From assembly GCF_000717275.1 (NCBI RefSeq), contig NZ_JNYV01000010.1, positions 84,212 through 148,211 of the forward strand: a DNA stretch of 64,000 nt, written 5' to 3'. Origin of the DNA: Kitasatospora arboriphila. GTDB taxonomy: Bacteria; Actinomycetota; Actinomycetes; Mycobacteriales; Mycobacteriaceae. Positions 1-64,000 of the stretch are shown piece by piece. The number at the start of each line of letters is the position of its first letter. The first letter of the stretch is position 1. The translations under genes and the position numbers were made by a program. The notes below the pieces were generated by a model that saw only the letters and a program-made list of their open reading frames with translations, ran no database searches and had not been told where the DNA came from.

Positions 1-2120
1 CGAAGCCAGATCGGTGACCACCATGCTGCCCGTCCGGTGATTCGGAGCAGTGCTGGTAGGAGCATGAGCCTGATCAGGACTGCGTCGAGCAGAACGGCAA
101 CACCGAGGATGATGCCCATCTCTTTGGGCGGCAACGGGTCTGCCAGTGCGAAGGTGAAGAACACCGCGACCATCACCGCTGCCGCGGCGAAGATGATGCG
201 TCCCGAATGCGCCATGCCGTCGATCTGCGCAGTATCGGCATCGCCGGTGCGTTCAAAGTGTTCTTTGGCCGTGGCGAGCAGGAAGACGGTGTAGTCCATG
301 GCAATCGCGAAAATCATGGCGAAGAAGAACACCGGCCCCCAACCGTCGAGGAAACCTTGCGGAGTGAATCCGAGCAGTCCGGACAAGTGTCCGTCCTGAA
401 AGATCAGCTTGGCGACACCGAACGCTGCTCCGGTCGACAGGAGGCTGACGACGGTGCCGATCAGCGCAATCAGCGGGGCTTGCAGTGAGACCAACAGCAA
501 GGTGAACCCGAGAACCAGGATGATGCCGACAATCAGCGGGAAGTAGTCGTTGAGGGCCTGTTGCAAATCAACGTTCTCGGCCGGCGCACCGCCGACCAGC
601 GCATCAGCGGGCAGAACGTTGCGGAGGTCATCGACGATGGTGCCGAGCTCGGCATCGGAGGGATCAACCGCAGGCAGTGCTTGCATCAACACGTAGTTGG
701 TGCCGTCGAGCGCCGGTAGCGGAGGGGTGATCATGCTGATGCCAGGGGTTTGTGCCGCCGTCGTGGCAGCCTGCTGCGCCTGTGCCGAGGGGGTCACGAT
801 CTGGAGCATGCCAGGAGCACCGTCCCCCATCTGCTGCTGAACCAGTTCATAACCCTGACGCACTGGTGCCTCCTCGGGGACCACCGAGATCGACGGCATA
901 GCCACTTTGAGGCCGATGACCGGAATAGCCAGCGCGATCAACACCGCCAGCGAGCCGATCGCGAACGGCCACGGGTGGTTGTGCAAGATCGTGCCCCACC
1001 GTTCGAACAACGGCGAACGATGTTGCTGGCGTTGGGCGTACGGGAGCGAAGCAGCGTTCACCTTCGGACCCAGTGCGCCTAGGGTGGCCGGGAGCAACGT
1101 CAACGTAGCCGCGAGAACAAAGGTCACCGCGAGCATGATGCCCACAGCCATCGTCCGCACCGCCGGAGCCGGCACCAACAACACCGCCGATAAACTCACC
1201 AACACGGTCAAGCCCGACAGCACCACAGCTTTACCGGCGGTATCCATCGTTTCGGCGACCGCATGGGCCTTGCTGGTGTGATGTCTGAGAGCGTCCCGGA
1301 ATCGGGAGACGATGAACAGTGCATAATCGATGCCCAACGCGAGGGCGAACATCATCGCAAAGTTCATGGCCCACACCGAGATCGGCGTCACCTGATTGAG
1401 CACAACGAGGCCACCGGCCGACGCGATCAGACCCGCGATGGTGAGCAGCAACGGCAGCCCCGCGGCCACAAGCGAACCGAAAGCCAAGACCATGATCGCC
1501 AGAGTGACCGGCCACGAGAACAATTCGGCCTTGATCATCGCGTCATGGTTGGCCTTATTGAAATCGCTCCACAAGGCCGAGGCCCCTGTGGGATACACAT
1601 CGACACCATCGCCGGACAGTCCGGTGAGCTCCGCCTTGACCTCGTCGACAGCCCGCACCATGTCGTCGGTGTTCGCATTCGCGCCGGCGATCAAGATGCC
1701 GGTGTGCTGATCCGGACTGATCGTCATCCCCGGTTGTGGGGGCACCACCGCTCCGAAGCGGGAGTCACCGCCGAACACCGCTGTCGCATCCGAGATCGTT
1801 TCTTGCATCACCGGGCTGTTGATGGTGTCGCGGTCAGAATGGATGACGACCTGCACCGCAGCCGACGAGTTCCCGCCGAAGTGCTGCTGCGCCAGCTCCC
1901 GCACCTGCACGGACTCAGACCCGTTGGCCTGCCATCCGGCACCGGCCAAGGAAGAAAACACCGACGGCGCGGCCGCCCCGAGACCGACGAGCACCAACAA
2001 CCAGACACCGAAGACCCAGCGCGATCGCCCAGCCATCGCCGCACCCCACCGGCCCAGCAGACCAGGCGCTGAGCTCGGTGGCGAACTGGGCTCTTGTTCG
2101 GTGGTCGAGATGCCGGGCAT
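1..2120 (-). CDS. MMPL-family membrane transporter (partial, C-terminus off the left edge)
   Basis: An open frame of about 706 codons runs leftward from the ATG at 2118-2120 to the window edge without a stop. It has the MmpL/RND layout: an N-terminal membrane segment (WVFGVWLLVLVGLGAA), a soluble loop, a block of transmembrane helices with the typical FALALGIDYALFIVSRFRDA stretch, a second soluble loop, and a second helix block containing FAIAMDYTVFLLATAKEHFE. The start has a good ribosome site (AGAAGGA, 8 nt upstream). These transporters export lipids, siderophores or toxic compounds by proton motive force; the substrate here is unknown. It diverges from a CsoR-family regulator and three metal-type operators lie between them, so metal- or sulfide-responsive expression is likely (inference). 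Confidence 0.9.
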   Translation of the reverse strand, partial: MPGISTTEQEPSSPPSSAPGLLGRWGAAMAGRSRWVFGVWLLVLVGLGAAAPSVFSSLAGAGWQANGSESVQVRELAQQHFGGNSSAAVQVVIHSDRDTINSPVMQETISDATAVFGGDSRFGAVVPPQPGMTISPDQHTGILIAGANANTDDMVRAVDEVKAELTGLSGDGVDVYPTGASALWSDFNKANHDAMIKAELFSWPVTLAIMVLAFGSLVAAGLPLLLTIAGLIASAGGLVVLNQVTPISVWAMNFAMMFALALGIDYALFIVSRFRDALRHHTSKAHAVAETMDTAGKAVVLSGLTVLVSLSAVLLVPAPAVRTMAVGIMLAVTFVLAATLTLLPATLGALGPKVNAASLPYAQRQQHRSPLFERWGTILHNHPWPFAIGSLAVLIALAIPVIGLKVAMPSISVVPEEAPVRQGYELVQQQMGDGAPGMLQIVTPSAQAQQAATTAAQTPGISMITPPLPALDGTNYVLMQALPAVDPSDAELGTIVDDLRNVLPADALVGGAPAENVDLQQALNDYFPLIVGIILVLGFTLLLVSLQAPLIALIGTVVSLLSTGAAFGVAKLIFQDGHLSGLLGFTPQGFLDGWGPVFFFAMIFAIAMDYTVFLLATAKEHFERTGDADTAQIDGMAHSGRIIFAAAAVMVAVFFTFALADPLPPKEMGIILGVAVLLDAVLIRLMLLPALLRITGRAAWWSPIWL

Positions 2121-2152
2121 GGAGACGATCCTTCTTTCTAGGTGAAGACTTA

Positions 2153-2249
2153 ATACCCCCTGGGGTATGTACGCCAGCCCGACGGTACCCCCCGGGGTAT
2201 CATTGGGTCAACCCTCGATCGGACCGCGTTCCCATACCCCCTGGGGTAC
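2153..2249. promoter_or_regulatory. Three CsoR-type operator palindromes between mmpL-like and csoR-like genes
   Basis: Three near-identical palindromes sit in the divergent intergenic region: ATACCCCCTGGGGTAT at 2153-2168, TACCCCCCGGGGTA at 2186-2199 and ATACCCCCTGGGGTAC at 2234-2249. CsoR/CstR-family repressors bind such G/C-tract palindromes. The third overlaps a candidate -10 (TACCCT, 2247-2252) for the rightward regulator gene; the first lies close to the MMPL start. Confidence 0.8.
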
Positions 2250-2282
2250 CCTGACAGTTGTTACACAGACAGAGAGGCATGA

Positions 2283-2552
<270 letters not shown>

Positions 2553-2735
2553 CACCCTTACCAAACATCAGAGCTGTTGTGCGGACCAAGATACGAAGTC
2601 CTCGGACGGACTCACCTATCGACAGCGGGCCGCAAGAAGGCAATAGTCAGCAGTACGATCACCGCATCCGCCTATGCGCGATCCACACAATCGCCAACCG
2701 CTGCGGCCTCAACACACTACCCGTGGCGCAGAACG

Positions 2736-2920
2736 CATTTCAGCACCGACCAGGCCCGTTCGGCGTGGACGATGACCGGTTACACGCTCGCCCTGGCCGC
2801 GCGGTCATCCCGCTGTCGAGCTGGCCGCCGCACGTTTCGGCACCAAGAAGGTTTAGTTTCGGCACCAAGAAGGTCTATCTGACATCGCTGGTGCTGTTCG
2901 TCCTGGGCTCGGTCACCAAC
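2736..2920 (+). pseudogene. Remnant of a DHA2-type MFS drug transporter
   Basis: Read across frames, this stretch encodes pieces of the first helices of an EmrB/QacA-type transporter: AWTMTGYTLALAA, then (after a frameshift) VIPLSSW, then FGTKKVYLTSLVLFVLGS. The order and motifs match the conserved TM1-TM2 loop of that family, but at least two frame changes and a short duplication separate them and nothing follows. It is a dead fragment, not a gene. The rest of 2553-3214 shows no supportable gene. Confidence 0.6.
2834..2874 (+). repeat. 19-bp tandem direct repeat inside the MFS remnant
   Basis: GTTTCGGCACCAAGAAGGT occurs at 2834-2852 and again at 2856-2874, 22 bp apart. It duplicates the codons for FGTKKV of the dead transporter, so it looks like a slippage duplication within a pseudogene. 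Confidence 0.85.
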
Positions 2921-3214
2921 CGAGAGCTGACCTGAAACACGCACACGTGTCCGTTGCAGTAGAGACCGTGCGACCGTTCCTTTCACCACTACGCCGACAG
3001 TGACGTCGTACTGGGTTTCGGGACCAGCCCCGACAGAGAGCGCGGCGACCTGCCCGGTGAAGATTTGGGCGCCACGGCCCCAAGTACCACCTGCGTTGCG
3101 TAAGAGTCTGTCTAAGCGATTTAAGCACCCTCGTTAGAGCCAGCCAACCGGACGGGGTACAACCAATCTGGTACTTGGCGGGTAGTTCCGTCGGGGAGCC
3201 TTCGCTCGTCTATT

Positions 3215-3235
3215 GCGAGCAACTGTGTTGCTCGC
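3215..3235. terminator. Hairpin downstream of the M23 peptidase gene
   Basis: GCGAGCAAC (3215-3223), a 3-nt loop, and GTTGCTCGC (3227-3235) form a perfect 9-bp stem about 30 bp after the stop of the leftward M23 gene. No U-tract follows, so termination is plausible but not proven. Confidence 0.4.
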
Positions 3236-3267
3236 GCACCTCGTGCGCTCACGGGAGAGCATTGTTC

Positions 3268-4476
3268 TCACAGGATTGATGCGTCACGCTCGGCGAGCCA
3301 CGCCACTGGGTCCACGTTCTGTCCTGAGGGGTCCTGCACCTCGAAGTGCAAGTGGGGTCCTGTGGATTGTCCGCGGTTACCGACGGTGGCGATCTCCTGG
3401 CCGGCGGTGACGAATTGTCCCACCGTGACGGTGTTTTCGTTGTTGTGTCCGTAGGTAGTGATGGTCCCGTCGTTGTGCTGGATGCGAACCCACAGCCCGA
3501 ATCCCTGTGCCGGGCCCGAGCTGATGACCACCCCGTCGGCGACGGCAACGATGGGTGTTCCTGTCGAGTTGGCGATGTCGATGCCTTGGTGGTTGCGGCC
3601 GTCACCGAACGGGGAAGTGATTGTCCCCGAGGTCGGCGCGACGTACTGCCGGCCGACGGTCGAAATCTCAGTTGGAGTTTCGATTGGTGCCGGCGGGCTG
3701 GAGGTGTCCGGAGGCAGTGGTGGCGTGGTCGACGGGACGGGCGCCGACGGAGTTGCCGGTGCGGCGCTGGGTACGGGGGGCGTGGATCCGATAGATGCCG
3801 TCGATTCGATGGCCTGTGTGGTGGTTGTCGATGGCGGCGGCGGCGGCAATCCAGGGGTTGCAGGCGCGGTGGCGCTGAGCTGCCCGGTGTGTGTGGGTGA
3901 TGCGGGCGCAGGTGCAGGTGCAGGTGCGAAAGAGGATGCCAGAGTGTGGACGATGGTCGGGCTGTGCGGAGTCCCGGCGGCGGTGAGAGTGGCAACGATG
4001 TCACCGAAGTGCAGCGCTCTCATTGCTTCGGTGGTCTCGCTGGGATCGAGATTGGCTAGGGGGCTCAGGCATTGGGCGAGGGCCTGGGCATCTGCGTTGG
4101 GGGCACCGAGGGTGGCGAGTGACCACTGGGCAACGCATGTGCCCACCTCGCGGCCCACTCCCGCCAGGGCAGCAACGCCGTTGTCGGTGACCATCGCCTG
4201 GGCGTTCATTACCGCCAGCTGCAGCAATTCTCGTCGGATGTGGGTGCTGTCGGCGACGGATTGATCTCCCGACGCCACGTCGGCGACCTCGTCGGACACG
4301 AGCTGATGGGCGTTCATTAGAGAGAGCTCGGGTGCTGAGGCCGGCTGCTGTTCTTGCTGTGGGTGGACAAGAACTAACGCCCCGGCTGCGGCGACCACAC
4401 AGCCTGTGGAGGTTGCCGCTGTCCAACGGCGGCGTGTTCGCGGTCTGCGGGAACGAACAAATACTTCAAAGCGCAC
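3268..4476 (-). CDS. Secreted M23-family peptidase (peptidoglycan endopeptidase)
   Basis: 402-aa protein. I chose GTG at 4476 because AAAAGGAG lies just upstream; a longer frame opens at 4557. An N-terminal basic stretch (VRSRRPRTRRR) precedes a hydrophobic anchor/signal segment (GCVVAAAGALVLV). A helical region of about 150 residues and a Pro/Thr/Ser-rich linker lead to a C-terminal LytM/M23 domain with the zinc motifs HQGID (about residue 294) and HLHFEV (about residue 375), all ligands present. It should cleave peptide cross-links in the cell wall from outside the membrane. It stands alone and diverges from copper cassette A; the 391-bp gap between them (4477-4867) holds only a copper-type operator at 4808. 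Unrelated in sequence to the M23 gene at the right edge. Confidence 0.88.
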   Translation of the reverse strand: MRFEVFVRSRRPRTRRRWTAATSTGCVVAAAGALVLVHPQQEQQPASAPELSLMNAHQLVSDEVADVASGDQSVADSTHIRRELLQLAVMNAQAMVTDNGVAALAGVGREVGTCVAQWSLATLGAPNADAQALAQCLSPLANLDPSETTEAMRALHFGDIVATLTAAGTPHSPTIVHTLASSFAPAPAPAPASPTHTGQLSATAPATPGLPPPPPSTTTTQAIESTASIGSTPPVPSAAPATPSAPVPSTTPPLPPDTSSPPAPIETPTEISTVGRQYVAPTSGTITSPFGDGRNHQGIDIANSTGTPIVAVADGVVISSGPAQGFGLWVRIQHNDGTITTYGHNNENTVTVGQFVTAGQEIATVGNRGQSTGPHLHFEVQDPSGQNVDPVAWLAERDASIL

Positions 4477-4807
4477 GGCAACGCTCCTTTTGGAGGTGTC
4501 GGGAAGGGGCGGACCGCACGAGTTTTGACAGGGTCCACCACCGGGCGTAGACCCCACTATTGCACTCCTTTCCCAGATGCACCATAGGAAACAGCAGCCT
4601 CATCTGAATCACAAACATGTGATTACAGGAGTCGGCTCAGCGCGTGAGATCGATTGTGTGCCCGTAAATTTGGTCCACACTCACTGTTCGACGCAAGTTT
4701 CTGGCGAGGTGCACTTAGTGCGGCTGCGACGAGCGACCCCGCGTAGGCACTGGGCAGCAGACACAAGTTTCTGTCATCGGCGGGACTGTCCACTACGATG
4801 AGGGTCA

Positions 4808-4823
4808 ATACCTCCCAGGGGTA
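4808..4823. promoter_or_regulatory. CsoR-type operator at the head of copper cassette A
   Basis: ATACCTCCCAGGGGTA lies about 45 bp before the first gene of the cassette. A candidate -10 (TACGAT, 4794-4799) sits just upstream, so the operator would overlap the transcription start. The identical 16-mer recurs at 26880-26895 in front of cassette B, also just after a TANNNT box (TACCAT). Confidence 0.75.
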
Positions 4824-4867
4824 AACCCAGAAAACGACAGCGAGCGCAGACACAAAGGGGGTGGGCG

Positions 4868-5362
4868 ATGTCAGGGTTTGTAGGCGGTCATGGCAGCACT
4901 GATGTTGTCCTGCGTCATCGGCCGGGCCGCGGTCGCTGGTTGACCGCGGCGGCGATGGCGTGCGCCGCTTTCGCTGTACTTGTGGGTGTGTTGTTGATGC
5001 ATTCGGTGCCTATGGTGCATCCTCCGGCCGGGCACGGTGTGGCCGGTGTTTCCACCGCTACGGTCACGCACCCGGCTAGCCATGACCACACCGCCCTCGC
5101 CGATCTGACCGCCCTTGGGATGCACGGCGCGGGCGTGGTGATGGATATGGGTTGCGGCGACGGCTGTACGCCGCACACCGGGATGGCGATGTGCATGGCG
5201 GTGGTCAGTGTGGTGGCTGCCCTGCTGATGACACGTCGGCTAGTGGCGCATCTGCCCACCGTCGGTGGGGCTCACCAGATGCGGTGGACGGGCAGGTACA
5301 CCTCGCGTGCACCGCCGTGGGCGACACCCTCGTTGGAGAAGTTGTCGGTGTTGCGGATCTGA
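4868..5362 (+). CDS. DUF6153-like membrane protein, first gene of copper cassette A
   Basis: 164-aa protein with an ATG start 8-10 nt after a G-rich ribosome site. One N-terminal membrane helix (AAAMACAAFAVLVGVLLMHS) is followed by a His-rich extracytoplasmic stretch (HPPAGHG, HPASHDH), a Cys/Met/His patch (MDMGCGDGCTPH, MAMCMAVVSVVAALLM) inside a second helix, and a conserved C-terminal tail (SRAPPWATPSLEKLSVLRI). The His, Cys and Met residues would suit copper binding at the membrane. It resembles the actinobacterial DUF6153 family, whose function is unknown. Its paralogue is at 26932, where the motif patches and tail are kept while the linker has diverged. Confidence 0.75.
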   Translation: MSGFVGGHGSTDVVLRHRPGRGRWLTAAAMACAAFAVLVGVLLMHSVPMVHPPAGHGVAGVSTATVTHPASHDHTALADLTALGMHGAGVVMDMGCGDGCTPHTGMAMCMAVVSVVAALLMTRRLVAHLPTVGGAHQMRWTGRYTSRAPPWATPSLEKLSVLRI

Positions 5363-5468
5363 CAGACGAAGTGCCCTGGGCACTTTCGTTGTGACGTTGT
5401 ACGTGCTTATCGGCGCGTCGCGATCCCTGATCCCCACACATCCACATTTCTTTTCCAAGGAGACGATT

Positions 5469-6125
5469 ATGTTCTTGACCCGTTCTGCCCGACTCAAAGT
5501 TGTTGTATCCGGTGCTGGTGTCGCTGCGGCCGTGGTGTTGGCCGGCTGTGGCGGTGACGGTGGCCACGACATGGATTCGATGGGTGGCGACTCGATGTCG
5601 GCGCCTGCATCTACCAGCACGACCGCTCCCTCGACTTCGACGGGGGCCACCGCCCAATTCAACGACGCCGATGTGATGTTCGCCCAGATGATGTACCCCC
5701 ACCACGCCCAGGCTGTCGAGATGGCCGAGCTGGTACAGGGACGCACCACCAATCCTCAGGTCATCGAGCTGGCCGCGGCGATCAAAGCCGCTCAAGGCCC
5801 GGAAATGGCGCAATTACAGCAGTGGCTGCAGCAGTGGGGTAAACCTGCTCCGAGCGCCGATATGGGCAGCATGGACCACGGCAGCGACGGCATGAGCGGC
5901 ATGATGTCTGAGCAAGATATGACCGAGCTCAAAGCCAAAAACGGCGCCGAGTTCGATCAGGCGTGGCTGACAATGATGATCGAGCACCACACCGGTGCGA
6001 TCGAGATGGCCAACACCGAAATCGCGGACGGCTCTAACGAGCAGGCCAAAGAGATGGCTCGCACAATCGTGCAAACCCAGCAGGCCGAAATCGACACCAT
6101 GAAGTCGCTACAAGCCCAGTCCTAA
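5469..6125 (+). CDS. DUF305 lipoprotein, putative periplasmic copper binder
   Basis: 218-aa protein. The start at 5469 has AAGGAG upstream and gives a lipoprotein signal peptide with lipobox LAGC. The mature part begins with a Met/His/Asp stretch (GHDMDSMGGDSM), then two DUF305 repeats: FAQMMYPHHAQAVEMAELV and WLTMMIEHHTGAIEMANTE. A linker between them is again rich in Met/His/Asp (DMGSMDHGSDGMSGMMS). The HH and Met-rich patterns fit Cu(I)/Cu(II) binding outside the membrane. DUF305 proteins often accompany copper resistance genes in actinobacteria. Paralogue at 27533. Confidence 0.88.
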   Translation: MFLTRSARLKVVVSGAGVAAAVVLAGCGGDGGHDMDSMGGDSMSAPASTSTTAPSTSTGATAQFNDADVMFAQMMYPHHAQAVEMAELVQGRTTNPQVIELAAAIKAAQGPEMAQLQQWLQQWGKPAPSADMGSMDHGSDGMSGMMSEQDMTELKAKNGAEFDQAWLTMMIEHHTGAIEMANTEIADGSNEQAKEMARTIVQTQQAEIDTMKSLQAQS

Positions 6126-6148
6126 CCCCTCACCAGCTGTCGTCGGGC

Positions 6149-6179
6149 CGGAACCTACTGATGCGGTCAGTAGGTTCCG
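6149..6179 (+). terminator. Intercistronic hairpin between DUF305 and L,D-transpeptidase genes (copy A)
   Basis: CGGAACCTACTGA pairs with TCAGTAGGTTCCG across a 5-nt loop: 13 bp, no mismatch, no U-tract. Cassette B has a hairpin of unrelated sequence at the same place (28209-28241), so the structure itself seems selected, as a partial terminator or mRNA stabiliser. Confidence 0.6.
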
Positions 6180-6286
6180 CCCTCGACCAGTTGCCCCCTC
6201 ACCCTTCTTCACCTCAGGAACGGCTCCCTCCCCCGGCCCTCTCGCCGGGGGCGCGGGGCCGCTGAGCTTTGACTTACGGAGATTTC

Positions 6287-7513
6287 ATGCGCACCCCTCA
6301 TCACCGAGGGCTCCTGGTGCTGGTGCTCGTCATGGCGACACTGGCCGCCTGTAGTTCCTCCCCCTCACCGTCGACGTTGAGTTCATCCTCACCGGCAGCA
6401 ACCTCGGCGGTCGACGCGCCGCAACTGACCATCACCCCCGGCGACGGCACCACCACGGTCAAGCCCACCGACCGGGTTGAGGTTCAAACATCTATGGGCA
6501 CCTTGGAATCGGTGGTGCTGACCAACGAGACCGGAGCCCAGATCGCCGGGTTCTACACCCCGGACCGAATAGATTGGAAACCCGCTGTTCCCTTGGGGTA
6601 TGGCCGTACTTACACGCTGACCGCCACTGCTGTTCAAGAGGATCAACGCACCGAACGCACCATCTCGTTCTCGACGGTCACACCGGGTAACCAGACCAAA
6701 CCGACCTTTGTCAGCACCGGCGGAAACCTGCTCACCGACGGCGCCACCTACGGGGTAGGGATGGTGGTGGTCGCCCAGTTCGACGAGCCGATCGGCGACC
6801 GGGCCGCCGCCGAACGTTCACTCGAGGTGCGGACCGATCCCCCAGTCACCGGTTCGTGGAACTGGGTCGACGAGCGAAACGTGCACTGGCGTCCTCGCGA
6901 GTACTACGCCCCCGGGATCACCGTGACCGTAAGCGCGAACATCTACGGGGTTCAGTTGGGAGAGAACCTATTTGGGCAAGAGGACGTATCGACCTCGTTC
7001 ACCATTGGTGATGCGCACGTCTCGATCGCCGATGACACCACCAAACAAGTCTCGGTGTTCAGCAACGGTGAGCTGGTGCGCACCATGCCTACCTCGATGG
7101 GTCGCGGCGGCACCGAAACGGTCAATGGCCGCACCATCCATTTCTGGACTCAATCGGGCCCGTACACCGTCCTGGACAAGGCCAACCCGGTCATCATGGA
7201 TTCCTCCACCTACGGACTCCCGGTGAACTCTCGCCTGGGCTATCGCCAGTCGATCAACTACGCCACCCGCATCAGCAACGACGGCATCTACCTGCACGAG
7301 CTTGTTGACACCATCGCCCAGCAGGGCAACACCAACATGTCCGCCGGATGCCTCAATCTCAACCCGGACAATGCGCGCTGGTTTTGCGACTTCTCGGTAC
7401 CAGGCGACATCGTCGAGGTCCGCAATACCGGAGGCCCCCCACTGGAGCTCTGGCAGAACGGTGACTGGAGTGTGCCGTGGGACCAGTGGCTCGATGGAAG
7501 TGCGCTGCAATGA
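6287..7513 (+). CDS. L,D-transpeptidase lipoprotein (YkuD catalytic domain)
   Basis: 408-aa protein. ATG at 6287 follows ACGGAG and gives a lipoprotein signal with LAAC lipobox; it aligns with the start of the copy at 28354. After a Ser/Pro linker come two Ig-like domains (about residues 45-240) as in mycobacterial L,D-transpeptidases, then the YkuD domain with GIYLHE and the catalytic SAGCLNL (Cys near residue 354). The enzyme should make 3-3 cross-links in peptidoglycan outside the membrane. The His and Ser-X-Gly-Cys motif are intact, though the usual SHGC is SAGC. Just after the motif this copy has WFCDF where the second copy has WFYDF, adding a cysteine. The stop overlaps the next start (ATGA), so the two are translationally coupled. 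Confidence 0.9.
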   Translation: MRTPHHRGLLVLVLVMATLAACSSSPSPSTLSSSSPAATSAVDAPQLTITPGDGTTTVKPTDRVEVQTSMGTLESVVLTNETGAQIAGFYTPDRIDWKPAVPLGYGRTYTLTATAVQEDQRTERTISFSTVTPGNQTKPTFVSTGGNLLTDGATYGVGMVVVAQFDEPIGDRAAAERSLEVRTDPPVTGSWNWVDERNVHWRPREYYAPGITVTVSANIYGVQLGENLFGQEDVSTSFTIGDAHVSIADDTTKQVSVFSNGELVRTMPTSMGRGGTETVNGRTIHFWTQSGPYTVLDKANPVIMDSSTYGLPVNSRLGYRQSINYATRISNDGIYLHELVDTIAQQGNTNMSAGCLNLNPDNARWFCDFSVPGDIVEVRNTGGPPLELWQNGDWSVPWDQWLDGSALQ

Positions 7514-8361
7514 TATTCACTGCCCAACGACGCAGGGCCGCAGCAGTGGTGTTCCTGGTGGGCGTGGTGGCGGTAGCGGCTGGGTGCACCTCCGCCGCCC
7601 CTGCCCCCCGCCAGAATCCCTCAGCTGGTGTCGGCGACGTCACCGAGGCGATCACACTGTCTCCGGAGCTGACGCATCTGCATGGGCTGCAGCTGTCCGC
7701 CGATCGCACGCTACTGGCCGGAACCCACACCGGGCTGGCTGCGATCACCCCCGCCGGCGCCACCACCGCCGTGGGCACCTCCGATGACGACCTGATGGGT
7801 CTGAGCGGGATACCGGGCACTGATGTGGTCTTTGCCTCGGGGCATCCCGGCCGGTCCAGTTCGGCCCCCAATCCCTTGGGGCTGCGGGCCAGTACCGACG
7901 GTGGACGCACCTGGCAGGATCGCTCGCTAGTGGGCGAGGTCGACTTTCATGTGCTTGCCGCCGACGAGGGCCTCCTGATCGGCTCTGATGGGGGTGCACG
8001 CCTGCTGATCTCCACTGACGCCGGCCACACCTGGAGTGCTGGAGCGCAGTTGGTGCCACGAACGCTGGCGATCAGCGCCGACGGTATCTGGGCAGCCACC
8101 GAGGACGGGATCGTGTGGCGTAGCACCGACGGCGGGCGCTCGTTTGCCCGCATCGCCGCGCCGACCATCGCGCTTCTGGCAGGCAGCGGCAGCGCGCTGT
8201 GGGCGATCGATGCCGACGGGTACGCCTGGCAACACTTCGAAAACCGGCCGTGGCTCAAGCATTCGTGGATCGGTGCTCCGCACGCACTCACCGTCGCGCC
8301 CGACGGCCTTGCCTATGCGGCGTCGACCACCCAGTTGTGGGTTCTCCAACCCCTCACTTGA
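7510..8361 (+). CDS. Beta-propeller lipoprotein (F510_1955/BNR-like family)
   Basis: 283-aa protein whose ATG overlaps the transpeptidase stop. It has a lipoprotein signal (VAVAAGC lipobox) and a chain of BNR/sialidase-type repeats with Asp-box sequences (STDGGRTWQD, STDAGHTWSA, STDGGRSFAR), giving a predicted six- or seven-bladed propeller outside the membrane. Related proteins are annotated as F510_1955-family glycosylhydrolases, but I see no proof of hydrolase activity. Constant coupling to the transpeptidase suggests a cell-wall or metal-binding partner role. Copy B is at 29583. Confidence 0.8.
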   Translation: MIFTAQRRRAAAVVFLVGVVAVAAGCTSAAPAPRQNPSAGVGDVTEAITLSPELTHLHGLQLSADRTLLAGTHTGLAAITPAGATTAVGTSDDDLMGLSGIPGTDVVFASGHPGRSSSAPNPLGLRASTDGGRTWQDRSLVGEVDFHVLAADEGLLIGSDGGARLLISTDAGHTWSAGAQLVPRTLAISADGIWAATEDGIVWRSTDGGRSFARIAAPTIALLAGSGSALWAIDADGYAWQHFENRPWLKHSWIGAPHALTVAPDGLAYAASTTQLWVLQPLT

Positions 8362-8378
8362 ATACCCTAGGGGGGTAT
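8362..8378. promoter_or_regulatory. CsoR-type operator/promoter of the copZ operon (copy A)
   Basis: ATACCCTAGGGGGGTAT begins one base after the propeller stop codon. The right half runs into a -10-like TATGGT. The same 17-mer and -10 occur at 30417-30433 in copy B, giving an internal copper-responsive promoter for copZ, the exported His-rich protein and copA. Confidence 0.8.
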
Positions 8379-8459
8379 GGTAGACATGGGGTGGGCCTTG
8401 ATTGAGGGTCTCCGCGCAGGGCATGACCCGTGCGGCACTGAAGAAGAAATGGGGTTGTC

Positions 8460-8666
8460 ATGAGTACGTCCACTGTCACTGTCACCGGAATGACCTGCGG
8501 ACATTGCGCTTCGTCGGTCCGGGAAGAGGTCGGCGCCCTGGCGGGTGTGAGCGAGGTCGATGTTGACCTGAGCACCGGCAAAGTGACCATCACCAGCACC
8601 GACACCATCGAGCCGTCGGCGGTCAGGGCTGCGGTGGCTGAGGCGGGGTACCAGGTCGCCGAGTGA
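8460..8666 (+). CDS. copZ: CopZ-like copper chaperone (HMA domain)
   Basis: 68 aa, a single heavy-metal-associated domain of ferredoxin-like fold. The Cu(I)-binding GMTCGHC motif sits at residues 10-16 and the domain ends with the usual AGYQVAE. It should carry Cu(I) in the cytoplasm to the CopA-type ATPase encoded two genes downstream, whose N-terminus has the same kind of domain. Family length and motif are standard. It is the first gene after the internal operator at 8362. Copy B (30516) differs at only a few residues. Confidence 0.92.
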   Translation: MSTSTVTVTGMTCGHCASSVREEVGALAGVSEVDVDLSTGKVTITSTDTIEPSAVRAAVAEAGYQVAE

Positions 8667-8678
8667 CAACGGCAGGCC

Positions 8679-8712
8679 CCCGGCGCCGGACGAATGTCGG
8701 TGCGGCGCCGGG
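8679..8712 (+). terminator. GC hairpin after copZ (copy A)
   Basis: CCCGGCGCCG (8679-8688) pairs with CGGCGCCGGG (8703-8712) over a 14-nt loop. Copy B has the same element, 12 bp, at 30732-30769. No U-tract: more likely an attenuator or mRNA-processing element that lets chaperone exceed ATPase. Confidence 0.55.
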
Positions 8713-8754
8713 TATCTGCCCTTCCCACCCGTTACATGAGCGAGGAGAACGATT

Positions 8755-9732
8755 GTGAACACCGCGACCCGGTTAGCTCTGTACGGTGCGGGTCTGGTGG
8801 CCGTCTTTGTCGCCGCCTTCATCGCGGCCGGTGCTGTGGTGCCTGATCGGGTCGCGAGCGACTGGACCACTTCAGCCGACCACACCGCCCATACCCCCAC
8901 CACGGACGCCGCTACTGCCCCTGCACCCGAGGCCGCACCGGTACGCGGGGTGTCGATCGCCGCTGACGGCTTTGCCTTGACCGGCCTAGCAGCCCCCACC
9001 CGCGTCGGTGAGAGCGGCGAGCTGGCATTCACCATCGCCGGCCCGGACGGTCGCTCCGTCACCTCGTTTGCCACGTCCCACGACAAACAGCTGCATGCGA
9101 TCATCGTCGCCACAGATGGCAGCCACTATCGGCACGTGCACCCCACGATGGACGCCGGTGGGCGGTGGGCGTTGCCGTGGCAATGGCCCGCTGCCGGCAG
9201 CTATCGCGTCTTCGCTGATTTCGTGCCCGCGGCCACCGGAACCGCCCTCACGCTGACCAGCACTGTGACCGTGGCCGGCGAGGTAGCACCATCGTTGCCG
9301 CGGCCAGTAAGCGCGACCGATGACGTGGCTGGCTTTCAGGTCAGCCTCCAGGGAAGCCTCAGTACCGCCGGCACCTCGATGGTCACGGCCCGCATCAGCC
9401 GAGACGGCAACCCTGTGACGACCTTGCAGCCTTACCTGGGCGCCTACGGACACCTCGTTGCCCTCCGTGAGGGCGATCTGGCCTACCTGCATGTGCACCC
9501 CGAAGGCGCGTCCCCCAGTGGCCCGGACCAGCTTTCCGGTCCGCACGTGCAGTTCGCGACGGGCGCACCCACCCCGGGCCGGTATCTGCTGTATTTCGAT
9601 TTTCAGGTGGACGGCCAAGTCCACACCGCCGAGTTCGTCCTGCAGACCACCGGGGCGCAACCCACGGCGCCACCGGCAGGACAACCCGCCCCGAACCCGT
9701 CTGCGCCCACCGATGCCCATGGTGGCCATTAA
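8755..9732 (+). CDS. Exported His-rich protein of the copper cassette, function unknown
   Basis: 325 aa, GTG start with GAGGAG upstream. An N-terminal membrane segment (ALYGAGLVAVFVAAFIAAGAV) anchors a large extracytoplasmic part made of two similar beta-rich halves. Each half carries a histidine cluster: HDKQLHAIIV with YRHVHP, and YGHLV with AYLHVHPEG; the C-terminus is a Pro/Thr tail ending DAHGGH. The repeated LH...HVHP pattern looks like a metal site. I recognise the arrangement from actinobacterial copper loci but no named function. Located between copZ and copA, it may hand copper to or from CopA at the outer face (inference). Copy B at 30811. Confidence 0.75.
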   Translation: MNTATRLALYGAGLVAVFVAAFIAAGAVVPDRVASDWTTSADHTAHTPTTDAATAPAPEAAPVRGVSIAADGFALTGLAAPTRVGESGELAFTIAGPDGRSVTSFATSHDKQLHAIIVATDGSHYRHVHPTMDAGGRWALPWQWPAAGSYRVFADFVPAATGTALTLTSTVTVAGEVAPSLPRPVSATDDVAGFQVSLQGSLSTAGTSMVTARISRDGNPVTTLQPYLGAYGHLVALREGDLAYLHVHPEGASPSGPDQLSGPHVQFATGAPTPGRYLLYFDFQVDGQVHTAEFVLQTTGAQPTAPPAGQPAPNPSAPTDAHGGH

Positions 9733-9786
9733 TCCACCGCCGTTCGGCGCCCACACGCCAACGCTAACCATTCCCGAGGAGCATCC

Positions 9787-12102
9787 ATGGTCACCGCACC
9801 TGCATCCCAGCCCGAGGCTGCGATCGAACTCGAGATCGGCGGCATGACCTGCGCGTCATGCGCCAACCGGATCGAACGCAAACTCAACAAGCTGCCCGGG
9901 GTGACCGCGACAGTGAACTACGCGACCGAAAAGGCGAAGGTCACCGCAGCCTCCCCGGACCTGGATCCACACACCCTGATTGCCGCCGTCGAGGACGCTG
10001 GCTACACCGCAGCACTTCCTACCTCCGGCCCCGCCGATGGCAGTGGCGCCGACGACGAGCAGGCGCGCCCTGATCGCGAGCTCGTCGCGTTACGTCAGCG
10101 TCTATGGGTGTCGGTGGCCCTCACCGTTCCAGTCATCGCACTGGCGATGATTCCGGCGTTGCAATTCACCTATTGGCAATGGGCCTCACTCACCCTGGCC
10201 GCACCGGTAATCGTATGGGGGGCTTGGCCGTTTCACACAGCGGCATGGACGAACCTGCGCCACGGAGCGGCCACCATGGACACCCTGGTGTCGGTCGGCA
10301 CCCTGGCAGCCTTGGCCTGGTCGATTTACGCGCTGTTCTGGGGTACTGCCGGGCAACCGGGGATGACCCACGGTTTTGAGCTGACCGTTTCTCCGTCCGA
10401 CGGCGCAGGCAACATCTACCTGGAAGTAGCCGCGGGAGTCACCATGTTCGTCTTGGCCGGCCGCTACTTCGAAAAGCAATCCAAACGCCAAGCAGGCGCG
10501 GCACTGCGGGCCTTGCTTGAACTCGGCGCCAAAGAGGTGGCCGTGCTGCGCAACGGCACCGAAACGCAAATCCCGATCGCCGAGTTGCAGGTGGGCGACA
10601 GCTTTGTGGTGCGACCCGGAGAAAAGATCGCCACCGACGGGGTCATCATCACAGGAAACTCCGCGGTCGATGCAAGCATGCTGACCGGTGAATCACTGCC
10701 GGTGGAAGTCAGCGAAGGTGATGCGGTCACCGGTGCCACCGTCAACGCCGGCGGCCGGCTCATCGTGCGGGCCACCCGTGTGGGCTCCGATACCCAGTTG
10801 GCGCGAATGGCCCAACTCGTCGAAGACGCCCAATCAGGCAAAGCCCAAGTCCAGCGACTCGCTGATCGCATTTCCGGGATCTTCGTCCCCATCGTCATCG
10901 CTATCGCAGTCGCCGTTCTAGGAGGCTGGATCGGTGCCGGGTTCCCGCTCAGCGCCGCCTTCACCGCCGCCGTAGCGGTGCTGATCATCGCCTGCCCCTG
11001 TGCGCTGGGGTTAGCCACTCCGACCGCATTGCTGGTGGGCACCGGCCGCGGCGCGCAACTGGGAATCCTCATCAAAGGGCCCGAAGTACTCGAATCGATC
11101 CGCGCTGTGGACACCATCGTCCTGGACAAAACCGGCACGGTGACCACTGGAACGATGACCCTGCACGACATCGTCACCGCCCCCGATGTCTCTTCCGACG
11201 ATGTCTTGCGTCTGGCCGGCGCGCTCGAGCACGCCTCCGAACACCCGATCGCCCGGGCCATCGCCGCCGCGGCCGACCAAGCCGGACCGCTGCCGTCGGT
11301 GGAGTCGTTCACCAGCGTGGACGGCAAAGGCGTGCACGGTGTCATCGACGGTCACGCTGTACTGGTGGGCCGTGAGAGCTTGCTTGCCGACTGGTCCCTT
11401 CATCTCGACGACACCCTGTCCGCAGCCAAGTCTGCCGCCGAGCAGACCGGCCAAACTGCGGTGGTCGTCGCCTGGGATGGGCACGTGCAAGGTGTGCTGG
11501 TGGTCGCCGACACGGTGAAGCCGACCAGCGCCGCCGCGATCGCGCAGTTCACTGCCCTGGGCCTGACCCCGATCCTGCTGACCGGGGACAACCGCGCCGC
11601 CGCCGATCATGTCGCCGCCCAGGTCGGTATCACCGAGGTCATCGCCGAGGTCCTGCCCCAGGACAAACTCACCGTCATCGCCGACCTGCAGAAAAAGGGC
11701 AAAACAGTGGCCATGGTGGGCGATGGGGTCAATGACGCTGCCGCCCTTGCCCAGGCCGATCTGGGCCTAGCGATGGGTACCGGCACAGACGTGGCCATCG
11801 AAGCCGCCGACATCACCTTGGTACGTGGCGATCTGCGCTCGGCCGCAGACGCCATCCGGTTGGCCCGCAGAACCCTACGGACCATCAAGATGAACTTGTT
11901 CTGGGCATTCGCCTACAACATTGCCGCAATACCCCTGGCCGCTCTTGGGTTGCTCAACCCCATGCTTGCCGGTGCCGCGATGGCCTTTTCCAGTGTGTTC
12001 GTGGTCAGCAATAGCTTGCGACTACGCACGTTCACCTCCCAGGCCACCTCGACCCCCTCGCTCACGCCCGACGCACCGGCCCGGTCGCTGCAGCACGCCT
12101 GA
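9787..12102 (+). CDS. copA: Cu(I)-exporting P1B-type ATPase
   Basis: 771 aa. One N-terminal HMA domain (GMTCASC, about residues 19-25), then eight predicted membrane helices with the Cu(I) transport motif CPC ([13 protein letters not shown], about residue 402). The actuator has LTGES, the P domain DKTGTVTTG (phosphorylated Asp near 447), the N domain SEHPIARAI, and the hinge GDGVND (about 645). All catalytic motifs are present and length is normal. It pumps Cu(I), probably also Ag(I), out of the cytoplasm. No operator lies directly upstream; it is read from the operator at 8362 with copZ. Copy B at 31816 is highly similar. Confidence 0.95.
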
Positions 12103-12135
12103 CCACCCACCCACCAACAGCTTCACCCTCGACTA

Positions 12136-12157
12136 ATACCCCTGGGGGGTATAGGAT
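12136..12157 (+). promoter_or_regulatory. CsoR-type operator and -10 box of copB (copy A)
   Basis: ATACCCCTGGGGGGTAT (12136-12152) overlaps the -10 hexamer TAGGAT (12152-12157). Seven bases later comes ATG at 12165, the right distance for transcription to begin at the start codon. Copy B has the same geometry with TACGAT (34200-34205) and ATG at 34213. Confidence 0.75.
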
Positions 12158-12164
12158 GGTAGTT

Positions 12165-14357
12165 ATGAACGCTTCTCATCACCACCACCAGGGCCAGTCG
12201 ATGCCCACACCGGCATCGACCGGGGCACACCCGCCCGTATCGAGCCCCGGCCATGCCGAGGACGCCGAAGCTCGTGGGATGCACGGTCATACCGACCATG
12301 AGCACCCTGGCCATAACGCGGGTGACCATCAGGGCCACACTGATGACCACAGCGGCCATCAGGGCCACGCCGGGCATGGTGACCATGTGGGCCAGTTCCG
12401 GCGCCTGTTCTGGATCATGCTGCTGCTGGCCATCCCTGTCGTCGGTTTTTCGAGCATGTTCGCCATGCTGGTGGGCTACGACGTGCCCGACTCTGGAGCA
12501 GTGTCGTGGATCTCGCCGATTCTGGGTACGGTGATGTTCGCCTGGGGCGGCCGCCCCTTCCTGGTCGGCGCAGCCAGCGAGGTGCGATCACGGACTCCAG
12601 GCATGATGCTCCTCATCGGACTGGCGATCACGGTGGCGTTCGTGGCGTCGTGGGGCGCAAGCATTGGACTGCTCGACCACCAACTCGATTTCTGGTGGGA
12701 ACTGGCCCTGCTGATCGTGATCATGTTGTTGGGGCACTGGATCGAAATGCGGTCGCTGGCCCAAACCACTTCCGCGCTGGACTCGCTGGCCGCTCTGTTG
12801 CCCGATGAGGCCGAGCGTATCGACGGCGACAACATAGTCACCGTCTCACCTGCACAGCTACAGGTCGGCGACGTGGTCATCGTCCGTCCAGGGGCAAGTG
12901 TGCCCGCAGACGGAAAGATCGTCGAGGGCACTGCCGAGATGGATGAGTCGATGGTGACCGGTGAATCAAAAACGGTGCGCCGCAACGTCAACGACATGGT
13001 CGTTGCTGGCACTGTCGCTACCGACTCGGGTGTGCGCGTGCAGGTTACCGCCACCGGTGACGACACCGCACTGGCCGGTATCCAACGGTTGGTCTCTGAA
13101 GCTCAGAACTCGTCGTCTCGGGCCCAACGGCTCGCCGACACCGCCGCTGCCTGGCTGTTTTGGTTCGCCCTGGGTGCAGCGGTACTGACCGCCATTGTTT
13201 GGACAGTACTTGGCTATCCGGATGACGCGGTCGTGCGCACCATCACCGTCCTGGTCATCGCTTGCCCTCACGCACTGGGATTGGCGATCCCGCTGGTGGT
13301 GGCCATCGCGACCGAGCGCGCTGCCCGCGGTGGTGTGTTGATCAAAGACCGCCTCGCGCTGGAGAGTATGCGCACCGTGGACACCGTGTTGTTCGACAAG
13401 ACCGGCACCCTCACCAAAGGTGAACCCACCGTGACTGCCGTGCACACCACAGCAGGCCACACCGAAGATGAGGTGCTTGCGGCCGCGGCCGCGGCCGAAG
13501 CCGACAGTGAACACCCGCTGGGTAGAGCGATCGTGCACGCAGCCCGCACGCGTGCTCTATCTCTGAGCAGGGCCCGCGAGTTCAGTTCGTCACCGGCAGT
13601 GGGTGTATCGGCACTCGTGGACGGACGCCGCATTCAAGTCGGTGGCCCACGGCTGCTGGAGCAGTACCACCTTGCTGAACTCGACATCGCCGACACCTGG
13701 CGAACCGACGGTGCCATCATCCTTCATGTGTTGGCCGACGGAAACCCGATCGGAGCACTGAAATTAGCCGATGAAATACGCAGCGAATCGCGTGAAGCCG
13801 TCGCCGCGCTCCACAAACTCGGCGTGCAAGTGGTCATGATCACCGGTGACGCGCACGCTGTGGCCCAGTCGGTGGCCGCCGAACTCGGTATTGACCGCGT
13901 GTTCGCCGGCGTCCGCCCAGAAGACAAGGCCTCCAAAGTCAAAGCGCTCCAAAGCGAGGGACGAAAGACAGCCATGGTCGGTGACGGCGTCAACGACGCC
14001 CCCGCACTCGCCCAAGCCGACGTCGGCATCGCCATCGGCGCCGGCACCGACGTCGCAATCGGCTCAGCCGGCGTCATCTTGGCCAGCGACGACCCCAGGT
14101 CGGTACTATCGGTCATCGAGCTGTCGCGGGCGAGCTACCGAAAAATGAAGCAGAACCTCTGGTGGGCCGCCGGTTACAACCTGATTTCGGTTCCCCTTGC
14201 TGCCGGGGTACTTGCCAGTATCGGTTTCGTCTTGCCCATGTCCGTCGGCGCAATCTTGATGTCGGCGTCCACGGTGGTCGTGGCGCTCAACGCCCAGCTG
14301 TTGCGGCGACTGGACCTGCGACCGGAGATCAGCGCGACCACCGCAGGCAGCCGGTAG
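12165..14357 (+). CDS. copB: CopB-type P1B-3 ATPase (CPH motif) with His-rich N-terminus
   Basis: 730 aa from ATG 12165 (an in-frame ATG at 12156 lies inside the -10 box, so I prefer the later one). The first 75 residues are a His/Gly/Asp-rich metal-binding tail (SHHHHQG, GMHGHTDHEHPGH, GHAGHGDH) in place of an HMA domain. The membrane motif is CPH (VIACPHALGLAIP, about residue 367), typical of the Cu(II)/Ag(I) P1B-3 group, followed by DKTGTLTKG (about 411) and GDGVND (about 606). With CopA it gives two copper pumps of different class. csoR follows 38 bp later. Copy B at 34213. Confidence 0.93.
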   Translation: MNASHHHHQGQSMPTPASTGAHPPVSSPGHAEDAEARGMHGHTDHEHPGHNAGDHQGHTDDHSGHQGHAGHGDHVGQFRRLFWIMLLLAIPVVGFSSMFAMLVGYDVPDSGAVSWISPILGTVMFAWGGRPFLVGAASEVRSRTPGMMLLIGLAITVAFVASWGASIGLLDHQLDFWWELALLIVIMLLGHWIEMRSLAQTTSALDSLAALLPDEAERIDGDNIVTVSPAQLQVGDVVIVRPGASVPADGKIVEGTAEMDESMVTGESKTVRRNVNDMVVAGTVATDSGVRVQVTATGDDTALAGIQRLVSEAQNSSSRAQRLADTAAAWLFWFALGAAVLTAIVWTVLGYPDDAVVRTITVLVIACPHALGLAIPLVVAIATERAARGGVLIKDRLALESMRTVDTVLFDKTGTLTKGEPTVTAVHTTAGHTEDEVLAAAAAAEADSEHPLGRAIVHAARTRALSLSRAREFSSSPAVGVSALVDGRRIQVGGPRLLEQYHLAELDIADTWRTDGAIILHVLADGNPIGALKLADEIRSESREAVAALHKLGVQVVMITGDAHAVAQSVAAELGIDRVFAGVRPEDKASKVKALQSEGRKTAMVGDGVNDAPALAQADVGIAIGAGTDVAIGSAGVILASDDPRSVLSVIELSRASYRKMKQNLWWAAGYNLISVPLAAGVLASIGFVLPMSVGAILMSASTVVVALNAQLLRRLDLRPEISATTAGSR

Positions 14358-14395
14358 CCACCTACAATGCACACGCCCGACAACGAAGGACTCAC

Positions 14396-14719
14396 ATGGC
14401 TGCCAAAACCCCCACCCACGACGGGGATCACCCTGCCCCCCACGGATACATTGACGACAAGAAGAAGTACCTCGCTCGCCTCAAACGCATCGAGGGCCAA
14501 GCCCGAGGGCTGCACCGCATGGTCGATGAAGAGCAATACTGCATCGACATCCTCACCCAGATCTCCGCGCTGACCAAAGCGCTCGAAGGCGTCGCCATCG
14601 GCCTGCTCGACGACCACCTCAAACACTGCGTCGTCGACGCCGCTAAGACAGGTGGTGCGCAGGCCGACCTCAAACTCAAAGAAGCCTCCGATGCAATCGC
14701 CCGGCTAGTGCGCTCCTAA
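14396..14719 (+). CDS. csoR: Copper-sensing repressor CsoR
   Basis: 107 aa, ATG at 14396. All three Cu(I) ligands are present with exact family spacing: YCIDIL, then 24 residues to His in DDHLKHC, then Cys three residues further. It should bind the TACC...GGTA palindromes and release DNA when Cu(I) fills the Cys-His-Cys site. It is last in the cassette, downstream of copB, so likely autoregulated. The N-terminus has an unusual His-containing lead (HDGDHPAPHG). Copy B (36396) is almost identical, so the two probably cross-regulate and can form mixed tetramers. Confidence 0.94.
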   Translation: MAAKTPTHDGDHPAPHGYIDDKKKYLARLKRIEGQARGLHRMVDEEQYCIDILTQISALTKALEGVAIGLLDDHLKHCVVDAAKTGGAQADLKLKEASDAIARLVRS

Positions 14720-14800
14720 ACAAGTCTCGCTTTCCTCACCCTTGGAAAGCAGCCTCGGCAATTCGCGTTCGCTCCACGACCAAAGGCCTGCCCACCCGTC

Positions 14801-15055
14801 ATGGCTCACACCACACGCCTGCCCCACTGGTTTTCCGTACTCGTCGTCGCCTCCGGGGCAACAATCGCGTTTACCTTGGGTCTGGTTCTCTCCGCCCCGT
14901 ACGCCACCGACGTCGTCCACACCCGCCAGCCACACCCACCCAACATCACCGACCCCGGCTGGCCACACCTACACAACTGGGCCTGGGCAGCGACTGTAGG
15001 TGCCGTCATACTCACCATCTTGCTGCTCGGTATCCGTCGCATAGGCCGCGACTAG
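14801..15055 (+). CDS. Small two-helix membrane protein, unknown function
   Basis: 84 aa with two predicted membrane helices (WFSVLVVASGATIAFTLGLV and WAATVGAVILTILLLGI) separated by a His/Pro-rich loop (HTRQPHPPN, WPHLHNW). The ribosome site is weak. It follows csoR of cassette A by 81 bp and has no counterpart after cassette B. The His-rich loop hints at a metal link, but nothing else supports a function. Confidence 0.5.
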   Translation: MAHTTRLPHWFSVLVVASGATIAFTLGLVLSAPYATDVVHTRQPHPPNITDPGWPHLHNWAWAATVGAVILTILLLGIRRIGRD

Positions 15056-15107
15056 CGCTGGTCACCAGACGTGCAATAAGTGGTGAAACGTTCTCCCTGT
15101 CCTACAC

Positions 15108-15284
15108 TTATGCAACTGGTGAATTGTCACCGAACCCTTGCGGGACACGGCAAAAGTACCAGGCACACTCTCCAGGCATAGTCTGCGCAAACTCGCCGAT
15201 CATTTCCTCAAGGGCATCTAGCGAGGAAGGAAAGTGGGACTGCAACTCTCGGATCAACGCGGTGATCTGTTGCGTCGTCTGCAC
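15108..15284 (-). CDS. Possible 58-aa protein or gene fragment
   Basis: GTG at 15284 opens a 58-codon frame with protein-like composition (QITALIRELQSHFPSSLDA, PGECAWYFCRVPQGFGDN). I do not recognise it. A second leftward protein-like piece between about 15345 and 15490 (AVAVEVAAGMLRNRIGPETP) is out of frame with it and has no start, so both may be parts of a decayed gene. The rest of 15056-15500 shows nothing convincing. Confidence 0.3.
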   Translation of the reverse strand: MQTTQQITALIRELQSHFPSSLDALEEMIGEFAQTMPGECAWYFCRVPQGFGDNSPVA

Positions 15285-15503
15285 TCAAAACGCCCCTCGT
15301 CCCACTCGACGGCCCCTGTCTAAGTCACCTAACCAGCACTTAGTCATTGCGCAGCCTCAACAGCAAACAGTGCTCACGCGAAATCAGCGGGGTTTCCGGG
15401 CCAATCCGGTTACGCAACATCCCGGCGGCAACCTCGACAGCGACTGCCTGCGGAACCTGACCTCGACCGACCAGGCCCGCAACTCTTTAAATACCGACAC
15501 GCA

Positions 15504-15538
15504 GAAAGCCGCGACCCTGGTGGAGGGTCGCGGCTTTC
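15504..15538 (-). terminator. Strong hairpin terminator after the 68-aa gene
   Basis: GAAAGCCGCGACCCT (15504-15518) and AGGGTCGCGGCTTTC (15524-15538) form a perfect 15-bp stem with a 5-nt loop, 15 bp after the stop of the leftward gene. Reading leftward it is followed by a mixed, not pure, U stretch. Confidence 0.75.
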
Positions 15539-15552
15539 GCTGTCGGGGTTGG

Positions 15553-15759
15553 CTAGTCGGCGAGTTTGGCGACTGCCTGGGCCCAGAGGAAGTACTTGTT
15601 GGTGCCCAGATCGCGCACGGTCTTGATGTTGAACGCCTCTTTGAGGTGCTGGGCATCGCCCGGGCTCACACCCTGCAGTGCCTCAACGGGGGCGTCAGCG
15701 AGCTCACTGATCGGCTTTTCCTCGTACGCATTGTCGAACTTGTCGGCAATTCCACCCAT
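15553..15759 (-). CDS. Conserved small actinobacterial protein (helix-hairpin-helix-like), function unknown
   Basis: 68 aa, ATG at 15759 with AGGAG upstream. The sequence (MGGIADKFDNAYEEKPISEL, ALQGVSPGDAQHLKEAF, IKTVRDLGTNKYFLWAQAV) is of a type widespread in Mycobacteriales. The pattern GVSPGDAQHLKEAFNIKTVRDL resembles a helix-hairpin-helix segment, suggesting nucleic-acid or protein binding. It is a free-standing gene with its own terminator. Function is not known to me. Confidence 0.75.
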   Translation of the reverse strand: MGGIADKFDNAYEEKPISELADAPVEALQGVSPGDAQHLKEAFNIKTVRDLGTNKYFLWAQAVAKLAD

Positions 15760-16018
15760 GAAAATGAACTCCTGTGCTCGGCTCGGTGTACCCGGTTCGG
15801 CACACCGTCACCATCGTAGGAGCGTTCGACGACCGGATCCTGTCATCAACCACTGATTTGCACCCCTATGGCGTCGTGCCCAGCACTGATTCGAAGGCAA
15901 GGCACCCGGCGTGTTTGCGAGTGTCGCGCCAGCACCTGTCATTGCGCACTTCCCCGCCGGCGGCGACATCGTGACCGCAGTACGTGTGACGTGAATGCCG
16001 CGTGGGCATCCTGAACGG

Positions 16019-16974
16019 GTGCCGCCTGTTCCGGATCCGATGCTCGCCACCCTGGGCGAAGCCCCATCTGGCGAGGGATGGGCGTTCGAGTTCAAGTGGG
16101 GATGGGGCTCGCGCGCTGGTCGAAACCGGTTCTGCGAGAACGTATGTGTGGAGTAGGTAGGCACCGCAACAACTTTTCTTCCCACTTCCCCGAGATCGTT
16201 GCTGGTGTGCCCGCCGGCGTTGGGCGGCCGGCAGGCGATTCTCGATGGCGAGATCGTCGTACTCAATGCGGCCGGGCGGCCCTCGTTCAGCCGACTACAG
16301 CGACGGCTGCGGATTCCCAAACCCAGCCGATAGGCCCTGCGGATGGTCCCGGCGACGTTCTACGCCTTCGACATCCTCGCCCTAGACGGCCAGGACAACA
16401 CTGCCCTGCCCTATCTCGAGCGCCGCGCCCTTCTCGACGGGCTGGCGTTGGCGGACACGTCGGTGCAAGCCCCACCGTACTGGATTGATGTTGACGATCA
16501 GGTGATGCTCGACATCGCCCGCGAGCACGGCCTAGAAGGCATTGTCGCCAAACGCCTTACCTCGACCTACCACACTGGTAGGCGCTCTTCGTCTTGGATC
16601 AAATCGCCGTTGCGGAGGACAACATCGGTGGTGGTGTGCGGTTGGGATCCCGGTCCACGCGGTGGGCTCCGGGCGCTGGTTCTCGGCGCCCGCAACCCTG
16701 CCGGCGACCTGTGCCACATCGGGCATGTGGGTACCGGGTTCAGCGCCAAAGACCGGCGCATTCTGCGCGTGCAGCTCGAGGCGATCGAGCAACCGACCCC
16801 ACCATTCACCCAGCCGCTCACGGCCGATGCCGGCTCGTCGATGCGGTGGGTCAGGGCCGTCTACGTCGGCGATATCGAGTACCGCGAGTTCACCGGCCAC
16901 CTGCGCGCCATCCCAGCTGGAAAGGACTGCGGGACATACCCGCATCCTCAGTCGGGTGGCCCGGCGATCATTAA
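16019..16974 (+). pseudogene. Broken ATP-dependent DNA ligase (LigC/LigD type)
   Basis: Pieces of one ligase lie in order but in different frames: PMLATLGEAP and WAFEFKW (the KxDG nucleotidylation region, damaged right after the lysine), then FPEIV, then LDGEIVVLNAAGRPSF and LQRRLRIPKPSR ending at a TAG, then a long piece from TFYAFDILALDG through GLEGIVAKRL and SSSWIKSPLR (motifs IV and V), then REFTGHLR, and finally HPSWKGLRD in another frame. At least three lesions, one destroying the catalytic lysine context, so it cannot make active enzyme. The intact frame 16343-17221 alone lacks the lysine domain. The following 17000-17340 shows no gene. Confidence 0.85.
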
Positions 16975-17372
16975 GGGAGGTTGTGGCCCTGTCTGCGGGC
17001 CCGATCCTGGATCCCCTGCGTCTGCTCTTCCGCTGCCGACCGTTGGGGCTGGCGGTCGGCGCCCGGCGGGAGCGGGCGGAACAAGTGGCCGGCGCAGGCC
17101 GATGCTTCCGACTTGGATTGAAGTACGTCGTGGTGTTCGAACCGGCGGGTTCGTAGCCTGGCGCAGGAGAGCGCAGGGGGTGGCTCGGATGCTTCGTGCC
17201 GCCCTGCCGGCGTGTCATTGAGGGGCTGGCTTGGCCTGGGTGTGCCTTCCTCTGCGTTCTCCGTCTTTGGTCTGGCTCAACAGAGGCATGAACGCATCAC
17301 GCCACGGGTGCGCTAAAAGTCGGAGTGCCGACCGGGGATTCCCATCTCAATACCGCTCACCGAAAGGAACCC

Positions 17373-18430
17373 ATGATCGTCATCGGTATCGATCCGCACA
17401 AGTCCTCCCACACCGCCACCGCCGTCGACCCCGCCACCAACGTCGACCTCGGGTCGTTGCGCATCCAGTCCACTCTCTCGGACTACCAAAACCTGATTGA
17501 GTGGGCGGGTCGGTGGCCTGAGCGTCGGTGGGCGGTGGAGAACGGCAAAGGCCTCGGCCATCATTTGTCGTTGTGGTTGCTTGAACAGGGTGAGTCGGTC
17601 GTCGATGTCCCGTCCACCGCGACCGCCCGTGTCCGACAGCTCTCCAGGGGCGGTCGCCGCAAGAACGATCGCATTGACGCCGCGGCCGCGGCCTGTGTCG
17701 CGGTCCTGCAGGGTGAGGGCCGGCCGATCTATGCCGAGGACTACACCAGCGTGTTACGGGTCTCGATGAACGCCGCCGCAACCTGCTGCACACCAAGAAT
17801 CGGCTGATCAATCAACTTCACGCGATCCTGCGTCAGCTTTTACCTGGCGGCGCCGCAAAGAATCTCGACTCGGAGAAGGCGTTCCATCTTCTCCGGACGT
17901 TTGAGGCCCGCACCGCTGCTGACGGTGTGCGACGTGCGATCGGCCTCGAGCTGGTCGGGGATGCCCGGCGGTGCACGGTCCAGATCTCCGACATCACCGA
18001 ACGTACCGAGCATGCGCTAGCCGACTGCGGATCAACCCTGACCACCATCTTCGGCTGCGGTCCCGTCACCGCTGGCCGCATCATCGCCCGCACTGGCAAC
18101 CCATTCCGGTTTCAGTCCGAATCGGCGTTCGCCACCTACACCGGTACCGCCCCCGTTCAGGTCGCCTCCGCCGACACCAGCCGCCACCGCCTCTCCCGTG
18201 ACGGCGACCGCACACTGAACTCAGCGATCCACATCATCGCCGTGTGCCAGAGCATCAACGCCAACAGTCCCGGCTACACCTACCTGCACTCCAAAATGGA
18301 CGCCGGGATGACCCGCCGGTCAGCCATGCGCTGCCTCAAACGCCAAGTCGCAAAGAAACTCTGGCGCACCATGTGCGACGACCACCGACGATGGCAAGCA
18401 CTCCAGCAACTCGAAAGCCCAGCGATGTAA
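17373..18430 (+). mobile_element. IS110-family transposase gene, frameshifted
   Basis: ATG at 17373 with GAAAGGA upstream. The first part carries the DEDD RuvC-like catalytic fold (VIGIDPHKSSHTATAVD, RWAVENGKG, RKNDRIDAAAAA). The second part has the C-terminal transposase_20 domain (IFGCGPVTAGRIIARTGNPF, FATYTGTAPVQVASAD, AIHIIAVCQSINANSPGY). The two are joined by a one-base loss near 17760: the downstream frame reads LDERRRNLLHTKNRLINQLH, the upstream frame stops at 17807. IS110 elements encode one uninterrupted protein, so this copy is probably inactive. The family lacks clear terminal inverted repeats and I cannot place the ends; its bridge RNA would lie in the flanking non-coding DNA. Confidence 0.85.
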
Positions 18431-18650
18431 ACCTCGACAGATCCCCGGTCGTCGCGGCGCAACACCCGCCTGCGACGGCTATTCCGGTGTGGCGGCGAAG
18501 GGGCGGGGACCTGCTTCCCGCGTACCCCGAATCGATGTGAGTGCGCCAGGTCCCCGCTCGCCTAGAGCGTACTAGGCGTTCGAACATGGGTTCGCTAGCT
18601 GGGGTGTGCGCATGAATAAGAACCCGTGGCGACCTATTTTGGGCATGAAA

Positions 18651-18688
18651 AAGCCCCGTGCGTCGAATTGGGTTCGACCACGGGGCTT
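18651..18688 (-). terminator. Terminator of the small leftward membrane-protein gene
   Basis: AAGCCCCGTG pairs with CACGGGGCTT, with an inner GTCGAA/TTCGAC stem and a 5-nt loop, about 38 bp in all. Reading leftward the stem is followed by a T run (GGGGCTTTTTCAT), so it fits an intrinsic terminator for the gene at 18781-18960. Confidence 0.75.
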
Positions 18689-18780
18689 GCAAGAACGCCC
18701 AGGGGGTTGGAGGGCGCGCAACCAGTGGGTGCGCGGCGCCTTACGGCGACATCAGCGTCTCCATGGCAGGGATATAGGTG

Positions 18781-18960
18781 TTACTTCCGGCGCCAGGCCC
18801 GCACCGGCACAGCGAGGGCTTTGAGCAAGCGCTCGACGCGTCGCACCGGTGCTTCGCGGCCACCGAGGACCACGAGGTAGAGCAGCGGAAGAACACCCAC
18901 CCCGAGCAGAGTGAGAGCGATCAGTCCCAGGACGCAGAACGCAGAGACGTCTCCGAACAT
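18781..18960 (-). CDS. Small membrane protein, unknown function
   Basis: 59 aa from ATG 18960 (longer frame opens at 19014). One hydrophobic helix (FCVLGLIALTLLGVGVLPLLYLVVL) followed by a basic tail (REAPVRRVERLLKALAVPVRAWRRK). The ribosome site AAGGGG is modest. A terminator lies 93 bp downstream, which supports a real transcription unit. Similar one-helix, basic-tail proteins occur on actinobacterial plasmids and phages, but none with a function I can assign. Confidence 0.5.
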   Translation of the reverse strand: MFGDVSAFCVLGLIALTLLGVGVLPLLYLVVLGGREAPVRRVERLLKALAVPVRAWRRK

Positions 18961-19080
18961 TTGGTTACCCCTTAGGTGAGGTGCGCCGCGCACGCCGACG
19001 AGACCAGCCACCACGAGGGCGTGCCGGTCGGCGATGCGTGACAGGGTGATGGCCCGATGCTGGCCAGACGGTCAGCGGGC

Positions 19081-19106
19081 ACAAAAAAACCGGCCAGTGG
19101 CCGGTT
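19081..19106 (-). terminator. Orphan hairpin plus T-tract
   Basis: AACCGGCC, 3-nt loop, GGCCGGTT (19088-19106) preceded on the + strand by seven A residues, so on the minus strand a stem followed by a T7 run. No leftward gene lies upstream of it now; it may be left from a lost gene. Confidence 0.5.
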
Positions 19107-19266
19107 GTGCGCATAGTTCTAGCGCGTCATCAGTGTTGCACAGTTTCTGTGGATAACTTGTCGCTGCGGCTGGGCGAGTCTGCACCTGCGGCTTCCTCCG
19201 AGGGCGATGCCCGCCCGTGCCCGGGCAGCTCGCTGCAGCGTTCACCTGTTGTTGGTTTGCAGCGTA

Positions 19267-19300
19267 TATCGACACCTGTCAATATTGAAGTATGTCGATA
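19267..19300. promoter_or_regulatory. ArsR operator of the main arsenic operon
   Basis: TATCGACA at 19267-19274 and TGTCGATA at 19293-19300 form an inverted repeat that spans the arsR start codon. The embedded 16-mer TCGACACCTGTCAATA (19269-19284) matches TCGACATATGTCAATA before the second arsR (26225-26240) at 14 of 16 bases, so both ArsR proteins may share a site. Confidence 0.7.
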
Positions 19301-19678
19301 CAAGAGGGATCTGAGGGCGGTGCGTGCTGTTCTCCGCTGGTGCGTGAGCCGTTGACCGAGGATTGGGCCGCTGATCTGGCGCGGATGTTCAAATCGTTGG
19401 CCGATCCGGTCCGGTTGCGGATGCTGAGCCTGATCGCCAGTCACGCGGGCGGTGAGGCGTGCGTCTGCGATCTCTCCGACTCGTTCGACCTGTCCCAGCC
19501 CACGATCTCCCATCACCTCAAGGTGCTGCGCTCGGCCGGTCTGCTCGACTGCGAACGCCGAGGCACGTGGGTTTATTACTGGGTGATCCCCTCGGCGCTG
19601 CAGCAACTGTCGGCGGTGCTCCTGGTGGAGAGCACCATGACGGTGCCGGCCGAGACCCAGGCGGAGGTCGACGCATGA
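19292..19678 (+). CDS. arsR: ArsR-family arsenic-responsive repressor
   Basis: 128-aa winged-helix ArsR/SmtB protein. The DNA-recognition helix is LSQPTISHHLKVLRSAGLL; the metal-binding ACVCDL motif lies in the preceding helix, and an extra Cys pair occurs near the N-terminus (GACCSP). Arsenite binding to the cysteines should release the operator that overlaps the start codon. First gene of an operon in which arsR, acr3 and arsC overlap by 1-4 bases. The ATG at 19292 has no strong ribosome site; transcription may start very close to it. Confidence 0.92.
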   Translation: MSIQEGSEGGACCSPLVREPLTEDWAADLARMFKSLADPVRLRMLSLIASHAGGEACVCDLSDSFDLSQPTISHHLKVLRSAGLLDCERRGTWVYYWVIPSALQQLSAVLLVESTMTVPAETQAEVDA

Positions 19679-20772
19679 GCCAGAGCACCGCCGAGCACCC
19701 GGCCGTGGTCGGCAAACTGTCGACCCTGGATCGGTTCCTGCCGGTATGGATCGGAGTGGCGATGGTCGCCGGCCTACTGTTGGGCCGAATGATTCCGGGC
19801 CTGGACGATGTGGTGAGCGCGGTCGAGATCGATGGCATCTCCCTGCCCATCGCGATCGGACTGCTGATCATGATGTACCCGGTCTTGGCGAAAGTGCGGT
19901 ACGACCGCCTCGACACCGTCACCGGTGACCGCAAGCTGCTGATCGGCTCGCTGGTGTTGAACTGGGTGCTGGGACCGGCACTGATGTTCGCATTGGCCTG
20001 GCTCATGTTGCCCGACCTACCCGAGTACCGGACCGGCCTGATCATCGTCGGCCTGGCCCGCTGCATCGCGATGGTCATCATCTGGAACGACCTGGCCTGC
20101 GGTGACCGCGAAGCCGCGGCAGTGCTGGTCGCGATCAACTCGGTATTCCAGGTGATCATGTTCGCGATCTTGGGCTGGTTCTACCTGTCGGTGCTACCCG
20201 GCTGGCTCGGCCTGGAACAAACCACCATCGACGCCTCCCCCTGGCAGATCGCCAAATCAGTATTGATCTTCCTCGGTATCCCGTTGCTCGCCGGGTTCTT
20301 GACCCGCCGCTACGGCGAAAAAGCCAAGGGCCGCACCTGGTATGAGGACAAGTTCTTGCCGAAGATCGGCCCGTGGGCGCTGTACGGGTTGCTGTTCACC
20401 ATCGTCATCCTCTTCGCCTTGCAAGGCGACCAGATCACCTCCAAGCCGTGGGACGTGGTGCGGATCGCGCTCCCGCTGCTGGCCTACTTCGCCATCATGT
20501 GGGGCGGCGGCTACGCCCTGGGCGCGGCATTGGGGTTGGGCTACGAACGCACCACCACCCTCGCGTTCACCGCCGCAGGCAACAACTTTGAACTCGCGAT
20601 CGCTGTGGCTATCGCCACCTACGGCGTCACCTCCGGACAAGCATTAGCCGGGGTGGTCGGCCCGTTGATCGAGGTCCCGGTGCTCGTTGGCCTGGTGTAC
20701 GTCTCACTCGCCCTGCGTAAACGCTTCACCCCCGCCCCCACCGCCGTCTCGTCTGTGACCAAGGAGTCCTGA
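19675..20772 (+). CDS. acr3: Acr3-family arsenite efflux permease
   Basis: 365 aa from the ATG that overlaps the arsR stop. Ten predicted membrane helices. The family signature with the essential cysteine is clear: ARCIAMVIIWNDLACGD (Cys near residue 129), as is the helix with AAGNNFELAIAVAIA. It exports As(III), and perhaps Sb(III), across the cytoplasmic membrane, alone or driven by ArsA. Length matches single-domain Acr3; unlike the Acr3-ArsC fusion of M. tuberculosis, the reductase here is a separate gene (next) overlapping by 1 base. Confidence 0.95.
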   Translation: MSQSTAEHPAVVGKLSTLDRFLPVWIGVAMVAGLLLGRMIPGLDDVVSAVEIDGISLPIAIGLLIMMYPVLAKVRYDRLDTVTGDRKLLIGSLVLNWVLGPALMFALAWLMLPDLPEYRTGLIIVGLARCIAMVIIWNDLACGDREAAAVLVAINSVFQVIMFAILGWFYLSVLPGWLGLEQTTIDASPWQIAKSVLIFLGIPLLAGFLTRRYGEKAKGRTWYEDKFLPKIGPWALYGLLFTIVILFALQGDQITSKPWDVVRIALPLLAYFAIMWGGGYALGAALGLGYERTTTLAFTAAGNNFELAIAVAIATYGVTSGQALAGVVGPLIEVPVLVGLVYVSLALRKRFTPAPTAVSSVTKES

Positions 20773-21425
20773 TGTCTGAACACCGCGCTCAACCCGAACT
20801 GTTGATGCCCCAAGCGCTGCTGTCGCGCACTGCTGCGGTTCTGTCTGAGAAGTACGAGGGTGTGTTCTCCCCGCAAACGGTGGAGCGCTACGTGTTCGAG
20901 TCCTACACTGCGCTGCGGCGCACTTCCACGATCCACAACCACCTGCCGACCTTGGCCGGCCGGTTTGCCGCCGACCGGCTCACCGCGCTGGCCCAATCCC
21001 AGGGTGAGGCGCCCAAAGATGTGCCTGAGGTGTTGTTCATCTGCGTGCACAACGCCGGCCGATCACAAATGGCCGCAGCACTTCTCAACCATTACGGCCA
21101 GGGCCGGGTGCATGTGCGCTCAGCCGGGTCGGCACCGGTCAATGCCATCAACCCGATGGTCATCGAAGCGATGGCCGAGAGCGGTTTGGATTTGGGAGCT
21201 GAGTACCCCAAACCGCTGACCGACGATGTTGTGGCCGCCGCCGATGTGGTCGTGTCGATGGGCTGCGGCGATGCCTGCGCGATCTACCCAGGCAAACGCT
21301 ACCTCGACTGGACCCTGGACGACCCGCAAGGCCAATCCCTCGATGTGGTGCGCGCTATTCGTGACGACCTCGACACCCGAGTCCAGGAGTTGTTGCGCGA
21401 GTTGACCACTCCCGTGCCCGCCTAA
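20772..21425 (+). CDS. arsC: Arsenate reductase with N-terminal helical extension
   Basis: 217 aa, start overlapping the acr3 stop. Residues 1-75 form a helical domain (SEKYEGVFSPQTVERYVFES, LPTLAGRFAADRLTALA) of the kind found before LMW-phosphatase-type arsenate reductases in actinobacteria. The catalytic domain has CVHNAGRSQMAA (Cys-X5-Arg loop), SAGSAP, and MGCGDACAIYPGKRYLDW with the partner cysteines and DP motif. It reduces arsenate to arsenite, feeding Acr3. Whether it uses mycothiol or thioredoxin cannot be told from sequence alone; trxB in the same operon favours thioredoxin. Confidence 0.93.
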   Translation: MSEHRAQPELLMPQALLSRTAAVLSEKYEGVFSPQTVERYVFESYTALRRTSTIHNHLPTLAGRFAADRLTALAQSQGEAPKDVPEVLFICVHNAGRSQMAAALLNHYGQGRVHVRSAGSAPVNAINPMVIEAMAESGLDLGAEYPKPLTDDVVAAADVVVSMGCGDACAIYPGKRYLDWTLDDPQGQSLDVVRAIRDDLDTRVQELLRELTTPVPA

Positions 21426-21473
21426 CCTCCCCCACTACCGTCTTCTCGCTTTGATGAAAGGATCTCGACTCCC

Positions 21474-21890
21474 ATGACCACCACTCCCAGCGTGTTGTTC
21501 GTCTGTGTCCACAACGCCGGCCGCTCGCAGATGGCCGCCGGTTTCCTGTCCCACCTGGCTGGCGATGCGATCGAGGTCCGCTCCGCGGGCAGCGCCCCCG
21601 CCGACACCATCAACCCGGCCGCTGTCGAGGCGATGGCCGAGGTGGGTATCGACATCACCGCCCAAACACCGAAGATCCTCACCACCGACGCGGTGCAGGC
21701 CTCTGATGTAGTGATCACCATGGGATGCGGGGACAGCTGCCCAATCTTCCCCGGCAAAAGCTACCGGGACTGGGTCCTCGACGACCCCGCCGGTCAAGGC
21801 GTGGAAGCGGTTCGGCCGATTCGCGACGAAATCAAAGTCCGCGTGCAAGCGCTCGTCGACGAACTCACCTCCGCGTCCGCCGCCCACTGA
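21474..21890 (+). CDS. arsC: Arsenate reductase, LMW-phosphatase type
   Basis: 138 aa consisting of the catalytic domain only: CVHNAGRSQMAAGFL near the N-terminus, SAGSAPADTINP, MGCGDSCPIFPGKSYRDW and the DDPAGQG motif. Its core is closely similar to that of the preceding gene, so the pair probably arose by duplication with gain or loss of the helical extension. Good ribosome site (GAAAGGA, 21457-21463). Same reaction, arsenate to arsenite, in the cytoplasm. Confidence 0.92.
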   Translation: MTTTPSVLFVCVHNAGRSQMAAGFLSHLAGDAIEVRSAGSAPADTINPAAVEAMAEVGIDITAQTPKILTTDAVQASDVVITMGCGDSCPIFPGKSYRDWVLDDPAGQGVEAVRPIRDEIKVRVQALVDELTSASAAH

Positions 21891-21917
21891 TCTGCTCGTT
21901 GTTAGACCAGGAGAGCT

Positions 21918-22901
21918 ATGACCGACACCGTGCACGAACTGATCATCGTGGGTTCTGGGCCCGCCGGCTACACCGCCGGTATCTACGCCGCCCGCGCCGA
22001 ACTGGCACCGCTGCTGTTCGAGGGCAGCCAGTTCGGCGGCGCTTTGATGACCACCACCGAGGTAGAGAACTTCCCCGGGTTCCGCAGTGGCATCACGGGC
22101 CCGGAGTTGATGGATGAGATGCGCGAGCAGGCAACACGTTTCGGTGCCGACATCCGCACCGAAGACGTCGACCAGCTCGAGCTCGCTGGGCCGATCAAAA
22201 CAGTGCACGTCGGCGGGATGGCCTACCACGCTCATGCGGTGATCCTGGCGATGGGCGCCGCAGCGCGCTACCTGAACATTCCTGGGGAACAGGAACTCCT
22301 CGGCCGTGGGGTGAGCGCGTGTGCGACCTGTGATGGGTTCTTCTTCCGGGACCAGGACATCGTGGTCGTCGGCGGCGGTGATTCGGCGATGGAAGAGGCC
22401 ACTTTCTTGACCCGGTTCGCCCGCAGCGTCACTCTGGTCCACCGCCGTACCGAGTTCCGGGCGTCGCGGATCATGCTCGAACGCGCCAGAGCCAACCCCA
22501 AGATCCGGTTTGTCACCAACGCCGCACCCATCGAGGTCCTCGGCGAGGGCAGTGTCACCGGACTCGTTGTCCGCGACACCATCACCGGTGAACACACCAC
22601 CCTCGCGGCGACCGGGATGTTCGTGGCCATCGGGCACGACCCGCGCAGCGCCCTGGTCACCGGACAGGTTGACCTCGATGACGCCGGCTACGTGAAAGTG
22701 CAGTCCCCCACCACCGCCACCTCGAGCGATGGGGTGTTCGCCGCCGGCGATCTGGTCGATCACACCTACCGGCAAGCAATCACCGCCGCCGGGACCGGTT
22801 GTGCGGCAGCCATCGACGCCGAACGCTGGCTCGCCGACCGCGGCGACATCACCACCAACACCCTCGCTGCTGCCGACCAGCCCGTCGCCACCACCGCCTG
22901 A
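21918..22901 (+). CDS. trxB: Thioredoxin reductase (NADPH, FAD) of the arsenic operon
   Basis: 327 aa. FAD-binding [16 protein letters not shown] at the N-terminus, redox pair CATCDG near residue 137, NADPH-binding [12 protein letters not shown], and the second FAD motif [18 protein letters not shown]. Complete and normal in length. In this operon it most likely recycles the thioredoxin used by the arsenate reductases; no thioredoxin gene is in the window, so the host would supply it. AGGAG precedes the start. Confidence 0.94.
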
Positions 22902-22926
22902 TCAACCTGTAGAAAGCGTGCACTAC

Positions 22927-23340
22927 ATGACAATTGAGATCTTCGAACCGGCACTGTGCTGTGCCACCGGTGTGTGCGGCGACGACGTCGATCAAGCCCT
23001 GATCACCTTCACCGCCGACCTGGACTGGCTCCGCACCCAGGGCGCCGACATCGCCCGATTCAATCTGGCCAGCGAACCCATGGCCTTCGCCGAACGCGAA
23101 CCGGTCACCGCATTTTTGCAGTTGTCCGGATCCCAAGGCCTGCCGCTGGTGCTGGTGGACGGTGTCACCGCGATGACCGGCCGCTACCCCACCCGCGATC
23201 AGCTGGCCTCCTGGGCCGGGCTCACCGCCCCTGTCGACACTCCCGCGACCGCACCGGCCGCAGGTGCCGGACTGCTCACCCTCACCGACACCAGCGGAGG
23301 CTGCGCTCCCGGCGCCGCCGCTGCGAGCGGTTGCTGCTGA
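22927..23340 (+). CDS. arsD: ArsD arsenic metallochaperone
   Basis: 137 aa. The arsenite-binding cysteines CCATGVCG lie near residues 11-17 as in known ArsD (Cys12, Cys13, Cys18). The thioredoxin-like core follows (QGLPLVLVDGVTAMTGRYPT), and the C-terminus has the extra cysteines GGCAPG and SGCC. It takes up cytoplasmic As(III) and passes it to ArsA, encoded directly downstream. ATG at 22927 was chosen because it gives the canonical N-terminus. Confidence 0.92.
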   Translation: MTIEIFEPALCCATGVCGDDVDQALITFTADLDWLRTQGADIARFNLASEPMAFAEREPVTAFLQLSGSQGLPLVLVDGVTAMTGRYPTRDQLASWAGLTAPVDTPATAPAAGAGLLTLTDTSGGCAPGAAAASGCC

Positions 23341-23342
23341 CC

Positions 23343-25136
23343 GTGCCTTCCCCCACATTCCTCGACCAGGCACCCCGCTTTCTGTTCTTCACGGGCAAAG
23401 GCGGTGTCGGGAAAACCTCCATCGCGTGCGCTTCGGCGATCACCCTGGCCGCCGCCGGCCAGAATGTGTTGCTCGTGAGCACCGATCCGGCCTCCAACGT
23501 CGGCCAGGTGTTCGGACTCACGATCGGCAACACCATCACCACAATCCCTGCCGTGCCGGGCCTTTCGGCGCTGGAAATCGATCCCGAACAAGCTGCCGCC
23601 GCCTACCGAGAACGCATCATCGGACCAGTCCGCGGCCTGCTCCCCGAGGCCGACCTCGCCACCATCACCGAACAGCTCTCCGGTTCGTGCACCACTGAAA
23701 TCGCCTCGTTCAATGAGTTCACCACCCTGCTCACCGACGACGACAACACCTTGGCCGGGTTCGACCACGTGCTGTTCGACACCGCACCCACCGGACACAC
23801 CATCCGCCTGCTGCAACTACCCGGATCATGGACCGACTTCCTCACCGCCGGCAAAGGTAACCCCTCCTGCCTGGGACCACTGTCCGGGCTGGACAAACAA
23901 CGCGCCATGTACGCAGGTGCGGTCGCCGCGTTGGCGGACCCGGCCCGCACCCGCCTCGTCCTCGTTGCCCGCGCCCAGCACTCCACTCTGGCCGAGATCG
24001 CCCGCACTCACACCGAACTCGCGGCCATCGGACTGACCACCCAACACGTCGTCATCAACGGCGTCCTGCCACGCCCGGACACCGATGACCCACTCGCACA
24101 AGCCATCTACGACCGAGACCAACAAGCCATCGCCGATCTGCCCCGTGAGCTCCGGGCATTGCCGGTCGACCATATCGACCTCAAACCCACCAACATCGTC
24201 GGCCTCGACGCGCTGGCAAGTCTGCTTGCTCCGACCGCCACTGATCGCCACATCGGTACAGAACCGGAAATCACTGCCGGCATCGATGATGCCCCGCTAG
24301 CAGCGCTGATCGACGACCTCGAACCCCAGGGCCACGGGCTCATTATGTGCATGGGCAAAGGTGGTGTCGGCAAAACCACGATCGCCGCAGCGGTCGCAGT
24401 CGCTCTGGCCGGCCGCGGCCACCAGGTGCACCTGACGACCACCGACCCCGCCGCCCACCTCACCGACACCCTCACCGAGGATCTCGACAACCTGACCGTC
24501 TCACGCATCGATCCCGCCGAGGCGACCGAGCAGTACCGCCAGCGGGTGCTGGCCACCAAAGGCGCCCACCTCGACGAGCAGGGCCGCGCCACCTTGGCCG
24601 AGGATCTGCGGTCACCGTGCACCGAGGAAGTCGCTGTCTTTCAAGCCTTCTCCCGGGTCATCAACCAATCGCGACGCACCTTCGTGGTCGTCGATACCGC
24701 ACCCACCGGGCACACCCTGCTGCTGCTCGATGCGACCGGCTCCTACCACCGTGAGATCACCCGGCAGATGGGTGAGAACGCCTCGTTCACCACCCCGATG
24801 ATGCGGTTACAGAGTCCCGACAACACCAAAGTACTAGTCGTGACGCTCCCCGAGACCACCCCGCGCCTGGAAGCCGAAGGCCTGCAGCAGGACCTGCAAC
24901 GCGCCGGCATCACCCCATGGGCCTGGGTCATCAACAACTCATTGGCCGCCGCACACCCCACCTCACCGCTCCTAGCCCGCAGGGCAGACGCCGAACTCGA
25001 CGAAATTACGGCCATCACCGACGCCCACCACCGTGTTGCCGTGATCCCCATGCTGCCCACCGAACCCGTCGGCGTCAGCGCCCTACAGGCCCTAGCAGCA
25101 TCGACGGCGCGCACTCCAACACCAATTCGCTACTGA
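23343..25136 (+). CDS. arsA: ArsA arsenite-translocating ATPase
   Basis: 597 aa from GTG 23343, two bases after the arsD stop; longer in-frame extensions overlap arsD and are unlikely. Two homologous halves: P-loop FFTGKGGVGKTS (about residue 18) and MCMGKGGVGKTT (about 338), each with a DTAPTGHT switch. Cysteines expected to bind As(III) are present in SGSCTTEI and RSPCTEEV. It uses ATP to energise arsenite extrusion with the membrane pump. No strong Shine-Dalgarno, so translation is probably coupled to arsD. Confidence 0.94.
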   Translation: MPSPTFLDQAPRFLFFTGKGGVGKTSIACASAITLAAAGQNVLLVSTDPASNVGQVFGLTIGNTITTIPAVPGLSALEIDPEQAAAAYRERIIGPVRGLLPEADLATITEQLSGSCTTEIASFNEFTTLLTDDDNTLAGFDHVLFDTAPTGHTIRLLQLPGSWTDFLTAGKGNPSCLGPLSGLDKQRAMYAGAVAALADPARTRLVLVARAQHSTLAEIARTHTELAAIGLTTQHVVINGVLPRPDTDDPLAQAIYDRDQQAIADLPRELRALPVDHIDLKPTNIVGLDALASLLAPTATDRHIGTEPEITAGIDDAPLAALIDDLEPQGHGLIMCMGKGGVGKTTIAAAVAVALAGRGHQVHLTTTDPAAHLTDTLTEDLDNLTVSRIDPAEATEQYRQRVLATKGAHLDEQGRATLAEDLRSPCTEEVAVFQAFSRVINQSRRTFVVVDTAPTGHTLLLLDATGSYHREITRQMGENASFTTPMMRLQSPDNTKVLVVTLPETTPRLEAEGLQQDLQRAGITPWAWVINNSLAAAHPTSPLLARRADAELDEITAITDAHHRVAVIPMLPTEPVGVSALQALAASTARTPTPIRY

Positions 25137-25183
25137 CCACCAGACCCAAGCGCTCCACCGAACGAAAAGGATTGCCTGCCATC

Positions 25184-25594
25184 ATGAGTTCGACTCCTCG
25201 TGTTCTGTTTGTCTGCGTCAAGAACGGCGGCAAGTCGCAAATGGCGGCCGGCCTGATGAGCAAGGTCGCCGGCAACTCGGTCGACGTCTATTCCGCGGGC
25301 ACCGCTCCCGGGTCGGCCATCAACGCACTCTCGGCCCAATCGCTCCTCGAAGTCGGTGTAGACATCTCCGCCAACACACCCCGCGCCATCGATGATGATC
25401 TGCTGGCACACATGGATGTCGTGGTCACTCTCGGCCGCGAAGCCAAACCCCCCGTCGTCGCCGGACCCCGCTACGAAAATTGGGACACCGACGAACCCTC
25501 CGAACGCGGCATCGACGGAATCGAACGGATGCGCCTGGTCCGCGATGACATCGCTGCACGAGTCGCCGACCTACACACCCGCCTCACCACCTGA
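25184..25594 (+). CDS. ArsC-like reductase with a Cys-X5-Lys active loop
   Basis: 136 aa, LMW-phosphatase fold, ATG at 25184. The active loop reads CVKNGGKSQMAAGLM, so the arginine of Cys-X5-Arg is lysine. It also lacks the MGCGD cysteine region of the other two reductases (VVTLGREAKPP instead). Variants of this type occur in actinobacteria, some linked to mycothiol-dependent arsenate reduction. It may act as an arsenate-mycothiol transferase while the two thioredoxin-type enzymes work in parallel; this is inference. Last gene of the operon, convergent with cadI. Confidence 0.8.
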   Translation: MSSTPRVLFVCVKNGGKSQMAAGLMSKVAGNSVDVYSAGTAPGSAINALSAQSLLEVGVDISANTPRAIDDDLLAHMDVVVTLGREAKPPVVAGPRYENWDTDEPSERGIDGIERMRLVRDDIAARVADLHTRLTT

Positions 25595-25618
25595 CTTCCA
25601 GACCCAGGCTGAGCACGA

Positions 25619-25648
25619 GTGGCGGGCAACCACACCGGTGCCCGCCAC
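25619..25648. terminator. Hairpin between convergent arsC-like and cadI genes
   Basis: GTGGCGGGCA (25619-25628) and TGCCCGCCAC (25639-25648) form a perfect 10-bp stem over a 10-nt loop, midway between two converging stops. Probably a two-way terminator, although T-tracts are poor. Confidence 0.55.
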
Positions 25649-25677
25649 AGGTTGGTTGAACGCCAGCTGACAGTGCT

Positions 25678-26163
25678 CTAGTTGGAGGCGGCGCTGACCT
25701 GCGCAGTCTGGGAGGTACCGCAGCACGTAGACGGCGACTCGTCGCCGTCTACCTGAGTATTGTTGTCGGCCAGCAACTGTGGGCTGGTGCCGAAGGTCTC
25801 CGAGTCGGCTAGGACGGTGTAGACCTCCCACTTCTCTCCTGCCGGGCCGGTCACCCACACCTTGTCTTGGGTGGCGAAGCAACAGGTCGCGTTGATCTCT
25901 TCCTCGGTGAACAAACCCTCGCCACTCAGGCGCGCGATTTCGGCGTGCACCTTGTCGCTCGACTCCACCTCCACACCGAGATGGTTGATCGTTCCACCCT
26001 TACCGGGGTTCTCCAACAGCACCAGCTTCAGCGGCGGCTCGGTCACCGCGAAGTTCGCATAGCCCGGCTTACGTTTGGCCGGAGCAACATTGAACAGCTT
26101 CGAGTAAAACTCGACCGCTTGCTCCAGATCGTCGACGTTGAGTGCCAACTGCATACGGGACAT
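25678..26163 (-). CDS. cadI: ArsI/CadI-family VOC protein
   Basis: 161 aa from ATG 26163, which has a textbook ribosome site (GGAGGAAGTT). A glyoxalase/VOC fold: MQLALNVDDLEQAVEFYSKL at the start, NHLGVEVES with the metal-ligand His, and the vicinal cysteines NATCCFATQDKVWV. This CC pair is the organoarsenical site in ArsI C-As lyases and the family also includes Cd-induced CadI. A C-terminal tail adds STCCG. Divergent from the second arsR across an ArsR-type box, so arsenic induction is likely. Cleavage of methylarsenite is a family inference. Confidence 0.88.
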   Translation of the reverse strand: MSRMQLALNVDDLEQAVEFYSKLFNVAPAKRKPGYANFAVTEPPLKLVLLENPGKGGTINHLGVEVESSDKVHAEIARLSGEGLFTEEEINATCCFATQDKVWVTGPAGEKWEVYTVLADSETFGTSPQLLADNNTQVDGDESPSTCCGTSQTAQVSAASN

Positions 26164-26224
26164 AACTTCCTCCACCTGTGAGACATACATCAAACTACCG
26201 TCGGGACCAAGAGTGCCGACCTCT

Positions 26225-26240
26225 TCGACATATGTCAATA
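26225..26240. promoter_or_regulatory. ArsR box between cadI and second arsR
   Basis: TCGACATATGTCAATA contains the palindrome GACATATGTC and differs at two bases from the box of the main ars operon at 19269-19284. It lies in the 96-bp gap between divergent cadI and arsR, 20 bp before the latter. Confidence 0.7.
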
Positions 26241-26259
26241 GCGTGGGTAGGATTGAGTT

Positions 26260-26619
26260 ATGCCCAAGACACTGCCGGTGATCGACATGACCGCGCCCAT
26301 CTGCTGTGCCCCAGTCTCGGCATCACCGATGGATGATGCCGCAGCCCTGGAAGTGGCGTTACGGCTCAAAGCCCTTGCCGATCCAGTGCGGATCAAACTG
26401 ATGTCGATCCTGCTCACCGACGCCGCAGGAGAAGTGTGCACCTGCGACCTAGCGGTCGCCGTCGGCCTGTCCGAACCGACGGTCAGCCACCACCTCGGCC
26501 AACTCAAAAAAGCCGGCATGGTCCACCCCGAACGCCGAGGCATGAACGTCTACTACAGCGCCCACACCGACGCTCTGCAAGCACTTCGCCAGGTCCTCGA
26601 CCCCTCATGCTGCCACTAG
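26260..26619 (+). CDS. arsR: Second ArsR-family repressor
   Basis: 119 aa. Winged helix with recognition segment LSEPTVSHHLGQLKKAGMV and metal-site motif EVCTCDLA. Extra cysteine pairs lie at both ends (PICCAP and PSCCH at the very C-terminus), giving more thiol ligands than the first ArsR. Divergent from cadI/arsI with a shared box. It could control cadI and itself, and through the similar box possibly the main operon. Confidence 0.9.
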   Translation: MPKTLPVIDMTAPICCAPVSASPMDDAAALEVALRLKALADPVRIKLMSILLTDAAGEVCTCDLAVAVGLSEPTVSHHLGQLKKAGMVHPERRGMNVYYSAHTDALQALRQVLDPSCCH

Positions 26620-26729
26620 CGCAGATGCCAACCAAACTGTTCGTACCAACAGAATTCGAACGCTTCATCGCTTGACAGACACAGAGGCACCCAGGCTTTT
26701 CACACCTCATCGGCCCGCGCCTCCTGAGA

Positions 26730-26819
26730 TAGTATCGAACCTATGTTCGACATGCGGGGGATGGCCCCCACCGTGCGAGTCTTCACTCCGCCGCGGCCCG
26801 TCATAGTCGACATGTTGTA
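26730..26819 (+). promoter_or_regulatory. Perfect mycobacterial-type SOS box with -10 and a 25-codon ORF
   Basis: TCGAACCTATGTTCGA at 26735-26750 matches the LexA consensus TCGAAC-N4-GTTCGA exactly. A TAGTAT -10 overlaps it, and ATG at 26743 opens a 25-codon frame (MFDMRGMAPTVRV...) ending at 26819. Such boxes overlapping a start are typical of 13E12/HNH repeat genes and DNA-repair genes. Here only the beginning seems left. The remainder of 26620-26880 shows no gene. Confidence 0.6.
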
Positions 26820-26879
26820 GACGGGGTTTGTTCTATCCAGTGTCCAGCTGCCGATCTGATCGTGATCTACCATCGGGTG

Positions 26880-26895
26880 ATACCTCCCAGGGGTA
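26880..26895. promoter_or_regulatory. CsoR-type operator at the head of copper cassette B
   Basis: ATACCTCCCAGGGGTA, identical to the operator at 4808-4823 although the flanks differ. A TACCAT -10 candidate lies 9 bp upstream, so repressor would cover the transcription start. Confidence 0.75.
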
Positions 26896-26931
26896 AAGAG
26901 CTAGCGAGACAAAGAACGGACGGGGGTGCAT

Positions 26932-27429
26932 ATGCCAGTGTTGCCGCGCCTTGACGGCGGGTCCATCGCCGGGTTTTCTGCGCGCCCCCGCCAGGGCGGG
27001 TGGCTGACCGCGGCGGTGATGACGTGCGCCGCGTTCGGGGTGCTGCTGGGTGTGTTGCTGATGCATTCGGTACCGATGGTGCATCCCCCCAGCGGACATA
27101 GTGCCGCTGGTCCCACGGCGGTCTCCGCTTTACACCCCGACGTCGGTCACCACGCCGAGACCAACGAGCTGGCCGCCGCGGTGATGGCCGGGTCGGGTGT
27201 TGTGCTCGAGATGGGGTGCAGTGACGGCTGTTCGCCGCATGTTGGGATGGCGATGTGCATGGCCGTCATCACGATCGCGACCGCGTTGATTGTGGTGCGC
27301 CGTCTTCTGGATCTACGAGAAAATGAGAGTTGCTCGGCCGCGTGGGCGCTGGTGATGGGCGGGTATGCCTCGCGTGCGCCGCCGTGGGCGGCGCCATCTT
27401 TGGAGAAATTGTCGGTGTTGCGGATCTGA
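26932..27429 (+). CDS. DUF6153-like membrane protein (copy B)
   Basis: 165 aa from ATG 26932; a GTG two codons earlier (26926) is an alternative. Same design as the protein at 4868: N-terminal helix (AAVMTCAAFGVLLGVLLMHS), His-rich stretch (HPDVGHHAET), Cys/Met patch (LEMGCSDGCSPHVGMAMCMA) in a second helix, and the conserved tail SRAPPWAAPSLEKLSVLRI. The N-terminal 20 residues and the linkers are unrelated to copy A, while the metal-ligand-like residues and tail are kept, which marks these as the functional parts. Confidence 0.75.
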   Translation: MPVLPRLDGGSIAGFSARPRQGGWLTAAVMTCAAFGVLLGVLLMHSVPMVHPPSGHSAAGPTAVSALHPDVGHHAETNELAAAVMAGSGVVLEMGCSDGCSPHVGMAMCMAVITIATALIVVRRLLDLRENESCSAAWALVMGGYASRAPPWAAPSLEKLSVLRI

Positions 27430-27532
27430 CAGACGAGGTGCCAACGGCACGTTCGTTTGACACTCGCACGTGCCTACCTCGGCGCGTCGCGACTCTAGAT
27501 TCCGCTCTGCCACTTTTGTTTTCAAGGAGACG

Positions 27533-28195
27533 ATGATGTTTTCGACCCGTACCACCCGACTCAAAGTTGTTGCATCCGCCGCCGGCGTCGCCGCGGCCGT
27601 GGTGCTAGCCGGCTGCAGCGACGACGGCGGCCACGATATGGATTCGATGGGCGGCGACTCGATGTCGTCGACGGCATCGGCCAGTGCCGCACCGTCGCCG
27701 TCGGCCGAGGCCGCCGCACAGTTCAACGATGCCGATGTGATGTTCGCGCAGATGATGTATCCCCATCACGCTCAGGCTGTGGAGATGGCCGATCTGGTGC
27801 AAGGGCGCACCACCAACCCGCAGATCATCGAGCTGGCCGCGGCAATCAAGTCCGCCCAGGGCCCGGAGATGACGCAGCTGCAGCAGTGGCTGGCGCAGTG
27901 GGGCAAACCCGCCCCGACCACCGGCGCCGACATGGGCGGTATGGACCACGGCGGCAGCGGCGGTATGAGCGGGATGATGTCTGAGCAGGACATGACCGAT
28001 CTGGCCGCCAAGAACGGCGCTGAGTTCGATCAGGCGTGGCTGACGATGATGATCGAACACCACACCGGTGCCATCGAGATGGCCAACACCGAGATCGCGG
28101 ACGGCTCGAATGAGCAGGCCAAGCAGTTGGCCCGCACCATCGTGCAAACCCAGCAGACTGAGATCGACACCATGAAGGCGCTGCAAACGCAGTAG
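27533..28195 (+). CDS. DUF305 lipoprotein (copy B)
   Basis: 220 aa; double ATG at 27533/27536 after AAGGAG. Lipobox VLAGC, then a GHDMDSMGGDSM stretch, DUF305 repeats FAQMMYPHHAQAVEMADLV and WLTMMIEHHTGAIEMANTE, and a Met/His/Gly linker slightly longer than copy A (DMGGMDHGGSGGMSGMM). All His and Met residues of the repeats are identical between copies. Confidence 0.88.
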   Translation: MMFSTRTTRLKVVASAAGVAAAVVLAGCSDDGGHDMDSMGGDSMSSTASASAAPSPSAEAAAQFNDADVMFAQMMYPHHAQAVEMADLVQGRTTNPQIIELAAAIKSAQGPEMTQLQQWLAQWGKPAPTTGADMGGMDHGGSGGMSGMMSEQDMTDLAAKNGAEFDQAWLTMMIEHHTGAIEMANTEIADGSNEQAKQLARTIVQTQQTEIDTMKALQTQ

Positions 28196-28208
28196 GCCTG
28201 GCGCAGCG

Positions 28209-28241
28209 CCCCGGTCTGGCACCGCCGGTGCCAGATCGGGG
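28209..28241 (+). terminator. Intercistronic hairpin between DUF305 and transpeptidase genes (copy B)
   Basis: CCCCGGTCTGGCACC pairs with GGTGCCAGATCGGGG over a GCC loop: 15 bp including one G-U pair. Same location as the hairpin at 6149-6179, but no sequence similarity. Confidence 0.6.
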
Positions 28242-28353
28242 TCTGGCGTTCCACGTGTCCCCTTTCTTGGCTTCAGCAGCACCGTCCTGGTCGCTACCAA
28301 CCCGGGCGCAGCCGTTGCCTGGCTTCCCTTTCTCATCACTTTTCGGAGTTTTC

Positions 28354-29586
28354 ATGCGAACCCCTCCCCGGTGGGGGCTGGCGGTGGTGGCGCTCTGTGT
28401 GGCAGCACTGACCGCCTGCACCTCGTCCCCGTCCACACCATCCTCGAGCACGTCGGCAGCCGCCTCGGCCGACCGGCCGGGCGATGATGCCCCGCAACTG
28501 ACCATCACGCCCGGCGACGGCGACGCCACCGTCACCCCCACTGATCGGGTGGAGGTGCAAACCTCTGCGGGCACATTGGAATCGGTGGTGCTGACCAACG
28601 AGACCGGCACCCAGATCGACGGTTTCTACACCCCGGATCGGGTGGACTGGAAGCCAGCTGTGCCACTGGGGTACGGCCGCACCTACACCCTGACCGCGGC
28701 TGCTGTGCACGAGGACCAGCGCACCGAACGCACCATCTCGTTCTCCACGGTCACCCCAGGCACGCAGACCAAACCGACCTTTGTCAGCACCGGCGGGAAC
28801 CTGCTCACCGACGGCGCCACCTACGGAGTCGGGATCGTGGTGGTGGCCCAGTTCGACGAGCCCATCGGCGACCGCGCCGCCGCCGAACGGTCGCTGGTGG
28901 TGCGCACCGACCCCCCGGTGACCGGGTCCTGGAACTGGGTCGACGAGCGAAGCGTGCACTGGCGTCCCCGCGAGTACTACACCCCCGGCACCACGGTGTC
29001 GGTGAGCGCCAACATCTACGGAGTTCAGTTGGGAGAGAACTTATTCGGTCAAGAGGACGTGAGCACCTCGTTCACCATCGGTGATGCCCATGTCTCGATC
29101 GCTGACGACACCACCAAACAGGTGTCGGTGTTCAACAACGGTGAGTTGGTACGCACTATGCCCACCTCGATGGGCCGCGGGGGCACCGAGACCGTCAACG
29201 GCCGCACCATCCACTTCTGGACCCAATCGGGCACCTATACCGTGCTCGACAAGGCCAACCCGGTCATCATGGACTCCTCCACCTACGGGCTACCGGTGAA
29301 CTCGCGCTTGGGGTATCGCCAATCGATCAACTACGCCACCCGCATCAGCAACGACGGCATCTACTTGCACGAATTGACCGACACCATCGCCCAGCAAGGC
29401 AACACCAACATGTCCGCCGGGTGCTTGAACCTCAACCCCGACAACGCCCGCTGGTTCTACGACTTCTCGGTCCCCGGAGACATCGTGGAAGTCCGCAACA
29501 CCGGCGGCCCGCCCCTGGAGCTCTGGCAAAACGGGGACTGGAGCGTGCCCTGGGAACAGTGGCTCGTCGGCAGCGCACTGCAATGA
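28354..29586 (+). CDS. L,D-transpeptidase lipoprotein (copy B)
   Basis: 410 aa; ATG 28354 after CGGAG gives a lipoprotein signal with LTAC. Ig-like domains and YkuD domain as in copy A, with GIYLHELTDTIAQQGNTNMS and catalytic SAGCLNL (Cys near residue 356). From the Ig domains onward it is nearly identical to copy A; the signal peptide and the Ser/Pro linker differ. Has WFYDF where copy A has WFCDF. The stop overlaps the propeller start. Confidence 0.9.
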   Translation: MRTPPRWGLAVVALCVAALTACTSSPSTPSSSTSAAASADRPGDDAPQLTITPGDGDATVTPTDRVEVQTSAGTLESVVLTNETGTQIDGFYTPDRVDWKPAVPLGYGRTYTLTAAAVHEDQRTERTISFSTVTPGTQTKPTFVSTGGNLLTDGATYGVGIVVVAQFDEPIGDRAAAERSLVVRTDPPVTGSWNWVDERSVHWRPREYYTPGTTVSVSANIYGVQLGENLFGQEDVSTSFTIGDAHVSIADDTTKQVSVFNNGELVRTMPTSMGRGGTETVNGRTIHFWTQSGTYTVLDKANPVIMDSSTYGLPVNSRLGYRQSINYATRISNDGIYLHELTDTIAQQGNTNMSAGCLNLNPDNARWFYDFSVPGDIVEVRNTGGPPLELWQNGDWSVPWEQWLVGSALQ

Positions 29587-30416
29587 GGGGTCCTCGCACG
29601 GTGGCCGCCGCGTGCGGCATCAGTGTGGTGATGCTGGTGCTGCCCGGGTGCACCTCGGCTGATCCTGCTCCCGAGCGGGCCCAGCCCAGCGCTGAGGTCA
29701 CCGCGCGCATCGCCCTCTCACCCGGGGTGTCACACCTGCATGGGTTGCAGGTGTCCGCCGACCGAACGTTGTTGGCCGGAACCCACCACGGGCTGGTCGC
29801 GATCGATCCCTCCGGGGCGACCACCGCGGTGGGCACTTCCGACGATGACCTGATGGGCCTGACCGGAATACCCGGCAGCGATGTGGTCTTCGCCTCGGGC
29901 CATCCCGGTAGGTCCAGCACCGCCCCCAACCCGCTGGGACTGCTGGCCAGTACTGACGGGGGCCGCAGCTGGCAAGACCGCTCCCTGTCTGGAGAGGTTG
30001 ACTTTCACGTGCTGGCCGCCGCGGACGGACTGCTGATCGGCTCCGATGGCGGGCCCCTACGGGTCTCCCATGATGGCGGCGAAACATGGACTGCTGGAGC
30101 ACAACTGGTTCCACGCACCCTGGCGATCACCGACGACGGTATCTGGGCGGCCACCGACGAAGGCGCGGTGTGGCACAGCATCGATGACGGGCGCTCGTTC
30201 GCCGAGGTCGCCGCACCCACCATCGGGCTACTCGCCGGGAGCGGCAGCACACTGTGGGCAGTCGATGCCGAGGGGTACTCCTGGCAACGCTTCGAGGGCC
30301 GGGCCTGGCTGCAACATTCCTGGATCGGGGCTCCCGACGCGATCACCGTCGCACCCGACGGCACTGCCTACGCCGCCACCAACGCCGACCTGTGGACCCT
30401 CACACCTCGCCCTTGA
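29583..30416 (+). CDS. Beta-propeller lipoprotein (copy B)
   Basis: 277 aa, ATG overlapping the transpeptidase stop (ATGA). Lipobox VLPGC. BNR-type repeats with STDGGRSWQD, SHDGGETWTA and SIDDGRSFAE. Slightly shorter than copy A because of linker differences. Predicted to sit on the outer face of the membrane with the transpeptidase. Confidence 0.8.
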   Translation: MRGPRTVAAACGISVVMLVLPGCTSADPAPERAQPSAEVTARIALSPGVSHLHGLQVSADRTLLAGTHHGLVAIDPSGATTAVGTSDDDLMGLTGIPGSDVVFASGHPGRSSTAPNPLGLLASTDGGRSWQDRSLSGEVDFHVLAAADGLLIGSDGGPLRVSHDGGETWTAGAQLVPRTLAITDDGIWAATDEGAVWHSIDDGRSFAEVAAPTIGLLAGSGSTLWAVDAEGYSWQRFEGRAWLQHSWIGAPDAITVAPDGTAYAATNADLWTLTPRP

Positions 30417-30433
30417 ATACCCTAGGGGGGTAT
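30417..30433. promoter_or_regulatory. CsoR-type operator/promoter of the copZ operon (copy B)
   Basis: ATACCCTAGGGGGGTAT, identical to 8362-8378, beginning directly after the propeller stop, with the same overlapping TATGGT -10 candidate. Confidence 0.8.
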
Positions 30434-30515
30434 GGTAGACCGTAGGTAGGCCTTGATGAGGTCTCCGTGCGTCACCACCTGCACGGCACTGCAGTTACAA
30501 GAGCAAGGGGTTGTC

Positions 30516-30722
30516 ATGAGTACGTCCACTGTCACCGTTACCGGAATGACCTGCGGCCATTGCGCGTCCTCGGTCCGAGAGGAGGTCGGCGCCTTGGCTG
30601 GGGTGTCCGATGTCGAGGTCGATCTGGGCACCGGTGCGGTCACCATCACCAGCACCGACACGATCGAGCCGGCTGCGGTCAAGGCGGCCGTGGCCGAGGC
30701 GGGGTACCAGGTCGCCGAGTGA
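30516..30722 (+). CDS. copZ: CopZ-like copper chaperone (copy B)
   Basis: 68 aa HMA domain, GMTCGHC at residues 10-16. ATG at 30516, preceded by GTTGTC exactly as in copy A; a longer frame from 30453 is unlikely. Only a handful of conservative changes from copy A. Should deliver Cu(I) to either CopA copy. Confidence 0.92.
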   Translation: MSTSTVTVTGMTCGHCASSVREEVGALAGVSDVEVDLGTGAVTITSTDTIEPAAVKAAVAEAGYQVAE

Positions 30723-30731
30723 CCACAGCGG

Positions 30732-30769
30732 TACCCGGCGCCGGTGAGAAGTTTCTGCGGCGCCGGGTA
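30732..30769 (+). terminator. GC hairpin after copZ (copy B)
   Basis: TACCCGGCGCCG (30732-30743) pairs with CGGCGCCGGGTA (30758-30769) over 14 nt; 12 perfect pairs, two more than copy A. Confidence 0.55.
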
Positions 30770-30810
30770 TCTGCCCCCGCTCATCCGTTTCGTGAACAAG
30801 GAGAATGATG

Positions 30811-31782
30811 ATGAACACCGCGACCCGGTTAGCTCTCTACGGCGCAGCTCTGGTGGCAGTCTTTGGGGCCGCATTCGTCGTGGCCGCTGCTGTAGTACCT
30901 GATCGGGTCGCCCGCGACTGGACCACCTCCGCTGAGCACACCGCCCACGCCCCCACCACTACTGCTCCCGCAGGAGCCGCCGCACCGGTACGCGGCGTGT
31001 CGATCGCTGCCGGTGGCTATGCCTTGACCGCTCTGGCCGCACCCAACCGTGTCGGCGAAAGCGGTGAGCTGGCGTTCACCATCATCGGCCCCGACGCTCG
31101 CCCGGTCACCGGATTTGCGACCTCCCACGACAAACAGCTCCATGCCATTGTCGTCGCCACCGATGGCTCCAACTACCGCCACGTGCATCCCACGATGGGC
31201 GCCGATGGGCGGTGGTCGCTGCCGTGGCAGTGGCCCGCGGCCGGCAGCTACCGCGTTTTCGCTGATTTCGTTCCTGCCGCCTCCGACACGGACATCACCT
31301 TGACCAGCACAGTGACCGTGGCCGGCGAGGTTGCTCCGCCGGCGGCACGGCCGGTGAGCTCCACCGATGAGGTGGCCGGCTACCAGGTCACCCTCACCGG
31401 GGACCTTACTTCCGCCAGCACCTCGACGGTGACGGCCCGCATCACCCGCGACGGTCAGCCAGTGACCACCCTGGAGCCTTACCTCGGCGCCTACGGACAC
31501 CTGGTGGCCCTGCGCGAGGGGGATCTGGCCTACCTGCACGTGCATCCCGAAGGCGCAGCACCTGCTGGCCCAGAACAGCTCTCGGGTCCGCAGGTGCAGT
31601 TCGCGACCGCCGCACCCACCCCTGGCCGGTATTTGCTGTATTTCGATTTCAAAGTCGACGGGCAGGTGCACACCGCCGAGTTCGTCCTGAACGCCGCCGG
31701 TCCGGCGGCCTCCACCCCCTCGGCACCTACGGCCAGTCCGCCCCCGGCGCCGGCACCCACCGACGCCCACGGCGGCCACTGA
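30811..31782 (+). CDS. Exported His-rich protein (copy B)
   Basis: 323 aa from the third of three tandem ATGs (30805, 30808, 30811); the third has the best distance from AAGGAG and matches the GTG used in copy A. Membrane anchor ALYGAALVAVFGAAFVVAAAV, then two similar beta-rich halves with HDKQLHAIVV/YRHVHP and YGHLV/AYLHVHPEG, and a Pro/Ala tail ending DAHGGH. All histidines of the clusters are conserved between copies, in contrast to the tail. Confidence 0.75.
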   Translation: MNTATRLALYGAALVAVFGAAFVVAAAVVPDRVARDWTTSAEHTAHAPTTTAPAGAAAPVRGVSIAAGGYALTALAAPNRVGESGELAFTIIGPDARPVTGFATSHDKQLHAIVVATDGSNYRHVHPTMGADGRWSLPWQWPAAGSYRVFADFVPAASDTDITLTSTVTVAGEVAPPAARPVSSTDEVAGYQVTLTGDLTSASTSTVTARITRDGQPVTTLEPYLGAYGHLVALREGDLAYLHVHPEGAAPAGPEQLSGPQVQFATAAPTPGRYLLYFDFKVDGQVHTAEFVLNAAGPAASTPSAPTASPPPAPAPTDAHGGH

Positions 31783-31815
31783 CCCACGCGCACAACCCCG
31801 TTCAGAAGGAACACC

Positions 31816-34146
31816 ATGGCTACTGCACCTGCACCTGCACCTCAGACTCCTGCTGCACTCGAACTCGAGATCGGCGGCATGACCTGCGCGTCGTGCGCCA
31901 ACCGGATCGAACGCAAGCTCAACAAACTGCCCGGGGTGACCGCGACGGTGAACTACGCCACCGAAAAGGCGAAAGTCACCACCACCTCCGGCGATCTCGA
32001 TCCCACGACACTCATCGCCACCGTCGAACAGGCCGGCTACACCGCTGCCCTGCCCACCGCGCGCACCAGCGATGGCGCCGAAGGCGGCGATCAGCGCACC
32101 CGCCCCGACAGCGAGCTGGCCGCCTTGCGCCAGCGGCTCTGGGTCTCGGTCGTGTTGACGGTGCCGGTCATTGCCCTGGCGATGGTTCCAGCGTGGCAGT
32201 TCACCTACTGGCAGTGGGCCTCGCTCACCCTGGCTGCACCGGTCATCGTGTGGGGCGCCTGGCCCTTCCACAAAGCCGCGTGGACGAACCTGCGGCACGG
32301 AACCGCCACCATGGACACCTTGGTGTCGGTCGGCACCCTCGCAGCCTTGGCCTGGTCGATCTACGCGCTGTTCTGGGGCACGGCGGGCCAACCCGGAATG
32401 ACCCACGGTTTCGAGTTGACCGTCTCCCCCTCCGACGGCGCGGGCAACATCTACCTGGAAGTCGCCGCCGGAGTCACCATGTTCATCCTGGCCGGCCGCT
32501 ACTTCGAAAAACGCTCCAAACGCCAAGCCGGAGCCGCACTCCGCGCCCTACTCGAACTCGGAGCCAAAGACGTCGCTGTCCTACGCGGCGGCACCGAAAC
32601 CCGCATCCCCATCACCGAACTACACGTGGACGATGAGTTCGTGGTGCGGCCCGGAGAGAAGATCGCCACCGACGGCGTCATCACCACCGGACGCTCCGCC
32701 GTCGATGCGAGCATGCTGACCGGCGAATCCCTCCCGGTCGAAGTCAGCGAAGGCGACCCAGTCACCGGCGCCACCGTCAACGCCGGCGGCCGCCTCATCG
32801 TGCGGGCCACCCGCGTGGGAACCGACACCCAACTGGCGCGAATGGCTCAGCTCGTCGAAGACGCCCAATCAGGCAAAGCGCAAGTCCAGCGACTCGCAGA
32901 CCGCATCTCCGGAATCTTCGTCCCCATCGTCATCGCCATCGCCGTCGCGGTCCTCGGCGGCTGGATCGGGGCCGGATTCCCCCTCAGCGCCGCATTCACC
33001 GCAGCGGTGGCCGTGCTGATCATCGCCTGCCCCTGCGCATTGGGCTTAGCCACCCCCACCGCACTGCTGGTGGGCACCGGCCGCGGAGCCCAGCTGGGGA
33101 TTTTGATCAAAGGCCCCGAGGTACTCGAATCGACTCGCGCCGTGGACACCATCGTCCTGGACAAGACCGGCACCGTGACCACTGGAACGATGACCCTGCA
33201 CGAGATCATCACCACCGACGAGGTGTCCTCCGACGATGTGTTACGCCTGGCCGGCGCGCTCGAGCACGCCTCCGAACACCCCATTGCCCGGGCCATCGCG
33301 GCCGCCGCGGCCGAGCAGACCGGGCCGCTACCGTCGGTGGAGTCGTTCACCAGCGTGGACGGCAAAGGTGTACACGGCGTCATCGAGGACCACGCGGTGC
33401 TGGTGGGCCGTGAAAGTATGCTCGCCGACTGGTCTCTGCCCCTCGAGGGCACGCTGGCCGCGGCCAAGACTGAGGCGGAGCAGATCGGGAAAACCGCTGT
33501 CGTGGTGGCCTGGGATGGCCGCGTCCGAGGCGTGCTCGTGGTCGCTGACACCATCAAACCGACCAGCGCCGCCGCGATCGCCCAGTTCACTGCTCTGGGC
33601 CTGACCCCGATTCTGCTCACCGGGGACAATCAAGGCGCCGCCGACCACGTCGCCGCCCAGGTCGGTATCACCGACGTCATCGCCGAGGTCCTGCCCCAGG
33701 ACAAACTCGCCGTCATTGCCGACCTGCAAAAGCAGGGCAAAACAGTGGCCATGGTCGGCGACGGTGTCAACGATGCCGCCGCCCTCGCTCAGGCCGATCT
33801 GGGGCTGGCCATGGGTACCGGGACCGACGTGGCCATCGAAGCCGCCGACATCACCCTGGTGCGCGGTGATCTGCGCTCGGCGGCCGACGCGATCCGGTTG
33901 GCGCGCAAAACATTGGGGACCATCAAGATGAATCTGTTCTGGGCGTTCGCCTACAACATCGCTGCTATCCCCCTGGCCGCGCTCGGGCTGCTCAACCCCA
34001 TGCTCGCCGGGGCTGCCATGGCGTTGTCCAGTGTGTTCGTGGTCAGCAATAGCCTGCGCTTGCGCGGATTCACCTCCCGCGCCACCTCGGCGGCGCCGGC
34101 CACACCCGCATCGGCACCCACCCACCGGCCGCTGCAGCATGCCTAG
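31816..34146 (+). CDS. copA: Cu(I)-exporting P1B-type ATPase (copy B)
   Basis: 776 aa with HMA domain (GMTCASC), CPC membrane motif ([13 protein letters not shown]), [23 protein letters not shown] and GDGVND, all intact. The membrane and catalytic core is nearly identical to the 9787 copy; differences concentrate in the first residues (a run of APAPAP), the linker after the HMA domain, and the C-terminal tail. Transcribed with copZ and the His-rich protein. Confidence 0.95.
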
Positions 34147-34183
34147 CCACTTCCCCACCCACCCGATCGTCACACCTCGACTA

Positions 34184-34205
34184 ATACCCCAGGGGGGTAT
34201 ACGAT
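34184..34205 (+). promoter_or_regulatory. CsoR-type operator and -10 box of copB (copy B)
   Basis: ATACCCCAGGGGGGTAT (34184-34200) overlaps -10 TACGAT (34200-34205); ATG 34213 follows after 7 bases, as in copy A. Confidence 0.75.
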
Positions 34206-34212
34206 GGACGCC

Positions 34213-36357
34213 ATGAACGCTCCACAGCACAACCACTCGGCGCACTCACCCGCGACACCCACCGAGCACGCCCATGCTGGTGCGGTGCAGGAGCACACCT
34301 CGCATGAGCACGCCGGCCATGACGACAGCCACAGCGACCACGGTGCACACGGCGGGCATCAGGGTCACGCCGGACATGGTGACCACGTCGGACAGTTCCG
34401 GCGCCTGTTTTGGATCATGCTGGTGCTGGCCATTCCGGTGGTCGGATTCTCAAACATGTTCGCCATGCTCGTCGGATACGAGTTACCCGACAGCGAAGCA
34501 GTGACATGGATTTCGCCGATTCTGGGCACCGTGATGTTCGCCTGGGGCGGCCGGCCGTTCCTGACCGGCGCGGTCAGTGAGGTGCGATCACGGGCGCCGG
34601 GCATGATGCTGCTTATCGCGCTGGCGATCACGGTGGCGTTCGTGGCGTCGTGGGGTGCGAGCCTGGAACTGCTGGACCATCAGCTCGATTTCTGGTGGGA
34701 ACTGGCCCTGTTGATCGTGATCATGTTGTTGGGGCACTGGATTGAGATGCGGTCGCTGGCTCAGACGACGTCCGCGCTGGACTCGTTGGCGGCGCTGCTA
34801 CCCGACGAAGCTGAACGCGTCGACGGCGACACCACGGTCACCGTGCCGCCCTCGCAACTGCAGGTCGGTGACGTCGTCATCGTGCGCCCCGGCGCCAGCG
34901 TGCCGGCGGACGGAAAGATTGTCGACGGCACCGCCGAGATAGACGAATCGATGGTGACCGGGGAATCGAAGACGGTGCGCCGCAGCGCCGGTGACGCCGT
35001 GGTCGCCGGGACCGTCGCTACCGACTCGGGGCTGCGGGTGCAGGTCACCGCCACCGGCGACGACACCGCCCTGGCCGGTATCGGACGACTGGTCGCCGAC
35101 GCCCAGAACTCGACGTCGCGAGCCCAACGGCTCGCCGATACCGCCGCAGGCTGGTTGTTCTGGTTCGCACTCGGCGCTGCGGTACTGACCGCCATCGCCT
35201 GGACCGTGCTCGGCTATCCCGACGACGCGGTCGTACGCACCATCACCGTCCTGGTCATCGCCTGCCCGCACGCACTGGGCTTGGCCATCCCACTGGTGGT
35301 GGCCATCGCCACCGAACGCGCCGCCCGCGGCGGGGTATTGATCAAAGATCGGCTCGCGCTGGAAAGCATGCGCACCGTGGACACCGTGCTGTTCGACAAG
35401 ACCGGCACCCTGACCAAAGGCGAACCCACCGTCACCGCAGTCCACACAATCGCCGGCCATTCCGAGGACGATGTATTGGCCTGGGCCGCAGCCGCGGAAA
35501 CCGACAGCGAACATCCCCTGGGCAAAGCCATCGTGCACGCCGCACAGACTCAGCACCTCACCCGCGTTGCCGCTAGCGACTTCACCTCATCGCCCGCCGT
35601 CGGTGTCTCGGCCACCGTCGACGGCCGCCATGTTCAGGTCGGCGGGCCCCGACTGCTCGAGCAGTACCAGCACAGCGAGCTCGACGTCGCCGAGCGCTGG
35701 CGGGCCGACGGCGCCATCATCTTGCACGTCCTCGCCGACGGGCAGGTCATCGGCGCCCTCAAACTGGCCGACGAGGTGCGCAGCGAATCACGCCAGGCCG
35801 TCGACGCGCTGCACAAACTCGGTATCCAGGTCGTCATGATCACCGGCGACGCACACGCAGTGGCCCAATCTGTCGCCACTGAACTCGGCATCGACCGCGT
35901 GTTCGCCGGCGTCCGCCCCGAACACAAAGCCTCCAAAGTCAAAGAACTTCAATCCGAGGGCCGCACGACGGCCATGGTCGGCGACGGTGTCAACGACGCC
36001 CCCGCACTCGCCCAAGCGGACGTCGGCATCGCCATCGGCGCCGGCACCGACGTCGCGATCGCCTCGGCCGGTGTCATCCTCGCCAGCGACGACCCCCGAT
36101 CGGTGCTGTCGGTGATCGAGCTGTCGCGAGCGAGCTACCGGAAAATGAAGCAGAACCTGTGGTGGGCCGCCGGTTACAACCTGATCTCCGTACCCTTGGC
36201 TGCCGGTGTGCTCGCTGGGATCGGGTTCGTTCTGCCCATGTCGGTTGGTGCGATCTTGATGTCGGCGTCCACGGTGGTTGTGGCGCTCAATGCCCAGCTG
36301 TTGCGGCGACTGGACCTGCGCCCTGACGTCAGCGCCACTGCTGCACTGGGCAAGTAG
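34213..36357 (+). CDS. copB: CopB-type P1B-3 ATPase (copy B)
   Basis: 714 aa from ATG 34213 (ATG 34204 overlaps the -10 box). His-rich N-terminal tail (QHNHSAHSP, HEHAGHDDSHSDHGAH, GHAGHGDH), shorter than in copy A. CPH motif (VIACPHALGLAIP), DKTGTLTKG and GDGVND intact. The tail differs widely between copies in order but not in composition, as expected for a disordered metal-binding segment. Confidence 0.93.
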   Translation: MNAPQHNHSAHSPATPTEHAHAGAVQEHTSHEHAGHDDSHSDHGAHGGHQGHAGHGDHVGQFRRLFWIMLVLAIPVVGFSNMFAMLVGYELPDSEAVTWISPILGTVMFAWGGRPFLTGAVSEVRSRAPGMMLLIALAITVAFVASWGASLELLDHQLDFWWELALLIVIMLLGHWIEMRSLAQTTSALDSLAALLPDEAERVDGDTTVTVPPSQLQVGDVVIVRPGASVPADGKIVDGTAEIDESMVTGESKTVRRSAGDAVVAGTVATDSGLRVQVTATGDDTALAGIGRLVADAQNSTSRAQRLADTAAGWLFWFALGAAVLTAIAWTVLGYPDDAVVRTITVLVIACPHALGLAIPLVVAIATERAARGGVLIKDRLALESMRTVDTVLFDKTGTLTKGEPTVTAVHTIAGHSEDDVLAWAAAAETDSEHPLGKAIVHAAQTQHLTRVAASDFTSSPAVGVSATVDGRHVQVGGPRLLEQYQHSELDVAERWRADGAIILHVLADGQVIGALKLADEVRSESRQAVDALHKLGIQVVMITGDAHAVAQSVATELGIDRVFAGVRPEHKASKVKELQSEGRTTAMVGDGVNDAPALAQADVGIAIGAGTDVAIASAGVILASDDPRSVLSVIELSRASYRKMKQNLWWAAGYNLISVPLAAGVLAGIGFVLPMSVGAILMSASTVVVALNAQLLRRLDLRPDVSATAALGK

Positions 36358-36395
36358 CCACTTACACTGCAGACGCCCCACAACGAAGGACTTTT

Positions 36396-36719
36396 ATGGC
36401 TGCCAGCACACCCACCCACGACGGGGAGCACGCTGCTCCGCACGGTTACATCGACGACAAAAAGAAGTACCTCGCTCGGCTCAAGCGGATTGAGGGCCAG
36501 GCCCGCGGGCTGCACCGGATGGTTGATGAAGAGCAGTACTGCATCGACATCCTCACCCAGATCTCCGCGTTGACCAAAGCGCTTGAGGGTGTGGCGATCG
36601 GCCTACTCGATGATCACCTCAAGCACTGCGTCGTTGACGCCGCCAAAACCGGCGGGCCAGAAGCCGAAGCAAAGCTCAAAGAGGCTTCCGACGCCATCGC
36701 CCGCCTGGTCCGGTCCTAG
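36396..36719 (+). CDS. csoR: Copper-sensing repressor CsoR (copy B)
   Basis: 107 aa with the full Cys-His-Cys site (YCIDIL ... DDHLKHC). Differs from the 14396 copy mainly in the N-terminal ten residues and near TGGPEAEAKL. Same function expected. It marks the right end of the duplicated cassette; the recombinase genes begin 46 bp further on. Confidence 0.94.
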   Translation: MAASTPTHDGEHAAPHGYIDDKKKYLARLKRIEGQARGLHRMVDEEQYCIDILTQISALTKALEGVAIGLLDDHLKHCVVDAAKTGGPEAEAKLKEASDAIARLVRS

Positions 36720-36765
36720 CCCGCAGCTTCCCGCAAGGCGCTCGTACTACCCGGCGAGAGTCCCG

Positions 36766-37155
36766 TCACGGCCGCGGTGGTATCGCTACGATCTTCGCTG
36801 ACGCTTCGAGTTGGTTTCGCAGCGCATAGTTTTCGAGGGTGAGGCGTTGGATGCTGGCTACTGCGAGCTCAATATCGGACGACAGTGCTGCGTTATCACG
36901 CCGTAGGCGTGCATTGTCGGCGCGAAGTGCGGTGCGGTCGTCCGTCCGAGGGGCCGGGGGTGTGCTGGCGGTTGCGGACTTGAGTTCGGCGGCGATGCCG
37001 GGGAACTGTCGCCAGAAGGTGCCGTTGCTCAGGTTCAGTCGACGTGCCAGCCCGATGACGGTGGCACGGGTTCCCGCATCTCGAGCGTCGTCGATGTACT
37101 CGTGCATTGCTTGACGAACGTCATCGTCGGTCGGCATGTCTACGCGACGGCTCAT
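36766..37155 (-). CDS. TnpC-like accessory protein of the recombinase cluster
   Basis: 129 aa. N-terminal helix-turn-helix-like part (TVIGLARRLNLSNGTFWRQF) and a C-terminal coiled coil (RADNARLRRDNAALSSDIEL, RLTLENYALRNQL). Size, position (last in the operon) and coiled coil match TnpC of Tn554-type transposons and the DUF6262-like proteins that accompany such integrases. Its ATG overlaps the stop of the upstream integrase. Probably helps orient or stimulate transposition. Confidence 0.75.
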   Translation of the reverse strand: MSRRVDMPTDDDVRQAMHEYIDDARDAGTRATVIGLARRLNLSNGTFWRQFPGIAAELKSATASTPPAPRTDDRTALRADNARLRRDNAALSSDIELAVASIQRLTLENYALRNQLEASAKIVAIPPRP

Positions 37156-39257
37156 AGTTGATCCGTGGGGTCGTACCGTTCGGTGAACTGTACGATCTGC
37201 TCTCGGCGCTGGGTGAGCCTCGTGCGAAGTAGCGGCGGAAGTGCCGGTCGCTGTGTTAGTTCCGTATCGATGGTGGTGGTCTCAGCACGTAGGGCGGCAA
37301 TGTTGCCGCTGGTGAGTGCGACGTTGCGGCAATGTAGCGGCTGACATTCGCCGAGCGTGGGTGCGAGTCGCCCGTCCCTGGTTGTGGTTCGGGTGCACAG
37401 GGCTTTGTCGGGATCGAATACGCATGTCGCATACCGGCCCGGGTAGATGGCCGGGTCGTGGCGGCGCAGCAGTCGGCATTGGCGGCGGCGGTCAGTGATG
37501 ATGTGCCCTTGATAGCCGATGTTGACGCCGTACTCGGTGAGACGGCGGCGGGCTTCGTCTGATGCGGGTCCGCTTAACCCGTCGTGGTGGTGGGCGTCGG
37601 TCATGGCCATCAGGTGTTCGCCGCGGGCCAGGGCCTGTTCTGCTTCGACTTCTGCGCGAAACCCGCTGTCGGACGTGCCCGCGTAGCCCTCGAACATGTG
37701 AATGGCTTGGTGCCGGTACTGGATCGCCCCGGCGACGGATCCGCCTGGCTGGCGGGCGATGAACCACGCCAGGGTGCGCCGAAATTGTCGCGTGGTCAGC
37801 CGCCACCGTGTTCCGTGTACGTCCGGGAGGGCATCGTCGCGCCCATGGACTCGGCAGTAGTCGTTGATCCATTCGATCAAGTCGTTGAGGTGGGTGTTGG
37901 TGGTAGTGGTGAGGGTGACGTGGTCGGCGACCTGGCCTCGACGCACCGCAGGGCTTTGGATGGTGGGCGCGAACAGTCGTGGTTCGTCGTCGGGCTGTAG
38001 TTGCTCGAGGATGGCAACCGCGCGGGCGACGGGGGCACCGACCACCCAGGTTGCCTGTACTCCGGTGGGGTCGTGTTCGCCTTTGAACGCAAGGCTGGTG
38101 ATGAGCCACCGGTAGGGCCTGTCGTGTCGATCTCGCTTGACGGTGACGCACCTACGACGTAGGTGTTTGATTTCGCTGTCCCGCATGCCGGATAGAAATG
38201 CGATGACCACGTAGCAGGCGGCTCGCAGAGCGGTCTGCAGATGGGTGCCGCCGGCGGCGCGGTCGGTGCGGTCAGTGGTGATTTCGTCGATCCATGGTGC
38301 GCCGTCGAGGCGCCCGGTGATGGTGATGTTCAGAGCGATGGTGTCGCAGACCCCGACTTCGCGGGCTGTGTGGTCGATGAGTTCGCGGTAGGAGGGGCGG
38401 AGCAGAGTCGAGGCGTCGCACCCGAGGAGGTTCGCCAAATGCCTGCGGTTGGGTCGGCCGTTGCGGCCGGGGAGTGGTCTGCCGGTAGCGCGGTGTTGCA
38501 CGAGGAGCTGTTCGAGTGCGGGCTGGACCCAGCGCCGCGTGTCGGGTTCTATTCTTCCTTCCCCTAGGCGGAGTCGGCACCACTCACGATCGGCAGCCAG
38601 AATGTCGGGCGCGAAGTCGTCGATGAATCTCAGGCTCCACGCCACCAGTGGCCCCAGGACCGCTTCCGGGATCCTGGCGGTCATGTTTTCGGTGTTACTG
38701 CGAGCACCGGTCTCGCCCCATCCCTTGATACGCCGGGGATCGAAGGTCAGCTGATCGGAAACCAGTACCGTCCGATAGCGCCAGAAGTAGCGAATCGCGA
38801 CGCGGTGGTTGTCGCGGACAGCGCGGTTAAGTTGTGTTGCCATCAAATGCTGTTGGTAGGTGAGCAAGTCGTCGGACGTGACCATTGACAGTGGCAACGG
38901 TTCTTTGCCGTGTACGGCTTGGGTGTTGAGCCAGATGAGGAAGCTGCGGATGGAGGCGAACAGGGACACGATGGTGCCGACCTTCGGGAGTCCGAGTTCC
39001 CGGGTGGGCACCGGGCCGCTAAGCAGGGTGAGTGCCAGTTCTTTTGCGATGAGGCGGTAGGGCGTCGGCAGTGTTGTGAAGTCGAGGATGATCCTGACGT
39101 GGTGCTGCTGGAATGATCCTGGTGCGAGGTCCCAGACGTCGTCGATAAAGCGCGCCGCCTGCTGGCGGTCCGTTTCTGTCCGCACCGGCCGGCCGTCGAA
39201 AATCAGTCTGTCGCGGAAGGGGTGCGCGCTTGCGGGTCGGTCGTGTTTGGCTGTCAT
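37152..39257 (-). CDS. Large tyrosine recombinase (TnpB-like), 701 aa
   Basis: Phage-integrase fold in the C-terminal half: the first catalytic arginine region is FLSGMRDSEIKHLRRR, the second TTRQFRRTLAWFIARQ (RxxR-type in place of HxxR), and the C-terminal tyrosine lies in RHQAIHMFEGYAGTS. After the domain comes a Cys/His-rich tail (CRLLRRHDPAIY, CVFDPDKALC, GECQPLHC) that may bind zinc. Larger than usual integrases but close to TnpB-type recombinases. ATG overlaps the preceding stop (ATGA). Confidence 0.85.
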   Translation of the reverse strand: MTAKHDRPASAHPFRDRLIFDGRPVRTETDRQQAARFIDDVWDLAPGSFQQHHVRIILDFTTLPTPYRLIAKELALTLLSGPVPTRELGLPKVGTIVSLFASIRSFLIWLNTQAVHGKEPLPLSMVTSDDLLTYQQHLMATQLNRAVRDNHRVAIRYFWRYRTVLVSDQLTFDPRRIKGWGETGARSNTENMTARIPEAVLGPLVAWSLRFIDDFAPDILAADREWCRLRLGEGRIEPDTRRWVQPALEQLLVQHRATGRPLPGRNGRPNRRHLANLLGCDASTLLRPSYRELIDHTAREVGVCDTIALNITITGRLDGAPWIDEITTDRTDRAAGGTHLQTALRAACYVVIAFLSGMRDSEIKHLRRRCVTVKRDRHDRPYRWLITSLAFKGEHDPTGVQATWVVGAPVARAVAILEQLQPDDEPRLFAPTIQSPAVRRGQVADHVTLTTTTNTHLNDLIEWINDYCRVHGRDDALPDVHGTRWRLTTRQFRRTLAWFIARQPGGSVAGAIQYRHQAIHMFEGYAGTSDSGFRAEVEAEQALARGEHLMAMTDAHHHDGLSGPASDEARRRLTEYGVNIGYQGHIITDRRRQCRLLRRHDPAIYPGRYATCVFDPDKALCTRTTTRDGRLAPTLGECQPLHCRNVALTSGNIAALRAETTTIDTELTQRPALPPLLRTRLTQRREQIVQFTERYDPTDQL

Positions 39258-41098
39258 GCTGTCTCCCAGGGTGTTTCAACGAGATCGAGAAGACTGTCGG
39301 TAGCTTTGTTACGGGCGGCGACGGTGATCTCGGATCGGCTGAACTTGGGTAGCACGTCATGGTGAATCGCCGCCCACGTCGGACCGTACTTCCTCCACCA
39401 ATCGGCCTCGGGGAGCTGTTGGCGGCGGGCGACCAGAGCGTCGAGGAGCCCGAGTAGCCCTGGGAGGTGATCGGGTGTGATGACACAGTTTCCGCAATGA
39501 AAGCAGTCCAGGAACGATGCTCGGCACGTGTTACCAGTCGCGGGATGGCTATCTGCGTCGATGCAGGTGGTCCATGCGGCCTCCGCGGCGGGGTGGGGCG
39601 CAGGCATGTCGTCGTCCTCGGGCCCCGATGCAGGTGAACGCACATGCAGTGCTCCCCCAGCGATTTGCAGGGCCCGCCGATGCGCCTGCAGGGCCTTCGA
39701 CTCGGCCTCACTGACTGCAGTAGCGACGATGTCCTGCGCCCACTCAGCCACGGTGGGATCGCCGCGCAAATAGTTACCGAACAGCACGGGCACGGTGTTG
39801 CTCCGGGCCGACGAGGGCAGGTGCCCACCGAGTTGTTTGGTGCGGCGAACCTCCGTGCTGGTCTTGATCCTGTTGGTCGAGACCTCCAGTGGCTCGGGTT
39901 CTGCGCCCTCGAGCGCATCCGCCTCGAGGTGGTGCCGATCGCGCCACACTGTCCATCGAATCGCCAACGCCGACAGGTCCCGCGCGAACGGATCGTAGTG
40001 CTCCTCTACACCCTGGAGCCCGCGCAGGTGTCCGTTGCGCCACAGCGACCACACGGAGGTGCTGTCGCTGAATGTCCTGCTGCGGCCGGTCAGTTCGTGA
40101 AGTAGCAGATATAGGCCACCGGGGTAGTCCAGTTCTTTCCCGGGCGGCCCAATGTCCCACGTGGCGGTATCAAACCATCGGCCGCGGCGGCGTCGTTTGA
40201 CTAGGCGGACTTCGACCGCGCGGGATTCGAGGATCCTATGTTCGTGCGGGAGTTCTTTGATCGTTTCGACGTTGCGTCCGGTGACGGCGACGAGCAGCGC
40301 CATCAATGGTGCGAGGTCCGGGATTGTCAGAAAGAGCTGACTTGCCAACGCGCGGCGCGTTACCCGGAACTCGCCGTCGATCCCTGGGGGACGGGGCACC
40401 ACGCCGCTGCGCGCCATGTCGGCCAACGTCAAGGCCTCGTAGCGGCCATCTGCCAGTGAGCCCGATGCCTGTTCGTGCGCGCTAACCAACGACTCGGCGG
40501 TTCGGATGCGATCACGGATTGCCGCCACGTCGGTTCTGGCGGCCGCGAGAAGTCGGGTCAGCTCGCCGTCGGAATAGCCTGGTCGGCCGCCTCGATACTG
40601 GATACCAACCCGGCGGCAGGTGTGGTCGATGACGTCCTGAGCCACCTGTTCCACGAGCGGGCTGACAGAGAGGAAGCGGCCGAACTCAGCTACACGGCTC
40701 CAGGCTCTCGATTCGTGCAGTCCCCGGCCGCGATGGTGGTCGTACATTGACTCCAGATGTGCAATCGTCAAAGACCTTGGGCTCGAAGGTGGATCAGTAA
40801 GGCCGGACAGCACTAGCAATGCCTGGCGGACTGAGCGAACGTACGACTTCGCCGATCCGAGCGTTCTGATCGAGCCCAACGGCCCCAATACTCGGCGTAG
40901 AGCATCTGCCACTGCCGGGTGCCAGCCCGGCAGCGGGAAGTCAGCGACCGCGAAGGTGGTCGAGCGTTCGTCTTCCCCGTCGAACAGCACGTCGAGCCCG
41001 CCCAAAGCCCCGGGGGCAGCTTCGGCTGCTTCGTATCCCTGCGGCGGGAGAGATGCCCGGCGACCCAATCCTGTGCTGCCGCGGCCACGCTCAGTCAT
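39254..41098 (-). CDS. Integrase-like protein of the recombinase cluster, 614 aa, catalytic residues degenerate
   Basis: Chosen start ATG 41098, overlapping the previous gene by 8 bases; a start at 41125 would overlap by 35. The middle has the arginine-box-like AVTGRNVETIKEL, but I cannot find a clear HxxR or terminal HxxxY/GxxY motif, so this member may be structural. A Cys pair with zinc-knuckle look occurs near the C-terminus (SFLDCFHCGNCVITPDH). Lies between two other integrases in an overlapping operon. Confidence 0.7.
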   Translation of the reverse strand: MTERGRGSTGLGRRASLPPQGYEAAEAAPGALGGLDVLFDGEDERSTTFAVADFPLPGWHPAVADALRRVLGPLGSIRTLGSAKSYVRSVRQALLVLSGLTDPPSSPRSLTIAHLESMYDHHRGRGLHESRAWSRVAEFGRFLSVSPLVEQVAQDVIDHTCRRVGIQYRGGRPGYSDGELTRLLAAARTDVAAIRDRIRTAESLVSAHEQASGSLADGRYEALTLADMARSGVVPRPPGIDGEFRVTRRALASQLFLTIPDLAPLMALLVAVTGRNVETIKELPHEHRILESRAVEVRLVKRRRRGRWFDTATWDIGPPGKELDYPGGLYLLLHELTGRSRTFSDSTSVWSLWRNGHLRGLQGVEEHYDPFARDLSALAIRWTVWRDRHHLEADALEGAEPEPLEVSTNRIKTSTEVRRTKQLGGHLPSSARSNTVPVLFGNYLRGDPTVAEWAQDIVATAVSEAESKALQAHRRALQIAGGALHVRSPASGPEDDDMPAPHPAAEAAWTTCIDADSHPATGNTCRASFLDCFHCGNCVITPDHLPGLLGLLDALVARRQQLPEADWWRKYGPTWAAIHHDVLPKFSRSEITVAARNKATDSLLDLVETPWETA

Positions 41099-42593
41099 CG
41101 ACAGCACCACGCTCAAGAGGGGCATCGATCGCCTCTATTGGGATGTGACGCAGGTCCTCCCAATCTTGAGGCACCAACGCCATCCGCGTGTGCATCTCTA
41201 ACTCCGACAACGCATGTAGATAGATCTGAGTCGTCACCACCGATCGATGCCCGAGACGTCGTCGCACCCAGTCCAGGGGGTCACCGAAAATCTGGGTCCA
41301 CTGTCCACGCTGGTGCACGTTCAGCTCCCCCAGTGCCGCGATGTGGCCTCGTTGTAGCTGTTCTAAGGTCACGACCGCGAACGTATGCCGCAGCAAGTGC
41401 GCGTGCGCGCTCAGCGACACCCCCGCTATCTGACATCGCTTGTTCGCCGTGGTGAACAGATCTTTCCACGTCGACACTGCGATCGGTGTGCCGAACTCTG
41501 ACAACCAGAACGCGGCCGGCTCCAACCCGTTCGGTCCATCGACCAGCAGCGTGCGCCGCTCTTCTGCGGTCAGATCGTGCACCTTGATGCGCACGCGCGT
41601 GCCTGCGTCTGTTCGCACCGCTATTGGTTTCGACGGATCTGGAACTATTAGGGGCGCGGGCCACCGTTCATACCGGCCAGCTTCACGGGCCCGTTCGATC
41701 ACCTCAGCGCGGTCCACCAGCATGTAGCTCATCAGATCGGCGATCACAGATTCCGGTACATAGACCCATCGGGCGGAAGCACCCTTCGCGATCGCTGTTG
41801 GCAGCCAGAAACGTTGATAGCCACCGAGACCACGTTCCAGTGGGACCTCGAATACCGTCAACGCCGCCTGCTCCGATAGCCGCAGACCAGTTCGCACCAT
41901 GAGATCGCAGAAGGTTGCATTGCGCGCACCCCATCTCCCGCGAAATCGTGGATCTGGCATGCCATCCGCGGTGTACCCGCGCATGCCGACATCGCGCCAC
42001 CGTCGATAGGACTGCGGCGGCAGCCACCTCACATGCTCAGACTGTCGATCGTGTGAGTACGTCGCCGGCGTCGTCGCGGACAGTTCGCGGCCGCCGGGCC
42101 CTGGGTAGATCGGCATGAACCTCCGAAGCCGGTGCGGCACCGGATTGACCGGCACCGTACCCGCGTCGACTTGCCACCCAAAGAACTTATCTGCCGCGGC
42201 GACCTCGCGGTCCCAGGTCGTACCCTTCACACGAGGACCGGCCGCATCCATTCGGCGCCATCGCCAATAGGCCACGTGATCGGACTCCTCCACATCCCGC
42301 CAATCACGCCGCCCGCGCGCTGCGAAAGCGAAGTTCAAGAACGCCGCCAGATCGCGTGCGTACCCAACCTGTGTGTTACGCGCCTTGGACTGCATCTCAG
42401 CCGAACTAAAGAATGCGTTCAGGGTGATGCTGTACTCGAATGACGGGCTCAGGAGGAACGGAGCACCAGGTACTAGCCCCGACTGCAGCAACCAGTCCTG
42501 CCAATCCACAGCGAGACCAGCAACGTCCGCCATTGACACACGCGGCATCAACTCCCCGGGGGTGACGCACACTCGCCACGCTGACCTTCGCAC
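41091..42593 (-). CDS. Tyrosine recombinase (TnpA-like), 500 aa, complete active site
   Basis: First gene of the recombinase operon. N-terminal SAM-like core-binding domain (QVGYARDLAAFLNFAF), then the catalytic domain with MVRTGLRLSEQAAL (Arg I), HAHLLRHTFAVVTL (His-x-x-Arg) and RRLGHRSVVTTQIYLHAL (His and nucleophilic Tyr). All catalytic residues are present, so this is the best candidate for active strand exchange. Diverges from a small gene at 42615. Confidence 0.88.
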   Translation of the reverse strand: MRRSAWRVCVTPGELMPRVSMADVAGLAVDWQDWLLQSGLVPGAPFLLSPSFEYSITLNAFFSSAEMQSKARNTQVGYARDLAAFLNFAFAARGRRDWRDVEESDHVAYWRWRRMDAAGPRVKGTTWDREVAAADKFFGWQVDAGTVPVNPVPHRLRRFMPIYPGPGGRELSATTPATYSHDRQSEHVRWLPPQSYRRWRDVGMRGYTADGMPDPRFRGRWGARNATFCDLMVRTGLRLSEQAALTVFEVPLERGLGGYQRFWLPTAIAKGASARWVYVPESVIADLMSYMLVDRAEVIERAREAGRYERWPAPLIVPDPSKPIAVRTDAGTRVRIKVHDLTAEERRTLLVDGPNGLEPAAFWLSEFGTPIAVSTWKDLFTTANKRCQIAGVSLSAHAHLLRHTFAVVTLEQLQRGHIAALGELNVHQRGQWTQIFGDPLDWVRRRLGHRSVVTTQIYLHALSELEMHTRMALVPQDWEDLRHIPIEAIDAPLERGAVDD

Positions 42594-42614
42594 GGTCGGA
42601 CACTACGTGGACAG

Positions 42615-42893
42615 ATGACCAACCGTGCACAAGACATGATTGCGGCGTTGGGCTGGGCTTTCCCGATGGTGGGCGCCCGACCGGTCACCCTGACTGAGCG
42701 CGCGTACGGGCTCAGAATCGAGCACTACCAGGCGGGCGAACAGCTCGCGTGGGCGTTGTCCTCTCGCGGGGTGTGGATGGGTGTGGTGCGAGTCAGCATC
42801 GCGAGCACCAATGCCGCCGTCACGGTGGCGTCATGTCTGTGGGTGCCGGCCGAGGCGATCAGGCCTCCTCGAATGGGTACTACTCAGCCATGA
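42615..42893 (+). CDS. Hypothetical protein, 92 aa
   Basis: Unrecognised. ATG at 42615; the stop overlaps the start of the next small gene (ATGA), which supports a real two-gene unit. Predicted mixed alpha/beta with GVWMGVVRVSIASTNAAVTVA. It lies just beyond the recombinase operon, on the opposite strand. Confidence 0.5.
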   Translation: MTNRAQDMIAALGWAFPMVGARPVTLTERAYGLRIEHYQAGEQLAWALSSRGVWMGVVRVSIASTNAAVTVASCLWVPAEAIRPPRMGTTQP

Positions 42894-43063
42894 GAGTTGT
42901 TGTGCGGCTTAACCGAGACTCTCGGATGTGGTCGTGGAAGTCGGTGCCTGCAGCCGCCCACGACAGCCCTGTCGAGCACTCCCCTACCGACTACTCGACC
43001 GCGCAGGCGGCGATCGTTGCCGCCCAAGAGCGGTTCGGTCCTGGGTTAACGGTGATCGTGTAA
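42890..43063 (+). CDS. Hypothetical protein, 57 aa
   Basis: ATG 42890 overlaps the previous stop. Sequence (MRVVVRLNRDSRMWSWKSVP ... AAIVAAQERFGPGLTVIV) suggests a small beta-alpha fold. No family recognised. A longer frame from 42749 overlaps the preceding gene and is less likely. Confidence 0.45.
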   Translation: MRVVVRLNRDSRMWSWKSVPAAAHDSPVEHSPTDYSTAQAAIVAAQERFGPGLTVIV

Positions 43064-43078
43064 CCGAATGTCCCAGCG

Positions 43079-43207
43079 CTACTGCGCTGAGGATACCGGC
43101 GGATCAGGCCGTTTCAGAATGATCAGGTCATCGCTGTTGGTGTAGCGGTCGTCGGGCAGCAGGACGAGCCCAGGTTGTCCCTCGCCTGGTTCAGGTGGGT
43201 ACGCCAT
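43079..43207 (-). CDS. Possible 42-aa protein next to the DUF2637-like gene
   Basis: ATG 43207, frame MAYPPEPGEGQPGLVLLPDD then RYTNSDDLIILKRPDPPV, stop at 43079. It lies 43 bp downstream of the leftward DUF2637-like gene. Composition is protein-like but the ribosome site is weak. Confidence 0.4.
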   Translation of the reverse strand: MAYPPEPGEGQPGLVLLPDDRYTNSDDLIILKRPDPPVSSAQ

Positions 43208-43250
43208 CAAACGATGTTCTCATCCCCCGCCGACAGCCCGTCCTCGGCTG

Positions 43251-44027
43251 CTACGCCATGACTGGTTGCCGTGCCGGTTCTTGATCAACCCCGTCGATGT
43301 CCTCGCGGTGTTCTCCCCAAGCATCCAGGATGCGGCTGACGGTGCCGTGGTGAACGTTCACCTTTTTGGCGAGCGCCCGCCGAGTCTGGTGGGGCTGAGA
43401 GTGGTTGAGCCACAGGATGTGCGCAATGGTGGACGGTTCCGTTGTCGCATTGGTGACTTCCCGGAGACGGCGGGCCGGTTCGACGAAGTCACCAACGGTT
43501 CGAGCGTCCACGGGATCGGGGTGGCCGGCTGGTGCGATCTCCTGCAGGGTTGCGAGGTGGTCTTCGACCTCTTGGACGCTTGGCGCAGCATGTTCAGGTC
43601 GAAGCCGAAGGAGCAGAACGAGACCATGGGTCGACAGGAGTAAGAACGCTGGCGGAATCGTGCCGCCAATGACGGCGACCATCGGATCCAGGCGGGCGGT
43701 CTCGGAGATATACGCGTGAAGGGCGTTGCCGGCGATGCTGATGGCGGCCGCGGTAGTCAGGAGGAACCAGAAGAACTGTCGGGAACGCCTGGATTCGTCG
43801 CCGGCAGCTGCGACCAAAGAGATGGTCGCTTGCAAAATGGTGCCGTCGACGATGACAGGTGCGATCCAAGACAGCTCTCGCTGTGGCCAGATCTCGGTTG
43901 CAATGTCCCACAACGCTGAAAAGCTCAAGATGAAGCTGCCCAGTGCAAGCAATGTCGTTACGGCGATCGCGGTGACAACCGCCATTTGCTGCACAGTTGA
44001 GCGCTTAGTATCGGTATTCACGGTCAC
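43251..44027 (-). CDS. DUF2637-like membrane protein with C-terminal helix-turn-helix
   Basis: 258 aa. Four predicted N-terminal membrane helices (VVTAIAVTTLLALGSFIL, WIAPVIVDGTILQATISLVA, FFWFLLTTAAAISIAGNALH, PAFLLLSTHGLVLLLRL), typical of DUF2637 proteins from actinobacterial plasmids and integrative elements. The C-terminal part has LAKKVNVHHGTVSRILDAWG, a DNA-binding helix-turn-helix. Family members sit near transfer or maintenance genes; exact role unknown. Perhaps a membrane-anchored regulator. Confidence 0.75.
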   Translation of the reverse strand: MTVNTDTKRSTVQQMAVVTAIAVTTLLALGSFILSFSALWDIATEIWPQRELSWIAPVIVDGTILQATISLVAAAGDESRRSRQFFWFLLTTAAAISIAGNALHAYISETARLDPMVAVIGGTIPPAFLLLSTHGLVLLLRLRPEHAAPSVQEVEDHLATLQEIAPAGHPDPVDARTVGDFVEPARRLREVTNATTEPSTIAHILWLNHSQPHQTRRALAKKVNVHHGTVSRILDAWGEHREDIDGVDQEPARQPVMA

Positions 44028-44109
44028 AGGTCCAATCTGTGGTCGAGGTCCTGGCCAGTGCTGGAATCACTGGTCAGGACCGTTTGGAAGCAACCCGCTC
44101 AAGGTGCAT

Positions 44110-44132
44110 CTACATACATGTAGACATGCATG
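44110..44132. repeat. Centromere-like repeat downstream of the par genes
   Basis: CTACATACATGTAG followed by ACATGCATGCA. The ACATGCAT core also makes up the array at 45531-45560 upstream of parA, so the par operon is flanked on both sides by related short repeats. Confidence 0.55.
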
Positions 44133-44135
44133 CAG

Positions 44136-44582
44136 TTAGGCGAGGTCGTCCGCGGTTGGCACGCCAAGCTTGTCGAACAGCTCATCGAGCGCATCGCCGG
44201 TGATATCTGTGAGCTTGTAGCGCCGTTCGCGCACCAACCAGTCCAGGCGGCGAGCCGTGCCGATTTCGATCTGAGTGGAGAACGGAACTTTGGGGGTTCG
44301 CTTCGGCGCCGTTAGCCGCTTGCCCGCTCCCCTGTCAGACGGGGTGACAGCCGGTTTCCGGGGTGTTTTGGGTTCCGCGGCCGCCGGCTGGGTCGGCGCG
44401 GCCGGCTCGGTCGGCTCGGTCGGCGCTGTTGGCTCGGGCTCGACCTGCAACGCTGGGGGCGTTGGCACCGGATCCGGGCTGCTAACTGGGGCAACAACCG
44501 CGGCCAAGCTGGTGGCCTGCTCCCGGGCCTGACGTCTTGTCGGCCGCGTCGACTGGGGCGTAATACCAGGCGTCTTCGTCAT
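44136..44582 (-). CDS. Small ParB-like partition protein (ribbon-helix-helix type)
   Basis: 148 aa from ATG 44582 with GGAAGGAAAG upstream. A long Pro/Glu/Thr-rich disordered arm (EPEPTAPTEPTEPAAPTQPA) leads to a C-terminal domain VPFSTQIEIGTARRLDWLV followed by YKLTDITGDALDELFDKLG, which reads as a ribbon-helix-helix DNA-binding unit. It follows parA by 15 bp. Such RHH proteins bind centromere repeats and stimulate ParA; the repeats at 44110 and 45425-45560 are the likely targets. Confidence 0.75.
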   Translation of the reverse strand: MTKTPGITPQSTRPTRRQAREQATSLAAVVAPVSSPDPVPTPPALQVEPEPTAPTEPTEPAAPTQPAAAEPKTPRKPAVTPSDRGAGKRLTAPKRTPKVPFSTQIEIGTARRLDWLVRERRYKLTDITGDALDELFDKLGVPTADDLA

Positions 44583-44597
44583 TGACTTTCCTTCCAC

Positions 44598-45392
44598 TTA
44601 AGCGGAGCGGGCGTTGTCGAGGCGCTTGAGGAGCTCCTTAGCCACGGCTCGATAGTCGAGTGCGGCTGTACAGCTTGGGGACCAGACGGCGATGGGTACG
44701 CGCTTGTCCTTAGCCTCCCCCACTCGAACGGTGCGGCTAATTTCGCCCAAATACTCGTTTGGCCAGTCCCGCTCGAGGTTTAAACGGATTCCCTTCGCCA
44801 GCGCCGAGCCACCGTTGTAGTTGGCGAGCAGCACATGGCGGATGTCGACCTGTGGGTTGAGGAGTTCCTGGGCGTCGTAGACGTTGTTCGCCAGAGCAGT
44901 GAGCCCCTTGAGCTCGTCTGGACCTCCTGGCGAAACGACGGCAAGGACATCCGTTGCCGCCGCGAACGCCGAAGTCGTCATGGGACCTAGTGCCGGCGGG
45001 CAGTCGATGACGATCGCGTCGTACGGGTCGGGCAACGCGTCAATAGCGACCTTGAGCCGATTCTCTCCCCCTGGGCCGAGCCCGGTCCGTTCCAACGCAT
45101 AAAGACTGTCGGATGACGGTGCGACGTCGACTCCGTTTTCGGTCCGTTGGACCACCTCCGCCAGGGGCATCCGTAGCCCCCGGTCCGGCACGAGCACCTC
45201 GTACATCGTGCCGTCGTCGTCACCGAGCTCCACGCCGTACCCGTCTGTGGCGTTGGCCTGCGGATCAAGATCAATGAGAAGGACGCTGAGACCGGCGAGA
45301 TGGAGTTCGTAAGCAATGTTGTTGGCGGTGGTGGTCTTGCCCACGCCGCCCTTTTGCATCGCTACCGCAAGAATGTACGAGTTCGACGACAT
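44598..45392 (-). CDS. parA: ParA-family partition ATPase
   Basis: 264 aa from ATG 45392 (a frame from 45428 runs through the upstream repeats and is less likely). Deviant Walker A AMQKGGVGKTTTANNIAYEL, Walker A-prime LLIDLDPQANATDGYG, Walker B AIVIDCPPALG. It lacks an N-terminal HTH, so it is a type Ib-like ParA and autoregulation probably depends on the RHH partner. It drives plasmid segregation on the nucleoid. Confidence 0.92.
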   Translation of the reverse strand: MSSNSYILAVAMQKGGVGKTTTANNIAYELHLAGLSVLLIDLDPQANATDGYGVELGDDDGTMYEVLVPDRGLRMPLAEVVQRTENGVDVAPSSDSLYALERTGLGPGGENRLKVAIDALPDPYDAIVIDCPPALGPMTTSAFAAATDVLAVVSPGGPDELKGLTALANNVYDAQELLNPQVDIRHVLLANYNGGSALAKGIRLNLERDWPNEYLGEISRTVRVGEAKDKRVPIAVWSPSCTAALDYRAVAKELLKRLDNARSA

Positions 45393-45424
45393 ACACACAT
45401 ACTGCCATGCCTGCAAGTGTGCAC

Positions 45425-45465
45425 GCAAGACTGTTTACAGGCTGACAAGCAAGACTGTTTGCAGG
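45425..45465. repeat. Direct repeats upstream of parA
   Basis: GCAAGACTGTTTACAGG (45425-45441) and GCAAGACTGTTTGCAGG (45449-45465), 16 of 17 identical, 24 bp apart. Candidate RHH operator or part of the centromere. Confidence 0.7.
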
Positions 45466-45530
45466 TATACATACATGTATGCGTGCAAGTACGACCTCTA
45501 GGAAGGGTAGTGACCTCCCGAACGATCTGG

Positions 45531-45560
45531 ATGCATACATGCATACATGCATACATGCAT
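45531..45560. repeat. ATGCATAC octamer array (candidate parS)
   Basis: Thirty bases made of ATGCATAC repeated nearly four times with no spacers, 139 bp upstream of parA. RHH partition proteins bind arrays of 7-9-bp repeats, so this is a good parS candidate. Related motifs: ACATACATGTATGC at 45470-45483 and the block at 44110-44132. The 133 bp from 45561 to 45693 show no gene. Confidence 0.7.
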
Positions 45561-45693
45561 TGGATCGCTCGCGATCCGGGTTTACCTGCAGAAACTCCGG
45601 CGGGCCGGGGTTTGTCGTTTACCCCTGGCGCACGGTTGAGCCAAGCGGGCGTCCCCCTCAAGACTTCGTCACATCGTGGGGCGGCACGGGCGA

Positions 45694-46710
45694 TCAAGTT
45701 TCGCTGGCGGGGGTGACGCGAGAAAACTGGACAATGTGGAGCTTGTCGCCAACGGTGCCTGGGTACCGCCACTCCACTAGGTTCACTGCGACCCATTTTT
45801 CTGGGTCGGAGGTACGAATCCGCACCTGAGATTTGACCCGTGCGCCGGGGGTTCCGGCCGAGAGTATGTTCTGGTTGCGCCGAAGGAGCGGCCAGTCCTC
45901 TGGGTGGATGATGTCGTTCGAGCCGTCAAGGCGGTAGTCAATCCAGTGTGGAGGTTGGGTCAGAAACTTGACCACGACAACCGTCTCGTTTCCATTTGGA
46001 AAAGCAATGAGCGCAGAAACGTTCCCATTTGGGTCGGCCTCGGTCACTCCTAGGTGTTCGAGGGCGCCTACCTGTGGATCGTGCGTGTCCGATACGTCAT
46101 GCATGATGCTTCGGAGTCCAAATGCCTCGTCATCGTTGCGATTTCGCACGACTGAATGCCAACGCATCAGGTGACCCTCGTCGTGCAGGACGACGACGTC
46201 GGATTCGAGGGTTCGGCCTTCGATGGGGTTGATTGCGTGCTCGGTGAGCTCGTCAACTCCGTCAAACCGAACGACTTTCCGCATGAACTCACCGGAGTTC
46301 CGATTGCGCCGAAACCCGTCAGCGTCGTTTGTGCTCATCAGCCACGACTCCAAGCCCTGGCTGACCTGCAGTGTTTTCGCATCCCAGGTGGTCGCGGCGG
46401 TAATTCGGGGGTGGGGAATTTCTTCCTGAAGTCCGCCCACCCACAACTGGATTCCGTAGACCTGTCTGTCGTAGCTCAAGATCGGGATTGCGGACACCAG
46501 TCTTGGTCCCTGATAGCCGGGGACTTCGATCGGTTTGACCGGCTTCCCGCTTTGCCGGACCTCCTCTAGGGCTTTGACCAGCGTCTCGGAGTGAACGTTC
46601 GTGTCACGTCGTAGGCCTTGAACGTTGGCCCAATCCCGTCGGCTGCCGTCCTTGAAAACCACGGACATGGTGGGCGGGCGCTCGAGGGTTTCGATGATGT
46701 ACCAGCTCAT
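45694..46710 (-). CDS. PAS/GAF-like hypothetical protein
   Basis: 338 aa from ATG 46710 (MSWYIIETLERPPTMSVVFK). The sequence suggests two PAS/GAF-type sensor folds: PILSYDRQVYGIQLWVGG in the first half; TEHAINPIEGRTLESDVVVL, HPEDWPLLRRNQNIL and KSQVRIRTSDPEKWVAVNLV in the second. The beginning resembles mycobacterial proteins of the DUF5593 kind. No output domain is visible, so it may be a signal-sensing partner. It lies between parA and a P450 on the same strand. Confidence 0.55.
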   Translation of the reverse strand: MSWYIIETLERPPTMSVVFKDGSRRDWANVQGLRRDTNVHSETLVKALEEVRQSGKPVKPIEVPGYQGPRLVSAIPILSYDRQVYGIQLWVGGLQEEIPHPRITAATTWDAKTLQVSQGLESWLMSTNDADGFRRNRNSGEFMRKVVRFDGVDELTEHAINPIEGRTLESDVVVLHDEGHLMRWHSVVRNRNDDEAFGLRSIMHDVSDTHDPQVGALEHLGVTEADPNGNVSALIAFPNGNETVVVVKFLTQPPHWIDYRLDGSNDIIHPEDWPLLRRNQNILSAGTPGARVKSQVRIRTSDPEKWVAVNLVEWRYPGTVGDKLHIVQFSRVTPASET

Positions 46711-46760
46711 GGGGGGCCATGCTAGCTGTACCGGTCCGCACAAAAACCATGGGTGACCTG

Positions 46761-48164
46761 CTACTTAGCGAGGCTAGCAACTTTCACGTGGAACGGTTCA
46801 GGACGTAGCGCGCCGCGCTCGCGGATATTCAGCTGCGCTGGTGCCGGCGCGGACAGCTCAAAATTGTTGAGAATGTGCGCGATAAGCAATGTTGCTTCGT
46901 GAAAGGCGAACGCGCGGCCAATGCAACTGCGCGGGCCAATACCCCACGGCCGGAAAAACGCGTTCCGCGCCGGTTTAGGCCGGAACGGGTCGAAATCGTC
47001 GGCAGAATCACCCCACACAGCGGGATCACGCTGCGCTGCTAGGGCCAGCACGAAAACCGCTCGCCCTGCTGGGACGTGGTACCCACCCAGCGTTTGATCG
47101 CGGCGCGACACACGGAAGAGACCGGGAAGGGGAGGCCAAAGCCGCAGGACCTCGTTCAGGGTGGCGCGTATGTCCCGCAAGCCTGCAACGGCCGTATATG
47201 CATAATCCGCAGCCTTCAGTGTTGCTGCCTCCGTGCGCAGCCGATCTTGAAGGCCAGCATCTTGGGCCACATAGAACAGCGTGGTTTCAAGCAGTGATGC
47301 GGTGGTCTCGTGGCCGGCCACGAGGAACGTCAGGATTTGGTTGCGAACGTTGTTGTGGTCGAGCAACTCCCCGGTTTCCGGGTCAGCGGTGGAGAGCATC
47401 AGATCGAGCAGATCAGTCGATTTAACCTGGGCAGCGTCTGTGCGGATCTCGATAATGTGATCGACCGTCGATTGGACGGTGGCGATGTCGCTACGAAGCT
47501 GGCGTTGGCGCAATGCCTCTCGTACGTGCCCGATGATGGGAAGGTCGTTGGTGGACTCGGAGGCCCACACCAGTGTGCGACCTAGTGCATCGAGGAACGC
47601 CCGAGCGTTCTCGACTGAACCGCCTTGATCACCGAATAGGCCAAAACCCATGCTGAATCCGGCTCGTGCGATCACTTCGAGTGTCGTGTGCGTCATCGCA
47701 GTGGTGACATCGACGAGGTCCGAGTTAGAACCCGTCCAGCTGTCGCGCAGGTCGTCGGCCACAGAGAGCATCGCCTCGTGGTGCACGCGCATGGCGTCTT
47801 GGGTGAAGGCCGGCGTCAGCACTCGACGAGCGTGTCCCCATGCTGGGTCTGAGGTGCGCGCGGTGAACAGTCCGTCGTCGGCGACTTTCCGCAGGCTCAG
47901 CCCTGGTCCGAGCAGAGCTCGCGCCCAGTTGTCTTCGTTGGCGCACTCGTTCGCCAGTTCACTGCCGGCCACGATGACCAGCCGATCTTTCAAGAGTTTG
48001 CGCTGGAATATCGGCCCTAAGTCTCGTGATAGCGCCATTTCATGCTGAGTGGGCTTGTGGCGGTCCACGCTTGTGACGTCGCCGAGAAGTGGGAGTCGTC
48101 CAGGAGCATGCGGAAGCCTGCTCAGATCTGTGGCCATGGGGCTAGGTTTCCATACCGCATTCAT
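46761..48164 (-). CDS. Cytochrome P450
   Basis: 467 aa. I chose ATG 48164 because it overlaps the stop of the upstream rep gene (ATGA); ATG 48137 (MATDLSRLPHAPG) is an alternative. I-helix oxygen-activation motif LVAGHETTASLLETT, K-helix NEVLRLWPP (ExxR), and heme loop FRPWGIGPRSCIGRAFAFHE (Cys near residue 414). The sequence looks most like the heme domain of the CYP102/fatty-acid type, but no reductase is fused or adjacent. Substrate unknown. Its coupling to a replication gene is unusual. Confidence 0.88.
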   Translation of the reverse strand: MNAVWKPSPMATDLSRLPHAPGRLPLLGDVTSVDRHKPTQHEMALSRDLGPIFQRKLLKDRLVIVAGSELANECANEDNWARALLGPGLSLRKVADDGLFTARTSDPAWGHARRVLTPAFTQDAMRVHHEAMLSVADDLRDSWTGSNSDLVDVTTAMTHTTLEVIARAGFSMGFGLFGDQGGSVENARAFLDALGRTLVWASESTNDLPIIGHVREALRQRQLRSDIATVQSTVDHIIEIRTDAAQVKSTDLLDLMLSTADPETGELLDHNNVRNQILTFLVAGHETTASLLETTLFYVAQDAGLQDRLRTEAATLKAADYAYTAVAGLRDIRATLNEVLRLWPPLPGLFRVSRRDQTLGGYHVPAGRAVFVLALAAQRDPAVWGDSADDFDPFRPKPARNAFFRPWGIGPRSCIGRAFAFHEATLLIAHILNNFELSAPAPAQLNIRERGALRPEPFHVKVASLAK

Positions 48165-49366
48165 TGGCCAACAAGGTCCTTCGGATGGGCGCAGCGCACG
48201 GCGGTATCGCCGTAGGGCAGTTGCCATCCTTGTTCGTCGCAGCGGCCACAGGTGTGAATTGCCATCTGTTTTTGGCGGGCCTCATGTTCGCGGGCGTCGT
48301 CGATGGCGGCTGGTCGGTTGTGCAGGTCGTCGTGTTTGTTGAGGATCATGGCGAGCAGGGGGATGGGGCGGTGGGGGTTTGCTGCGATCCAGTTGCCGTT
48401 GCCGGTGAGTGTGTAGTCGCGGAGCAGTGCGTTGAGGTCGCGGTCGGTCCAACCGTGGGCCGCTGGTTTGGTGAGTACGTGAGACCAGGCGGCGGGGGAG
48501 TACTTGCGCGCCCAGTGCGGTGATTGCGGGTTCTGACGCCATTTGATGGCCAGTAACGCGCCTTTCTGCTCGGGTTCGGGACGGCGGCCCCTCCTCTCGT
48601 CGGGAGCTCGGTCGCGCGCAGCGCGGCCTTTGAGTTTTCCGGCATCGCCGGTGTGGGTTAGTGAGTAGCTACGGGGGTGGGAGGTACGCCCTAAAGGGCG
48701 CTCTACGAGGTGGGGTGCCGCTTGGGTGTGACCTCGGCGTTTATCCACAACCTGCACGCCGTGGAGGGCGTAGACGCTGGCCCAGCCTTGGCTGCTGTCT
48801 CCGACCCGGTGTGAGGCCAGTCGTTCGCCTAGGGTGCGTTGGCGGCCGCGCAGGATTTCGGTTGCAAGGCCCAGGTGCACGAGGACTTTGCGGGCTCGTG
48901 AGACGGTGCGTGGTTTGTATCCGGTGATGCGGGCGATCAGCTCTACCGTCGGCCGGCAGTTGCGTCCGGTCCCGAAATCGGCATGCACTGCGTGTGCGGC
49001 GGCAATCTTCACCAGTGTTTTGAGCGCGATGTCGCTCTTTCGGGAGGTTCCGTGCGCGCCGATCAAGGGCCGGATCCGGTCGTAGTGCAGGGCATACGCA
49101 ACCTGAACGTCCCAGGTGAGCCACCGCTCAGCGGTATGCCAGCAGGGGACGCCGGCGTAAGCGCGACGACCGACATCAAGGGCGATGCGGTCACGTGTGC
49201 GCAGCACCTCGAGGATCTTCTCTTTGCTCGCTCCCGGCCGCGAACGAGCAACGATCGCGGTCAAGGGGCCGAAGCGCGTGGTCGCGTGACCGCGCCGGGG
49301 TTGCTTCGGAGAAGAACCGCAGTACACCCGCGGTTTGAGAACTAGGTCGGATTCTGTGTCCGACAC
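48161..49366 (-). CDS. Plasmid replication initiator (Rep)
   Basis: About 401 aa. Start uncertain: GTG 49366 (MSDTESDLVLKPR) is used here; the frame continues to TTG 49426. The middle has a winged-helix segment (RPTVELIARITGYKPRTVSRARKVLVHLGLA) as in replication initiators of actinobacterial plasmids, a linker rich in basic residues, and the C-terminal part (AWSHVLTKPAAHGWTDRDLN, WIAANPHRPIPLLAMILNKH) also typical, ending in a CGRCDEQGW zinc-finger-like motif. An exact DnaA box (TTATCCACA, 48741-48749) lies inside it. A candidate antisense RNA is encoded opposite its leader. Confidence 0.75.
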   Translation of the reverse strand: MSDTESDLVLKPRVYCGSSPKQPRRGHATTRFGPLTAIVARSRPGASKEKILEVLRTRDRIALDVGRRAYAGVPCWHTAERWLTWDVQVAYALHYDRIRPLIGAHGTSRKSDIALKTLVKIAAAHAVHADFGTGRNCRPTVELIARITGYKPRTVSRARKVLVHLGLATEILRGRQRTLGERLASHRVGDSSQGWASVYALHGVQVVDKRRGHTQAAPHLVERPLGRTSHPRSYSLTHTGDAGKLKGRAARDRAPDERRGRRPEPEQKGALLAIKWRQNPQSPHWARKYSPAAWSHVLTKPAAHGWTDRDLNALLRDYTLTGNGNWIAANPHRPIPLLAMILNKHDDLHNRPAAIDDAREHEARQKQMAIHTCGRCDEQGWQLPYGDTAVRCAHPKDLVGQ

Positions 49367-49380
49367 GTGATGTGCAGGGA

Positions 49381-49410
49381 TTGCACGCACAAAAGGGTGC
49401 GCGGTACCCT
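49381..49410 (+). promoter_or_regulatory. Promoter of the candidate antisense RNA
   Basis: TTGCAC (49381-49386), 18-bp spacer, TACCCT (49405-49410). Points rightward, against rep, with a start expected near 49417. Confidence 0.65.
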
Positions 49411-49416
49411 GAGACC

Positions 49417-49522
49417 TGTCTGGCAAGACAGTCCCTTCGGGGTCCGAGAGATCGAGTGTGGCGCTCGACTCTCAAGCTTTAGAAAGGCTCTCCGGCTCCA
49501 ACCGGAGAGCCTTTCGTTTTTT
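49417..49522 (+). ncRNA. Candidate antisense RNA controlling rep
   Basis: About 106 nt between a good promoter and an intrinsic terminator, with no ORF. Predicted structure: hairpin TGTCT/AGACA (49417-49430), a small CCC-UUC-GGG hairpin (49433-49441), a longer one built on TCGAG/CTCGA (49446-49474), and the terminator GAAAGGCTCTCCGG/CCGGAGAGCCTTTC (49482-49515) followed by six T (49517-49522). It is transcribed opposite to, and would overlap, the 5' leader of rep mRNA, the arrangement of copy-number-control counter-transcribed RNAs. Confidence 0.65.
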
Positions 49523-49552
49523 ACGAGTGCTCTGTCACACCATCCTGTGATG

Positions 49553-49759
49553 TCATGCGGGCAACCGAAGCTGCTGCTCGGCTGCTTTGAGGTCAGGCCC
49601 GATCATCAGATCTGGGCGACCGGCCTTCTCGCAGAACACATCTGCTGCATAACGCGAGTACGCCGAGTAGCCAGCTTCTTGGGCCAAGGCTTGAAGGTCA
49701 ACGGGCTCAGGCACACGAACGAGGTAACCCTTTCGGGGGCCGAGGGATCGGCGAGCCAT
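49553..49759 (-). CDS. Small basic protein, likely plasmid maintenance or antitoxin-like
   Basis: 68 aa from ATG 49759 with GAAAGGAC upstream. Sequence MARRSLGPRKGYLVRVPEPV then LQALAQEAGYSAYSRYAADV has the look of a ribbon-helix-helix N-terminal strand plus helices. Found upstream of rep on the same strand. No toxin partner is visible beside it. I do not recognise a named family. The flanking 49760-50098 shows no gene. Confidence 0.6.
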   Translation of the reverse strand: MARRSLGPRKGYLVRVPEPVDLQALAQEAGYSAYSRYAADVFCEKAGRPDLMIGPDLKAAEQQLRLPA

Positions 49760-50098
49760 GTGATGTCCTTTCTCTCCGAATCGAACTGAAAAGGAGCGCC
49801 AGGTCGAATACTGGCACGAATGTGTATCAGCTACAGCGAGCGACACGCGGTGTAGCTGATACAGAATGCGGGGGCTGCTCGATCAAACGTGATCCTGAGG
49901 GTCACGTTGCACGCACGACGACCCTGTGGTTTGCTTCTCCACGCAGACATTGGCATCCGATTGCCATGTCGGCACACCCCGGATCTTGGGATTCCAGACT
50001 CGGATGGTTAGACGCACTGGTCGGTCAGTCATTTTGTGACGACCGCTTTCCAGGGCGTCACTTCGTGCATCAACCATCCGGGGGGATTTATGGCGATA

Positions 50099-50584
50099 TT
50101 AAGCAGGCGTTCCAGTGGGACGGTTCCTCGCTCGCCGGTAAGCAGCGCGCAACTCAGTTTCGTTGACAGACAACGCATCCGCCAATGCGCGCGCGGTTTG
50201 CTCACTCAACTCAGCCTCGCCGCGCTCGATCGCACCGACCATCGTGGTGCTGATGCCGGCCGCAACTCCAAGCTGAGGTTGAGTCAAACCACGCAGAACG
50301 CGCCAGTCGCCAGGAAAACGTTCATCCACGGGAACGCTCACCAGCTCGGAGAGCGAAATATCCAGCGCGCGGGCAACACTGGCGAGAACGTCGACCTGGG
50401 GCGAGCGCACGCCCATCTCCCACTGGTACAGCGTCGTTCTTCCCACGCCAGCGATGCGAGCCAGCTCGCCCTGGGTCAGGCCAGCTCGCGTTCGAGCCTC
50501 CGTGAGGGCACTGGGGGAGAAGCCTCGCAGTACTCGACGGCTCACGGAACCGCTGCTAGGCACTGGGGCGTCATAGCTAGACAC
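50099..50584 (-). CDS. XRE-family regulator with two helix-turn-helix domains
   Basis: 161 aa. Two consecutive Cro/C1-type HTH units: LTQGELARIAGVGRTTLYQW (about residues 36-55) and LTQPQLGVAAGISTTMVGAI (about 100-119), so one chain may bind like a dimer. It diverges from the conjugation operon and two CACTAGA sites lie directly upstream of its start. A repressor of itself and of transfer is the natural reading, though the ligand or signal is unknown. Confidence 0.85.
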   Translation of the reverse strand: MSSYDAPVPSSGSVSRRVLRGFSPSALTEARTRAGLTQGELARIAGVGRTTLYQWEMGVRSPQVDVLASVARALDISLSELVSVPVDERFPGDWRVLRGLTQPQLGVAAGISTTMVGAIERGEAELSEQTARALADALSVNETELRAAYRRARNRPTGTPA

Positions 50585-50588
50585 TCTG

Positions 50589-50641
50589 CACTAGACCTCT
50601 CCTCGCAATCACTAGAGAACGCTTTGTTGAGATGTTATAGT
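50589..50641. promoter_or_regulatory. CACTAGA operators and promoter of the conjugation operon
   Basis: CACTAGA at 50589-50595 and 50610-50616 are 21 bp (two helical turns) apart, next to the XRE start. A rightward -10 TATAGT occupies 50636-50641. The site placement suits repression of both directions by the XRE protein. Confidence 0.55.
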
Positions 50642-50708
50642 GAGAACGATCTAGGAAGCGAACACTCTCCTGGAAAGAGGGTCTTCTTTCGAACGAACAA
50701 GCTAGAGA

Positions 50709-51006
50709 GACCGGAAACGTCGGTGAGTTGGCGCTCCGTACGACGTTCCCGGTCCCCTTAAACAAGGTGGTGCAGCTGTGCTGACACCGCCCTGAATTGC
50801 TCGACACCGAGTTCCTCTGAGATTTGGACGTCCTAAGGAACCCGGGGTCTATCAGCGACCGCTCCAACGGACTGCTGACCCTTCAAGGAGCCTCGAAAGT
50901 CGGGGGCGCCCTGGGAGAGGGCCTGATTTGCCGTCTGACCTCTCCCAGGGCGAGAAGCACCAAGTAAGTGTTCAAGATTTGCCGTCTAAACACTTGCCCG
51001 TTTTTT
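50709..51006 (+). promoter_or_regulatory. Structured leader of the conjugation operon with SD-sequestering hairpin
   Basis: Three hairpins follow the promoter. H1: GACCGGAAACGTCG/CGACGTTCCCGGTC (50709-50754), one mismatch. H2: CGCCCTGGGAGAGG/CCTCTCCCAGGGCG (50907-50952), 14 perfect pairs; its 5' arm contains the ribosome site GGGAGAGG and its loop the TTG start codon of the cutinase gene. H3: AAGTGTT/AACACTT (50966-50995) followed by TTTTTT (51001-51006). The loops of H2 and H3 both contain GATTTGCCGTCT (50925-50936 and 50976-50987). The region 50642-50906 has no gene. Confidence 0.65.
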
Positions 51007-52607
51007 GCTGCCGTTCAACAGCTTCCCGCCTCACCGCTTTACTCGCCGCCTTCCTCACCGTCGCGGCCGTCACGGTGGGCGCTGCTGCCGGGACGGCAGC
51101 GGCTGCGCCGAGCACGCCGGGCGGCTGCCCGACGCTGTATGTCCTCGGTGTTCAGGGCACGGGGGAGTCCTCAGAAGATGCTCCGGTCGACACTGACGGC
51201 GGGATGCTCGGGTCAGTGATGCGGCCGTTGCTGGCCTTGGCGGGGTCGAAGGTGGCCCGGGCATATGTGCCGTATCCGGCCGGGTTTGGTGGAGCGGTCG
51301 AGGGCGGCAAGGAACCGTACGCGGCATCGGTGACCACCGCGATGGACCGGTTGTCGTCGATGATCACTCAGATCGCCGACAAGTGCGAAGACACTGATTT
51401 CGCGTTCGCCGGTTACTCGCAGGGCGCGCACGCGGCGGCGAACGTCGCTAAACAGATCGGTGCCGGCAACGGCCCGATCGATGCTGACCGGGTCGCGGGT
51501 GTGGCCTTGTTCGGCAACCCGGCCCGCCCGACGAACGCACCATTGTTCCCCGGTGCATCGGATCAGACCGCCCCCGAACCGGCACCCGGTAGCAGCGGCG
51601 AATCGCTCGCTCAGATCCCCGCACCCCAGCAGGGTGAGGTGAGCGGCGGGGGAATCGGCCCCACGGCAGATCAGTCCAGCGGATACGGAGAGCTGTCCGG
51701 CCGAGTGATGGATCGTTGCGCGCCCGGCGATTTGGCGTGCGCTGCACCAGCGGACTCACCGATCGTGCATCTAGTGGCCAACATCGGTGGCCAGTCCGAA
51801 CTCGACCAGGCCGACCCGGTCGGCTCACTGACCTCCCTCGGTCAAGCGTTGGCGTTGACGTCGATCAAGGCCGGCGTCGAGGTCATCAACGAAGACGTCC
51901 AGGGTGAAACGCTGGCTGACCTGTCGTACTCACCGACCGAGACGATTTCTCAGCGACTGGCCACCGCCTCTGACCCGCGCACCCCGATGCCGACGATCCC
52001 CGAGGCGATCAACGCTGTGGTCAAGGTCGGCACCATCGGCTTCAACGCTGTCACCACGGTGCTGCGCACCACCTTCACTCCCGACACCATCGGCGCACTG
52101 GCAACGGTCGGCCTGGCTAATCCGCCTGCTGCCCTGGGCATTTTGGCCGCAAAGCTCGGTGCTGCGGTGGTGGACCTGGTGCCTCCGACCACGGTCAACC
52201 GGTGGGCCAACGAGGCCTTCGACGCGGTGAAGGCCAACGTCAAGGACAACGAAGAGCTCCTGGACGTGTCGACGATGATCAACTATTGGAAGACCACGGC
52301 TGCGCACGGCTCGTACACCAACGACGCCGCGACCACGACGGGGGCGAACTCGACCCTGTATGTGGCGCAATGGTTTGCAGCGTTGGCCAACGATCTCGCC
52401 GGTGACACGTTCACTCCGTACAACGCGGACGGGCTCCTGAACTACGACTCCGCCTCTCCGGTCTCTGGTGTCCCGGTGCCGTCGGTGCCCAGCTCGACCC
52501 CGGCGGTGTCGTCGTCCGAATCGCAGACAGACGAGCCCTTGACATCCTCGTCAGCGCCGTCGCTGCCGACGTTGCCTCGTCCCGCACTCACTGACAACGG
52601 TTCATAA
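50928..52607 (+). CDS. Cutinase-family serine hydrolase, first gene of the conjugation operon
   Basis: 559 aa from TTG 50928, the only start with a fair ribosome site (GGGAGAGG, 7 nt away); TTG 50979 or 50994 are alternatives. A signal peptide (RLTALLAAFLTVAAVTV ... AAAAP) precedes a cutinase domain with CPTLYVLGVQGTGESSED and the nucleophile elbow AGYSQGAHAAANV (Ser near residue 164). The catalytic Asp and His should be in the CAPGDLACAAP and SPIVHLV segments. A long C-terminal extension of about 250 residues ends in a Ser/Thr/Pro-rich tail. Such secreted esterases occur in transfer regions of actinobacterial plasmids and may open the mycolate or wall layer. No ATG or GTG start is available. 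Confidence 0.82.
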   Translation: MPSDLSQGEKHQVSVQDLPSKHLPVFCCRSTASRLTALLAAFLTVAAVTVGAAAGTAAAAPSTPGGCPTLYVLGVQGTGESSEDAPVDTDGGMLGSVMRPLLALAGSKVARAYVPYPAGFGGAVEGGKEPYAASVTTAMDRLSSMITQIADKCEDTDFAFAGYSQGAHAAANVAKQIGAGNGPIDADRVAGVALFGNPARPTNAPLFPGASDQTAPEPAPGSSGESLAQIPAPQQGEVSGGGIGPTADQSSGYGELSGRVMDRCAPGDLACAAPADSPIVHLVANIGGQSELDQADPVGSLTSLGQALALTSIKAGVEVINEDVQGETLADLSYSPTETISQRLATASDPRTPMPTIPEAINAVVKVGTIGFNAVTTVLRTTFTPDTIGALATVGLANPPAALGILAAKLGAAVVDLVPPTTVNRWANEAFDAVKANVKDNEELLDVSTMINYWKTTAAHGSYTNDAATTTGANSTLYVAQWFAALANDLAGDTFTPYNADGLLNYDSASPVSGVPVPSVPSSTPAVSSSESQTDEPLTSSSAPSLPTLPRPALTDNGS

Positions 52608-52655
52608 CATCCCAACCCATTCCCCACGGGGCTTCCCGAGGAGGGAGAAGGAATC

Positions 52656-53639
52656 TTGTTGAACGACAACACTGATGACTGGTTCGATGACTTCGCTCCG
52701 CTACCAGCGGGCCCCAGCGACACCCAGAGCGGTGATGACCAGTCGGTGGTATCTGCCGCACCAGATGCCGCCGACGTAGTGGGCAGCTCCGATCCCTCCG
52801 GAGACGAGCCCACGGGCGAGATCCCGGTGGTGGCGACCGACCGCGCCACCGCCACCACCGGGACACCCACCGGACCGGCCACCGACGCTGCAACCAGTCA
52901 GTGGGCATGGATTGCCGCACCAGAGCAACCCCCGGGCGCCGGCGGTTACGCCGATGACTTCGCCCCCTACGACGCCGAAGCATCAGAGCCACAACGGTTT
53001 CCGATGGACTACGCCACCCCTGCTGTGCAGCCGGTGGGGTCTGGCGCGCGTCCTGCACCCCGCCGCAGATCTAAACGCGGCTACGTCATCGCCGCCGCGC
53101 TGCTGGCGTGCGTGCTTGTCGTGGCCGGGATCGGCGCACTGCTGGCCTTTGGCGGCGGCGGACCCGGCAACTCCCCGACGACCGACATTCCCCAAGCCAC
53201 TCCGCAGAGCACGGTCAGTGTCGGCGTGCCTGCAGCACCAGTGGCACCGGCCCAGGATGCGGACTGCCCCAACCGCAGCGAGGACGGCGTGAGCACCGGA
53301 CGAGACCCCGGTGGCACCACCAGCGGCCCGGCGGTGATCAAAGCGTTTGAACATGCCTACTACGTCGAACGCAACGGTGCCAAGGCCCGCAGCTACGGCA
53401 CTGAGCTGGCCCGAATGGGCACAGCAGCGTCGATGCAAGCGTTCATCGACACCCAGTTGCCGCCGGGCACGACGTACTGCACTCGGATCACCGATCGCGG
53501 CGCTGGCCTGTTCTCTCTCGAACTGAGCGAAATCCCGCCTGGTGGAGGAGAACCGCTGCTCATTCGCCAGCTCGTCCAGACCGCCGAAGTCGAGGGGCGC
53601 ACCCTCATCACCGCGATCACCAAAGACACCAACCAATAG
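52656..53639 (+). CDS. Membrane-anchored conjugation protein, unknown function
   Basis: 327 aa, TTG start with AGAAGGA upstream. An acidic, disordered cytoplasmic part of about 140 residues, one membrane helix (RGYVIAAALLACVLVVAGIGALLAF), and an extracytoplasmic C-terminal domain of about 130 residues (GPAVIKAFEHAYYVERNGAK, MQAFIDTQLPPGTTYCTRIT) resembling NTF2/VirB8-like or DUF8176-type domains. Two cysteines in that domain could form a disulfide. Probably a periplasmic-side component of the transfer channel. Confidence 0.7.
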   Translation: MLNDNTDDWFDDFAPLPAGPSDTQSGDDQSVVSAAPDAADVVGSSDPSGDEPTGEIPVVATDRATATTGTPTGPATDAATSQWAWIAAPEQPPGAGGYADDFAPYDAEASEPQRFPMDYATPAVQPVGSGARPAPRRRSKRGYVIAAALLACVLVVAGIGALLAFGGGGPGNSPTTDIPQATPQSTVSVGVPAAPVAPAQDADCPNRSEDGVSTGRDPGGTTSGPAVIKAFEHAYYVERNGAKARSYGTELARMGTAASMQAFIDTQLPPGTTYCTRITDRGAGLFSLELSEIPPGGGEPLLIRQLVQTAEVEGRTLITAITKDTNQ

Positions 53640-53709
53640 CCATCACCCCCCGATCCGCCTATCACCGCTAGATCCCTTGTTCGACAACCAACGAAAGGCA
53701 ATACCGCTC

Positions 53710-54978
53710 ATGCAAACTCCACGTCACGCTCTACCCGAGACGCCGTGCAAGGCCCCACTTCCACGCGATGCGCATATGCCGGTGCGCGCCCGGGCGATGG
53801 CCGCTGTGGTGGTGGCCGCGGTCGCGATGGGCGGCGCGGGCGCGCTCGCAGGCCCAGCGTTCGCCGACCCCGAGCAGGGTGGTGTCACCAGTGAACCGGC
53901 ACCTGAACAGGGTGGCGTGATCGCCGAACCCGCCCCCGCACCGGCTCCTGCCCCAGAGCCCGCCCCCGCACCGGCTCCTGCCCCAGAGCCCGTGCCCGAC
54001 TACGGGCCCGGCCTCGTGCCGTCGCCGCAGTGGGAGACCGAACCGGTCATCTACACCGAACCGTCCGGTCCGCCGTCGACTCCGTACACCCCGCTTCCGC
54101 AATCGGCACCAGCAGCTCCTGCGCCCGCGCCGGTACAGCCCGCAGGTCCCATCGCTCCCATCCTGGTCAAGGACCCGGCCGCCGAGATCCGCGCAGGCAA
54201 CTACATCGTGGACCGCCCCGACTGGGTGTCGCCCGAAGCCGCGATCACCACCAACGAGTACATGGCCTACTTCGAGGCCGAAGCCGCACAGTACTTCGAG
54301 TCGATCGGCTTCCCCCGCAACGAAGCTGCACGCCGGGCCGCAGCGGCAGCGGCCGGCGCGGGCGTCGGCGGACTTGCCGGAGCGTTGGCCGCCGGCATTC
54401 CGACCGCCATCTTCTTCGGCATCGTGGGCGGTGTCGGCGGCGGCATCGTCGGCTCGGTCGTGCCGCCCACCCCCTTCAACATCCTGCCCGGTATCGGTAT
54501 CGGCGCTGGTGGTGGCGCAGCACTGGGCTTTGCTGCCGGCGCAGCGGCCGGTGGCGCAGCAGGCGCTCTGGCCGGTGGCCTGTTGGGGTGGGCGCTCGGC
54601 GCGGGCGACCCGAACGCAGACCCGGCCGCCCCCTGGGCGCCGGTACCACCGCCGCCCGCACCGTTGCCCAACCCCGGCGGTGATCAGTACCAGCTGGTTC
54701 TTGATGCGCCCGCCGCGTCCGATGCGGGTTTGCCAGCGGTCGACTACACCGTCGACACCGAGGGCGATGTGTCCTTCTCGACCAACATCGCCGGCATCCC
54801 GCCGATCAGCGGTGGGTGGACTGCGCAGCAGGCCGAGGCACCGCTGCAGGCGCTGGGCCCGCTCGAGCAGCCCGCCAAGGACGCGATTGCCGGGGCCACC
54901 AAGCAGATCGGTGACGGACTCACCCAGATCGTCGACGGCCTGCACATCGCCTACCCGCAGACCCAGCCAGCCCAGTAG
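53710..54978 (+). CDS. Secreted Pro-rich protein with Gly/Ala hydrophobic core
   Basis: 422 aa from ATG 53710; ATG 53776 (MPVRARAMAAVVVAAVAMGG) would give a more compact signal peptide. After the signal (AGPAFADPE) come repeats EQGGVTSEPAP/EQGGVIAEPAP and a PAPAPEPAPA region. Residues about 215-310 are a glycine-zipper-like hydrophobic block (GVGGLAGALAAGIPTAIFFG, IVGGVGGGIVGSVVPP, GGAALGFAAGAAAGGAAGAL) that could form a pore or membrane-inserting hairpins. The C-terminal domain is soluble. No family recognised. Confidence 0.7.
   Translation: MQTPRHALPETPCKAPLPRDAHMPVRARAMAAVVVAAVAMGGAGALAGPAFADPEQGGVTSEPAPEQGGVIAEPAPAPAPAPEPAPAPAPAPEPVPDYGPGLVPSPQWETEPVIYTEPSGPPSTPYTPLPQSAPAAPAPAPVQPAGPIAPILVKDPAAEIRAGNYIVDRPDWVSPEAAITTNEYMAYFEAEAAQYFESIGFPRNEAARRAAAAAAGAGVGGLAGALAAGIPTAIFFGIVGGVGGGIVGSVVPPTPFNILPGIGIGAGGGAALGFAAGAAAGGAAGALAGGLLGWALGAGDPNADPAAPWAPVPPPPAPLPNPGGDQYQLVLDAPAASDAGLPAVDYTVDTEGDVSFSTNIAGIPPISGGWTAQQAEAPLQALGPLEQPAKDAIAGATKQIGDGLTQIVDGLHIAYPQTQPAQ
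53931..53990 (+). repeat. Exact 30-bp tandem duplication in the Pro-rich gene
   Basis: A 30-base unit starting CGCCCCCGCACCGGCTCCTG is present twice without change (53931-53960 and 53961-53990), coding for PAPAPAPEPA-type repeats. Exact identity implies recent slippage. Confidence 0.85.
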
Positions 54979-55038
54979 CTCGACACCCGAGCCCGGGCGT
55001 CGGCCACACACAACATCACCAACCCGAGAGGGAGATTT

Positions 55039-55779
55039 ATGACAGCGACCAACAGCCCGTGGGGGTGGCTCGACAACAACGAGCCCACTCCCGCCGCAGT
55101 GGTGCCGCTTCCGCAACGGCCTCGATCGGTACCCACGGTGGCCGTGATCGGTGCCGCTGGGGGAGCGGGGGTCAGTGTCCTGTCGGTGTTGGTGGCCGAC
55201 GCCCGCGCCCGAGCTGGGCAGTCGGTGCTCTGGCTCGATGCCGCAGCCACACCGGGCGATGTCGCCGCCCGGATCGCTTCACCCGATGCCGCCAGTGAAT
55301 ACAGCGCTGGTGGTGCACTGCTGCGCTCGAGCGAGGGCCTCGATGAGATTCCCTCGCAGGCCATCTCGACCGGCGGGTCGGTCATCGTCGATGCCGGGGT
55401 GGTGGACAAAGGCTCTGCGTGGCTGACCTCTACCACCGCGGTGGTGCTGGTGATCGCAGCCAGACCCGACACCGCCAACCGGTCCCGGTCAGGACTGCAG
55501 ATGCTCGCCGCCGCCGGCGTACTTGAGCACTCCACTGCAGTGGTGGCCTGCCTGGACCCGTGGGCCAGTCACCTCGTCGGACAAAGGCTCGTGCAGTCCC
55601 TGACCGCCCGTATGGGCCGAGTTCTGCTGTGGGACTACGACCCCCACCTGGGGACCGGCGGGCCGATCGACCCCACCCGGCTCGCTTCCTCGACCACCAC
55701 AGTGGTCGAGCACCTAGCCGGCCTACGCACCACCGCGGACCAACACGACAACGATCTCGCTGCGGAGGCCAACTCATGA
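55039..55779 (+). CDS. MinD/ParA-fold protein with degenerate P-loop
   Basis: 246 aa. The pattern VAVIGAAGGAGVSVLSVLVADARA is a P-loop position without the lysine, LWLDAAATPGDVA resembles Walker A-prime, and SVIVDAGVV resembles Walker B. So a MinD-type fold that probably does not hydrolyse ATP in the usual way. The next gene has the same design, and the two overlap by 4 bases. A role in positioning or regulating the transfer machine is inferred. Confidence 0.65.
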   Translation: MTATNSPWGWLDNNEPTPAAVVPLPQRPRSVPTVAVIGAAGGAGVSVLSVLVADARARAGQSVLWLDAAATPGDVAARIASPDAASEYSAGGALLRSSEGLDEIPSQAISTGGSVIVDAGVVDKGSAWLTSTTAVVLVIAARPDTANRSRSGLQMLAAAGVLEHSTAVVACLDPWASHLVGQRLVQSLTARMGRVLLWDYDPHLGTGGPIDPTRLASSTTTVVEHLAGLRTTADQHDNDLAAEANS

Positions 55780-56378
55780 GCGCCGCCTACGACCATTACC
55801 CATCCGAGCAACCGGCCACGACCCCGGGCACTGTGACGTGGCGGCGCGATCCTCTGCCGGTGACCGGCCCGTACCCGCCGTTGTTCGCGGTGATGGGCGC
55901 GCACGGTTTCGCCGGCACCACGACGTTGGCGCAGATGTGGGCACCGGCCGCCGACACTGGGACGTCCTGGCCTGCGCACCGCGCCACCACCCAACTGGTC
56001 ATCGTCGCCGCCCGCGCGACCATCGCCGGTATCCGCGCAGCCGCCCACGTGCTGCGCGCGGCCGAACGCGGCGACATCCCTGACGGGGTCCAGGTGTGCG
56101 GACTCGTGGTCGTCGCCGCCCGACCCGGCAACTGCCCCAAAGAAATCACCCGCTATGCCAGCACCGTCTCCGAGCTGGTACCGCACCGCTACAACGTCGA
56201 CTGGTGCGAGCCGCTGATGTGCGCGCCCGAACCTCACCGCCTCCCGGTCTGGACACCGCCTCGGCCCGGTGATCTGCCGCCACCGAAAAAGGCCCAGTTC
56301 CCCGACGTGGTCCCCAAACAGATCGCCGCAGTCGGACAGCAGATCTGCACCGACCTTCTCAACGACCACAAACCCTGA
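55776..56378 (+). CDS. Second MinD-like/DUF6668-like protein
   Basis: 200 aa, ATG overlapping the previous stop. LFAVMGAHGFAGTTTLAQMW is a degenerate P-loop (GAHGFAGTTT, no lysine), followed by TQLVIVAARATIAGIRAAAH and VCGLVVVAARPGNCPKEITR. It resembles actinobacterial DUF6668-type proteins. With its neighbour it may form a heterodimer. Function unknown. Confidence 0.65.
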   Translation: MSAAYDHYPSEQPATTPGTVTWRRDPLPVTGPYPPLFAVMGAHGFAGTTTLAQMWAPAADTGTSWPAHRATTQLVIVAARATIAGIRAAAHVLRAAERGDIPDGVQVCGLVVVAARPGNCPKEITRYASTVSELVPHRYNVDWCEPLMCAPEPHRLPVWTPPRPGDLPPPKKAQFPDVVPKQIAAVGQQICTDLLNDHKP

Positions 56379-56427
56379 CCCACGCATCACCCGCGCCATC
56401 GCTACCCACCCAATAGAGGAGAACACG

Positions 56428-56727
56428 ATGAAAGACCTGCTCGCACAGACCAACACCCAGATCGCCCTGTACCTGAGTGAAGGCCCAACGAACCCCAGTC
56501 CGGCACCACCTCCGGGGTCCGACAAGTTCTTGACCATCGTGTCCTGGATCGGCTGGGGCGCCACCCTCGCCGCGATCGTGGCTCTGGTCGTTGCCGGCGC
56601 TCGTTTCGGTTTCCAGAAGTCCCACGGCACTGCATCAAACGAGGAAGCCGGGAAAGTCGCCTGGACTCTCATCGGCTGTGTCCTGATCGCCATCTCCGGG
56701 AGCCTCGTCGGGGCCTTGGTCGGATAA
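56428..56727 (+). CDS. Pilin-like (TrbC/VirB2-type) membrane protein
   Basis: 99 aa, ATG at 56428 with GAGGAG upstream. Two hydrophobic helices (FLTIVSWIGWGATLAAIVALVVAGARFGF and AWTLIGCVLIAISGSLVGALVG) separated by a short polar loop, the layout of VirB2/TrbC pilins and of their Gram-positive counterparts. Position just before the TrbL-like gene supports a type IV secretion role. Confidence 0.72.
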   Translation: MKDLLAQTNTQIALYLSEGPTNPSPAPPPGSDKFLTIVSWIGWGATLAAIVALVVAGARFGFQKSHGTASNEEAGKVAWTLIGCVLIAISGSLVGALVG

Positions 56728-56763
56728 CTGTTCTCCCACACCACGAATCGAGAAGGAACATGC

Positions 56764-57024
56764 ATGAGCACCGTGATTGCCGAGGGCATCACCCGCGACG
56801 ACCTCAAAGAGTTCTGGACGGCGCTGAACTACCTGCTGTGGTTCGGGTGCGTGATCGCCATCATGCGGATCATGTGGCTCGGCGGGCATGGCCATTCCCC
56901 AGGCCGCCGAAGGACCCACCGCCAACCCGCAAGCCCTGGCCCCGACCGGGTACGCCCACAACGGACCCGGTGCTGCGCTGGCCGCGATCTCCTCGACCAT
57001 CCGGATGTCAGTGGCCGACGATGA
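56764..57024 (+). CDS. Small membrane protein of the transfer operon, C-terminus possibly frameshifted
   Basis: 86 aa. The first 40 residues (STVIAEGITRDDLKEFWTAL, YLLWFGCVIAIMRIMWLGG) look like a genuine conjugation membrane protein. After HGHSPG the sequence turns into Arg-rich, low-quality protein that overlaps the next gene for 137 bases. A frameshift near 56885 may have cut this gene, or the overlap may be real but short. Confidence 0.55.
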   Translation: MSTVIAEGITRDDLKEFWTALNYLLWFGCVIAIMRIMWLGGHGHSPGRRRTHRQPASPGPDRVRPQRTRCCAGRDLLDHPDVSGRR

Positions 57025-57361
57025 CCAGTGGGCACTGATCGCCGGTGCACTCGCTGCACCCGGCCCCGGCCGCGACGCCTGGTCGATCGAGCGGTCCCGG
57101 ATCTCCATCACCAGCGACGTCCCCGCCGGTCAAGCGCCGACAGTCCTGGGTTACACGGTCACCGAGTACACCCCCGAGCGGGCGGTCATCGCGATCATCA
57201 CCCGCCAACCCGATCAATCGCTCACCTCGACGACCACCACCGTCGTCTGGACCCCGCCCGGTGATTGGCGACGACTGATTCCGGATCCACAGACATCGCC
57301 CGCCAACCCGGTAGCCGTACTCGATTCGGTTCCACCGCAGATGATCCCGCTACCCGCCTGA
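56888..57361 (+). CDS. Conjugation protein with small beta domain, unknown function
   Basis: 157 aa from ATG 56888, without a clear ribosome site. Predicted beta-rich domain (WSIERSRISITSDVPAGQAP, VLGYTVTEYTPERAVIAIIT, TSTTTTVVWTPPGDWRRLIP) resembling soluble domains of VirB8/TcpC-like transfer proteins. It may once have been fused to the membrane segment encoded at 56764; together they would make a normal membrane-anchored protein. Confidence 0.65.
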   Translation: MAIPQAAEGPTANPQALAPTGYAHNGPGAALAAISSTIRMSVADDDQWALIAGALAAPGPGRDAWSIERSRISITSDVPAGQAPTVLGYTVTEYTPERAVIAIITRQPDQSLTSTTTTVVWTPPGDWRRLIPDPQTSPANPVAVLDSVPPQMIPLPA

Positions 57362-57397
57362 CCGTGGCCCTGCACCCACCGCTGAGGAGAACACTTG

Positions 57398-59728
57398 ATG
57401 GGAACACCACCCCTGGCCACCGCGCCCCACTACGACGACGACCCGAACACGCCACGGCCCTGGCACCGCCGGCACTGGGTCATCGTCGCGGTCCTAGTCG
57501 TGGTGTCCCTCGCCATCGCCACCGCGACCTGGTGGGGACTACGTGGCGACGACAACGACAGCGCCGCTCCCACTCCGCCGCCGGCGGCGAGCACACCCCC
57601 GGTCAGCAACGGGCAACAAGGATATTTCGCCGACACCACTGATCGGTTCGGTCAACAGATCCGGGTGCCGCGCGACCCGTCAGGATTGGCGCTCCCTCAG
57701 GTGAACCCGAAAGCGACCCGGGGTCTCAGCGACGCGGCCTCCGGGATCCAGTGGCAGCAGATCTACGGCCGCGGTGTCGCCGTCTTCACCACCTCAGATG
57801 GCCCAACCGCCATCGGGGCTGACGGACTCGCGCAAGGAATCTCACGAACACCGCAAGGATCGGTGATCGCTGCCAGCCAGGTCCTGGGTCGTGTGTTCTA
57901 CGGCCCCCCGCAGGTGCGGCAGAAAGTCATCGCGGAGCAGATAATCGGCCCGCCATCGGCGATCGCGATGCTCACAGACCTGCAGCTGCCAACTCGCCAG
58001 TACCCCGCCGATTCATTTGTGCGAGTTGACCCGCAGTACACGGACACATTCTCGCGGGTGTCACTCGCAAGCGGTCCTAACCTAAGCGCAGACTCCTCGA
58101 CCGGTCAGTTTTACAGCGTGACCACCATGACGATGGTGTGGGATGCCGGCCGGTGGAAGTGGCGCATCCCGGACGACGGTTTCAGTGACGCGACCGCCTC
58201 CTGGCTGCGACGCCTCACCATTGCCGTCCTCGTAGCTCTGGCCTTGGCGGTCGTAGTGCCCTCTATCCCCACACCTGTGACGTCGCCCGGCGTCGCGCAC
58301 GCAGTCGACACCTGCGACATCGTCGGCCAGGCCGCCAACGTCCTGATTCCCGGCGTCGACGACAAAGTCTGCGATAAAGCCGTTGATGCGGCCGGGGCAG
58401 TATCTGACCCAGCTGGAGCAGTCAAAGACGCTGCCAACGACGGCTTTAAGTCGATGACGGAGTCGTTGGTCAATGGCTTCTCGAAGATGATCCAGCAGTC
58501 GTTGACCTGGTTTATCCAGTTACCGACACCGGCCGCCAATCAGTGGGACCCGGTGCAAGAAATTCAGCAGTGGACGGTGCAGATCCAGCTGTTGGGTCTA
58601 GCAGCATCGATTGTCGCCGGCGGGATCCGACTGCAACTGGCGAAGCGTCAGGCGGTGTACGCCGAGGGCGAGGAACTGTTCTTCTCGTTGCAGCGCGCAG
58701 TGTTCGGGGCGTGGATGTTCGGCGGCATCATGATCGGGTTGACCGCCGGCGTCGACAAGATCTCGACGAAGATACTCGAGCTGTCGGTGACCGATGGCAC
58801 CCCGGTCGAGGCCGCCAAGAACATGTTCGATGTCGCGAACATGATGGGCTACCTCGGCGTCGGCCTGGTCTTCGTCATCGCGGTGGTCGGGATCTTGGGT
58901 GCTCTGCTGCAAGCGATCTTGCTGGTGGCCCGCCAGTCCATGTTGATCGTGGTCGTGGCCATCATCCCGATCATCGGTGCCGCGTCGGGAACGAAGATGG
59001 GCAAGAACGCTTTCAGCAAGACCATCTCGTGGACCATCGCCCTGCTGCTGTGGAAACCGGTGGCCGCGTTGACCTATTCGGTCGCGTTCATGCTCGCCGG
59101 CACCAAATCCGATGACGGCGCCCAGATCCTGTACGGCGTGCTGCTGCTGACCTTGGCAGCGGCGGTGCTTCCGATGCTCACCAAGTTGGTGTCCGGCGGC
59201 ATGGCCATGTCCGGCGGCTCAGGGTTGCAGGCCGCGATGATGACGATGGGTGTGGTCGCCGCAGGAGGCTCGATTGCAGCTGCCGGTGCCGGGGGCGGCG
59301 CGGGGGCAGGAGCCGGCGCTGGGGCAACACCGGGCGGACCGGCCACGGGTGGTCAAGCCGGCGCTGGGGGAGTCCCCTCGGGCGGCGGCGGCGGTGGTGG
59401 TGGTGGAAACCGTGGCGGTGGTGGCGGTGGAAACACCGGCGGAGGCGGGCGCAACAGTTCCGGTTCTGGCAGCGGTGACCAGCAGGGCTCAGGTGGCCGG
59501 TCCAGCGCAACCCCCTCAGGTGCAACACCTACCGGCGCCGAGGCCGGTGCGAGCACACCGACCGGAGGAGCCAGCGGTTCCGGTGGTAGCGGCGGGTCGG
59601 GCTCGGGCGGCGGCGGATCAACGATGGCCGACGCAGTGAGCAACGTCTCGGGCGCAATGCAGATGTCACAAGCCGCCGAAGACTTCTTCGACGACAACGC
59701 CCCAGCGATGGCAGGAGAGCCCCGATGA
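57398..59728 (+). CDS. TrbL/VirB6-like conjugation membrane protein fused to an N-terminal VirB8-like domain
   Basis: 776 aa from ATG 57398 (AGGAGA 8 nt upstream). Residues 1-265: one membrane helix (VIVAVLVVVSLAIATATWWG) and an extracytoplasmic domain (IRVPRDPSGLALPQVNP, VFTTSDGPTAIGADGLAQGI). At about 267-300 an internal signal-peptide-like segment (WLRRLTIAVLVALALAVVVP ... SPGVAHA) starts a TrbL-type part with at least six membrane helices (ILLVARQSMLIVVVAIIPII, ISWTIALLLWKPVAALTYSV). The C-terminus is a long Gly/Ser/Thr-rich tail. Normally these are two proteins; no stop separates them here. Confidence 0.82.
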   Translation: MGTPPLATAPHYDDDPNTPRPWHRRHWVIVAVLVVVSLAIATATWWGLRGDDNDSAAPTPPPAASTPPVSNGQQGYFADTTDRFGQQIRVPRDPSGLALPQVNPKATRGLSDAASGIQWQQIYGRGVAVFTTSDGPTAIGADGLAQGISRTPQGSVIAASQVLGRVFYGPPQVRQKVIAEQIIGPPSAIAMLTDLQLPTRQYPADSFVRVDPQYTDTFSRVSLASGPNLSADSSTGQFYSVTTMTMVWDAGRWKWRIPDDGFSDATASWLRRLTIAVLVALALAVVVPSIPTPVTSPGVAHAVDTCDIVGQAANVLIPGVDDKVCDKAVDAAGAVSDPAGAVKDAANDGFKSMTESLVNGFSKMIQQSLTWFIQLPTPAANQWDPVQEIQQWTVQIQLLGLAASIVAGGIRLQLAKRQAVYAEGEELFFSLQRAVFGAWMFGGIMIGLTAGVDKISTKILELSVTDGTPVEAAKNMFDVANMMGYLGVGLVFVIAVVGILGALLQAILLVARQSMLIVVVAIIPIIGAASGTKMGKNAFSKTISWTIALLLWKPVAALTYSVAFMLAGTKSDDGAQILYGVLLLTLAAAVLPMLTKLVSGGMAMSGGSGLQAAMMTMGVVAAGGSIAAAGAGGGAGAGAGAGATPGGPATGGQAGAGGVPSGGGGGGGGGNRGGGGGGNTGGGGRNSSGSGSGDQQGSGGRSSATPSGATPTGAEAGASTPTGGASGSGGSGGSGSGGGGSTMADAVSNVSGAMQMSQAAEDFFDDNAPAMAGEPR

Positions 59729-59925
59729 GCGCCAAACACAACACTTTTCGCGCACTCGCGATTCCTATCACCCCCCTCACGGTGGGTGTGACCGCCGGCA
59801 TGGTGCTGCTGCTGGTCGCAGCGTTCGCGCCGGTCCCCGCCGTCTGGGTGCTCGTGCTGTACGGCGCGGGCATGGCAGCGGCTGCGGCCGGGGTCCTCGT
59901 GCAACGTCGGCGGGTGCGTCGATGA
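59725..59925 (+). CDS. Small two-helix T4SS protein (VirB3-like)
   Basis: 66 aa, ATG overlapping the previous stop and its own stop overlapping the next start. Two hydrophobic helices (LTVGVTAGMVLLLVAAF and VWVLVLYGAGMAAAAAGVLV) and a basic end. The size and place, directly before the SCO6880-like gene, fit VirB3/PrgI-type subunits. Confidence 0.7.
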   Translation: MSAKHNTFRALAIPITPLTVGVTAGMVLLLVAAFAPVPAVWVLVLYGAGMAAAAAGVLVQRRRVRR

Positions 59926-61415
59926 GCAGCAACGCCGACCGCAACGTGCTGATCCTCTACGGACGCTGGGAGCGACCAAGCACCACGGGCCTGTACGGCA
60001 TGACCTGGGGTGTGACCGTCTTCGCCGGCGGCCTGGTCATCGCGAACATTCTGCTGTTTCTGATCACGAATTCGTTAGCTGTCATGGCCGTGTCGGTGCC
60101 GTTCTCGGCGCTGTTGGTCGGCCCACTAGTGGCCCGTATCGGTGGCCGAACAGGATGGGAGTTACTGATGTTGCGAGGCCAGTTCTGGTGGGCAAAGTGG
60201 CGGGGTGAGACCACCTTTCGTGGTGGCGCATTCGGCGTGGTTCCAGGGGTGGGCCGGATGCCCGGTATCGCCGGCGACACCCGCCTATACGAGTACGAGC
60301 TCCGCAACGGAGACCGGTTCGGCTTGGTGCATTTGAAGGCGAAAAACCATTTCGCTGTGTCCTTTTCGATTCAGCCTCGCGGCCAGGAACGGGTCGATCA
60401 GTGGCAGATCAACGACTGGGTGTCGGGGTGGGGAGACTTTCTGGCCCAGCTCGGCGGGGACCGCGGCGCAGTCGGCGCCTGCGTCGTTGTCGAGTCGGTA
60501 CCCGATAACCGCTCCCGGATCACCGCAGAGGTCAAACGCATCACCCACCCGGACGCACCGGCCTATGCCCGGCAAGTGATGGCCGAGGCCGCCATGGGAT
60601 CAGAAGCAGCCATCGTGCGCTCAGAAATCCGGTTGACGTTGACGTTCGGCCGGATGCGCGAGGCAGCAGGCAAAGAGGTGGCCGATCAGGCCGCCGAGAT
60701 CGGCCGGAAGATGTCGTCGCTGATGGCCGCGTGCGCCCATGCCGGCCTTGATGCCACCCCGATGACAGCAGGGGAGTGGTGCGTGGCCCCGACACGTGCC
60801 TATAACCCGCAGCTGACCGAAGAACTCGAGCAGATCACCGGTGTCAGCGGCGAGGACGCGCTGCGCTGGCAAGGTGCGGGACCGGTGACCTCGGAAAACA
60901 AGTGGGACCACCTGGTGCACAACGGGTACCGATCGATCACCTGGGAAATGGCTACAGCCCCGGCAGGCCAGGTGCCCTCCAATGTGCTGCGGCCATTGTT
61001 GATTCCGCGCGCTGACGTACGCCGCAAACGGGTCGCGATGATCTACCGCGTCCACAACACGGCCGAGGCGGTCAAACTCGTCGACTCGGACTACCGCGAG
61101 GCCCTCGCCGCCGAACAGTCCAAAAAGGGTGTGGTGGCCGCCAGTGCCACCGTCCGGGTGGAGAACACCGGAGCGGCCCGCCGCGAACAAGCCCTGGGCG
61201 CGGGATTGACCCGTTTCGGGATGCTCGTGACCGCCACCGCCGGCCCTGATGAGGACCTGCCGTCCATCCGCGCCGAAATCGAAGGCATGGCCGACAGCGC
61301 TCACATCGGGTTGCGGCGCTGCTACGGCTACCAGGACGCCGCGTTCGCTGGCTCTCTGGGAATCGGGATCATCCTGCCCGAATACGCCTCCACCAGCTCC
61401 AAGATTTCCGCCTGA
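59922..61415 (+). CDS. SCO6880-like conjugation protein
   Basis: 497 aa. Two N-terminal membrane helices (GVTVFAGGLVIANILLFLIT and LAVMAVSVPFSALLVGPLVA) followed by a large cytoplasmic domain (LLMLRGQFWWAKWRGETTFR, WQINDWVSGWGDFLAQLGGD, PTRAYNPQLTEELEQITGVS). This matches the actinobacterial SCO6880 family, which resembles the N-terminal part of VirB4 and pairs with a separate ATPase gene, here the next one. No P-loop inside, as expected. Confidence 0.87.
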   Translation: MSSNADRNVLILYGRWERPSTTGLYGMTWGVTVFAGGLVIANILLFLITNSLAVMAVSVPFSALLVGPLVARIGGRTGWELLMLRGQFWWAKWRGETTFRGGAFGVVPGVGRMPGIAGDTRLYEYELRNGDRFGLVHLKAKNHFAVSFSIQPRGQERVDQWQINDWVSGWGDFLAQLGGDRGAVGACVVVESVPDNRSRITAEVKRITHPDAPAYARQVMAEAAMGSEAAIVRSEIRLTLTFGRMREAAGKEVADQAAEIGRKMSSLMAACAHAGLDATPMTAGEWCVAPTRAYNPQLTEELEQITGVSGEDALRWQGAGPVTSENKWDHLVHNGYRSITWEMATAPAGQVPSNVLRPLLIPRADVRRKRVAMIYRVHNTAEAVKLVDSDYREALAAEQSKKGVVAASATVRVENTGAARREQALGAGLTRFGMLVTATAGPDEDLPSIRAEIEGMADSAHIGLRRCYGYQDAAFAGSLGIGIILPEYASTSSKISA

Positions 61416-61454
61416 CCAGGCTTTCTGCCGCATTCTTGAGAAAGGCCCACCCAC

Positions 61455-63302
61455 GTGACCCTCACCGGCCGCCACAGCACGCTCGACGCTCCCGCCCAGT
61501 CCGGACCGGGCATACAGACCGCAGACCGTGACCCCGATAGCGACATCGACCCAGACGCCAGAGACACCTCCCCGGCGTTCGTGCGGATCGGTGGGGTCAA
61601 GATCCGCACCGAACGAGCTTGGCAGGAGCTCAACCAGGCGGCACTCGAACCAGGCTGGAAGGGGCGGCGTGCACGTGCGGCGCTGCGCCGTGAGATCCGC
61701 GCACGTCTGCTCTCGATCGAGCGAGTCACCGAGTTTGGTGGTTTCGATCGGCCGATCCCCGCGTCGGGAGGTCGAGGCTTTTCCGGGTGGGGCGGTGGCC
61801 GGATGCGATCTATCGCCCGAATGCCGGAGTGGCGGGCCACCTCCACCCAGGCCGCCGGCCTGTGGCCGTTCTCAATCGGCGCATCCGCACCGATGCTCGG
61901 CACCCCGCTGGGGGCGCACGCCATCACCGGCGAGGATGTCGGTTTCGATCCGATCGTCTGGTTCGACGACGCCGGGTTGATCAACGCACCCATCACTTTT
62001 GTGTTGGCGCTCAACGGTTTCGGCAAGTCGTCGCTGGTGCGGCGCATGTCCACCGGCGTGATGGCCCAAAACCACACGTCCCTGTTCATGGGCGACACCA
62101 AAAGCGAGTACTCCGACCTGACCGCGCACGTCGGCGGCCAGCACATCAACCTGTCCTACGAATCCGGCACCATCAACCCGCTCGGCGTCGGAGCCCTCGG
62201 ATCGGTCATCGGCCGCCTCGACGCCGCGATCCTCGACACCACCGACCCGGACCGCATCACCACCCTGCACGCCCTGAAAACCGCTGTATGGGAGCAGGTC
62301 CGCGCCCGCCAGGTGCAGATGGTGATGGGGCTGGTGCAGCTGGTCCGGGCGATGCCGGTCCGCGATTTCGAGGAAACCCTAGTGCGGGTGGCCCTGGAAC
62401 ACCTCTACTCCACCGCCGGCGGCGGATTCACCCCCGACCGCCCGCCGATCCTGTCGGATCTACACGCGGTCATCGACGGCAACAGCAACGTGCTGTGGCC
62501 CAAAGTCGGCGCCGACACCGTCGAGCAGTACCGCGACATCACCCGCGCGCTGCGCCAGTCGTTGACCGCCCTGATCGACGGCAACTTCGGCCGCGTGTTC
62601 AACGCGCAAACGTCTCAGCCCATCGACCTGGACGCACCCGCGATCTGTGTCGATCTGTCTGGCATCGGAGAATCCGACAGCAAGCTGCTCGCCGCAGCGT
62701 TGATGGTTTGCTGGTCAGACGGGTTCGGCGCGGTCGAAGCCGCGCACATCCTCGCCGACGCCGGACTGGCACCACGACGCAACTTCCTCGTCGTCATGGA
62801 CGAGCTCTGGCGGGTGCTCCAAGCCGGCGCCGGGATGGTCGATCGCGTCAACGCGTTGACCCGCCTGAACCGGACCATCGGCACCGCGCTGATCATGATC
62901 ACCCACACGATGAAGGACCTCGGCGCGTTCGAGTCGGCCGCCGATGTGAACAACGCCCGCGGCTTCATCGAGCGGGCACCGGCGAAGATCATCGGCCCGG
63001 TAGGCCCCGACGAGATCGCCCTGCTCAAACAGGTCACCAAGTTCACCACCACCGAAGAGGCGTGGCTGACCTCTCTGGCCTCCACACCCCCGCCCTCACC
63101 GGCGACGCTGCGCAAGATCAAACGCGGTGAACGCCAAAAGCCCCAAGGTCTGGGCTGTTTCCTCCTCAAGTACGGCACCTCCGACGAACAGATCGGCATG
63201 CCGTTTCGCACCACCTTCACCGCCACCGAGCGCGGTAAAGGCGTCCACAACACCAACACCCGCTGGGGACGAGCCGGCGCGGCGAGCGGGCAGGACCAAT
63301 GA
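61455..63302 (+). CDS. VirB4/TraE-like conjugation ATPase
   Basis: 615 aa, GTG start. Walker A ALNGFGKSSLVRRM (about residue 187), a GDTKSEYSDL motif, INPLGVG, and Walker B FLVVMDELWRVL (about 448) with MITHTMKDLGAF after it, as in VirB4/HerA-type ATPases. It should power assembly or substrate transport by the transfer channel together with the SCO6880-like protein. Complete and normal in length. Confidence 0.88.
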   Translation: MTLTGRHSTLDAPAQSGPGIQTADRDPDSDIDPDARDTSPAFVRIGGVKIRTERAWQELNQAALEPGWKGRRARAALRREIRARLLSIERVTEFGGFDRPIPASGGRGFSGWGGGRMRSIARMPEWRATSTQAAGLWPFSIGASAPMLGTPLGAHAITGEDVGFDPIVWFDDAGLINAPITFVLALNGFGKSSLVRRMSTGVMAQNHTSLFMGDTKSEYSDLTAHVGGQHINLSYESGTINPLGVGALGSVIGRLDAAILDTTDPDRITTLHALKTAVWEQVRARQVQMVMGLVQLVRAMPVRDFEETLVRVALEHLYSTAGGGFTPDRPPILSDLHAVIDGNSNVLWPKVGADTVEQYRDITRALRQSLTALIDGNFGRVFNAQTSQPIDLDAPAICVDLSGIGESDSKLLAAALMVCWSDGFGAVEAAHILADAGLAPRRNFLVVMDELWRVLQAGAGMVDRVNALTRLNRTIGTALIMITHTMKDLGAFESAADVNNARGFIERAPAKIIGPVGPDEIALLKQVTKFTTTEEAWLTSLASTPPPSPATLRKIKRGERQKPQGLGCFLLKYGTSDEQIGMPFRTTFTATERGKGVHNTNTRWGRAGAASGQDQ

Positions 63303-63592
63303 CCATGGGGCAGAGCTACCGCGCGATCACCGACGAGACCCGCGCCCTGGCCGTCGACAATCTCAAAAAGCTGTTGCCGCATAGCAGTTCAGTGGCTGAG
63401 GCGGTGCGGCTGGTGGCCGACCAGTTCGGGGTGTCGGACAACTCAGTGCGCAACTGGATGCGCCGGGCCGGGGTCGACCCGCACGAGCACCTCACCGACC
63501 GGCGGCTTGCTGATGCCAACGCCACCATCGCCGCGCTCACCGAAATGAACCGCGAGCTGACCGCGCACCTGACCGGCAGGGTGGACGACTAA
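63299..63592 (+). CDS. Small helix-turn-helix protein (transposase-8-like) in the transfer operon
   Basis: 97 aa, ATG overlapping the ATPase stop. SSVAEAVRLVADQFGVSDNSVRNWMRRAGV is a homeodomain-like HTH as found in IS3-type OrfA proteins, and a coiled-coil tail follows (ANATIAALTEMNRELTAHL). No OrfB or inverted repeats are present, so it is probably a domesticated regulator of the operon rather than an IS. Confidence 0.7.
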   Translation: MTMGQSYRAITDETRALAVDNLKKLLPHSSSVAEAVRLVADQFGVSDNSVRNWMRRAGVDPHEHLTDRRLADANATIAALTEMNRELTAHLTGRVDD

Positions 63593-63595
63593 ACC

Positions 63596-64000
63596 ATGGG
63601 GGAGGGGGACAGCGCAGCAGGAGCCGGCAAGCTCCTGGCCGGTGCCGCGGCCTTGGTCGTGGCCATACCGATGATCATCATGCTCGCCTTCACCGGCAGC
63701 GGATCTGACTGCGTCGTCCCCAGCGCTACCCCCGGAGCCGGCACGCTGGCACCCGGATCGCGGGTCCAGCCGATGAAGCAGGGCACCTACCAACTCACCT
63801 CACCGTTCGGGCCGCGCGGCGGCACCATGCACCAAGGGCAGGACTACGGCTCCCAGGACGGGCAACCGATCTACGCCGCCGCCGACGGAACGGTGAACCA
63901 ATCCGGTCCTGCCAGCGGTTTCGGGCAGTGGATCGTGCTCGACCACAACATCGGCGGCAAGGTCTACTCGACCGTCTACGGCCACATGTTCCCCGACGAC
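63596..64000 (+). CDS. M23-family peptidase of the transfer apparatus (partial, runs off the right edge)
   Basis: 135 codons are visible from ATG 63596. A membrane anchor (LLAGAAALVVAIPMIIMLAF) is followed by an M23 domain: LTSPFGPRGGTMHQGQDYGS with the zinc ligands His and Asp, and GFGQWIVLDHNIGGKVYSTV. The second zinc motif (HxH) must lie beyond the window. Such enzymes open the peptidoglycan for the conjugation channel in Gram-positive bacteria. Confidence 0.87.
   Translation, partial: MGEGDSAAGAGKLLAGAAALVVAIPMIIMLAFTGSGSDCVVPSATPGAGTLAPGSRVQPMKQGTYQLTSPFGPRGGTMHQGQDYGSQDGQPIYAAADGTVNQSGPASGFGQWIVLDHNIGGKVYSTVYGHMFPDD

Follow-up and report, generated by a model that had tools for sequence, protein, structure and literature searches.

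Two hairpins at the start of a presumed transfer operon, H2 and H3, belong to a hairpin family on plasmids of the soil actinobacteria Williamsia, Gordonia, and Rhodococcus. The members share an apex in which GA/UC closes a 6–8 nt loop of the form UU(U)G(n)nCG, and they carry it on stems of unrelated sequence. The sequences show the family itself, its gene-proximal location, its polarity, and its conservation at the level of nucleotides. We see about an even chance that H2 and H3 are copies of a cis-element of the leader RNA, with a loop read by a putative trans-acting factor that sets expression jointly. Class A members have the loop UUGGCG or UUUGGnCG and lie soon after the promoter. Class B members mostly have UUUGCCG and lie shortly before the cutinase gene or in the small open reading frame (ORF) that precedes it.

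Twin hairpins in the window

The window is the whole stretch of DNA analyzed, 64,000 nt. It holds two class B hairpins, scored here with R2, a 38-position model built from 14 hairpins chosen partly for having stems.

50907..50952, forward strand: hairpin H2 (class B), 14 pairs; R2 E 3.9e-7, R2 training sequence
50964..50997, forward strand: hairpin H3 (class B), 7–9 pairs; R2 E 9.8e-6, R2 training sequence

The arms of H2 (50907–50920 and 50939–50952) pair at 14 of 14 positions around an 18-nt loop. The stem of H3 pairs AAGTGTT (50966–50972) with AACACTT (50989–50995), and its loop spans 50973–50988. GATTTGCCGTCT lies in the H2 loop at 50925–50936 and again in the H3 loop at 50976–50987, 51 nt apart and in the same frame. 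These letters, positions, 14 perfect pairs, and spacing agree with the earlier note, which had described twin hairpins with one 12-mer loop. RNA folding predicts both hairpins in the window leader (z −4.3 vs shuffles) and likewise in the longer leader of genome G008 (z −3.1, 20 shuffles).

Perfect 14-nt inverted repeats with a spacer of 3–25 nt occur at four distinct places in the window (5 register hits) and were absent from 40 shuffles. Exact 12-mer repeats at 12–60 nt spacing number 39 when overlapping ones are counted, which we grouped into 7 places, against a shuffle mean of 0.45 and a maximum of 3 overlapping. The loop 12-mer with up to two mismatches was found 7 times against 4.3 expected and is not over-represented. 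Since both kinds of repeat recur in the window, neither alone is unique to H2 and H3 there. The weight rests on the combination of hairpin and repeated loop and on its conservation. Two other elements were observed nearby. A terminator-like perfect 14-nt inverted repeat with a 6-nt spacer (GAAAGGCTCTCCGG...) lies at 49482–49515, and the imperfect palindrome GGTGGTGCAGCTGTGCTGACACCGCC lies at 50766–50791; genome G007 (L011) has one like it.

The window holds an incomplete copy of the leader

In G008 the order is a divergent XRE gene, a promoter-like site, hairpins H1 and Hb, a small ORF with H2 and H3 inside, and the GGAAGG...ATG of the cutinase gene. The window has the following features.

50099..50584, reverse strand: XRE regulator, transcribed divergently from the leader and with two HTH_3 stretches; 263 plasmid records contain homologues
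50613..50641, forward strand: promoter-like site TAGAGA-17-TATAGT with TG, predicted by consensus alone (1 site vs 0.2 expected)
50709..50754, forward strand: hairpin H1, apex GAG-TTGGCG-CTC, 13/14 pairs; class A-like by eye, no R2 match
50803..50849, forward strand: hairpin Hb (class A), loop motif GATTTGGACGTC at 50821–50832; present also in G008
50888..50889, junction: 113 nt of G008 absent, a piece holding the small-ORF start and its Shine-Dalgarno
50889..50994, forward strand: small-ORF remnant, fused in frame to the cutinase gene in the window
50994..50995, junction: 226 nt of G008 absent, namely the small-ORF remainder, the cutinase Shine-Dalgarno, and the A of its ATG
50995..52607, forward strand: secreted cutinase-like protein, first large operon gene (PF01083, E 6.9e-16)
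52656..63302, forward strand: remaining genes of the presumed transfer operon, for membrane proteins and, at 61455–63302, an ATPase-like protein

The two upstream hairpins, H1 and Hb, are related to H2 and H3 and were absent from the earlier note. In G008, Hb matches R2 at E 4.4e-4, with its sequence being part of the training set. The promoter-like site would put all hairpins within the transcript. The ATPase-like protein is presumably VirB4-like, a label given by its motif. Pfam returned no hit over the cut-off for 52656–53636, 55039–55776, or 57395–59725.

The window is otherwise almost identical to G008 (100% over 49000–50888 and 50889–50994, 99.95% over 50995–56886, and 99.91% over 56882–58000). 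A third piece, 254 nt of G008, is absent at 56882–56886. The three absent pieces (113, 226, and 254 nt) lie within 9 kb of DNA that is 99.9–100% identical elsewhere. The genome itself is a 45-contig draft with a second copy of the region, contig C15, about 90–91% identical, and at least 73 nt of leader are the same in both copies. For these reasons an assembly fault is possible. It seems at least as likely as a real deletion, and the window departs from the usual arrangement in either case. C15 itself is without another part of the leader, including the H2 5′ arm, and keeps the right part. It also seems to have its own gap near the counterpart of 56882–56886, and further assembly faults are possible between the two similar copies. 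An argument that the breaks fall where the block common to C10 and C15 ends proved circular and was set aside, since that block stops at the contig breaks themselves.

The incomplete copy bears directly on how H2 and H3 are read. GGGAGAGG falls within the H2 5′ arm, a TTG (50928) within its loop, and TTTTTT at 51001–51006 follows H3. From these letters, which do allow it, the earlier note had proposed a switch in which H2 sequesters the only Shine-Dalgarno and the start codon of the cutinase gene and H3 terminates transcription. We consider this very improbable. Shine-Dalgarno, TTG, and T-run appear to be part of H2 and H3 because the small ORF is without its ends and the part between them runs on into the cutinase gene. 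The window gene has TTG (50995) where relatives have ATG. G008, C15, G006, W. soli, and W. limnetica all have a separate GGAAGG...ATG for this gene further downstream, and their H2 and H3 fall within another ORF. The T-run consists of cutinase codons brought near by the absence of DNA, and the terminal pairs of H3 draw on bases past the junction at 50994|50995. Other Williamsia H3 copies seen continue with CAC... or GGATC and have no T-run. The sole such run noticed, TTTTT, follows a class A hairpin of R. qingshengii RL1.

A hairpin family across plasmids

Carriers of hairpins with this or a similar apex on stems of other sequence are W. soli, W. limnetica, W. sterculiae, W. herbipolensis, an uncultured Williamsia, Gordonia paraffinivorans, G. 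tangerina, G. sihwensis, G. lacunae, Rhodococcus opacus, and R. qingshengii RL1, together with G003, G006, G007, G130, and G164. A stem-blind search used loop sequences alone, with no stem condition, over 67 loci (494,921 bases). It gave 38 distinct loop sites against 3.1 per shuffled-loop set, a count inflated by the choice of loci, which are related leaders, several of them fetched by hairpin, with a loop list drawn partly from stem-selected hairpins. The stem fraction is therefore the fairer measure: the stem score reached at least 8 at 23 of the 38 sites and at 4 of 185 shuffled-loop sites. Loci L131, L135, and L138 played no part in making the loop list. The remaining 15 loops score below 8, and the second-gene site in C10 scores 4. 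All 27 loops with a stem score of at least 7 lie on the coding strand of the following gene, upstream of it or early in it, judged from listed gene positions.

In the R2 alignment 83% of cells are paired, compared with 58% after shuffling and no more than 46.7% after sliding, and double-change cells number 41 vs 13.5. These pairing figures are biased upward since the models A3 and R2 were made from hairpins picked partly for their stems. At E ≤ 0.05, R2 matched 13 of 401 family genomes, seven of which had supplied training sequences and six of which had not. In 12 of the 13, a cutinase gene, the small ORF, or a gene for a similar secreted protein was recognized beside the match. The exception is G271 (L058, E 0.0455), where no transfer genes were recognized in the letters shown. 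In a draw across the class, in which genomes of the same family were numerous, 2 of 394 matched at E ≤ 0.02, one being the window's own genome; G455 (L139) matched in this draw at E 0.0198.

Fourteen plasmids were chosen only by their XRE homologue. R2 at E ≤ 5 matched six of them with seven matches, two with E < 0.01 and the rest weak (E 0.3–3.1), and each of the seven falls within the divergent leader, on the strand of the operon. With scores exactly equal to those of the G. lacunae pair, the pair of Gordonia hongkongensis is not a separate case. R2 found no match in the other 8 of the 14 plasmids, in the XRE-chosen plasmid L015, or in G007 among 12 handles. Among 38 cutinase loci there were nine R2 matches at E ≤ 0.11, with L083 added on a 14-pair stem, and the other 28 had no accepted hairpin match. 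R2 also gave weak matches in L121, L123, and L118 (E 1–4.5). L108 (E 0.3) and the stem hits in L128 and L133 were rejected, and another stem hit, in L129 (position 211), was left out of the count. Hits of the A2 profile in genus g6 and some other genera look like chance, and two pattern scans of viral contigs gave 0 hits.

In the leaders of L043, L009, and L011, ACCCTTCAAGGGTAGGYGG recurs about 70 nt past class A hairpins and may be a second conserved element. A loose TAGGCGG-like pattern occurs within 150 nt downstream in an uncontrolled count of 30 out of 43 hairpins; these overlap one another and are not independent cases. Pairing of the loop with this downstream motif was tried by eye and was unsupported.

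Stems vary and keep their pairing

In the copies measured, stems run over 7–18 positions, and 5′ arms from different loci share a mean identity of 40% (270 pairs). The earlier note had called for a covariation search in relatives. Across the family the search bears the idea out, with stems that vary and keep pairing beneath a conserved loop, and it is weaker within Williamsia alone. There, a stem-blind alignment of five H2–H3 sequences pairs in 89.6% of cells vs at most 52.2% when slid. It contains two double-change pairs, both in H3, and H2 hardly varies. At slide −3 its covariation score (0.096) exceeds that of the structure itself (0.087).

Stem positions are Watson-Crick at 338 of 358, G-U at 5, and A-C at 11; stems were delimited by Watson-Crick pairs, so that only the comparison of G-U with A-C is unbiased. 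This wobble test for the RNA strand does not favor RNA. So few G-U pairs are odd for an evolving RNA stem and leave a role in single-stranded DNA open. The hairpins might then act during conjugation, for example as priming, early-expression, or transfer-protein sites. We regard this as unlikely. The nearly pure Watson-Crick stems and the association with plasmid transfer genes fit it. So does the strandedness of the six contigs with at least two separated sites (G000 C10, G000 C15, G008 C1, G008 C2, G002 C26, and G003 C11), each of which carries them on one strand, with the outlying sites in G008 C1, G002, and G003 being weak R2 matches (E 0.6–2.6). Against it, a strand-transfer site would not need to lie on the coding strand of the following gene, as all 27 stemmed loops do, and the stems have no promoter or core sequence in common. 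Action as RNA is favored because the hairpins lie downstream of the predicted promoter, on the coding strand, and near gene starts.

The very perfect arms and several copies per plasmid could also come from mobile or self-templating DNA repeats, REP-like or recombination-site-like, with arms made by template switching and the loop serving as a transposase or recombinase site. Leaders of paralogues do differ by whole blocks. However, the copies are few, gene-proximal, and one-stranded, and the junctions between the window and G008 show no sign of exchange between two motif copies. With stems mostly unrelated, there is no shared repeat body. This origin is improbable.

Hairpins inside a coding sequence

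The small ORF of G008 (L006, L073), between the XRE and cutinase genes, encodes 121 aa with the pattern C-x8-C-x10-C-x3-H. H2 and H3 lie in frame inside it, and the loop 12-mer encodes DLPS. Wherever a class A hairpin and the small ORF both exist, the hairpin precedes the ORF. The strict pattern C-x8-C-x(10-17)-C-x2-GH was found in 6 of the 38 cutinase loci and in several other loci, and small proteins with C-x8-C-x(10-17)-C-x3-H occur in several genera. A relaxed Cys-His pattern was absent from 10 of 11 further leaders, and the hit in L131 looks spurious. The small protein has 14 homologues in the protein collection, one labeled "hypothetical protein" and the others without a name. It had no hit in Pfam or NCBIfam and no relative among solved structures (best E 0.35), and its AlphaFold2 model has a mean pLDDT of 59. 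A plasmid tblastn search with the G008 small protein as query gave no match. We take the C-x8-C-x(10-17)-C-x3-H arrangement to resemble a CCCH finger, and the small-ORF protein as binder of the loop is a lead only.

At shared residues the codon is kept in 172 of 196 cases (0.88) over the hairpins vs 174 of 331 (0.53) in the remaining ORF (permutation p 0.001), with the near-identical pair G005/G002 omitted. Adding W. sterculiae gives 221 of 264 vs 234 of 451. In that species one H2 pair is kept through a change of Arg AGA to AGG on one side and of Leu CTC to Pro CCC on the other. Read from the sequences, this compensatory pair change is one that costs an amino acid.

These data bear on whether the hairpins are a by-product of a DLPS peptide repeated in the small ORF, with the protein alone conserved. 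H2 and H3 are in frame, and DLPS recurs in the homologues, as this account would have it. Yet such loops are also present beyond the ORF, in class A hairpins, before the second gene described below, and in the class B hairpins of G130, G. tangerina, and G. lacunae; the class B hairpin of G050 overlaps the ORF end with its 5′ arm. Codon choice is also frozen over the hairpins beyond the rest of the ORF, and the Arg codon stays AGA or AGG in all six sequences of the small-ORF alignment. We hold this account very improbable and reject it.

Further copies and a proposed reader of the loop

The 11-mer GATTTGCCGTC has six sites in the 5.75-Mb genome, all of them hairpin loops, three on each of two contigs. 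On each contig it occurs twice in the leader and once before a second gene (MSSSTAINFES...), the protein of which matched no Pfam family over the cut-off. Both leader copies in C10 are clear hairpins, and the second-gene site there matches R2 at E 0.004 despite its poor stem. At L071 4048–4085 the same loop was observed before the gene of a ~125-aa protein (MSSSTAINFES...), with an inverted repeat, GAGGGACCACCTGGTTCCTC, just upstream. Further down the operon, G003 and G008 contig C1 have another copy, on a 14-pair stem in G003; the gene that starts ~70 nt beyond it looks cutinase-like by eye.

Recurrence of the loop on unrelated stems, on other plasmids and before several genes, fits a common trans-acting reader. 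To this extent the loop-reading regulator of the earlier note stands; its alternative form, an exact antisense RNA encoded elsewhere, does not. With GATTTGCCGTC restricted to the six hairpin-loop sites, no exact 11-nt complement exists outside hairpin loops in the genome. An RNA antisense to these loci themselves, or one that matches only in part, may exist.

We infer RNA as the acting form, together with the binder, the XRE role, and the direction of control. In the mechanism that we propose, the XRE repressor would control the leader promoter, and a stem of almost any sequence would present the conserved apex on the nascent leader RNA. A putative trans-acting factor, more probably a protein than an RNA, would bind the apex and thereby set the expression of the transfer genes and of the separate plasmid gene together.

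Relation to known systems and significance

Rfam gave no match over the gathering score in the window or in 11 relatives, and at E ≤ 5 its four hits on 49500–53000 are all below gathering. The antitermination RNAs (lambda nut boxB and HK022 put) and the LoaP leader hairpins are likewise short hairpins at operon starts, with a recognized loop and sometimes in pairs. They differ in that the present stems share no sequence from genus to genus. LoaP-type antitermination was set aside: the search for NusG paralogues of the LoaP kind gave none, PF02357 occurring at one place only in the genome, on contig C4, which is not among the contigs with hairpins.

CsrA/RsmE sites and phage coat operators also place a conserved loop on a variable stem of the 5′ region, in several copies and with several targets. 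The CsrA motif is ANGGA, whereas the loop here is UU(U)GnCG within GA/UC and lies off the cutinase Shine-Dalgarno in intact copies. Frpo/ssi and oriT hairpins share the plasmid transfer context, near-perfect hairpins, and one strand; the present hairpins, in contrast, are gene-proximal and have no stem or promoter sequence in common. In T-box leaders the likeness is that UUGGC/UUGCC within the loop could pair with an anticodon loop, but there is no Rfam T-box match here. To our knowledge, transfer-gene control on these actinobacterial plasmids has been little studied. The titles and abstract openings returned by a full-text literature search, which covered few subscription papers, describe no such element.

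Our findings may point to a loop-coded RNA regulon on the conjugative plasmids of Williamsia, Gordonia, and Rhodococcus. In this tentative reading, to which we give somewhat less than an even chance, one RNA-binding factor of plasmid or host would recognize the GA-UU(U)GnCG-UC apex wherever it occurs among several transcripts, and so switch the transfer genes jointly, with classes A and B as two response grades. The hairpins are also an example of structure kept within a coding sequence at the price of an amino-acid change. The 38-position model and the sites known from plasmids of Rhodococcus and Gordonia make it directly possible to look for the binder and for an effect on transfer.
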